IMG/VR virus record: IMGVR_UViG_3300021962_000421
Span: 1 to 30,885 of that record
Reading direction: 5' to 3' (one strand)
Source of the DNA: a virus
DNA: 30,885 nucleotides
Of this stretch, positions 1-30,885 are shown piece by piece. How positions within the stretch are numbered: position 1 is the first letter of the stretch; each line of letters begins with the position of its first letter. Below the pieces are notes generated by a model. It saw nothing but the letters and a program-made list of their open reading frames with translations. It was not told where the DNA came from and did no database searches. A program made the translations under genes and the position numbers.

Positions 1-298
1 GTGTAGATACAACTTGGATATACTTCTTTGCATCCCACCGCCAATCGATTCCCTGCATCACACTGTAATCAGCGCCGAGACGCTCAAACGTATCTATCGT
101 CTGCTGAACAAGCTTGATTCGATCGCAGAAAAATACAGCCCTTTTACCCTTTGCGGCAGCGCCAATCATTATCGATGCTGCAATCATTGTCTTTCCCATC
201 GAGCATGGGGCAGCCAATACGATCCGTTTATTACCGCGCCTTAGAGAGCCTTTAATTTGCTCGATGGCAAGTTCTTGATGTTCCCTTAACTTAATCAT
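1..298 (-). CDS. SF2 (DEAD/DEAH-type) helicase, N-terminal part, cut by the window edge
   Basis: The reading frame opens at the ATG at 298 and runs to the left edge without a stop, giving the first 99 residues. It begins MIKLREHQELAIEQIK, which fits the Q-motif region of superfamily 2 helicases. A P-loop follows at about residues 29-37 (LAAPCSMGKT), then a long alpha-helical stretch and a segment resembling motif Ia (VFFCDRIKLVQQT). Phage proteins of this class (UvsW/RadD-like) unwind branched DNA during replication and recombination, and that role is inferred here. The DEAD/DEAH box would lie beyond the edge, so the exact family cannot be fixed. The start overlaps the stop of the upstream gene by four bases (ATGA), a sign of translational coupling. 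Confidence 0.8.
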   Translation of the reverse strand, partial: MIKLREHQELAIEQIKGSLRRGNKRIVLAAPCSMGKTMIAASIMIGAAAKGKRAVFFCDRIKLVQQTIDTFERLGADYSVMQGIDWRWDAKKYIQVVST

Positions 299-477
299 GC
301 TTTCTCCAACGGACAAATAACCGGAAAGGCATGAATGACAGATATTTCTTTTGGCTCCCCATGCGTCTCTATGTATTTCCCGCAATACTTTCTATATGGA
401 TTGTATTCATCCTTCAGTTGATGAAGACATTCGTTGCAATTGGCTATTTTTGTTTTGCTGTTTAGTTTTCTCATCAT
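295..477 (-). CDS. Small putative zinc-binding protein (60 aa)
   Basis: I do not recognise a family. The protein has a CNEC pair near residue 18 and a further Cys in the segment YRKYCGKYI, then a Cys near the C-terminus, so it could bind zinc. There are two ATGs in a row at 477 and 474, both behind an AGGTG ribosome site; either may be used (60 or 59 aa). The first overlaps the stop of the upstream gene (TAATG) and its own stop overlaps the helicase start (ATGA), so it is packed between two real genes. The role is unknown; small Cys-rich proteins are common in the early regions of such phages. Confidence 0.6.
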   Translation of the reverse strand: MMRKLNSKTKIANCNECLHQLKDEYNPYRKYCGKYIETHGEPKEISVIHAFPVICPLEKA

Positions 478-668
478 TAAACACCTATAATTAAAGCAAT
501 TGCCATTACCATCACACAAACTACAGCCATGATTGACATAATTGTTAGCGCTATTGTTTTAGCAATTTTGCTAAAAACTTTATATCTTGGCTCTGCCCAG
601 GAATAAGTATTGTTGTAATCCAGGACTCTTTTGAATCTATATTGGTTCAATTCATCTTTCGGATTCAT
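477..668 (-). CDS. Small single-span membrane protein (63 aa)
   Basis: The first 35 or so residues are polar and aromatic; residues about 38-63 are a continuous hydrophobic stretch rich in Ile, Met, Ala and Val, so one C-terminal membrane segment is predicted. I chose the ATG at 668 because AGGAAG lies six bases upstream; longer starts exist at 686 and two Met codons between. It overlaps the end of the acidic 46-residue gene upstream by 17 bases and the next gene by one base. No family is recognised. A role in host membrane modification or exclusion of other phages is only a guess. Confidence 0.55.
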   Translation of the reverse strand: MNPKDELNQYRFKRVLDYNNTYSWAEPRYKVFSKIAKTIALTIMSIMAVVCVMVMAIALIIGV

Positions 669-792
669 CATCATCTTCCTGTTCATCTCTTTCTAATTCA
701 CCGTCTTCATCTCTACGGCGCTTTGGTCTAAATGGAACGTAATCTTCATCACCAACTCGCATCGGGTTGTCACCAATATCGCGCCAGTTCAT
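652..792 (-). CDS. Small acidic protein (46 aa)
   Basis: This open frame encodes 46 residues beginning MNWRDIGDNPMRVGDEDYVP, then a basic patch (PKRRR) and a tail made almost only of Asp, Glu and Arg. Its ATG at 792 overlaps the stop of the upstream 125-residue gene (ATGA), and its end overlaps the membrane-protein gene, so it fills what would otherwise be a gap in a tightly packed operon. No homologue is recognised. The very acidic C-terminus could contact a DNA-binding protein, but this is speculation. Confidence 0.5.
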   Translation of the reverse strand: MNWRDIGDNPMRVGDEDYVPFRPKRRRDEDGELERDEQEDDDESER

Positions 793-1166
793 TCTTCATC
801 CTCTATGCTAAATTTTTCATCGAAACGAAGTTCCCGTATCTTTTGGCCGTCAGCCAGATACCGCTTATCGTTAATTAAAATTTCTTTGAGAGTTTTGATA
901 CTTCGGTATTTACATACCTGTGTCGGAGGGATATTGGCAACTCGACGTATGTAATTAGCCAAGAGCGAATATATATGCAGGGACTTTTGGCCGTTACTGA
1001 AGAAATCACAAAACTTACATTCTTTGTAAGTTTTTTTATTAAGCATACTGCTTCTGTCGTTTGCTCCGACAGAGACGTACCTAGGATGCATTGATGTTAA
1101 ATCAAACCCATCCAACAATTGGTTTCCAAGTTTTCCTGTTACTGCTTTAACGCTCCAATCTGACAT
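789..1166 (-). CDS. Hypothetical phage protein (125 aa)
   Basis: The ATG at 1166 is preceded by AGGAG with six bases of spacing, better than the GTG three bases earlier. The protein has a CKFC pair near residue 50 and a single further Cys (near residue 85), which is too few for a confident zinc site. The C-terminus is acidic (SIEDEE). No family is recognised. It is the first gene after a candidate promoter and is followed by three overlapping small genes and the helicase, so it may be the first gene of a short early transcript. Confidence 0.6.
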   Translation of the reverse strand: MSDWSVKAVTGKLGNQLLDGFDLTSMHPRYVSVGANDRSSMLNKKTYKECKFCDFFSNGQKSLHIYSLLANYIRRVANIPPTQVCKYRSIKTLKEILINDKRYLADGQKIRELRFDEKFSIEDEE

Positions 1167-1181
1167 CACAATCTCCTTTTA

Positions 1182-1226
1182 GTGTATATGTGTAGACACG
1201 TTAACAACTAAGCTACTAGCTGTCAA
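1182..1226 (-). promoter_or_regulatory. Candidate sigma-70 promoter with overlapping dyad
   Basis: Reading the minus strand there is a perfect -35 box TTGACA (1221-1226), a 17-base spacer and a weak -10 box TAACGT (1198-1203). Immediately downstream, 1182-1199 is an imperfect dyad with GTGT/ACAC ends that could be an operator. The gene start at 1166 follows within 35 bases. The -35 overlaps the last codons of the upstream zinc-ribbon gene. The -10 match is poor, so this is a suggestion only. Confidence 0.3.
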
Positions 1227-1407
1227 CATCAAGGACAACATAAACACGCTCCCTGGCTATTGCTTTGTCAAAGTCTTTGCAACCAGGACAGTACCACCCC
1301 ACTCTTACCATGTCCTCGGCGTTGATGACTTCTTCAGCCACGCCTCCGCATTTGCATGGTTTGACCGCCATGTCGTCCATTCTGCACCTCTGCTTTTTTT
1401 TTGGCAT
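1216..1407 (-). CDS. Small zinc-ribbon protein (63 aa, or 54 aa)
   Basis: The protein has two Cys pairs (KPCKCGG and YCPGC) separated by about 20 residues, the layout of a small zinc ribbon like those in restriction-alleviation (Lar-type) and other short phage proteins; the function is not assigned. Two starts are good: ATG 1407 with AAGGA five bases upstream, and ATG 1380 with AGAGG six bases upstream. The longer form adds a Lys-rich head (MPKKKQRCR) encoded partly by a run of nine A. The frame stays open further upstream into the structured RNA region, but that part is not convincing protein. The gene begins directly after the RNA ends. Confidence 0.6.
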   Translation of the reverse strand: MPKKKQRCRMDDMAVKPCKCGGVAEEVINAEDMVRVGWYCPGCKDFDKAIARERVYVVLDVDS

Positions 1408-1409
1408 AG

Positions 1410-1858
1410 CTATCCTTTTTCCCCCGCAAACACCCAGAGCCTTGTACACCCCGACGCTTGCGCCCGTATAACGGAGGCCCGAAGACCTGGTACTCAATAT
1501 TACGCCCATCGTCACGATGAGTCGTTCCCCCCGGCTTGACGCTTCTCAGCGCGGAACAGCCGACCACATTTGTACAAGTGTCTCACCGAGGTGTGGTATG
1601 CCCGAAGGCTTTGCGGGTGCCTGGTGTCAAGGAGGGACAGAGCAGGACTATTTCTCGGTTTGACTTCCCATTTCTGGAGCTGGATTTCGGGCGGCAGCTC
1701 GCCATAAGCCAGAGTACGTCAGGCTTTGCCACACGGGGATTTGATTTCGATGAGAGGGGTGTTAAACTACCCTAGTCGGGCGATTGATTACACCACTCAG
1801 ATCGATCTCGGGCCTCCCAAGCCACCGACTTACTTTACCCTTAGTGACGTTTGATTTC
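1410..1858 (-). ncRNA. Large structured RNA, HEARO/omega-RNA-like
   Basis: About 450 bases without a believable gene, visibly richer in G+C than the flanks and dense in inverted repeats. Read on the minus strand: stem 1825-1830 with 1774-1779; hairpin 1807-1821 (six pairs including one G-U); GGUGU at 1790-1794 inside the first stem's loop can pair with ACACC at 1758-1762, making a pseudoknot; hairpins with cUUCGg loops at 1600-1609 and 1476-1487 (the latter with a G-U pair); a GAGA-loop hairpin 1540-1551 inside an outer stem 1524-1528/1553-1557; simple hairpins 1507-1519 and 1464-1474. The wobble pairs become A-C mismatches and the stable loops disappear on the plus strand, so the RNA is minus-strand, co-directional with the genes. 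The pseudoknotted core resembles, from memory, HEARO RNA, the guide RNA of IscB/IsrB nucleases. The class is uncertain; the ends are approximate. Confidence 0.65.
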
Positions 1859-1884
1859 AAGCCCTCGATAAGAGGGCTTTTTTT
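1859..1884 (+). terminator. Hairpin plus T-run, terminator in plus orientation
   Basis: An eight-base perfect inverted repeat (AAGCCCTC / GAGGGCTT, loop GATAA) at 1859-1879 is followed on the plus strand by seven T (1878-1884). This is a textbook intrinsic terminator for plus-strand transcription, although no plus-strand gene precedes it. On the minus strand the same hairpin follows directly after the stop of the 67-residue gene and lies at the 5' side of the structured RNA, where it could instead act as a processing or protective stem. Confidence 0.55.
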
Positions 1885-2086
1885 AATGTCGAATTTGATG
1901 TATACAGAATCGTTCGTATCTACCGCGAACCTCTGGATCTTCGTCGATAAACTTGCCAATGAACATCGCGTAGTATTGCATTGACAATATGATGTCACGA
2001 ACGTCATGATCTAAATCGTAGTAGTTATCGTCGATCCATTGATCCAGATCATCCGGTGATATCAGTTTGAATATTTTATTATTCAT
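1883..2086 (-). CDS. Hypothetical phage protein (67 aa)
   Basis: The ATG at 2086 has GAGAG five bases upstream and overlaps the end of the NinG-like gene by eight bases; a longer frame from 2119 lacks such a site. The product is small, Asp- and Tyr-rich in its first half (DDLDQWIDDNYYDLDHD) and basic at the C-terminus. No family is recognised. It is the last gene of the recombination block before the structured RNA. Confidence 0.6.
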   Translation of the reverse strand: MNNKIFKLISPDDLDQWIDDNYYDLDHDVRDIILSMQYYAMFIGKFIDEDPEVRGRYERFCIHQIRH

Positions 2087-2519
2087 GGCAACTCTCAACA
2101 TTGTAAATTTCGAATTCAATTTTACCGATTTCCCCAGCAGCTCTTTTCGACATCATCGTTTCCCACTCAAGCCGGTAATGTTTTGCAATTTCTGAAACTG
2201 ACTTTTTCATTGTCTTTGCAAGCAAAATGTCATCACGACGCTCTCGCAACAACTGTATATTTTCCATGCCTATTTTATTTTCCACCCACTCTCTGAAGTC
2301 ATCTGGGTTGCTACCCATGTGCCTATGACAGCCGAAGCAGTGAGCAAAAGCATTGTTCGGATCAAATCGCACACCGTAGGCTCTGCGGCCAAAAAAGTGA
2401 CTGCAATGCAGCCCTTTGGCGTTTTGCGGATATTGCGTTTTGCACACTTCGCATTTCCAATTTGCTCTTTCTCGAACGCATTTTGAGAACCAACTGTCAG
2501 CAGCCGTAATCTTGATCAT
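2079..2519 (-). CDS. ninG: NinG/Rap-like recombination endonuclease (146 aa)
   Basis: The protein carries a zinc-binding, HNH-like core: CEVC at residues 23-26, HCSH at 38-41, an Asn at 56, and CFGCHRH at 61-67. This arrangement and the surrounding segments (KGLHCSHF, FDPNNAFAHC) match the lambda NinG (Rap) family, which cleaves branched recombination intermediates. The C-terminal half is helical and charged. The ATG at 2519 overlaps the stop of the upstream gene (ATGA) and has AAGG upstream; the GTG at 2531 is less likely. It sits with the ERF, YqaJ and SSB genes, as expected for a phage recombination set. Confidence 0.8.
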   Translation of the reverse strand: MIKITAADSWFSKCVRERANWKCEVCKTQYPQNAKGLHCSHFFGRRAYGVRFDPNNAFAHCFGCHRHMGSNPDDFREWVENKIGMENIQLLRERRDDILLAKTMKKSVSEIAKHYRLEWETMMSKRAAGEIGKIEFEIYNVESCHE

Positions 2520-2779
2520 CTGTCTACCCACCTTTTCAAATCAAATGGCAGTTCAAATTGCAAACACTTGATAGTCCACAAAGCTCGACGCTTTATGTGA
2601 GGTCGCATTCGATGTAGATTTATTCGGATCAGCTCGATGCTGAATTTCTTGCTGCGAATATCGTATAATTCCGCCAAATATTTGACGCTCGGTGACATTT
2701 TATAATCTTCGTCATCGTCATCGTAATAATCTAGCGCATCCCAATTTCCGCTCGCATTGTTGCCTGCTTTGACCGCCAT
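2516..2779 (-). CDS. Hypothetical phage protein (87 aa)
   Basis: The ATG at 2779 has GAGG eight bases upstream. The N-terminal third is very acidic (a run DYYDDDDEDY), while the C-terminal two thirds are helical and basic and end in RWVDR. The gene overlaps the upstream gene by 49 bases and its stop overlaps the NinG-like start by four. I do not recognise a family; its place suggests a role in DNA metabolism, which is inference. Confidence 0.6.
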   Translation of the reverse strand: MAVKAGNNASGNWDALDYYDDDDEDYKMSPSVKYLAELYDIRSKKFSIELIRINLHRMRPHIKRRALWTIKCLQFELPFDLKRWVDR

Positions 2780-3057
2780 CGCTCGAACCTCATCTTGAAC
2801 GCTTCAATCTTGAACCGTAATGCTGTAGCTTCATACACAGCGGCCTTGTAACCGCTCAAAAGCTCCAAATATTCGTGATGACTGTATGCGTATCGCTCCT
2901 GTTTGGCAATAGCCATGCCAGGTTCAATGCTTTCAGCTTCAGCCATCAATATAGCTTTTTTGGATTTGCGAAATTCAGTCAAATAGGCTCTGTTGCTCTC
3001 TGCTACCGAATATTGCTCTGTCAGCTTCTCGAAGTCTTGCCAGATTTCGTCGTTCAT
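2731..3057 (-). CDS. Conserved phage protein, helical (108 aa)
   Basis: The ATG at 3057 (GAGA six bases upstream) is preferred over a TTG at 3069. The product is almost entirely charged alpha-helix with the segment FRKSKKAILMAEAE and a C-terminal half with FERWRSKQATMRAE. I recall this pattern from many phages as a conserved protein of unknown function found beside recombination genes, so it is very likely real. It overlaps the 76-residue gene upstream by 83 bases, which is long, and the next gene by 49. Confidence 0.7.
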   Translation of the reverse strand: MNDEIWQDFEKLTEQYSVAESNRAYLTEFRKSKKAILMAEAESIEPGMAIAKQERYAYSHHEYLELLSGYKAAVYEATALRFKIEAFKMRFERWRSKQATMRAEIGMR

Positions 3058-3205
3058 AAGCAATCTCAACGTGTTTTTTTACCAAATCGCGGAACTGCCC
3101 TGGGACTAGCTCCAGGGCTGCTCTGCGCTCCTCTCTACTCGGCAACTCCATTATTTGAGCTGCCATTTGTCGCGGTTTTCCAGATAGCAAAACCATTGTC
3201 TCCAT
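2975..3205 (-). CDS. Conserved small phage protein (76 aa)
   Basis: The product contains LPSREERRAALELVPGQFRD, then a basic helix (VKKHVEIAYERRNLARL). This pattern resembles a small conserved phage family of unknown function located near replication and recombination genes. ATG 3205 has AGG five bases upstream. Both ends overlap neighbours by about 70-80 bases, unusual even for this packed genome, yet both neighbours also look like real proteins. Confidence 0.65.
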   Translation of the reverse strand: METMVLLSGKPRQMAAQIMELPSREERRAALELVPGQFRDLVKKHVEIAYERRNLARLREADRAIFGSREQQSLFD

Positions 3206-3419
3206 GCTCGCCTGACGTTGGGATAAAATTCAAAGCGTGGCGCTTACAAAAATTATAAATATTGTTGTAATCGCGCCTCATGTCCCAATGATTCTGCTTT
3301 TTGTTAGTACTAGCATCATAGATAAGGCATTGATTTTCATCAAAATCCAAGAACGCTTTAATTGCTGCGCTCTTGGTTCTGCCAACATTTTTAGGTCTTT
3401 CGCAGTTGCCAATTTTCAA
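3135..3419 (-). CDS. Hypothetical protein with TTG start (94 aa)
   Basis: The frame begins at a TTG whose last two bases overlap the SSB stop (TTGA), with GAGGA nine bases upstream inside the last SSB codons; no in-frame ATG exists before residue 47. The product is mixed polar and aromatic with segments KSAAIKAFLDFDENQCLIYD and YNFCKRHALNFIP. No family is recognised. The start codon and the 71-base overlap with the next gene lower confidence, but the frame fills an otherwise empty 200 bases between SSB and that gene. Confidence 0.5.
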   Translation of the reverse strand: MKIGNCERPKNVGRTKSAAIKAFLDFDENQCLIYDASTNKKQNHWDMRRDYNNIYNFCKRHALNFIPTSGEHGDNGFAIWKTATNGSSNNGVAE

Positions 3420-3796
3420 AACGGAATGTCCTCGAAGTTGTCGTTGTAAGTCTGAACATTTTCAATTGTTGGTTTTTTTGCCGCATCAAGTAACTTGATA
3501 TCACGCCCAAGGATCTGCAAGGCATAGCTCTTTTGACCGTCCTTTTCAAAAGATCGAGTTTCAATCTTCCCGCGCACAAGCACTTTGCTTCCCTTGTGAA
3601 CTTTTGACGCAATGAGATCCGCTATCTTTCCGAAGAAGACAACATTATGCCATTCTGTCTTGGTCTCCCAGTTGCCTGATTTGTCCTTGTAGCTCTCGCT
3701 TGTCGCCAGACTAAATCTAGCCATCGAGCCGGTAGATACTTGCTTTATTTCAGGGTCTTTACCAACATTTCCAATTAACATCGCTTCATTAAACAT
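3416..3796 (-). CDS. ssb: Single-stranded DNA-binding protein (126 aa)
   Basis: A classic OB-fold SSB: the N-terminus reads MFNEAMLIGNVGKDPEI, with aromatic and basic strands (SESYKDKSGNWETKTEWHNVVFF, split by the usual loops) and KGSKVLVRGKIETRSFEKDGQKSY later. The last residues are DNFEDIPF, the acidic tip by which SSB recruits replication and repair enzymes. ATG 3796 has GAGAGA nine bases upstream; the longer frame to 3838 runs into the exonuclease gene and lacks a site. It overlaps that gene by eight bases. It would coat the single strands made by the exonuclease and pass them to the ERF protein. Confidence 0.93.
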   Translation of the reverse strand: MFNEAMLIGNVGKDPEIKQVSTGSMARFSLATSESYKDKSGNWETKTEWHNVVFFGKIADLIASKVHKGSKVLVRGKIETRSFEKDGQKSYALQILGRDIKLLDAAKKPTIENVQTYNDNFEDIPF

Positions 3797-4400
3797 CGTT
3801 AAAAATCTCTCTATTTTCAATTGTTTCACTGGTTGCAATTATCAACTCTTCGTCGGCAAACAGCACCGGCAAAGCTTTGTCGATAAACTTGTTGTCGCGC
3901 TTAACGCGCTTGATGAACGGCTGTAGATCTGGGTGATAAGACATAAAGTAATACTCATCAAGATCTAAAACAGCCATCGTTAGCTGCACCTGAACCATGT
4001 ATTCTGTTGGCAGCTTGTTTTTTACGATATATTTTGCATGAGTAGCAGCTTTTGGCGATTTTATTTCCAGCCCGGTATTGTTGAATACACCATCCGGGCT
4101 ACAGCCAATTATGTGACCTTCCATTTTGACGAAGCCAACTTCCTCAATTTCAACGTCCATAATCGAGCAAAACATCTCTCTAGCGGCAGCTTCGCGCTCA
4201 GTACCAATCTTCATCGCGGCAGTACCATCCCACACATCCAGTGCTTTCATCGCGACCCTTTCAGCAGCAAGATGATAGATGTGTGACTCCCTGGTTGTGC
4301 CAGATGTCTTTTCGCCCCTAGAAGTAACAAGCAACTTGGCGGCAGAGGCGGTGATATGACCAGATCTGGAATCAAGCCATTCCTCAGTTCGTTGCTGCAT
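3789..4400 (-). CDS. YqaJ-type viral recombinase exonuclease (203 aa)
   Basis: The protein has the YqaJ/lambda-exonuclease signature: an N-terminal QQRTEEWLDSRSGHITAS, GTEREAAAREMF with acidic residue E75, GCSPDGVF with catalytic D103, LEIKSP with E112 and K114, and YMVQVQL with Q137. These residues form the metal site of a PD-(D/E)xK nuclease that resects double-stranded ends 5' to 3'. The length of 203 residues is normal. ATG 4400 has GAGGA six bases upstream and overlaps the ERF gene by 17 bases, so the nuclease and annealing partner are translated together, as in lambda Red-like systems. Confidence 0.92.
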   Translation of the reverse strand: MQQRTEEWLDSRSGHITASAAKLLVTSRGEKTSGTTRESHIYHLAAERVAMKALDVWDGTAAMKIGTEREAAAREMFCSIMDVEIEEVGFVKMEGHIIGCSPDGVFNNTGLEIKSPKAATHAKYIVKNKLPTEYMVQVQLTMAVLDLDEYYFMSYHPDLQPFIKRVKRDNKFIDKALPVLFADEELIIATSETIENREIFNDV

Positions 4401-4956
4401 TTTGCTTCCTCGCTGAAATCTTTCCGAGGAGCTTGTTGGCGTGATCTGTTGTTATTTCAGACCACGTTTTGAGACCTACAGACTCCAATGCGGTAGCTTC
4501 TTGAATGCCCAACTTTTTTAAATCCTGCTTGATTTTATTCACTTTTTCGACAGGAACAGGCTTTTCAGTCTTTTGTCTGCCTTCTGCCAGTTCACCATCA
4601 TCGTCAAGCTCTGGATGACTCAGAAGAAACAGGCTTGCCAGAAGATAGCGTTTAGCGTATGTGTAGCAGCCGCCAGTGGCCTGTGGACTGCGCTGTGTCT
4701 TATCCACCAGGCATTCTTGCCAATGCGATTGATCGCTTGGTAGATGCCGCAAATGAATAATTACTCCAGCGCTATCCTCTTTGTTTATGTCTTCGAAATG
4801 GAACTTGATGTGATTGAGATCACACGCTGTACGAGCGGCTGATATCAAATCGTCCAGCATATGATAGGAGTTTTTTAAATGCTGATTTTTCCCACGTTTA
4901 TCAGGGGTATTAAAATCAGCCTGAGCTTGATAAAACGATTCCCAAAATTTTTGCAT
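4384..4956 (-). CDS. erf: ERF-family single-strand annealing protein (190 aa)
   Basis: The N-terminal 120 residues match the ERF fold: FWESFYQAQADFNTPDKRGKN, HLKNSYHMLDDLISAAR, and the diagnostic TGGCYTYAKRYLLASLF near residues 93-109, then an acidic segment (ELDDDGE). The C-terminal 60 residues are a charged linker and a helical domain (KIKQDLKKLGIQEATALES) of the kind used to bind SSB or DNA in related proteins. ERF proteins anneal complementary strands during phage recombination and circularisation. The ribosome site GGAGGG lies just upstream of ATG 4956. With the exonuclease and SSB next to it this is a complete recombination operon. Confidence 0.9.
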   Translation of the reverse strand: MQKFWESFYQAQADFNTPDKRGKNQHLKNSYHMLDDLISAARTACDLNHIKFHFEDINKEDSAGVIIHLRHLPSDQSHWQECLVDKTQRSPQATGGCYTYAKRYLLASLFLLSHPELDDDGELAEGRQKTEKPVPVEKVNKIKQDLKKLGIQEATALESVGLKTWSEITTDHANKLLGKISARKQNAATN

Positions 4957-5003
4957 ATACCCTCCGTATTATTAGCTTACGAATTGTATAGCTGCTGTTA
5001 ACG

Positions 5004-5204
5004 CTAATCAACATCTTCTTGCTCATCGAGCATTAAATCGGACAGATATTTTGCGTTCAAATGAATGATGCCTAGAAGCGCATATGCAGAGAGTCCTTCT
5101 GCAAGTTTTTCCATCATCCAGGCAAAAAGCTGTTCATCGGCTTGGCAAGCCTCTATTTCGGCTTGTTCCGCTGTTTTGACGGGGAATTGAATGATTTTAG
5201 TCAC
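5004..5204 (-). CDS. Hypothetical protein with GTG start (66 aa)
   Basis: The GTG at 5204 overlaps the stop of the coiled-coil gene (GTGA), so coupling is likely; no good separate ribosome site is seen. The product is a small acidic protein with a helical centre (ADEQLFAWMMEKLAEGLSAY) and an acidic end (LDEQEDVD). I do not recognise a family. It is the last gene before a 47-base gap that precedes the ERF gene. Confidence 0.55.
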   Translation of the reverse strand: MTKIIQFPVKTAEQAEIEACQADEQLFAWMMEKLAEGLSAYALLGIIHLNAKYLSDLMLDEQEDVD

Positions 5205-5452
5205 ACAATTAGTCTAGAGATAAGCGCAATCCCTGCTGCAAATAGTATCCAGAAAATACGCTCTTGGTACGCACTGCTTATCTTTTCTGAGAGTTTATGG
5301 ACATCATCACTCAATCCATTAACTTTTTGTTCGATATTGCTTTGACGGTTAAACACAGTAACAAGTCTTTCCTCGACGCGAGCCAGGCTAATGACCGCCT
5401 CCTGCAAATCGTCTAACTTCCCTTCAATTCGATTAAGACGGTCTTCGCTCAT
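5201..5452 (-). CDS. Coiled-coil protein with C-terminal membrane anchor (83 aa)
   Basis: Residues 1-60 show heptad-like spacing (LNRIEGKLDDLQEAV, IEQKVNGLSDDVHKLSEKI) and residues about 67-83 form one membrane span. This layout matches XhlA-type proteins, small phage membrane proteins that assist holins or anchor complexes to the inner membrane. The ATG overlaps the metallophosphoesterase stop (TAATG). It lies three genes from the lysozyme, so a link to lysis is possible but not shown. Confidence 0.7.
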   Translation of the reverse strand: MSEDRLNRIEGKLDDLQEAVISLARVEERLVTVFNRQSNIEQKVNGLSDDVHKLSEKISSAYQERIFWILFAAGIALISRLIV

Positions 5453-6669
5453 TAGATCTTCACATCCACTGTTTTTGACTCGCGAGGAATCTCGTAATTA
5501 TAACTCAACATTTTGCCACCCTCACGCTTGAAGACAATCATTTCCATGACATGAGCCGAGGCATAACCCTGACCTGAGTGCCAGGAATCTGGAGGCGCTA
5601 AAGTTCCAAACTTTCTAACAATAACTGAGTTATCACATTCAAGTTCGTGGGCATGGTGAAAATGTCCAACGGCCCACATCCGATGTGTCGTCTCTGCCCA
5701 GGCATCCGGCATATCTCGCGGCATTATTGAGGACAGTTTCTGAGCCTTAACCTTATCACCATGATGGACTCCGATTAACCACTTACCGTATTGTAGATAG
5801 TGGAAGAACGACTTTGTCCGCAGAATATGCACTCTCGGCTCTTTGGAGTAGTAAAACTCCATGATCATCTGCAAAGCTATAGCTGCGTCAGGATCGTGAT
5901 TACCTTTAGCAATAACAACTTTGACATTCGAGAACTTATCAAGCATCCGATCAATACAGTATACGAGCGTCTGCGCCGCAACACGCATGAACTTCTCGTA
6001 TCGAGTATCAACATCCAGAGGCGTTCCCTTTGCAGTTGTGGCATTTGAATTATTGGCATGAACAAAGTCACCAACATTCACTAAAAGCCCTGTATCTGCC
6101 TCTGGAGCCACGGATACTAAATCATCAACAGCTACGCAGATTTCTTCCTTTGCTATGCTTGAATCGAATGACCTGTCCCTGGTCTCTGCCCCATCTGCCC
6201 TCATGCCAATGTGAGCATCACCGATAAAAATAGCTGGCATGATGTCTGTATTGTGCTTTTTGCGATTCTCTTTCTTTTTCGGCTTTATCGGGTTGATGTG
6301 ATCTTGCAAACCTTCGATGAAATCAAAAAACGCTTTTCGTTGATCTTCGACTTCAGCTTTCGTTTTAATCCAGACAGGGTTGCCTTCGTCATCTTTGGTG
6401 AATGTAGACTTGCCAACAACGACTTGGCCTTCATCGACGAATCTTGTTGCATCGAATGTTTCGGTATAGCCTTTTCTAGCAGCCACACCTAAAATCGTAG
6501 ACTTTGTTCTTCTGACGCTGGTCTCGCTGATGTCTAGCTTATTAGCGACTGCTCTACTTGTTCCGAGTTCAATCCACAGCGACAAGATATTCCGCTGATG
6601 ATCTGTCGTACAAAATTCTAAAAGAGCTTTGTCTGGTATTTTGCGATTATTACGATTGTTGAAAGCCAT
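5452..6669 (-). CDS. Calcineurin-like metallophosphoesterase with N-terminal HTH (405 aa)
   Basis: All five metal-binding motifs of the calcineurin-like phosphoesterase fold are visible: IGDAHIG (D151, H153), NVGDFVH (D201), KGNHD (N257, H258), VHHGD (H302/H303) and VGHFHHAH (H336, H338). The first 65 residues form a separate domain resembling a sigma-70 region 4 or homeodomain-like helix-turn-helix (QRNILSLWIELGTSRAVANK, LDISETSVRRTKSTI), which suggests DNA binding. Enzymes of this kind include the DNA nucleases Mre11/SbcD as well as nucleotide phosphatases. The HTH and the nearby recombination genes favour a DNA substrate, by inference. It overlaps the lysozyme gene by 20 bases. Confidence 0.88.
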   Translation of the reverse strand: MAFNNRNNRKIPDKALLEFCTTDHQRNILSLWIELGTSRAVANKLDISETSVRRTKSTILGVAARKGYTETFDATRFVDEGQVVVGKSTFTKDDEGNPVWIKTKAEVEDQRKAFFDFIEGLQDHINPIKPKKKENRKKHNTDIMPAIFIGDAHIGMRADGAETRDRSFDSSIAKEEICVAVDDLVSVAPEADTGLLVNVGDFVHANNSNATTAKGTPLDVDTRYEKFMRVAAQTLVYCIDRMLDKFSNVKVVIAKGNHDPDAAIALQMIMEFYYSKEPRVHILRTKSFFHYLQYGKWLIGVHHGDKVKAQKLSSIMPRDMPDAWAETTHRMWAVGHFHHAHELECDNSVIVRKFGTLAPPDSWHSGQGYASAHVMEMIVFKREGGKMLSYNYEIPRESKTVDVKI

Positions 6670-7081
6670 CAGGATACTTACCTGTCTTAATCATGCTGGT
6701 CACTGTTTTTGCTCGTTGACCAACTTGTGCTGCCCAGAGAGAATCCAAGAATTCAAGAGAAGCTATTGTGAAGTTCTTTTCAGACATTGCTGTTAAAGCC
6801 TTCTGAAAACCTTGCAAGCGCGTTATCCCCATGTTGAAACACATATCAATTAAGGCATCTTTTCTTACATCATCCAGGCTGCTGAACCAGGGAAAAGCAT
6901 TAGTTAACTCTTGTCTTACTCGGTTGATATCGTTCGTGAGAAGATAATCAATCTCTTCGTCTGATATACCTAAGTCTTCGATGTTCCTTCCAACACCAAT
7001 CGTCAGCTTTCCGGCGGTGCATTTGTAAGGCTTGTTCTTTGAACCTTCGTGCAGACGAATTAACTTGTTAATCTTTTCCAT
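6650..7081 (-). CDS. T4-type lysozyme, endolysin (143 aa)
   Basis: A glycoside hydrolase family 24 lysozyme that cuts the peptidoglycan glycan chain. Residues LIRLHEG hold the catalytic E12 and GKLTIGVGRN holds T27, both one position from T4 lysozyme E11 and T26. The third T4 catalytic residue, D20, is replaced here by C21 (PYKCTAG). Cys at this position occurs in a known branch of these enzymes, so activity is expected. No signal peptide or arrest anchor is seen, so release depends on the holin. I start at ATG 7081; upstream codons in the same frame belong to the overlapping holin. The start overlaps the holin end by 14 bases. Confidence 0.92.
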   Translation of the reverse strand: MEKINKLIRLHEGSKNKPYKCTAGKLTIGVGRNIEDLGISDEEIDYLLTNDINRVRQELTNAFPWFSSLDDVRKDALIDMCFNMGITRLQGFQKALTAMSEKNFTIASLEFLDSLWAAQVGQRAKTVTSMIKTGKYPDGFQQS

Positions 7082-7553
7082 TTTGTTGACTCTGAGAAGC
7101 TCCGAAATAAAAACTGATAACTGCACTAACAGTACCGCCAAGATAACCCAGCACCAATGAAACAATCGTGTCGCTATTTGAATCTGGAGGCTGGATAGTG
7201 ACAAGGAATATGTAGCCGAGAAATCCAAGCAAGCTCGTAATACCAATCACTCGCGCTGTCCAGTCTCCAGAAAAGTACGTCCTCGCGTCTTGTTTGTCTT
7301 TAGTTTCAAGCTCAAAGACATCAACTTCCATCTCCTTCATCTGAGCTTCAAACTTCAACTCTGCTTCTTTGAGTTTAGCAAGCTCCGCAGGACTAGCCGA
7401 TCTCATTGCTTTATCAATCGAGTTTGGGTCTGATGGACAGCCCAATACCTCACTGATAATAGAGCCAGCAGCACCACCAATAGGGCCGCCCAATGCAGCT
7501 CCCAGGGTAGGGGCTATAGATGAAACAATGTTTTTAACTTTAGAAAACTTCAT
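7068..7553 (-). CDS. Holin, three-transmembrane GTA-type (161 aa)
   Basis: The N-terminus has a Gly/Ala-rich hydrophobic stretch (residues about 13-37), a charged helix in the middle (AELAKLKEAELKFEAQMKEM), and two strong membrane spans at about 98-120 and 128-152. This matches the holin family with three membrane segments first named from gene transfer agent release (Pfam GTA_holin_3TM). It would open the inner membrane so that the lysozyme encoded directly downstream and overlapping by 14 bases can reach the wall. It is preceded by an overlapping 41-residue membrane peptide. Confidence 0.85.
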   Translation of the reverse strand: MKFSKVKNIVSSIAPTLGAALGGPIGGAAGSIISEVLGCPSDPNSIDKAMRSASPAELAKLKEAELKFEAQMKEMEVDVFELETKDKQDARTYFSGDWTARVIGITSLLGFLGYIFLVTIQPPDSNSDTIVSLVLGYLGGTVSAVISFYFGASQSQQNGKD

Positions 7554-7675
7554 AGAATTGCCAGAGCAATAATCAATACGATAACAGCAAGCGTAGCTCC
7601 ACCGATCACTTCAAGTGACGCACCTTCTGCAAACTTCCACACTGGCTCACCAATCTTCTTCAATAACTTAATCAT
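7550..7675 (-). CDS. Small membrane peptide in the lysis cassette (41 aa)
   Basis: This short frame starts at ATG 7675 and overlaps the holin start by four bases (ATGA). The product has a basic amphipathic head (MIKLLKKIGEPVWKFAEG) and a strongly hydrophobic C-terminal half (residues 23-41, mostly Val, Ile, Leu, Ala). It fills the only gap between the 154-residue membrane protein and the holin. It may be an antiholin, pinholin-like or accessory lysis peptide; no homologue is recognised. Confidence 0.6.
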   Translation of the reverse strand: MIKLLKKIGEPVWKFAEGASLEVIGGATLAVIVLIIALAIL

Positions 7676-7676
7676 G

Positions 7677-8141
7677 TTATCCCCTCGCTAGATTTACACC
7701 GAATATAATCACACTAATCAACGCGACAAACAAACCGACAATAATACCACCATCAATAAACAGCTTCTTTCTTGCGGCTCTTGCTTTAGCTTGTTCCAAT
7801 CTTCGTTGACGTATCTTTCTACGTTCAATCATCATTTCGTCATAGAAATCTTTACCGACTGTGTAATAACAAAGCTCTCGCAAAGACGTTTCCATGTCGG
7901 CGGTTTTCTTCTTCGCCATTTGGATTTCTAGCGCCTGCGCTTCAACAGACTGGCCCCTGAATAACTTGGGGCCGTACTGCACTTCTGCTTCAATCTCATT
8001 AATACGTTCTTTGTGGTCAAAAAACTTGGCAATGTAGCTGGCCGTGTCTTCTATCTCTCGACCAGCGTTTACTGCTTTAGCCACTAGGTTGTAGGCTTTG
8101 GTAGCGCCCTGTATACAGGCGGCAATTGTAACTGGGTCCAT
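7677..8141 (-). CDS. Membrane-anchored coiled-coil protein near the lysis genes (154 aa)
   Basis: The first 60 residues are helical (PVTIAACIQGATKAYNLVAK), residues 70-125 are charged with coiled-coil character, with a very basic stretch (RRKIRQRRLEQAKARAARKK), and residues about 128-151 form one membrane span near the C-terminus. The basic patch before the span predicts a cytoplasmic N-terminus. Proteins of this form recur in aquatic phages beside fibre and lysis genes. It might serve lysis or tail anchoring; neither is shown by sequence. Confidence 0.7.
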   Translation of the reverse strand: MDPVTIAACIQGATKAYNLVAKAVNAGREIEDTASYIAKFFDHKERINEIEAEVQYGPKLFRGQSVEAQALEIQMAKKKTADMETSLRELCYYTVGKDFYDEMMIERRKIRQRRLEQAKARAARKKLFIDGGIIVGLFVALISVIIFGVNLARG

Positions 8142-8160
8142 GTCATACTACCTCGCTTAC

Positions 8161-8182
8161 AAAAATTACTGACTAATGTCAG
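8161..8182 (-). terminator. Weak hairpin with U-run after the 118-residue gene
   Basis: On the minus strand, a five-base-pair hairpin (CTGAC, loop ATTA, GTCAG; 8169-8182) is followed by TAATTTTT. It overlaps the stop codon of the 118-residue gene and lies before the lysis genes. The stem is short, so it may be only an attenuator or chance. Confidence 0.3.
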
Positions 8183-8535
8183 GTTGTTGGCTCAGGTGCA
8201 GGTGCCCAAGGCAGCCCGGGGTCATTGATTGGGTTTGCTTTTTCAGTAATCCCTTTTTGGATTTGCGCGTCCACATGCTCGGCGTAGCTTCCAACTACTT
8301 CCGCCTGAATCCAACCCAGTACCTGCTCTTCCGTTAAGTCCTCGTAAGGAGTAAACGTGCCTGTACCACTGTAGGTGAATGGAGTTGCGCCAGAGAACAT
8401 GCCGGTATTGCCGTTCTCATCAGTACCGGTTTTAGTCCAGTAAGTTTGAATTACGGTATTGTCGTATGTGACACCGTCGATAGTTTCATTTCGGGCTTTC
8501 ATATCTGTGACTGCCCAAGTGTATGTGATAGCCAT
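8179..8535 (-). CDS. Virion-associated protein of the marine-phage DUF7936-like type (118 aa)
   Basis: The N-terminus MAITYTWAVTDMKARNETIDG and the central TYWTKTGTDENGN / FSGATPFTYSGTG segments match a small conserved protein common in cyanophages and other aquatic phages, usually beside tail-fibre genes. Its function is not established. The last third is rich in Pro and Ala. ATG 8535 follows GAGGA with nine bases of spacing; this site lies inside a short frame that ends two bases before the start. Confidence 0.75.
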   Translation of the reverse strand: MAITYTWAVTDMKARNETIDGVTYDNTVIQTYWTKTGTDENGNTGMFSGATPFTYSGTGTFTPYEDLTEEQVLGWIQAEVVGSYAEHVDAQIQKGITEKANPINDPGLPWAPAPEPTT

Positions 8536-8537
8536 CT

Positions 8538-8606
8538 TTATTCTTCCTCAATCAATGCAAGATACTGTCTTGCAATATTCATAAACGCTCGTTTTTCTGC
8601 AACCAC
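8538..8606 (-). pseudogene. Short coding remnant, possible frameshifted end of the 97-residue gene
   Basis: The 80 bases between two genes are open in a frame different from the upstream gene and give a charged helical peptide: GTG 8606 starts VVAEKRAFMNIARQYLALIE; an ATG at 8582 gives 14 residues. Removing one T near 8617-8618, at the upstream gene's stop, would join the frames and extend that protein from 97 to about 123 residues. Either a one-base indel (or sequencing error) has cut the gene, or this is a leader peptide whose end carries the next gene's ribosome site. Confidence 0.4.
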
Positions 8607-8616
8607 TTTATCCAGA

Positions 8617-8910
8617 TTAATTATTTATATCTGTAACAGGAGTTTCAGTTTCTTCTTCAATATATGGCTCAGGAGGAACATAGTCAGGATTATTAACAAC
8701 TCTCATGGTTGATAAATCTACTTTGTTACTAGGCTCGCTTGCATATTCAAATGCTATATCTTCAGAAGTTAGGACAGATATTTCATCTTTTGTTAAATTA
8801 TTACTTTCTTGAAATGTTAAATAAAAACCATCAGTTAATCGCAATTCATCAGAAGTATTATTTACAGATAATATTTTGCCTGTTTTGTTGTTGTAAATTA
8901 TATACAGCAT
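8617..8910 (-). CDS. Small fibre-cluster protein (97 aa)
   Basis: ATG 8910 has GGAG seven bases upstream. The product begins MLYIIYNNKTGKILSVNN, a strand-rich opening typical of small fibre chaperone-like or cap proteins, and ends with an acidic, Pro-rich tail (PPEPYIEEETETP). The base composition is more A+T-rich than the flanking structural genes, which may reflect transfer. It lies between a probable tip protein and the conserved 118-residue protein. A tail fibre assembly role is plausible from position only. See the possible frameshift at its end. Confidence 0.6.
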   Translation of the reverse strand: MLYIIYNNKTGKILSVNNTSDELRLTDGFYLTFQESNNLTKDEISVLTSEDIAFEYASEPSNKVDLSTMRVVNNPDYVPPEPYIEEETETPVTDINN

Positions 8911-8913
8911 CTT

Positions 8914-9447
8914 TTACTCCGTAATCCAAATGAAAGAATAATATACATATACAGTTTGAGAATTACCTTCATAAGCTCCAAAAACAAGAGTATCACTAGG
9001 GCAAACATAAAATTCTCTAGATACTTCACCATAGGTTAACCTTGTTAGAGAAGAAATTATATCGCTTGCATTGCTCGCAGCATCATAGAAAGTAGCACCC
9101 TCATAAAGGCTTGCAGGCGGCATATAATAACTTGCAGTTGTTGAGGTAGCAGTATTTTTATTTCCTTGCATTACACCAAGGTGCGGAGAAACACCTTTTA
9201 CTGACGAGGTTGAGGTATAGGCAAGATCAATTATTGGAGTTCCTATGTTAGTACCTCCGTTAGATCTACAGCTTAATTGATAATGCCATTTTGCCTGATT
9301 ACTTGCAGTACGCATTGAAAAATCAGTTATTATACATTTACTTGGGCCTGAGCTTGGGGCTGTTGCAATAGTTGCAACATTCATAGCAGTAGTGCTAGAG
9401 GAAGCGGTTAATGAGGTAGACCCTCTTGAATATGAAATAGTAGGCAT
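8914..9447 (-). CDS. Probable fibre-tip or receptor-binding accessory protein (177 aa)
   Basis: ATG 9447 has TAGGA seven bases upstream. The product is rich in Ser, Thr, Ala and Tyr with no charged helices, so it should be mainly beta structure; it opens MPTISYSRGSTSLTASSST and ends in an aromatic stretch (VYVYYSFIWITE). It follows directly after the 1443-residue fibre gene, the usual place for host-range modules. No family is recognised. The A+T-rich composition, like the next gene, suggests an exchangeable cassette. Confidence 0.6.
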   Translation of the reverse strand: MPTISYSRGSTSLTASSSTTAMNVATIATAPSSGPSKCIITDFSMRTASNQAKWHYQLSCRSNGGTNIGTPIIDLAYTSTSSVKGVSPHLGVMQGNKNTATSTTASYYMPPASLYEGATFYDAASNASDIISSLTRLTYGEVSREFYVCPSDTLVFGAYEGNSQTVYVYYSFIWITE

Positions 9448-9466
9448 ATCGGATTCCTAATAAATT

Positions 9467-12400
9467 TTAAAATGCAGAAAATGCAGTACCACCACCGCCA
9501 GTTGGAGCTTGGCTAACCCAGTTAGTCCCATCTGATGTTAGTACGTTGCCAGCAGTCCCGGCGCTAGTTAAACCTGTGCCACCTTTAGCCACTGAAATAG
9601 TTGTGGCGTTCCACGTTCCGCTTGTCACTGTTCCGACAGTGGTGGCCGCAGCAGCGTTGACAGCAGCAGTGGTTACAATTTCCGTCTTTACGTTGGCTAG
9701 TGTTTTCGGCCTAACATAACCATCACTGCCAGTTTCAACATAATAATGACTCGCAGCAGTGGTGGTGTCTGAACTACCTGTAAGGTTAAGGAATGTTGGA
9801 TAGAAATATCCTGAGTAGTTAAGGCGAGTGGTTCCGTTAGGGGTTGTTGTTCCACCGTAGAACTGACCTGTTGTTCTTGTTGTGCCTGCATACCTGACAG
9901 CGCCAGTGGCCGTAGAGCCTGAAGTCAAAAGGTCAGCATCTGTGGTGACCTTGTACCAAGGCATTGATGTAGTGCCTACGGTGTCAGTGGTCTTAAATAC
10001 GTTTGTATAGAAAAGACCGCCGTTGGTAGTTCCTGAGTCTACGCCCACTACAGCAGAATCTATTTCGGCGGACGCATCGGCTGCTACAGAGCGCGTCCAC
10101 GCTGTGGCGCTGACTACATAAATTCCGTTTTGACTAGCGGTGGTCTGGTTTTTAACCAGAACCCTATCGCCTGCAACTAAAGCTATACCATCAATAGTTT
10201 GAGTGCCGGACAGCGTGATGTTAGCTGTTGTGGCTGCTCTTACAGACTTTTTGAAGTTGCTGGTCGGGAAAAGAGTAAGGTCTGAAGCCAACAATGATAC
10301 GGTTGGAGACCAGCCTTCACCCGCTGTCCCGGTTACTGTTATCCCTGTGCCAGCGGTCAAGCCTGCAACATAGTTGCCAGTAGTATCAGTGCCAAGCGCA
10401 ACAGAGTTAGCTGCCACAGTAGCGGTAAGCGTTACGTTAGCGGAGCCATCAATAGATACGTTACCAGTCAGGTCACCGCCTAGAGTAATAGTTCTAGCAG
10501 TTGTCCACTTACCCGCAGATGTTGCCGTTGCGGCATTGCCAGTTGTAGACGTTGATGAACCATTGATGTTCATCGTTTGCCCGGACAACAATGCTGCCGC
10601 CGCTGCCGCTGTGTATCCACGGCCATAATTATCGGTGCCGTTGGTTCCGGTGAACGTAGCCATTCCAGATGTAAGTGCGCTGGCGGTTACAGGGAATGTG
10701 CCTGCTGAATTGTAGTAAGCCGCAAACACATAGCCACTTGCATCACGAGCCACAACCTTGCTAGCCGTTGCCGCAGTGGTAGCATCCACCGCCCATGTGG
10801 TAGCCGCAGAACCGTTAAAGTTAGAGCCTGTTAAATAACTACCACGAGTAAGAGTATTTGTGGTATTGGCAGTAACAGTAATGTTTGCACTACCGTTGAA
10901 CGAAACGCCGTTAATAGTTCTAGCTGTTTGGAGTGTAGTTGCGGTTGCTGCGTTGCCTGTTGTAGAAGACGAGGTAGTTGCGTTACCACTCAAAGCCGCC
11001 GTTATAGTACCAGCAGAGAAGTTACCGGAAGCATCGCGAGCTACAACCTTAGATGCTGTGTTAGCACTTGTAGCGTCAACAGCTAGAGTTCCAGTAGTTG
11101 TTATTGTGCCGCCCGTTAAGTAAGTACCGCCAGTAACGCTCGTTACTGTTCCGGTTTGAGCGCCAGCGGCAATACCGTCAAGTTTAGTGCCGTCAGCAGC
11201 TACATCACGACCATCTACAGTTCCAGTAACGCTGATATTTCCTGCTACGCTTATGGCGTCTTTAAATCGAACAATAGAATCGTTGTAGCTATAATCGAAA
11301 ACTACAGTATTTGAGCCATTACTTTTTCTATAAAAACTAACATAATCAGCCGACTCACCGGCGGCAAAAGCAGGAGAACCGTCTCCGTTATAGAACATTC
11401 CCCCGCCATAAATATTACTTTGTCCTACATAGGTATACCCAGTACCTTGAGCTGATCCGTATGCTTCAAAGCCTGTTGTATAACTGTCTCCCGCTAGTGC
11501 TCTAACATAGGTATTTGCTGTTCTACTGGTTGACCCTACTGTTAAATCGCCTGTCAACGTACCGCCAGCTAAAGGCAAATAACTGCTGAGAGAGGATGCT
11601 GCTGCGTAGTAAGAACCCTGCTGTCCATCAAGAAGGTCAGCATCAAGACCAGAGCCTGTGCCATCGTTTACACTATTCCACTGTTGTGCCCAGCTTCCCC
11701 ATGAACCGTTGTAATACTGACGAGTATATGTGTTGCTACTATTGTATATAGAATATCTTTGAGTCGTGTGTAGGCCATTACCAGTATCATCATTGACAAC
11801 CTCTAAAATGCCAGCCTTAGATTCAGGATAATTAGAGCCTGCCGCAGCATCGGCATTTGCGTTTTGCGAGTAGTAGCCAGTTGTACGATAAGTATCTAAA
11901 TTAGCGCCGCTAGGTATTTCAGCCCCTGCTTTGAAGAGATTCGTGAGCCTAGCGTTGTCAAGAGTACCTGCGTTTATATTAGAAGCGTTTTGATAATAAG
12001 AGCCGTGCTGTCCGTCAAGCAAGTCAGCGTCAAGACCAGAGCCTGTACCGTCGTTATAGGCATCCCATACAGTGTAGAGCGTTCCTCCGTGGTCTGCCTC
12101 TAGGTTTCCACCGTGTGTCTTTTTTAGATCCCAATTTCCCCATTTAGAATCAAGAAAACCAGTTATAGAACCAGTGCCATATACCTGAAGCGCAAACTGT
12201 CCAGCAGAACCTTCAACATATAATCCACCTTGTGCGTTTGATGCGGTTCCGGTGAAATTAAAATTGTTAGTGTTGGTAATATCTTTTGGAAGGTAGTTTG
12301 CTAATGAACTTGCTGCTGCGTAATACGTTCCTTGCTGTCCGTCTAACAAGTCAGCATCTAAGCCAGAGCCTGAGCCATCGTTGCCTTCGTGCCAAATCTC

Positions 12401-13798
12401 ATAATTATTAGAAGTGCCGAGAGGCCGCCAGTTAATTGCTCCAGAGCTATTTCCATACAAAATACCCTGCTGCAAGGCATTATTCTTGAAAACTATACTA
12501 GCTCCGTTGGTGCTATCATTCCGATGAATGACCAATCCTTGACCAAAAGTATCGTGATTGATTGTTAATCCGATGCTTGTGCCGCTAGTTATGGTGTCGC
12601 CAGACTTTGATACTTTCGTTGCTATGGAGTTAGTCACAGTCGTGGAAAAGTTAGCATCATCACCGAGCGCAGCGGCAAGCTCGTTCAATGTGTCTAGTGT
12701 TGCAGGAGCTGAATCAACAAGATTAGCAATAGCAGTATCAGTGTAGCTTGTGTAGTAGCTGCCATGCTGACCATCAAGAAGATCTGCGTCTAAACCTGAA
12801 CCCGCACCGTCCACCGTTTTAACAGCAGTAAGAATCTCACTTGCTGTCTGGTCAGCGGTTGCGCCTGATTCAATGCCGTCTAGCTTGCTACCGTCTGTGG
12901 CTACGTCCCTGCCGTCTACTGTTCCAGTGACAACTATATTCCCAGTTACATCTATCCCGGCGCTGAATGTTGGTTTGGCTGTAAATGTCTCAGCTTCATC
13001 AAGCATGGCAATAGACGCAACGTCTGACAGGTCATCAGAGGTAAGTTGCCTCTTTTCATAGGCATTAGTGCCGTCACCTATGAAAACGTACTTATTGGCA
13101 AGGTTTGGAATATCATTTGATCGCCCTGCGCCAGTAACAATCCCGCCGCCATTTGAAGCATGGACTTTTGTTACCCTGCCTAGATTCTGTACAAGTACAC
13201 TTGAGCTTGTAGGTCTTGTAGAGGTGAACCCGCCTCCAGATGCAACATACATGATGTCGCCTTCACTGAATGCGCTTGTATCTACGCCAGTGATCTGACC
13301 AAGAACTACAAGAGTACCTTCAGACCCAGCAGTAATATCGGCTGAGACTACACCGATAGCTGGCATCTTCGCAGAATCAGAGGCATCAGCAGGAGCAATG
13401 TCTATATTGCCGCCAGTAGATCCTGTCTGATAAACAGGCGTACCAACAGCAATAGTAGACGCAGTAGTGTTCTTGCATCTTGCTTCAATCTTAGGAACAT
13501 CTGCTGTTAGCTCGTTGTTAATATCGTCATAAGTGAATTCGATACTAAGCCCGGCTTGAAGCAGATTGGCAACACTGTCCTCTATACCTTCATTATTCAG
13601 GAAGCCAGAAAGATCTGGTGGGGTATATGTGAATACCCCTCCAGTATAGGTTAGTGTGCCTGTACCGCTTGCGGAGTTCTGAGTGACTGATAGATCAGTA
13701 GCCTCGAGCTTGTCAGTATCAAGGTTTTCAAAATTCTGATCTACTTCGTCATTTGTTAATGGTCTGCCAAGACCATCACGATAAATGATTGTAGCCAT
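9467..13798 (-). CDS. Large repetitive tail fibre protein (1443 aa)
   Basis: The N-terminus MATIIYRDGLGRPLTNDEVDQNFENLD is a recognised opening of long fibre proteins that attach to the tail. The shaft holds repeated modules: GSGLDADLLDGQ-GSYY four times (residues about 330-730), VDGRDVA-DG-KLDGI twice, and ASKVVARDASG/TTGNAATAT units in the second half. The C-terminus is the Gly-rich VAKGGTGLTSAGTAGNVLTSDGTNWV segment found at the ends of many fibre proteins; no intramolecular chaperone domain follows. It should form a trimeric beta-rich shaft that reaches the host surface. GGAG lies seven bases before ATG 13798. Confidence 0.88.
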   Translation of the reverse strand: MATIIYRDGLGRPLTNDEVDQNFENLDTDKLEATDLSVTQNSASGTGTLTYTGGVFTYTPPDLSGFLNNEGIEDSVANLLQAGLSIEFTYDDINNELTADVPKIEARCKNTTASTIAVGTPVYQTGSTGGNIDIAPADASDSAKMPAIGVVSADITAGSEGTLVVLGQITGVDTSAFSEGDIMYVASGGGFTSTRPTSSSVLVQNLGRVTKVHASNGGGIVTGAGRSNDIPNLANKYVFIGDGTNAYEKRQLTSDDLSDVASIAMLDEAETFTAKPTFSAGIDVTGNIVVTGTVDGRDVATDGSKLDGIESGATADQTASEILTAVKTVDGAGSGLDADLLDGQHGSYYTSYTDTAIANLVDSAPATLDTLNELAAALGDDANFSTTVTNSIATKVSKSGDTITSGTSIGLTINHDTFGQGLVIHRNDSTNGASIVFKNNALQQGILYGNSSGAINWRPLGTSNNYEIWHEGNDGSGSGLDADLLDGQQGTYYAAASSLANYLPKDITNTNNFNFTGTASNAQGGLYVEGSAGQFALQVYGTGSITGFLDSKWGNWDLKKTHGGNLEADHGGTLYTVWDAYNDGTGSGLDADLLDGQHGSYYQNASNINAGTLDNARLTNLFKAGAEIPSGANLDTYRTTGYYSQNANADAAAGSNYPESKAGILEVVNDDTGNGLHTTQRYSIYNSSNTYTRQYYNGSWGSWAQQWNSVNDGTGSGLDADLLDGQQGSYYAAASSLSSYLPLAGGTLTGDLTVGSTSRTANTYVRALAGDSYTTGFEAYGSAQGTGYTYVGQSNIYGGGMFYNGDGSPAFAAGESADYVSFYRKSNGSNTVVFDYSYNDSIVRFKDAISVAGNISVTGTVDGRDVAADGTKLDGIAAGAQTGTVTSVTGGTYLTGGTITTTGTLAVDATSANTASKVVARDASGNFSAGTITAALSGNATTSSSTTGNAATATTLQTARTINGVSFNGSANITVTANTTNTLTRGSYLTGSNFNGSAATTWAVDATTAATASKVVARDASGYVFAAYYNSAGTFPVTASALTSGMATFTGTNGTDNYGRGYTAAAAAALLSGQTMNINGSSTSTTGNAATATSAGKWTTARTITLGGDLTGNVSIDGSANVTLTATVAANSVALGTDTTGNYVAGLTAGTGITVTGTAGEGWSPTVSLLASDLTLFPTSNFKKSVRAATTANITLSGTQTIDGIALVAGDRVLVKNQTTASQNGIYVVSATAWTRSVAADASAEIDSAVVGVDSGTTNGGLFYTNVFKTTDTVGTTSMPWYKVTTDADLLTSGSTATGAVRYAGTTRTTGQFYGGTTTPNGTTRLNYSGYFYPTFLNLTGSSDTTTAASHYYVETGSDGYVRPKTLANVKTEIVTTAAVNAAAATTVGTVTSGTWNATTISVAKGGTGLTSAGTAGNVLTSDGTNWVSQAPTGGGGTAFSAF
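11606..12808 (-). repeat. Four 57-base repeats in the fibre gene
   Basis: Four copies of a 57-base unit coding GTGSGLDADLLDGQ-GSYY lie at 11606-11662, 11993-12049, 12320-12376 and 12752-12808. Protein identity is nearly complete while synonymous positions differ, so the repeats are old or selected for protein sequence. They mark junctions between shaft modules and could promote recombination that adds or removes modules. A second pair (VDGRDVA-DG-KLDGI) lies near 11171-11230 and 12872-12931. Confidence 0.85.
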
Positions 13799-13815
13799 CT
13801 CATACTCCGTTTAAC

Positions 13816-14265
13816 TTACGATGCAGATAGTGTAATTGTCCAGGTGATTGTCATGGTGTCATTAGCACCTTTGTTCACCGTGGAAAACACTGTACGACAA
13901 AGCATTGTTCCGCCAGTAGAAGCATTGAAGATACCAGCTTCAGTAATAGCGCCAGTGCCATCACCAGCTTCAAAAGAAGCAACATAGGTGATCGTGGAGC
14001 CAGAGTCAGTGGTAGAGTCAAGAGCCTCTCGTGATCCCAGGGTTGTACCAAGATCGGTATCACCAGCAGCCTCGGTTGTAGAGTCGCTACCAACAGCCAT
14101 GTGTGACATAACGCTATCAGATGCGTCAACCATTCGGCTAGTAATAAAGGCAAGACCAGAATTAACGACCAAATTGGTCTCTTTCCGCTCTTCCTTGATG
14201 TTTCCATTTTCGTCTTTGAGGACGATGTTGAGATCGCCCCTAATTTTGATGCTTTCGTTAATCAT
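13816..14265 (-). CDS. Tail/fibre-associated structural protein (149 aa)
   Basis: I choose ATG 14265 because GAGG lies eight bases upstream; the GTG at 14274 has none. The protein begins MINESIKIRGDLNIVLKDENG, then NLVVNSGLAFITSRM and a beta-rich, Ser/Thr/Gly-rich body, ending in DTMTITWTITLSAS. This pattern is familiar from a conserved phage protein placed just before long fibre genes, probably an adaptor or baseplate/fibre component. The exact role is not established. It sits one base after the 18-residue-repeat protein and before the fibre. Confidence 0.7.
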   Translation of the reverse strand: MINESIKIRGDLNIVLKDENGNIKEERKETNLVVNSGLAFITSRMVDASDSVMSHMAVGSDSTTEAAGDTDLGTTLGSREALDSTTDSGSTITYVASFEAGDGTGAITEAGIFNASTGGTMLCRTVFSTVNKGANDTMTITWTITLSAS

Positions 14266-14275
14266 GTGAGTCACC

Positions 14276-15430
14276 TCAAAAAGTTAGTGAATATCCAACA
14301 TAGTCCTCTGCAAAGTATGTGAAATCACAATATCCTTGCCCTCTCAGACTGCCGCTATCGGTAGTACCGATACTATCTGAGGCAACCTTACCAGGTGATT
14401 TTACAGGAGAATCAGTGACAGACATAGCGTTTGAAACTGACCTTGAAAAACCCAAGGATGCCAAATCGGTTATTATAGCAGTATTATTAATTTGCTTATT
14501 GAGACTATAAATAATCTGGTCAGTGAAGCTAAATTGATCGCTTGGAGACGATCCTAATTCCGTAAAATAATCAAACGAATCAGCAACAGATATGCTATCT
14601 GAAACATTTAATCCATAAGAAATAGCAGCGCTATCTGTAACAGATCCAAGATCGTTAAATGACCTTAAATAAGAGACTACCCTGGTAAATGTGTCAGTGA
14701 CTTGAGTTAGGTCTGATCGCACCTTGGTGAAGTGCATATACTGATCATCATCGATACTTAACTCGCCGCCAACGTCATCTGTGGCATATACTGTATCTGT
14801 TAATACTTTGCCTATATTGAATACCTGGCTGTCCTCAATTGATGACAAATCAGATATTGGTTTTGCAACACCTAGTGATGCTAAATCATTAAACGATAAA
14901 GAATCACCTACTGGCTTGCCAGTAAAAAGCGATATTGATTCATCCAGGCTAAATAAATCAGATAAAGATTTATCAAATGATATGGCATGATAATCTGTCA
15001 AATAACCATTATCAGATAAGGATTTTCCGACATTAAATGTATGATTATCTGTAAAGAAAAAGGAATCAGTGAGAGCTTTACCGACACCTAAAGAAACATC
15101 ATCTGTAAGCGCATAAGAATCTGATAATGTCTTACCAAGGTCATATATTGTCTGATCAGTTATATTTGCCTGATCTTCTAATACCTTGCCTATATCTAAA
15201 TTTACAACATCTATAACGCCAATCGTATCTGCCAAGTATTTAATAAGCACAAATAGTCCTATGCTGATGTTATCTAACATCAACCTGGACTGAATGATTG
15301 CTTGTTCTAGGCGAGATTGTGCAGCGTCAATAATAAGTCGCTGTCCGGCAATGACTGATTTAAGCCTTTTGCCAATAAAAGATACTATGAGCCGCTTTGC
15401 TAAATCGGCCCCAATCAGGCCTTTAGCCAT
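14276..15430 (-). CDS. 18-residue-repeat structural protein (384 aa)
   Basis: Residues 1-60 are amphipathic with regularly spaced Arg (AKRL, GKRL, GQRL, QSRL). Residues about 64-360 are some 16 tandem units of 18 residues of the form GKxLSDSxxxTDxxxxxx, best preserved at 80-215. The end (CDFTYFAEDYVGYSLTF) is a conserved tail that I recall from similar proteins of aquatic phages. The repeat suggests a solenoid or fibrous rod; regular Asp positions might bind calcium, which is speculation. Its ATG overlaps the Ig-like gene's stop (TAATG) and it lies between the J-like and the fibre genes, so a virion role is likely. Confidence 0.8.
   Translation of the reverse strand: MAKGLIGADLAKRLIVSFIGKRLKSVIAGQRLIIDAAQSRLEQAIIQSRLMLDNISIGLFVLIKYLADTIGVIDVVNLDIGKVLEDQANITDQTIYDLGKTLSDSYALTDDVSLGVGKALTDSFFFTDNHTFNVGKSLSDNGYLTDYHAISFDKSLSDLFSLDESISLFTGKPVGDSLSFNDLASLGVAKPISDLSSIEDSQVFNIGKVLTDTVYATDDVGGELSIDDDQYMHFTKVRSDLTQVTDTFTRVVSYLRSFNDLGSVTDSAAISYGLNVSDSISVADSFDYFTELGSSPSDQFSFTDQIIYSLNKQINNTAIITDLASLGFSRSVSNAMSVTDSPVKSPGKVASDSIGTTDSGSLRGQGYCDFTYFAEDYVGYSLTF
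14351..15241 (-). repeat. Tandem 54-base (18-codon) repeats
   Basis: About 16 degenerate copies of a 54-base unit code the solenoid-like region of the 384-residue protein. DNA copies are diverged while Gly-Lys, Leu-Ser-Asp and Thr-Asp positions persist, so selection acts on protein spacing. Confidence 0.75.
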
Positions 15431-15756
15431 TAGAAATCTTCTCTTATAACTATATCTATTGTCTCAAACACAGACTCAATTGATCCGTCTGTGAACGTGA
15501 CTTCTATTTCGCCAATATAATCGCCAGCAGGAATATCAGTATCTGCCCCTGCAAATACAAAGATAGCCTGGCCGTTTGCCAAGTCAGATGCAACATTTGC
15601 TGTCAAAGTGCTTAGAACATTAGCAGTGTTCTTCTTCTTGAACTTTAGCCTTACAGTAGCCGTAGAAAGATCTACAGTGCTTCCAGTATCTTCCCTGGTC
15701 AAAGTAACCTTAAACTGTGAGCCAGTATCATTTTGTACTAAATATATAGTAGTCAT
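15430..15756 (-). CDS. Ig-like baseplate/tail-tip protein, BppU N-terminal type (108 aa)
   Basis: The whole protein is one beta-sandwich domain: a start MTTIYLVQNDTGSQFKVTLTR, a central VDLSTATVRLKFKKK, a small Ala-rich turn (ADTDIPAGDYIGEIEVTF) and a last strand (SVFETIDIVIREDF). This matches the immunoglobulin-like N-terminal domain of baseplate upper proteins (BppU) that connects receptor-binding parts to the tail. The 193-residue head protein at 27889 begins with a domain of similar design. The gene begins three bases after the J-like gene. Confidence 0.7.
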   Translation of the reverse strand: MTTIYLVQNDTGSQFKVTLTREDTGSTVDLSTATVRLKFKKKNTANVLSTLTANVASDLANGQAIFVFAGADTDIPAGDYIGEIEVTFTDGSIESVFETIDIVIREDF

Positions 15757-15759
15757 AAT

Positions 15760-18700
15760 TTATCCACACAAATAGATACAGGCGATTTGCTTTGTCTCGC
15801 CCTGGTAAAATATTGCTGCTTCTCTTGCTTTAGCTACTGTGCAAGACCGTATTATATCATCAGTTTGCTTCATCCCCTTTCCAGGGACGTTCGATGTGAC
15901 TATTAAATCTCCAGCCTGGATATCACCGTTTTCACCACAAACATTGATCTTTCCCTCGCCTACAGCATTGATATGAACAACTTTATGGGTGTCAAATAGA
16001 GTAGAAAACTTATCCTTGATAGTCTTTTCCATTCTAGATACTCCAACTTCATTTTCTACCAAAGACATATCAGCCAGAGTAACAGGGATATGATCAACAC
16101 TAGCATCTTCTTTGTATACACCGATAACTGACGATTGGTTTGGACTACTAGAGATAGCAACCTCTGTAATAACGTCTGATACACCAACTGTGCTTATTAC
16201 AGACAAATCGACAAGAATGTCACCAGGCTGGATTGATTCTGATTTTGATATAACAGCCTCATGCGATCCGGTGAATGGCAAATAAGATCCAGCACAATAA
16301 ACATCATCAGTAAAATCTGCTGAATAAGATGAGGTACATAGTGTTGTCTGTGGGCCTGATGAATGGCTGAAATATCCGCCTGCTGTTCCTACGCCAAGCG
16401 TACCAACTGTAGTAGCCGATGAATAATTACCTGCGCTGTAGGAAAGCCCACCATAACCAACTACTGCGTAACTTCCACCTGACGTGCCTGTATTTCCAGC
16501 ACCAAGTGCAACAGCCGCAGATCTTGATGCAATAATTGCTGCAACAGATCCAGATGTGCTTGTTTCAAATACCCCGGCTGCACTAACACCGCTAATGCTT
16601 GCCCCTTGACCTAGACCAAATAAAAGCCCAGATGAAATCGTATCGCTTGATGCTGACAATTTGCTTACTGTTATTGAGTCAGCAGTTATTGCTCCGCCAT
16701 CGATGAATGTAGTTCCTGTCCCGTTTTCATTCGTGGCATTCGCTAGGTTTGTAAAAGTTACAAGCCCATCATAATTTGTCCATTTGAACGGCCCTACAAT
16801 ATTCTTAGAAACTGTTCCTCCATAGGTTACTTCTTGGAAGGTTACAGATACCGCCCAGTAAATATTTTCGCCAGTATTATCATTAGATACCGCGGCAGGA
16901 TTGAATGATGTAGACCAGCCAGATGCACTTATTGACGCAGCGCCAGTGCTAAAGTTATAGCTAACTTGAGCTGTCGTTGGTGCTGTAGGTGTCGAACTTT
17001 GTGCTGTATTGTAGTAAAAATAAACGAATGCGCTTCTTGGGCCATCTGCGCCAGGGTCTCCATCTGTCGGTGTAGCTAAAGAGGTAGAAGATGCTACGCT
17101 AGAAAATGCAGATACATTGCCAGAATAGTCAAATGCCTTAATCCAATAGTAATAAGTTGTGCTTGCTGCAATGTTTTGATCGACAAATGATTCGCCAGTT
17201 ATGCTTCCTATCTTAGAGGCAGATGCCGAGTTATTAGATGTGTATCTATAAACATCAATACCCTTCAAATCTTTAGCAGAAGGATTAGTCCAATCTAAAC
17301 GTATGTTCGCAATACCGCCGGTTGCAGAAAGCCCTGTTGGAGCATTAGGTGCAGTTTGATCGCCATTGATTGTGAATGTTGCGGTAGTAAATGCGCCTTT
17401 AGATCCCAGGGTGTTTATTGCCCTGATTCTTACTGTAAAGCTTGTACCTACAACAGCATTAAAGAATTGATATTTGTTGATAGATGTAAATATGCTTTTA
17501 TATTCTGTGTCAGCTTCAGAGGTAAGTTTGTACTGTATCTCGTAATTGCTTACAAACGTATCGTATGAGGCATCCCATTCAATGACACCCATTGGTATAA
17601 CTGTGCCATCGTCTCCAAGCGTAGTGCTTTCTGTAACAGTGATATTTGATATCGTGCCAACAGTAAAAGGATTCGGCAGATAAGTGTCTGGATAAGAGGT
17701 CTGCTGCGCTCCTACTTCCCATGTGTATATTGAGGAATCGTACTCAAGAAGAGCCAGGCCAACTGTTCCGTCATCATTGAGCTGCATCCCAACAACCTGG
17801 AAAGGCTTTGCTGTCCATCCTGGGGTTGAATGAGTTATAGAAACGACATCTGCTACCTCTAGCTGTAATGCCTCAGAGGTGGTCTTTATTCCGCAAGTAA
17901 TCGCATTTCTAGAGCGCAGCAGGATTACCCTGGCAAGATCCCTGGCTTGGTAATAATTTGTAATCGTATCCAGCTCGATTTCTTCATGCAGCAATACCCC
18001 GCCATCTTCAGCAAGATAAGTGCTTTCCTCGGTAGATCCAGCGGGAGGCCATATAGCCGTATCTGGTTGCCAGTTTGCATCAGGATTGGGGAATTTGACG
18101 GTTACCCGATTGTATTTGTCTTCTTTTGTTTCGCCCTTAATCTCAATGCCGTCAATGATTGTGTCATTTGTAAAAGTGAATGAGCTGGACTTACTGCCGT
18201 CAATCTTTAGCCTGTATTTGCCCTGTGAATACGGCAAGAATCCTCTACAACCAAGCAACAATATATTTAGATTGTCGAATAGGGTTTTAGAAGTATCTAG
18301 GACAGCATTACAAGTAAACAACTTGCCTGTTGTTCCGCCAGAATATTCTGTTACAGACTCGTCGCAATCATCTGCTGCATCGCCTATCGCCGTGTCATCA
18401 ATTGCGCTGGAAGGAAGACCCTTTCCATAACGAGTATTTGTCAGGTAATCACGAATACAGAGAGCTGGATTATCTGACCAGGCTGTCGTTGCAGTCCGAG
18501 GATCATATACCTTGCGACCCTTTACTAGCGCGGTAATCTCAGGGATTCCTGAAAATGCATTCTCATCCCATTTGAAGCGCATACCCAAAAATGCAACGCC
18601 TCGGAGCCTATGATCTTCTGTCCAGTATTCATTAACCTGGCGCAGATAATCTGTATCTGACATGAGCTGATTATCTGTACCAAGATAAACGTCATAATCA

Positions 18701-19116
18701 ATCAGGCCGCTATACTTTGCATCACTGATAGGGATATCATCGACCCAAATATCTGTAATACTTTCTACTTCACCTTCAGCCAATACCAAAGCAATGAACA
18801 GATACTCATTGGTTGGAGTATCTGTTACTTCTGTGTATCCCTCAGTATCTGTATCCCAGCCGCTATTCCATCTGCCATCATTAGCGCCACCTACTATCAG
18901 CTTTCCTTCAGTTGAAACAAATACCCTTGTTCCGCCAACCCGGCGCTCACCATAGATAACAGGAATCTGCTCGATATTAGATTCCTTATTTACAAGTACG
19001 CCACGCTGCTCATCATTGGCGCGTTTTGCAGCCTTCTGAGCTTTCTTTGCCTGGATGTAAGAGACAACACCAGAAGTGACAGCAAGTAATGTTGCTAGAA
19101 TCGTAAAAAATGGCAT
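15760..19116 (-). CDS. Central tail tip / host-specificity protein, gpJ-like (1118 aa)
   Basis: The large tip protein at the end of the tail. A hydrophobic helix (residues about 3-22) and a basic coiled segment open it; IPVIYGERRVGGTRVF and the region to about 480 fit the phage tip attachment domain of lambda gpJ and its relatives (COG4733). Two fibronectin type III domains follow (about 494-585 and 592-680; TYYYWIKAFDYSGNVS is typical), then a short collagen-like piece (GDPGADGP), a beta-rich Ser/Gly region and a distinct C-terminal domain from about 930 (PFTGSHEA, GEGKINVCGENGDI, VPGKGMKQ). The C-terminal domain recurs in tail proteins of aquatic phages as I recall and may be the trimerising or receptor-side part. 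The ATG overlaps the upstream stop by one base. Confidence 0.88.
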   Translation of the reverse strand: MPFFTILATLLAVTSGVVSYIQAKKAQKAAKRANDEQRGVLVNKESNIEQIPVIYGERRVGGTRVFVSTEGKLIVGGANDGRWNSGWDTDTEGYTEVTDTPTNEYLFIALVLAEGEVESITDIWVDDIPISDAKYSGLIDYDVYLGTDNQLMSDTDYLRQVNEYWTEDHRLRGVAFLGMRFKWDENAFSGIPEITALVKGRKVYDPRTATTAWSDNPALCIRDYLTNTRYGKGLPSSAIDDTAIGDAADDCDESVTEYSGGTTGKLFTCNAVLDTSKTLFDNLNILLLGCRGFLPYSQGKYRLKIDGSKSSSFTFTNDTIIDGIEIKGETKEDKYNRVTVKFPNPDANWQPDTAIWPPAGSTEESTYLAEDGGVLLHEEIELDTITNYYQARDLARVILLRSRNAITCGIKTTSEALQLEVADVVSITHSTPGWTAKPFQVVGMQLNDDGTVGLALLEYDSSIYTWEVGAQQTSYPDTYLPNPFTVGTISNITVTESTTLGDDGTVIPMGVIEWDASYDTFVSNYEIQYKLTSEADTEYKSIFTSINKYQFFNAVVGTSFTVRIRAINTLGSKGAFTTATFTINGDQTAPNAPTGLSATGGIANIRLDWTNPSAKDLKGIDVYRYTSNNSASASKIGSITGESFVDQNIAASTTYYYWIKAFDYSGNVSAFSSVASSTSLATPTDGDPGADGPRSAFVYFYYNTAQSSTPTAPTTAQVSYNFSTGAASISASGWSTSFNPAAVSNDNTGENIYWAVSVTFQEVTYGGTVSKNIVGPFKWTNYDGLVTFTNLANATNENGTGTTFIDGGAITADSITVSKLSASSDTISSGLLFGLGQGASISGVSAAGVFETSTSGSVAAIIASRSAAVALGAGNTGTSGGSYAVVGYGGLSYSAGNYSSATTVGTLGVGTAGGYFSHSSGPQTTLCTSSYSADFTDDVYCAGSYLPFTGSHEAVISKSESIQPGDILVDLSVISTVGVSDVITEVAISSSPNQSSVIGVYKEDASVDHIPVTLADMSLVENEVGVSRMEKTIKDKFSTLFDTHKVVHINAVGEGKINVCGENGDIQAGDLIVTSNVPGKGMKQTDDIIRSCTVAKAREAAIFYQGETKQIACIYLCG

Positions 19117-19670
19117 CAGCTCTTACCCCATTTCAAATCTTTGGCTGATTCAGCGGCAAATTCAAATCCCATGTCGCCGCTAAAATAGAGCTGTTGAGTG
19201 TTGTGATTTGTCTTTCGACCATTGGTGAGTTCGAAATCCTTCCAATGACTAGCTATCTCAACTGATACGGTGCTAGATGTCCCGTTATCTGTAATTGAAT
19301 ATCCAGTGATACGGCCATCAAATACAAGTATAGGAGCGCCAATAACAGCATCTGAGTTATCCAAAACAGCCTTCCATATTCTCACTCTGACATCGATGTA
19401 ATCATTGTTGAAGAACAGTGATACATAGCTTTGACTTACGCCAGAGAAAGTAATGTTTGATGAATTGACTTGGAGTTCAGAGCTTTCGCTGAATTCATTG
19501 ATATTGATAATGTCTGAGCTGCTGCTGAATGTTGAGCTTAGAGCAGACACATCCCTGGCCCAATCAGTTATCTTGATTGGGGTGTCAAAGTCTAGCTGAA
19601 TGAGGTTGGCAAGATTTAGGTTATCGCTGTTCAGCGCACTAATTGTTGCCGAATCGATTTCCCTGCTCAT
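19116..19670 (-). CDS. Tail tip protein, DUF2163/gpL-like (184 aa)
   Basis: The N-terminus MSREIDSATISALNSDNLNLAN and LIQLDFDTPIKITDWARDV match tip proteins of the DUF2163-like group; the C-terminus LTNGRKTNHNTQQLYFSGDMGFEF is the other conserved block. In lambda-like tails the equivalent place is held by gpL. No Cys cluster for the iron-sulfur site of lambda gpL is present. The gene is coupled on both sides (ATGA with the 192-residue gene, TGATG with the J-like gene). Confidence 0.7.
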   Translation of the reverse strand: MSREIDSATISALNSDNLNLANLIQLDFDTPIKITDWARDVSALSSTFSSSSDIININEFSESSELQVNSSNITFSGVSQSYVSLFFNNDYIDVRVRIWKAVLDNSDAVIGAPILVFDGRITGYSITDNGTSSTVSVEIASHWKDFELTNGRKTNHNTQQLYFSGDMGFEFAAESAKDLKWGKS

Positions 19671-20245
19671 ATCGCCTCGATAAAGTCTACTTCATATTCG
19701 TATGTCAGGTCTGTCGCAATTGCGTATTCCTGAATGTCATTGTTGATACGGACAGTGAATGGCACGTTATTGTGCGTAACGATTTCGTTGTCCGATACAG
19801 CAGCCACCAAGGCTGGCTGGAAGCTTAGAGTTCCTGCTCCCGTCAAATCGCTTGTAGCCATGTAAACCTTTGAGTGATTCGCAAACTTAAATACGTCACC
19901 AGACCTCAGAGTTCCTGTGAACCCATCTACGGCGAGAGATGTTGCGCCTATACTCCCTGCCGCTGCCGCTGTTATCGTGCCTGAGACGCTTCCAGAGGAG
20001 CTAGAAATCTCTGGCAGCACTATAGTGAAGGTTTCTGCCATGCCTCGCTGGGCCATCACAAAAGCCTGAACGGCACGGAATTCTGCCCTGGTCAAAGGCG
20101 GATAGGATGCGCTGAAAGTGAAGCGCTGGCCGCCAATATTACGCACTTGGGTTCTGCCAGAAATTGTCTGACTCGACAAATTGAAGAACTCACTGCGGAA
20201 GTTGGCAGCCTTGAAAACAGGAGTTGAAGGATATGTTCCGCTCAT
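19667..20245 (-). CDS. Distal-tail-like protein (192 aa)
   Basis: The first 90 residues contain SGRTQVRNIGGQRFTFSASYPPLTRAEFRAV and FVMAQRGMAETFTIVLP, a pattern I recall from a conserved tail protein directly after the tape measure gene in aquatic phages, in the place of lambda gpM. A Gly/Ala-rich insertion (residues 90-150) and a beta-rich end follow (YEYEVDFIEAI). It would link the tape measure end of the tube to the tip. Overlaps of four bases on each side show coupling. The role is inferred from position. Confidence 0.7.
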   Translation of the reverse strand: MSGTYPSTPVFKAANFRSEFFNLSSQTISGRTQVRNIGGQRFTFSASYPPLTRAEFRAVQAFVMAQRGMAETFTIVLPEISSSSGSVSGTITAAAAGSIGATSLAVDGFTGTLRSGDVFKFANHSKVYMATSDLTGAGTLSFQPALVAAVSDNEIVTHNNVPFTVRINNDIQEYAIATDLTYEYEVDFIEAI

Positions 20246-22116
20246 GCGATTGAAGCCCTGCCTCGATTGTTTACGGCTTGATTAATTATGCTGACCAGTT
20301 GACCTCTTCGCTTGTGTAGCAATTGATCAAATCCAGCGGTATCAACAGCATTGATATTAACGGTTATGTTCATTGCATTGCCGCCCTTGGTATGATCGAT
20401 AACAGTCTCATTTGGGTGCAGCATCGCGGCAAACCCGCCTTTGCCATCAAGACCACCAGATCTAGGGCCGAGACCAGTGAAACCACCGCCCTCGAATGAA
20501 CCAAGTGTTTGACCAGCAATTACTCCAACACTGGCATAACCCATAGCCTTTATGATTCCCGCCATTGCTGGCCCTGCTGGCCCATATGTAGCCAATGCTT
20601 TGGTAGCTGCTTCCTCTGTAGAAACTATCGCATTTGCTATAGCAACGCCTTGATTTACCAAGAATGCAGCCTTCTGCGCTTTAGATCCTTCCTCAAATGC
20701 GGATTCCATTTTGGATGCAGCCTGACCTATGAAATTGACAGATTCCATCCTTGTCTTCATGTCTTGCTCTGCAAACTTAGCAAGGTTCTCAGAGCGCTGC
20801 TTTGCTAAAGCAGTAACAGTATTTGTATATGCTTCATCGCTAATGATGTCATTATCACGATATTCATTTAGCTCATTAAGCTGTTCTAAATATTTATAAA
20901 GATATTTATCTCGCTCAGTTCCAGATTTTTCCATGATAGAAGAGATGAGTTCTTCTGCATCTTTTTGCGCCTCATATACTTCTATCCTTTCATGCAATAC
21001 ATCTATCTCTCTGAGCTGAGATTCCGTAGCGCGTTGTATAGCAGCATCTCTTAGAGCAATAAGTCTTTCACTCGCTCCTAAAGCACCAACCTCTAAACGA
21101 AGCTCTTCAATGGTATCTTTTATTGCATCTCTATTATCATTTGCTGCTTCTGTATTATTTTCAAGCGCTCCATCAAGGTCTGATAAAGCATCTTTAATTG
21201 CAGTTACAAACTGAGCCGCTTGCTCAGATTCTATTGCAAATTCTCCTGCTGCAGCAGCAAGCTTTATGAACTCTTCAGTGACAGCAGCATTTTCTGCTAG
21301 ATCGGAAAGCATAGTAACAAGAGCTTTACCAGATCCTTCTAATCCTTCAGTAACCTGTACTGATGCTTCTCGAAGCGCCAAGGCTTGTTCCGCAGAGATT
21401 CCCATCTTTTTAGCGAAATTATCAAGCCTCTCTCCACTTGCTCTAGACATCTGACCAGTCTTAACTTGTACAAATAAGAAATCATCAATACTGTTTGTTA
21501 AGCCATCCTGCGCTAAACGCACGGCCTCCATTGCAGATATTAATTTCGATCTTAAGACAATTTCAGAGTATTCCCTATTAGACTTAGCTAACTCCTCAAA
21601 CCCTTCTGTTAATGTATACACTCCGTCATTATTGACAGTCATTAAGGTATCATTGAGATCCTTAAATATTTCTTCTAATTTCTTGCCTTCTTGTCCAGCC
21701 TCAAACAATCTCGGAACCATTGTGGTGGCAATCAATGCGCCAATAGAGATGATCGCACCAGCAACGACACCGCCAGTACCAAATACAGATGCGATTTGAG
21801 AGCCTTGTTGACCAAGGATTAGACCAAGGTTTTGACCACCTTGTATTTGAACTGCAACGTCTTGAATTTGATAGCCGAGCTGGGCTACACCGCCCCTAGC
21901 CATCCTTACGCTTTGATTAGCTTCTTTATAATTACCGTTTGAGTTTCTTGTTACCTTGTTAGCAGTATTAGCTATTCTTTGGTAATTATTAAGCTCTTGA
22001 TTAAGCTTTTTCTGCTGTGCATTTGTATCGGCAATTTCTTTTTGTAGCGCTTGTGTATAGGCTAAAACACCCTGATCTTTAACCTGTACGCCTAATATGA
22101 TGTTTTGATCTGCCAT
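20242..22116 (-). CDS. Tape measure protein (624 aa)
   Basis: A long helical protein that sets tail length and is later ejected. Residues about 10-70 are Gln/Asn-rich coiled coil (ADTNAQQKKLNQELNNYQ), residues about 95-140 are hydrophobic (VVAGAIISIGALIATTMVP), then long charged helices to about 480. The C-terminal part has the familiar AATKALATYGPAGPAMAGII block and a Gly-rich end with AAMLHPNETVIDH. By the usual relation of about 0.15 nm per residue it predicts a tail of roughly 90-95 nm. It starts inside the end of the frameshifted chaperone frame. Confidence 0.93.
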   Translation of the reverse strand: MADQNIILGVQVKDQGVLAYTQALQKEIADTNAQQKKLNQELNNYQRIANTANKVTRNSNGNYKEANQSVRMARGGVAQLGYQIQDVAVQIQGGQNLGLILGQQGSQIASVFGTGGVVAGAIISIGALIATTMVPRLFEAGQEGKKLEEIFKDLNDTLMTVNNDGVYTLTEGFEELAKSNREYSEIVLRSKLISAMEAVRLAQDGLTNSIDDFLFVQVKTGQMSRASGERLDNFAKKMGISAEQALALREASVQVTEGLEGSGKALVTMLSDLAENAAVTEEFIKLAAAAGEFAIESEQAAQFVTAIKDALSDLDGALENNTEAANDNRDAIKDTIEELRLEVGALGASERLIALRDAAIQRATESQLREIDVLHERIEVYEAQKDAEELISSIMEKSGTERDKYLYKYLEQLNELNEYRDNDIISDEAYTNTVTALAKQRSENLAKFAEQDMKTRMESVNFIGQAASKMESAFEEGSKAQKAAFLVNQGVAIANAIVSTEEAATKALATYGPAGPAMAGIIKAMGYASVGVIAGQTLGSFEGGGFTGLGPRSGGLDGKGGFAAMLHPNETVIDHTKGGNAMNITVNINAVDTAGFDQLLHKRRGQLVSIINQAVNNRGRASIA

Positions 22117-22593
22117 CTTTAGCTTTCTCGTGCCGAATCTTTAAGAATGTAAACCAATGAGTGAATTCCTCAATGGTCATCTCTAAAATAGCTGACAATG
22201 GCTGACGCAGCTCATACGCCAATTCATAGATAAGATAAAGCTCTGTCGGCTTTCCTTCGTTATCAACTAACTTTTTTTTCGACCTTCTTCATCCTCTGTT
22301 GGAGGAAGCAGAACAAAGTTAGCCAGGCGCTGAACGATTTCAGGATCAACTGATTTCCGTAACTTGATCTTGTCATCTATTGTAAATACCGCCTCACCTT
22401 TATCATCGGTTAGCCCAAAGATTATTGAATACAGCATATAATCAGTGGTATCACTGTTAGAGCGAGCGAGCCATTTTGCCTTATCATCCAAGGTAAGATT
22501 CTTGGCATAAAGCGTGACCTCCCATTCTGGGACTTCAATGGCTCTTACTGCTCTCGAACTAAAATGACTTACAGCGGTATCTATTAGCTTCAT
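22079..22593 (-). CDS. Tail assembly chaperone, -1 frameshift product (gpG-T-like, about 171 aa)
   Basis: After the first 107 residues of the shorter protein (ending EEGRKK), a -1 slip on the A-run continues the frame to a TAA at 22079 and adds 64 residues: KLVDNEGKPTELYLIYELAY, then an EFTHWFTFLKIRHEKA segment typical of the second half of tail assembly chaperones, and a basic end. No start codon with a ribosome site serves this frame alone. In lambda, gpG and gpG-T coat the tape measure protein and recruit the tail tube. The extension overlaps the tape measure start by 38 bases, as usual for these genes. Confidence 0.85.
22267..22593 (-). CDS. Tail assembly chaperone, unshifted form (gpG-like, 108 aa)
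   Basis: The unshifted product has a beta-rich N-terminal half (VPEWEVTLYAKNLTLDDKAKW) and a helical second half (IDDKIKLRKSVDPEIVQRLA) ending PPTEDEEGRKKS. It lies between the tail tube and tape measure genes, where lambda gene G lies. It is expected in excess over the shifted form, the two together holding the tape measure soluble. It starts one base after the tail tube gene ends. Confidence 0.85.
   Translation of the reverse strand: MKLIDTAVSHFSSRAVRAIEVPEWEVTLYAKNLTLDDKAKWLARSNSDTTDYMLYSIIFGLTDDKGEAVFTIDDKIKLRKSVDPEIVQRLANFVLLPPTEDEEGRKKS
22273..22279 (-). promoter_or_regulatory. Programmed -1 ribosomal frameshift site (A AAA AAA)
   Basis: On the minus strand eight A (22272-22279) lie in the frame CGA AAA AAA AGT TAG. 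The heptamer A AAA AAA in zero frame is a classic -1 slippery sequence. The zero-frame stop TAG follows one codon later, and the -1 frame is open for 63 codons after it. A hairpin downstream was not worked out. Confidence 0.85.
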
Positions 22594-22594
22594 A

Positions 22595-22987
22595 TTAAGA
22601 AACGGTTCCTTCAGTCAAAGCACCTGTGCCTTGGAATGATAGGCTGGCTTCAACAAGGCCGTCAAATGAAGCGTTGATTGTTCGACCTGTTACCAAGGCG
22701 CTACCTGACAATCTATGATCGCCAGTAGTATTACCTTCCATCTGGAAAGACAAGGTAACTTCTGATCCAACTGTCAATGCGCCCTGACCAGTTGTATCTG
22801 TGTCATCAAACATGACATCACATGAGCCAGTAAATGACTTCAAGCTTGCCTTGTAGGTGCGGCTTGTATCACCCATGCTGGTATCTTCCAGGGTGTCCAT
22901 GCTTTCTTCAACGGAATAGCTTTTGATCTCAGCAATCGCGTTGCTACCGACCAGTACAGTTCCGCCACTTCCGCTAAATGTCGCCAT
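22595..22987 (-). CDS. Major tail tube protein (130 aa)
   Basis: A small beta-rich protein beginning MATFSGSGGTVLVGSNAIAE, with the DTSMGDTSRTYKASLKSFTG and GSALVTGRTINASFDG segments that mark the tail tube family of siphoviruses with a short (about 130-residue) subunit. It forms stacked hexameric rings of the tube. There is no extra Ig-like C-terminal domain as in lambda gpV. ATG 22987 has GAGGA eight bases upstream and overlaps the upstream small gene by 14 bases. Confidence 0.88.
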   Translation of the reverse strand: MATFSGSGGTVLVGSNAIAEIKSYSVEESMDTLEDTSMGDTSRTYKASLKSFTGSCDVMFDDTDTTGQGALTVGSEVTLSFQMEGNTTGDHRLSGSALVTGRTINASFDGLVEASLSFQGTGALTEGTVS

Positions 22988-23144
22988 CGTTTATTTCCTC
23001 GGTTTCAATTGGTTTAACAGATTTAGGTTTCTTAACAGCAGTTGCTGGAACAGATGACCAGCCCTTGCGTTCCATATTCGGCAAGTCTTCTTCCCAGATA
23101 ACTTGGGTATCTTTGCCGTTATAAATCGTAATGCGTTTTGCCAT
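22974..23144 (-). CDS. Small structural-region protein (56 aa)
   Basis: ATG 23144 has AAGGGG six bases upstream and is preferred to the 11 codons before it, which overlap the tail terminator gene. The product begins MAKRITIYNGKDTQVIWEED and has a basic, Pro- and Lys-rich middle (AVKKPKSVKPIE) and an acidic end. It resembles short proteins often found between tail terminator and tail tube genes, also like the C-terminus of the 69-residue protein at 23900. No function is assigned. Confidence 0.6.
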   Translation of the reverse strand: MAKRITIYNGKDTQVIWEEDLPNMERKGWSSVPATAVKKPKSVKPIETEEINDGDI

Positions 23145-23154
23145 ATTATACCCC

Positions 23155-23598
23155 TTAAATCGCAGTTTCTGGGTCATTTTCGGCCACAGAATAGGTAATC
23201 TGCACCTGCATTATGCCTATACAGGCTGGCTGTTCGCCATCAGCGGAGACTTCGCTGTTAAAGCCTATAATTCTTGTGTCTTTGGCTAATCCGCCAAGCG
23301 TAACATCATCAGTTAATGCTGTTTCGACTTCCAAGGCAATCTGATCAATCGTGTTGTCATACCCGGTTGCAGCTTTAACATATAGCTCTATAACTATATT
23401 AAGCGTCCTTAAAACCGACCTGGGAGGAGTTATTGACTGATATGCAGTTGTCTCATCTTGGCTGTAAATACATAGACCTGGCAGCTTATTAGATGCTAAT
23501 GGATAGGCTCGATGATTAAATACCTTAGTGCCAGTAGTGGTTAATCCAGTACAGGCAGTAATCACCGCATCGCGTATCTGTTTTCGCATATGAGCCAT
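23155..23598 (-). CDS. Tail terminator, gpU-like (147 aa)
   Basis: The protein has the gpU-type layout: an N-terminal helix (MRKQIRDAVITACTGL), a strand pair (KLPGLCIYSQDET), TLNIVIELYVKA, then a helix IDQIALEVETALTDDVTLG and a last strand (IGIMQVQITYSVAEND). Such proteins cap the finished tail tube and form the junction with the head. It lies directly after the FII-like gene (TAATG) and before the tube, as in lambda. Confidence 0.78.
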   Translation of the reverse strand: MAHMRKQIRDAVITACTGLTTTGTKVFNHRAYPLASNKLPGLCIYSQDETTAYQSITPPRSVLRTLNIVIELYVKAATGYDNTIDQIALEVETALTDDVTLGGLAKDTRIIGFNSEVSADGEQPACIGIMQVQITYSVAENDPETAI

Positions 23599-23903
23599 TA
23601 GTTAAGCTCCAACACTAATTCGCTCATGCCATTGCCATCAGACATAATAACCTTGATGGTATACGCAACAGAGTCAATCTCCAAAGCATCGCCCTCTACA
23701 GAGCCAGTAATATCAGCAGTCTTGCAAAAGAATCTTGGTTGCTGCATTGCAATCCCTACTCGGCCACCGGCTTCGACTTCCTCGTATACGTTATCAAAGA
23801 TACCTTTTACGACTTTATGCGAGCCACTAACCGGATCAAATATAGCATCGACACCAAAGTCGGCTAACATTGCATTTCTTTCTGCTGCTGTTTCTACTGT
23901 CAT
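23598..23903 (-). CDS. Head-tail joining protein, gpFII-like (101 aa)
   Basis: A small beta-barrel type protein: FGVDAIFDPVSGSHKVVKGI near the N-terminus, then a long flexible segment, and ALEIDSVAYTIKVIMSDGNG with a final LVLELN strand. This matches the lambda gpFII family, which completes the head and forms the surface that receives the tail. It overlaps the upstream gene by four bases (ATGA) and the U-like gene by one. The position between capsid and tail terminator supports the call. Confidence 0.75.
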   Translation of the reverse strand: MTVETAAERNAMLADFGVDAIFDPVSGSHKVVKGIFDNVYEEVEAGGRVGIAMQQPRFFCKTADITGSVEGDALEIDSVAYTIKVIMSDGNGMSELVLELN

Positions 23904-24109
23904 TGTTTAGCTGGTCTGCCTCTTTTCTTTGGCGCTTCAACCGAATTTTCCAGGCCAACAGATCGATCTATTACTAATTCTTTTTCTGCAGCAGGGATTA
24001 TTCTTCCCATGCCCAGAAGAGCGTTAACATTTTCTATAACATCGATAACTTCGCCCTTTTGGCGAACTACCTTATCGATTACACAACTTTTAATGACTTC
24101 GTATTTCAT
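23900..24109 (-). CDS. Small protein after the capsid gene (69 aa)
   Basis: ATG 24109 has GGAG six bases upstream. The product opens MKYEVIKSCVIDKVVRQKGE, a small strand-rich domain, and ends with KKRGRPAKQ, an AT-hook-like basic tail. Proteins of this design are common directly after the major capsid gene in siphoviruses, at the place of lambda gpFI. It could help packaging or head completion; this is inference. It comes right after the terminator-like hairpin. Confidence 0.65.
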   Translation of the reverse strand: MKYEVIKSCVIDKVVRQKGEVIDVIENVNALLGMGRIIPAAEKELVIDRSVGLENSVEAPKKRGRPAKQ

Positions 24110-24120
24110 ATTTTCTCCTA

Positions 24121-24146
24121 AGAAAAGGGCGGGTCGAAACCCGCCC
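24121..24146 (-). terminator. Intrinsic terminator after the capsid gene
   Basis: On the minus strand, a perfect eight-base stem (GGGCGGGT / ACCCGCCC) with a UUCG loop (24127-24146) is followed by TTTTCTT. It lies between the capsid stop and the next ribosome site. A second small inverted repeat (about 24156-24170) covers the capsid stop codon. Partial termination here would give high capsid and lower connector/tail expression. Confidence 0.8.
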
Positions 24147-24161
24147 CCATCCTAGTGCTTA

Positions 24162-26423
24162 TTAAGCACCATCGTTACCGAAAGCGAAGCTAACAGCGTG
24201 ACGTACTGCTACGTCAACTGATTGCAACGCAACGACACGGATAGTGCCAGATGTAGAAGCGGTGTATGGATCTACAATGATATCCAAGCCGCCAAACATA
24301 CCGATCAACAGATCTGCGTAGTTACCGAAGTACAGGTTACCAGCAGTACACTGATTTGACACGATAGTGCGATATCCATTCATTGTGCCACCCGGCTCGA
24401 TAACATATACGGCTGTGCCAGAAGACTTTTCAACGGTCTTCAGAGCGCCGTACATAGAAGCAGGCAGGATGTATGCCAGATTGCCCATAAGAGCGTTGTC
24501 TTCCGCAATAGCAGTTTCAAGAGTTACTACTTCAGCGAAAGTTGGGTTTGCAGCAGCAAATGCTGTTACAGTGTTAACGCCGGAGGTATTCAAAATACCA
24601 GTCGGCTGACCAGATGAACCTGAGCCTTCGAGGCCAGCTTTATCAATAGCCAGAGCAATTGCAGAAGTCAGATCATTTCGGATCAGGGCTTCTACAGCCA
24701 TAGAGCTTTGGATCAGAAGCTGACGGGTTACGTCAGTAAATGCACCCAGAGTCTTCGGAGTCATAGAGACTTGACCAACGGTCATTTCGCTCTCAGACGC
24801 AGCGCCACCTTCAGTTGCAATCCAAGCAGCAGTTGCAGCAGCGGTCTTCTTGGGGATTTTGACATCACCAGACAGGCCGTTCAGCATAGTTGCACCAGCT
24901 TGCATTACGCTAGAAGCATTACGCAGCACATCGATGAAATCACCGCCACGGAAGTCGTCGGTAAACAGAGCGGATTCATCTGATGAATTCAGATCACGCT
25001 TCCAGTTACGCAGCACTTCAGCAGGCAGCATGATGCCTTGAGCTGCGCGACCATACTGCTCTGCTGCAGCCTGAGAAGCTTCAAACTCAAACGCAGCAGC
25101 TTGCTGTGCGCGACGATCTGTCGGGTTGGCAAGGGCGTGGATCGCACGAACAAGAGAGAAACGCTTAACGTCCTTCTTGCTCATACCGATGTCTTGATTT
25201 TCGAGAGCGCGTTCGCTGCCGATTTTCTCAAGCACAATTCCACGGAACTCTTCAATTGAAGTGCCTTCAGCAATGGCTTTACGAGCAAGCTCGGATTGAC
25301 CATGACGCTGACCAAGCTCAAGGATTTGAGCTGCATTTTTGCTGGCTGCTTGACGGGCTTGAGCCTCAACAGCCGCGATATCTACTTCAGACATTTTACT
25401 GTCCTCCACATAAGTTACGATTTCGGGTTTATTTGTCTGCTCGCATGATCGCCCAACGCCAACTGTCACATCGGCAGGAATAGACACCAGACTTGCTTCC
25501 AGTGGTCTCCAAGATCTAGCTATATAGGTTTCGCTATTCCGAGAGTCCTTTTCCATTTTGCTAATTGAATATCCGACACTAATGTTAGCGCGAATACCAT
25601 CTAGCACATCATCGAACGCCTCTCTAGCAAGTGCGCCTCTTCCAAAGCGTACTGTCGCTCGCAGTCTACGAGCCGAGCTATCAAGGTCTACCGATTCTAT
25701 TACGCCAATCTGTTTCTCTGGATCGTGATCCAATAGAAGTGGCGCTCTGCCAGATGCCAAGAACGACAAATCAATCGCTTCGGCTGTATGTTCCAATACT
25801 TCATTACCAAATGAGCGAGCAACAGGCTCCTCTGACGAAATGGCAATCTTAACTGTTCGCTTTTCCTCATCGATAGGAGAAGCATCCAAAGACATAGCGC
25901 GGTGAACGAGATCTAAATCAGCTTTTCTCTCGTCTACCTCTGCAACGACTTCCTCTGAGGCTGCTTCTACAACAACTTCCTCTGATTCTTCGCTAACAGT
26001 GTCTTGAATTGCTATTTCGATAGTTTCTTCGACATTGTTTTCATCAGTCATGTCACGTTCCTCAGTTTCCATGCTTCTTTCATCAATACTTTTAAGTCTA
26101 GCTACAATGCGCTTTGACCATGTGGCCCCAGCATCGCCGCCCCACAGATTCCAAGCAATCCTTCCTGCGCTAGGAAATCCTTCTTCTCCAGAACTAAAGC
26201 CTTCCGCTTGCTTATCAACTTCATGCCTGGCAAAAAACGAATACATTCTTTTAACAGTATCAAAGCTGAGATTTCGTCGATTGATGATATCTCTAGCCCT
26301 GGCAACACCAACCTCTGTGCCGCCTCTGCCATATTCATCACGCCAATCAAGCCCTTGGCGAGCTGCTGAAACCATTCCGTCGGTAGGAACGGTGCTTATT
26401 TCAACGCCTTTATATTTCGCCAT
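24162..26423 (-). CDS. Prohead protease fused to major capsid protein, with extra N-terminal domain (753 aa)
   Basis: Three parts in one frame. Residues 1-115: a domain with GLDWRDEYGRGGTEVGVARARDI and a W/G-rich block (AWNLWGGDAG), which I recall from some phage protease and head proteins. Residues 115-180: acidic linker (Glu/Val runs). Residues about 180-330: HK97-type prohead protease, with LLLDHDPEKQIG (H233) and PLEASLVSIPADV (S311/S314) as the likely catalytic His and Ser. Residues about 345-410: helical scaffold-like segment. Residues about 415-753: HK97-fold major capsid protein (AAWIATEGG, VTRQLLIQSS, GSGSSGQPTGIL). The protease probably frees the capsid part. I start at ATG 26423; nine codons earlier is weaker. 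It overlaps the portal gene by 14 bases. Confidence 0.9.
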   Translation of the reverse strand: MAKYKGVEISTVPTDGMVSAARQGLDWRDEYGRGGTEVGVARARDIINRRNLSFDTVKRMYSFFARHEVDKQAEGFSSGEEGFPSAGRIAWNLWGGDAGATWSKRIVARLKSIDERSMETEERDMTDENNVEETIEIAIQDTVSEESEEVVVEAASEEVVAEVDERKADLDLVHRAMSLDASPIDEEKRTVKIAISSEEPVARSFGNEVLEHTAEAIDLSFLASGRAPLLLDHDPEKQIGVIESVDLDSSARRLRATVRFGRGALAREAFDDVLDGIRANISVGYSISKMEKDSRNSETYIARSWRPLEASLVSIPADVTVGVGRSCEQTNKPEIVTYVEDSKMSEVDIAAVEAQARQAASKNAAQILELGQRHGQSELARKAIAEGTSIEEFRGIVLEKIGSERALENQDIGMSKKDVKRFSLVRAIHALANPTDRRAQQAAAFEFEASQAAAEQYGRAAQGIMLPAEVLRNWKRDLNSSDESALFTDDFRGGDFIDVLRNASSVMQAGATMLNGLSGDVKIPKKTAAATAAWIATEGGAASESEMTVGQVSMTPKTLGAFTDVTRQLLIQSSMAVEALIRNDLTSAIALAIDKAGLEGSGSSGQPTGILNTSGVNTVTAFAAANPTFAEVVTLETAIAEDNALMGNLAYILPASMYGALKTVEKSSGTAVYVIEPGGTMNGYRTIVSNQCTAGNLYFGNYADLLIGMFGGLDIIVDPYTASTSGTIRVVALQSVDVAVRHAVSFAFGNDGA

Positions 26424-27888
26424 CGGTAAGATCAGGCTCCTGTGGTACAAATTGCGCTCCGTATGGTTCTAAAGCGTATTTTATCCCAAACTGATCAGCT
26501 AACTTCTTGTCTCGCTGAATCTGAGACATCAACTCTTCAGCATCCTTTCCATACTGACTTGCAACATCTTGTATAGAAAGTATACCACTCTTTAATCCAA
26601 CGACTGAGGCGTTCATTTCTTTCAGGGGGTCTATCCATGACCATCCCTTACCCCTGAATTCAGATGATGACGAGAATTTATCATATGTTGATAACGGCAA
26701 ACCGATCACATTCATTTCCATCGCGCTCTGTAACCAGGCTTCATATACCGGGCGAACAAAGTGATCAATCATAAATTGCTGAACATCTCGGTAGAAATCG
26801 CGCTCTTCTAGAGATCCTTGCCGAATACTTGAATAGCTTGTTGATTCCAGATCGTTTGAAAGCGATGTGTAACTAACACCAAGAGCGGAAGCTATCGACT
26901 TCAAAACAGACTTATGGAAGCTCTCAAACTCATTATTTGGGTTTTGCGGATCAAATGTCTTGAAATCAACACCAGTAGGCAATTGATGGAATGTGCCAGG
27001 CTCTGCATCCATGAGAGGAATCTGTCCATCCATATCATCTGCGACAAATCCATCACCACCAGGCGAAGTAAAGAAACCCATTTTGCTGGCCCCAACTCTG
27101 GCAGCAATGAGTGAGGCTTCGACGTATGCGCCTAATTGCTTGATCCCAGCCATTGCCGGAGACATCCAAGGCTCACCGCGAGTTTGTCCTGATCTCAGTG
27201 GAATAAAGACATGAATTACTCGCTCGGCAGGAATTCTGGTGGTCTTTTTAGATACAGACATCGTAGTAAAATCATAATCACCAGGATGATAAGTCGTGAA
27301 ATGATAAGCAATCGGCTTCTTGAACTTATTAAGCTCAATACCCATGCGAATTTCATTTCCATTGTCCAATTTCTCGTTTTTAGTCTCATCAACTTGATCA
27401 GACTCGATGAATTCAATGGCAAATGAGTCTTTAAATGCGCTTCCTCGATGTTTTACGATAAAAACCTCGCCATCACGCGCCAAGGCTTCTAAACAGAGTT
27501 TTTGAGCATCAACCCAAGTAATTCTTCCGTCTACAGTAGGATTTCCTAGTTTTCCCCACTGTAAAAACGCTTTTTCTATCTTTGAATTACCATTTTCATC
27601 CAGATTTCCTTGCGAATCCTGTGCCTTAACTTGCAAACCAAAGCCCTTTCCGCCAACAACATTGGTCTTTAGCAGGTTTATATAGCGCTTGGCATATTGA
27701 TTATTTCTTACCAAATCACGCGATCTTCCGCGAATAGTCTTCAGTACAGGGCTTAATTCTGAGTCAGCAGAGCGTTCAGATGCGCCAAAATCAGAAAAGA
27801 GCCGACCTGGATTGGCGGATGCATAAGTTCGTTTCAACATTTTAGGCTCTGGCTTTGTTTTCTGCTTGAATATGTCGAAAATCGCCAT
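26410..27888 (-). CDS. Portal protein, lambda gpB family (492 aa)
   Basis: A typical lambda-family portal: TYASANPGRLFSDFGAS near the start, VLKTIRGRSRDLVRNNQYAKRYINLLKTNVVG next, then a central RVIHVFIPLRSGQTRGEPWM segment and ALGVSYTSLSNDLESTSYSSIR, RDFYRDVQQFMIDHFVRPVY. It forms the twelve-fold ring for DNA entry and tail attachment. GAGG lies six bases before ATG 27888. The length is close to that of gpB (533). It is followed directly by the protease-capsid gene; there is no separate gpC-type protease or gpD-type decoration gene. Confidence 0.93.
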   Translation of the reverse strand: MAIFDIFKQKTKPEPKMLKRTYASANPGRLFSDFGASERSADSELSPVLKTIRGRSRDLVRNNQYAKRYINLLKTNVVGGKGFGLQVKAQDSQGNLDENGNSKIEKAFLQWGKLGNPTVDGRITWVDAQKLCLEALARDGEVFIVKHRGSAFKDSFAIEFIESDQVDETKNEKLDNGNEIRMGIELNKFKKPIAYHFTTYHPGDYDFTTMSVSKKTTRIPAERVIHVFIPLRSGQTRGEPWMSPAMAGIKQLGAYVEASLIAARVGASKMGFFTSPGGDGFVADDMDGQIPLMDAEPGTFHQLPTGVDFKTFDPQNPNNEFESFHKSVLKSIASALGVSYTSLSNDLESTSYSSIRQGSLEERDFYRDVQQFMIDHFVRPVYEAWLQSAMEMNVIGLPLSTYDKFSSSSEFRGKGWSWIDPLKEMNASVVGLKSGILSIQDVASQYGKDAEELMSQIQRDKKLADQFGIKYALEPYGAQFVPQEPDLTDGEI

Positions 27889-28470
27889 TTAGAACCTCAC
27901 TTTGATAGTGGATACGCCTTTACGTCCACTTTTAGCGTCTAAAGCTGCTTTCTGGCGAATTACTTCTGATCGATAGTAATCTCTGGCCTCTAACAGCTCC
28001 GTAAATGACATCTTTGTTAACGATCTACCTGCAATCGAGTAGGAAGATACGTCAGAGTCAGCTTTGCCTGATAAAATACTTTCAATCTTATCAACCATAA
28101 TCTCTGCATGGCTGCGAAGATCTGTTCCTGGGATATCAAGATCAGCTATTACCTTGAATTGGCCCCTAGAAAGTATTCTCCTGGCTGAATCGCTATTGCG
28201 AACTATCTCTTTCTGCCATGCATAAACACCAGGTGCATACGCGCTGGTGACACTGCTTGCAGCAGTTATTAAATAATGTGTTGATTGACTTGATGCAGTG
28301 ATTTGAAATTCATCACGCTTGCCAGATATCCTAGCGGTGTAAATCAGTGTGTAATCATCAGTAGGGTAGTCGGCAACAAGATCAGATATCTTCCATTGAA
28401 CGAAATCGCCTGCAACAATCTCTAGGGGTTCCCCTTCAGGCGCATTTGTCGAATCAAATACGTTTGCCAT
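27889..28470 (-). CDS. gpW-like head-tail joining protein with N-terminal Ig-like domain (193 aa)
   Basis: The last 55 residues (SYSIAGRSLTKMSFTELLEAR, then DYYRSEVIRQK and a basic, strand-like end) resemble lambda gpW, which seals the portal after packaging; gpW itself is 68 residues and sits at the same place between terminase and portal. The first 125 residues are a beta-sandwich with DYTLIYTARISGKRDEF and APGVYAWQKEIVRNSD, similar in design to the BppU-type protein at 15430. So it appears to be a fusion of an Ig-like domain and gpW. AAGGA lies seven bases before ATG 28470. Confidence 0.7.
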   Translation of the reverse strand: MANVFDSTNAPEGEPLEIVAGDFVQWKISDLVADYPTDDYTLIYTARISGKRDEFQITASSQSTHYLITAASSVTSAYAPGVYAWQKEIVRNSDSARRILSRGQFKVIADLDIPGTDLRSHAEIMVDKIESILSGKADSDVSSYSIAGRSLTKMSFTELLEARDYYRSEVIRQKAALDAKSGRKGVSTIKVRF

Positions 28471-28484
28471 CTAGTTATCCTTCT

Positions 28485-30320
28485 TTACCGCCAAGAATTA
28501 ACGAAATTCTTGCTTGTTTTCGGTATGAACGGCTGTTTTTTAGCAGCCGGTTGCTTTTTCTTAACAGGTTCATGCGCCTGCTGATTAAGTTTATCGGCAA
28601 GCGCATTTATATTGATTCCGATTATACCATACGCAGCAATAGCATAAACGAAGCAGTCCAGCGCCTCGTTTCTAGGGCGCATTTTCTGGAATATCCTCTT
28701 CTTGAACCCCCTGTGATAGCGAGTAACAATCTTCTCTGCTGTCAGTTGCCTAAAGTATTCTTCGTTAAGTGTATCACTAAAATGAATATATCCTGCCCCG
28801 ATATCACTTATACGCAGCCTAGCAAACAGCAGGTCTTTTGCTGTGTCTACACCTATAGGAAATAACGGGCATCTGCTAATGTTATTTTTTGATGGTCTGC
28901 TGACAATTGCTCTGCCTTCACCACCAACACCCTTGATCGCAAATACTCGTCTTCCTGCATTCTTTTTTGCATAAGCATACACTGAGTTTGTGTAGTGACC
29001 GCCTGAGTCAATACAGGTTCCCCTGATTGGCAGTTCTCTATCATCATGTGTTGTATACGTTCTAAAGAGATGACTGTCCAAACTAGCCCACAAATGAGGA
29101 GTAGACGGATCACCGTACATGACTTGGTGATCAATAACCCAACTTTCATCGTCCCTTCCCCATCCGATAATACTTATTTCGAGTCGATCATCTTGTACGT
29201 CAACGCCAGCAGTAAGCATCAGACATTCTTCTGGCACTTTGTTATCAAATGACTCTTTTCTGTCCTGAAGGTTGTAAACATCGATCTCTTCACCTTCGTC
29301 TTCCCAGGAACGGCCTAGATAAGTGTTATTCCATACTTTTAGCTGCTCCGGGTTCTTCCTGACAGATAAGAATTCTCTAACTCCGTCAGAAAGTGGTGTC
29401 CAGGGAGAGTAGAGCGCCGATATAGCGAATCCAGCAATACCATTAAAAGGCTCTTCAGCTATCCATTCGCCATGTCTGACAGCTTTGCGTCTATCAGCAT
29501 CAGTCCAGATAACAGCGCATTCTTCGCACTTATATCCCGCGGTGTTCGGATCATTATCAGTCCAAGTCACATTCGCCCATACCAATGTCTGTTTATGATC
29601 GCAATGTGGGCAGGGGACGTAATAATGTCTCTTGTCTGATTTCTCAAAAGCATCTTCGATCCTTGATGCTCCCTTGATTGTTGGAGTAGACACCATCACG
29701 ATCTTGCGATCCCAGAATGTCGATGCCCGTTTTCTCGCCAATTGAATCGGATCGCCTTCTGATCCCGCTGAGACCGGATATCGATCAACCTCATCGCAAA
29801 GAACCAGTCTAACTGGCCTCGATGCCAAGCTTGACGGGCTATTCGCCCCAACCAGGGTGATTGCTCCGCCAGGGAAGATCTTGTGCAAAGTCGTATTGCC
29901 AGAATCTCTAGCTCTGGGTGACTTCACTTTGTTCTTCAGGCATGGAGTAGATGCCAGTAATCCATTCGCAACTCGATCTTTTGAGAACGCTTGCGCCATG
30001 TCCAAGCTTGGTTGAAGCATCAACATTGGGCAGGGATCGTTATCGATGTGATAACCAATGATGTTCAACAGCGCCTCAGACTTACCGAGCTGCGCCGCAG
30101 ACATGATCACCACTTCTTTATTGCGAGGATCGGAACAGGCATCCATCAAGCCACGCTGATATTCCGCCCTGGATGTGTACCAGCGACCTGGTTCTGCACT
30201 GCTTTGGCTATCAAGCCTTCGCTCTCGATCAGCCCATTCAGAGATCGTCAGCTTTGGCGGAGGTCTGAGAACCCCCATTCCTTTCATCAGGATCTCTTTG
30301 ACGTTGCCGAATGAATTCAT
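28485..30320 (-). CDS. terL: Terminase large subunit, lambda gpA family (611 aa)
   Basis: The packaging motor and cutter. KLTISEWADRERRLDSQSSAEPGRW at the N-terminus, the ATPase P-loop variant SAAQLGKSEALLNI (about residues 72-85), the Walker B strand VRLVLCDEVDRYP, a zinc-finger-like CPHC...CEEC pair in the middle, and the nuclease domain beginning GVDVQDDRLEISIIGWG all match gpA. The C-terminus is Lys/Pro/Gln-rich. I start at ATG 30320, where GGAGG lies upstream and the distance to EWAD matches gpA; the frame stays open to 30401 but only by overlap with the small subunit gene. A second start at 30287 is possible. Confidence 0.94.
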   Translation of the reverse strand: MNSFGNVKEILMKGMGVLRPPPKLTISEWADRERRLDSQSSAEPGRWYTSRAEYQRGLMDACSDPRNKEVVIMSAAQLGKSEALLNIIGYHIDNDPCPMLMLQPSLDMAQAFSKDRVANGLLASTPCLKNKVKSPRARDSGNTTLHKIFPGGAITLVGANSPSSLASRPVRLVLCDEVDRYPVSAGSEGDPIQLARKRASTFWDRKIVMVSTPTIKGASRIEDAFEKSDKRHYYVPCPHCDHKQTLVWANVTWTDNDPNTAGYKCEECAVIWTDADRRKAVRHGEWIAEEPFNGIAGFAISALYSPWTPLSDGVREFLSVRKNPEQLKVWNNTYLGRSWEDEGEEIDVYNLQDRKESFDNKVPEECLMLTAGVDVQDDRLEISIIGWGRDDESWVIDHQVMYGDPSTPHLWASLDSHLFRTYTTHDDRELPIRGTCIDSGGHYTNSVYAYAKKNAGRRVFAIKGVGGEGRAIVSRPSKNNISRCPLFPIGVDTAKDLLFARLRISDIGAGYIHFSDTLNEEYFRQLTAEKIVTRYHRGFKKRIFQKMRPRNEALDCFVYAIAAYGIIGININALADKLNQQAHEPVKKKQPAAKKQPFIPKTSKNFVNSWR

Positions 30321-30807
30321 AATCGGCCAATTCCTCCAGTGCCTCTCGGATATGTTCGTCCACAAGCTGCTGCGCTTCTGCCGGGTCATCCATGTCAGCA
30401 ACCAAGGTCGCTACCTTGCTTGGTATTGCCAAAAGCTTCCCTTTACAATCCATCAGTATCGATTGCCAGTCTGAAAGAACATCCTCGACCCTGACAAGCT
30501 CGCCAGACATCTCCATGACTTCCATTTCGGCCTTGTCAGCCTGCATTTTGGTCAATCTGGCCTTTTCCTCGTGAAAATCCAGCACACCTTCAACTGTCTG
30601 AGCTGATGCCTTGTTTTTTAGCTTCTTCAGATAGTTTCGGAGGCTGACAACCAGGTCATATGAGCCGTATTTGGGCTGTACCAAGATGTCTTCTTTTTTG
30701 AGAGCAGTCAGCATCTGCGGTGTGCAGTCCATGATCTCTGTCATGACATCTGCATTTACGATGATCTGATTGTCTTTTTGCTCGACTCTGATGACTTTTT
30801 TTCTCAT
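30238..30807 (-). CDS. terS: Terminase small subunit, Nu1-like (189 aa)
   Basis: The first 60 residues hold a winged helix-turn-helix (IIVNADVMTEIMDCTPQMLTALKK, then a LVQPKYGSYDL wing), the DNA-binding part that recognises the packaging site. Residues 65-150 are long charged helices (EEKARLTKMQADKAEMEVMEM, DCKGKLLAIPSKVA) as in Nu1-type subunits that oligomerise and bind the large subunit. It precedes and overlaps the large subunit by 83 bases. ATG 30807 has only a weak ribosome site; a frameshifted TTG frame lies upstream. Confidence 0.85.
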   Translation of the reverse strand: MRKKVIRVEQKDNQIIVNADVMTEIMDCTPQMLTALKKEDILVQPKYGSYDLVVSLRNYLKKLKNKASAQTVEGVLDFHEEKARLTKMQADKAEMEVMEMSGELVRVEDVLSDWQSILMDCKGKLLAIPSKVATLVADMDDPAEAQQLVDEHIREALEELADYEFIRQRQRDPDERNGGSQTSAKADDL

Positions 30808-30863
30808 TAATCGATTTTACCGATAGATATGCTTCAATGAAACTATTTTTTCTATCACTAGGC

Positions 30864-30885
30864 AAAAACCGAGGCGCGAAACACT
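30864..30885 (-). terminator. Possible 3' arm and U-run of a terminator cut by the right edge
   Basis: At the edge the minus strand reads CGCGCCTCGGTTTTTG. A G+C-rich arm followed by five T is what the second half of an intrinsic terminator looks like; its partner CCGAGGCG would lie beyond the window. If so, the packaging genes start a new transcription unit here. The remaining bases to 30808 hold no clear promoter that I can support. Confidence 0.3.

Follow-up and report, generated by a model that had tools for sequence, protein, structure and literature searches.

Few large structured RNAs lack a known function; among those already explained are ribozymes, ribonucleoprotein scaffolds, and RNA cages. 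OLE RNA is a large ornate RNA located within an operon. HEARO/omega-RNAs are ~300 nt long, contain two pseudoknots, and lie 5' of an open reading frame; in the nexus pseudoknot of the IsrB omega-RNA, a hairpin embedded in S2 pairs just 3' of S2 (PMC9581776). GOLLD and ROOL are about 660 to over 800 nt long and are often found near tRNA islands (PMC12286853). The put RNA of phage HK022 is ~70 nt long with two stem-loops, and putL is located just after an early promoter (PMC9378689).

The window, i.e., the whole stretch of DNA analysed here, is a 30,885-base IMG/VR virus record. Its layout is siphovirus-like and includes genes for a GpA-type terminase, a portal, and the tail. Its recombination and other early genes lie on the same strand as the terminase, portal, and tail genes. 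The intergenic gap at 1384-1882 has a GC content of up to 58%, compared with ~40% around it. A first-pass annotation had assigned 1410-1858 to one large structured RNA. Structured RNA is present over that extent, but the conserved RNA covers 1410-1741, which almost certainly encodes a ~330-nt structured non-coding RNA.

1410-1741, minus strand: large structured RNA, predicted 5' end near 1741 and 3' end near 1410, from a 33-sequence alignment (A2).

Pattern scans of IMG/VR, checked by alignment, identified 64 relatives, giving 65 copies with the window, all of them in uncultured phage sequences. Identity among 32 aligned relatives was 49-76%. The related phage contig L005 retains the RNA region at 72% identity, with neighbouring genes that are unlike those of the window. 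Single-sequence folding energy gave no signal against shuffled sequence (z = -0.04 for the minus strand and -1.48 for the plus strand); it is the comparative evidence, not thermodynamic folding, that separates the region from shuffled sequence. A protein-coding reading was rejected: the 33 homologues, read in six frames each, contained one fully open frame, their lengths vary out of frame, and no single frame is conserved as protein. The claim of a non-coding structured region is upheld by this result and by the fold supported in the homologues.

No DNA match to the large RNA was found among GenBank phages or plasmids, and no description of it in the open literature searched. Rfam 15 contained no matching family, and lenient thresholds gave only low-scoring, chance-like matches on the RNA. 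A pattern scan of GTDB genomes returned two matches, which lacked the second motif and were taken as chance. With no match in Rfam 15 or in the records searched, the RNA is a new RNA family or class; the claim of novelty concerns the RNA family, not its mechanism. The fallback reading of the first-pass annotation, a new large phage RNA, agrees with this outcome. The nearest large-terminase relatives of the window phage are the Roseobacter phages CRP-823, CRP-821, CRP-822, CRP-831, CRP-811, and CRP-406 (58-59% identity), which infect cultured marine hosts; a search with R1, a covariance model covering 136 positions at the 5' end of the large RNA, found no copy in CRP-823, CRP-831, CRP-811, CRP-406, or CRP-821.

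Similar to GOLLD and ROOL, the RNA is large, highly structured, pseudoknotted, phage-encoded, and without a known function. It differs from them in its length of ~330 nt and its location; no tRNA or tmRNA was found in the window or in the related loci searched, and the GOLLD and ROOL covariance models of Rfam gave no match on the window or the relatives. OLE RNA is likewise a large ornate RNA in an operon, but it differs in size and host range, and no Rfam match was obtained here.

The coding strand was assessed with a loop test, which counted hairpins whose loops have four bases and whose stems have three or more Watson-Crick pairs. Hairpins with GNRA or UNCG loops numbered 101 on the minus strand and 0 on the plus strand (shuffled mean, 9.2). 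Within the structure read as the minus strand, there were 83 G-U cells versus 5 A-C cells. The large RNA is the minus strand. A first, plus-strand alignment had yielded a consensus with 19 double-changed pairs, and RNAalifold energies alone left the strand undecided. The plus-strand reading of 1410-1741 was rejected by the loop and wobble tests, and the plus strand was kept for 1775-1885. The elements of the minus-strand structure are as follows, from 5' to 3'.

1707-1725, minus strand: helix H1, AGCC (1722-1725) with GGCU (1707-1710); 93.9% paired, three of four pairs change on both sides.
1690-1703, minus strand: hairpin H2, GGCG(AGCUGC)CGCC; per-sequence stems in most, not all, homologues.
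1695-1698 with 1679-1682, minus strand: H-type pseudoknot PK2, H2 loop GCUG with CAGC; 95.4% paired, one pair changes on both sides.
1667-1678, minus strand: hairpin H3 with an invariant GAAA tetraloop (1671-1674); 97% paired, two pairs change on both sides.
1620-1646, minus strand: hairpin H4, CCUG (1643-1646) with CAGG (1620-1623) and UGUC (1636-1639) with GACA (1625-1628); 100% paired.
1629-1633 with 1413-1417, minus strand: pseudoknot PK1, H4 apical loop UCCUU with the 3' strand AAGGA; 97.9% paired.
1610-1616 with 1424-1430 (3' strand), minus strand: long-range closing helix P1, CCGCAAA/UUUGCGG; 100% paired.
1600-1609, minus strand: hairpin H5, GCC(UUCG)GGC; GNRA loop in several relatives, absent from some clades.
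1539-1552, inside 1532-1563, minus strand: tip of H6 with a GAGA loop, read by eye.
1503-1524, minus strand: hairpin H7; 98.1% paired, six of eight pairs change on both sides.
1475-1488, minus strand: hairpin H8, AGGUC(UUCG)GGCCU; 98.8% paired, four of five pairs change on both sides.
1463-1475, minus strand: hairpin H9, UCCGU(UAU)ACGGG; per-sequence stem, outside the scored pairs.
1403-1415, minus strand: possible 3' hairpin GGAUAGCUAUGCC, overlapping the 3' strand of PK1; read by eye, with a bulge.

Alignment A2 comprises 33 diverse copies, read as the minus strand, in 369 columns. The scored structure, chosen from A2 and per-sequence stems, has 46 pairs, nine helices, and two pseudoknots. 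Across the 33 sequences, 98.1% of its cells are paired. The covariation sought in homologues was found: 28 of the 46 pairs change on both sides, a number reached in 0 of 500 shuffles. When the partner columns were slid by 1-3 positions, pairing dropped to 32-47%; this control is somewhat flattering because the structure was derived from the same sequences. Judged from the alignment, double-sided changes across distant members are stronger evidence than the sliding control.

PK1 connects the H4 loop with the 3' end of the RNA; in the family, this helix has six columns, all with changes on both sides, and the window, with UCCUU/AAGGA, forms five of the six pairs (other variants are GCCCAU/AUGGGC and, in L087 and L097, GGG/CCC). 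In P1, five of seven pairs change on both sides; across distant members, the helix takes the forms CCGCAAA/UUUGCGG, CUGGAUA/UAUCCAG, CCGGAAA/UUUCCGG, and CUGCAAG/CUUGCAG. H4 shows a U-A to A-U switch between clades. H2 is out of register in the alignment and rests on per-sequence stems; across the family, its AGCU loop pairs with a downstream YAGC to form PK2. The H8 loops are mostly UNCG or GNRA, and H9 has UNCG loops in many homologues. The 3' hairpin has a GGGCN/NGCCY stem in most clades (a strict script search missed the window copy) and is missing in L087, L090, L091, and L093.

The minus-strand hairpins described in the first-pass annotation are present, most of them in helices supported in homologues, as are its two cUUCGg loops (1600-1609 and 1475-1488) and its GAGA loop (inside 1539-1552), all on the minus strand. 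The pseudoknot that it had proposed between GGUGU and ACACC falls beyond the bounds of the conserved RNA, and homologues did not show it; the supported pseudoknots are PK1 and PK2.

The same annotation had likened the RNA to HEARO/omega-RNA and proposed an orphan guide that borrows a host IscB or IsrB. The length (~330 versus ~300 nt), the two pseudoknots, and the position 5' of an open reading frame are in keeping with this idea. However, the pseudoknotted hairpin H4 lies 5' of the closing helix P1, not inside it. The HEARO model RF02033 gave no match at gathering or at E ≤ 10 on the window; eight relatives and two sister loci, scanned at E up to 1-2, gave none either. The sequence 5' of the large RNA is conserved within clades and is not hypervariable and guide-like. 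No IscB/IsrB-type gene was seen among the window open reading frames, as had been remarked earlier; the PF14239 (RRXRR) model was silent in 22 carrier records and was silent in its control genomes too. Absence of a nuclease alone does not exclude HEARO because stand-alone copies have been reported. With the model match, guide, and topology all against it, we consider the orphan-guide proposal extremely unlikely.

Model R1 also matched weakly in L006 and L012, at 14 bits, with E values of 0.36-0.44 for the 435 kb searched and about 0.02 when just the two loci are counted. These sister loci (L006:7051-7350 and L012:10701-10960; also in L114, L115, and L116) share the H1 domain, followed by a different body, which is conserved among L012, L114, L115, and L116 and in part in L006. 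The sites in L006 and L012 are comparable in position, and these phages are related to the window by a phosphoesterase. A promoter-like sequence separates the sister RNA from the next gene. From sequence comparison, the sister RNA is probably related to the large RNA through the 5' domain.

The gene that follows the large RNA in the window is listed below; its product resembles that of the neighbour gene in many relatives.

1216-1383, minus strand: first gene downstream of the large RNA, encoding a small protein that carries PCKCG and WYCPGC motifs (open reading frame reading).

In most carriers, the large RNA is directed at a leftward operon that includes genes for a helicase, a primase-like protein, and a small zinc-ribbon-like protein. 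Where the flank was long enough, nearly all homologues have a minus-strand start codon within about 150 nt after the RNA; the distances are approximate, as they depend on the start codon chosen by the script. The minus-strand promoter was not located. The large RNA probably heads the leftward transcript, which would be an early (helicase/primase) transcript. The best overall explanation, at modest confidence, is a folded ~330-nt RNA that heads the leftward operon and acts as a unit.

Heading an early operon is also the arrangement of the put RNA of HK022, and the large RNA might be a processive antitermination RNA of that kind, binding RNA polymerase as a nascent transcript and suppressing termination across the early operon. 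Its site just after a presumed early promoter resembles that of putL (PMC9378689). In contrast to put, with its ~70 nt and two stem-loops (PMC9378689), the RNA here has ~330 nt and two pseudoknots, and the leftward region offers few terminators to suppress: no recurrent intrinsic terminator was found downstream, with just 9 in 150 kb versus 6 on the control strand, a count that covers the intrinsic type. Antitermination is unlikely.

We consider that the RNA may act in trans, a provisional reading that is likelier than control of the neighbouring gene or guidance of a nuclease. It would work as a compact folded body, either as a putative protein scaffold or as an RNA assembly; the RNA is compact, with strong pair-by-pair support and a consistent genomic place. 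Two observations count against action in trans. The same-strand gene abutting the large RNA also fits a cis leader, and the 3' hairpin shares bases with the PK1 strand, with which it may compete; this hints at a possible conformational switch. A cis-acting leader would control the leftward operon, e.g., through exchange between PK1 and the 3' hairpin, in a riboswitch-like or protein-responsive manner. The near-constant 5'-leader position and the presence of the competing hairpin in most clades suit such a leader, but the first leftward gene is of at least six kinds (zinc-ribbon-like, c45, c35, helicase, AT-hook-like protein, and others), a variety that speaks against control of any one particular gene. 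Moreover, no terminator was seen in the gap, four members lack the 3' hairpin, and at the sister loci promoter-like sequence intervenes between the RNA and the next gene. A cis leader is a somewhat unlikely alternative to the trans-acting body.

The remaining part of the gap encodes a second RNA on the opposite strand.

1775-1885, plus strand: small RNA, ~110 nt, GUCGG (1775-1779) with CCGAC (1825-1829); intrinsic terminator at 1859-1885.
1741-1768, plus strand: promoter-like TTGATT-16-TAAACT for the plus-strand RNA; position matches boxes in homologues.

The stem at 1774-1779/1825-1830, earlier taken as part of the core of the large RNA, exists but is the outer stem of this separate RNA. The plus-strand RNA is conserved in most relatives, with an intrinsic terminator in most copies; the usual terminator was not seen in the L033 group. 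L087 and L097 retain the large RNA without the plus-strand element; therefore, the two RNAs are separable. Relatives have TATACT, TAGAAT, or TATAAT at the promoter position, a few bases before GUCGGG; the TTGATT-16-TAAACT sequence of the window was absent from the consensus promoter scan list. The plus-strand RNA faces an Erf/YqaJ-exonuclease/SSB operon in most carriers; the window and the L033 group have convergent plus-side neighbours. Transcription of the large RNA would start in the control region that separates it from the small RNA.

A divergent small RNA, together with the position before the helicase (c7) and primase-like (c14) genes, would suit a replication primer or origin RNA that heads the helicase/primase operon and is balanced by the small RNA. 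However, the small RNA as mapped does not overlap the large RNA, no origin signature was found, and the first 5 kb show no skew switch, so that a primer role appears very unlikely. Tentatively, we propose a new class of trans-acting phage RNA, a double-pseudoknotted body that heads the replication operon. Its 5' domain would be a module that also occurs in the sister RNA, a different large RNA of sister phages, and a small terminated RNA would be made on the opposite side of one control region.

Several further features were noted at these loci. In several clades, e.g., L023 and L089, a palindrome (CACAAnATnTTGTG) lies between the two RNAs and overlaps the plus-strand promoter; it is operator-like and is absent in the window. 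Many copies of the plus-strand RNA have a CUCCUU/CUCCCU-type stretch, which could mask Shine-Dalgarno sites. In L005:6255-6731, a simple-sequence tract holds repetitive open frames that overlap (GYGYGYG and ATATA types). L097:7503-7583 (minus strand) has a RAGATH-1 hammerhead-like match (E 0.0026) whose 39.9 bits fall short of the gathering score of 56.3. At L088:8526-8596 (plus strand), the suhB/mmgR sRNA family matched weakly, with 25.4 bits (below gathering), which would fit an alphaproteobacterial host.
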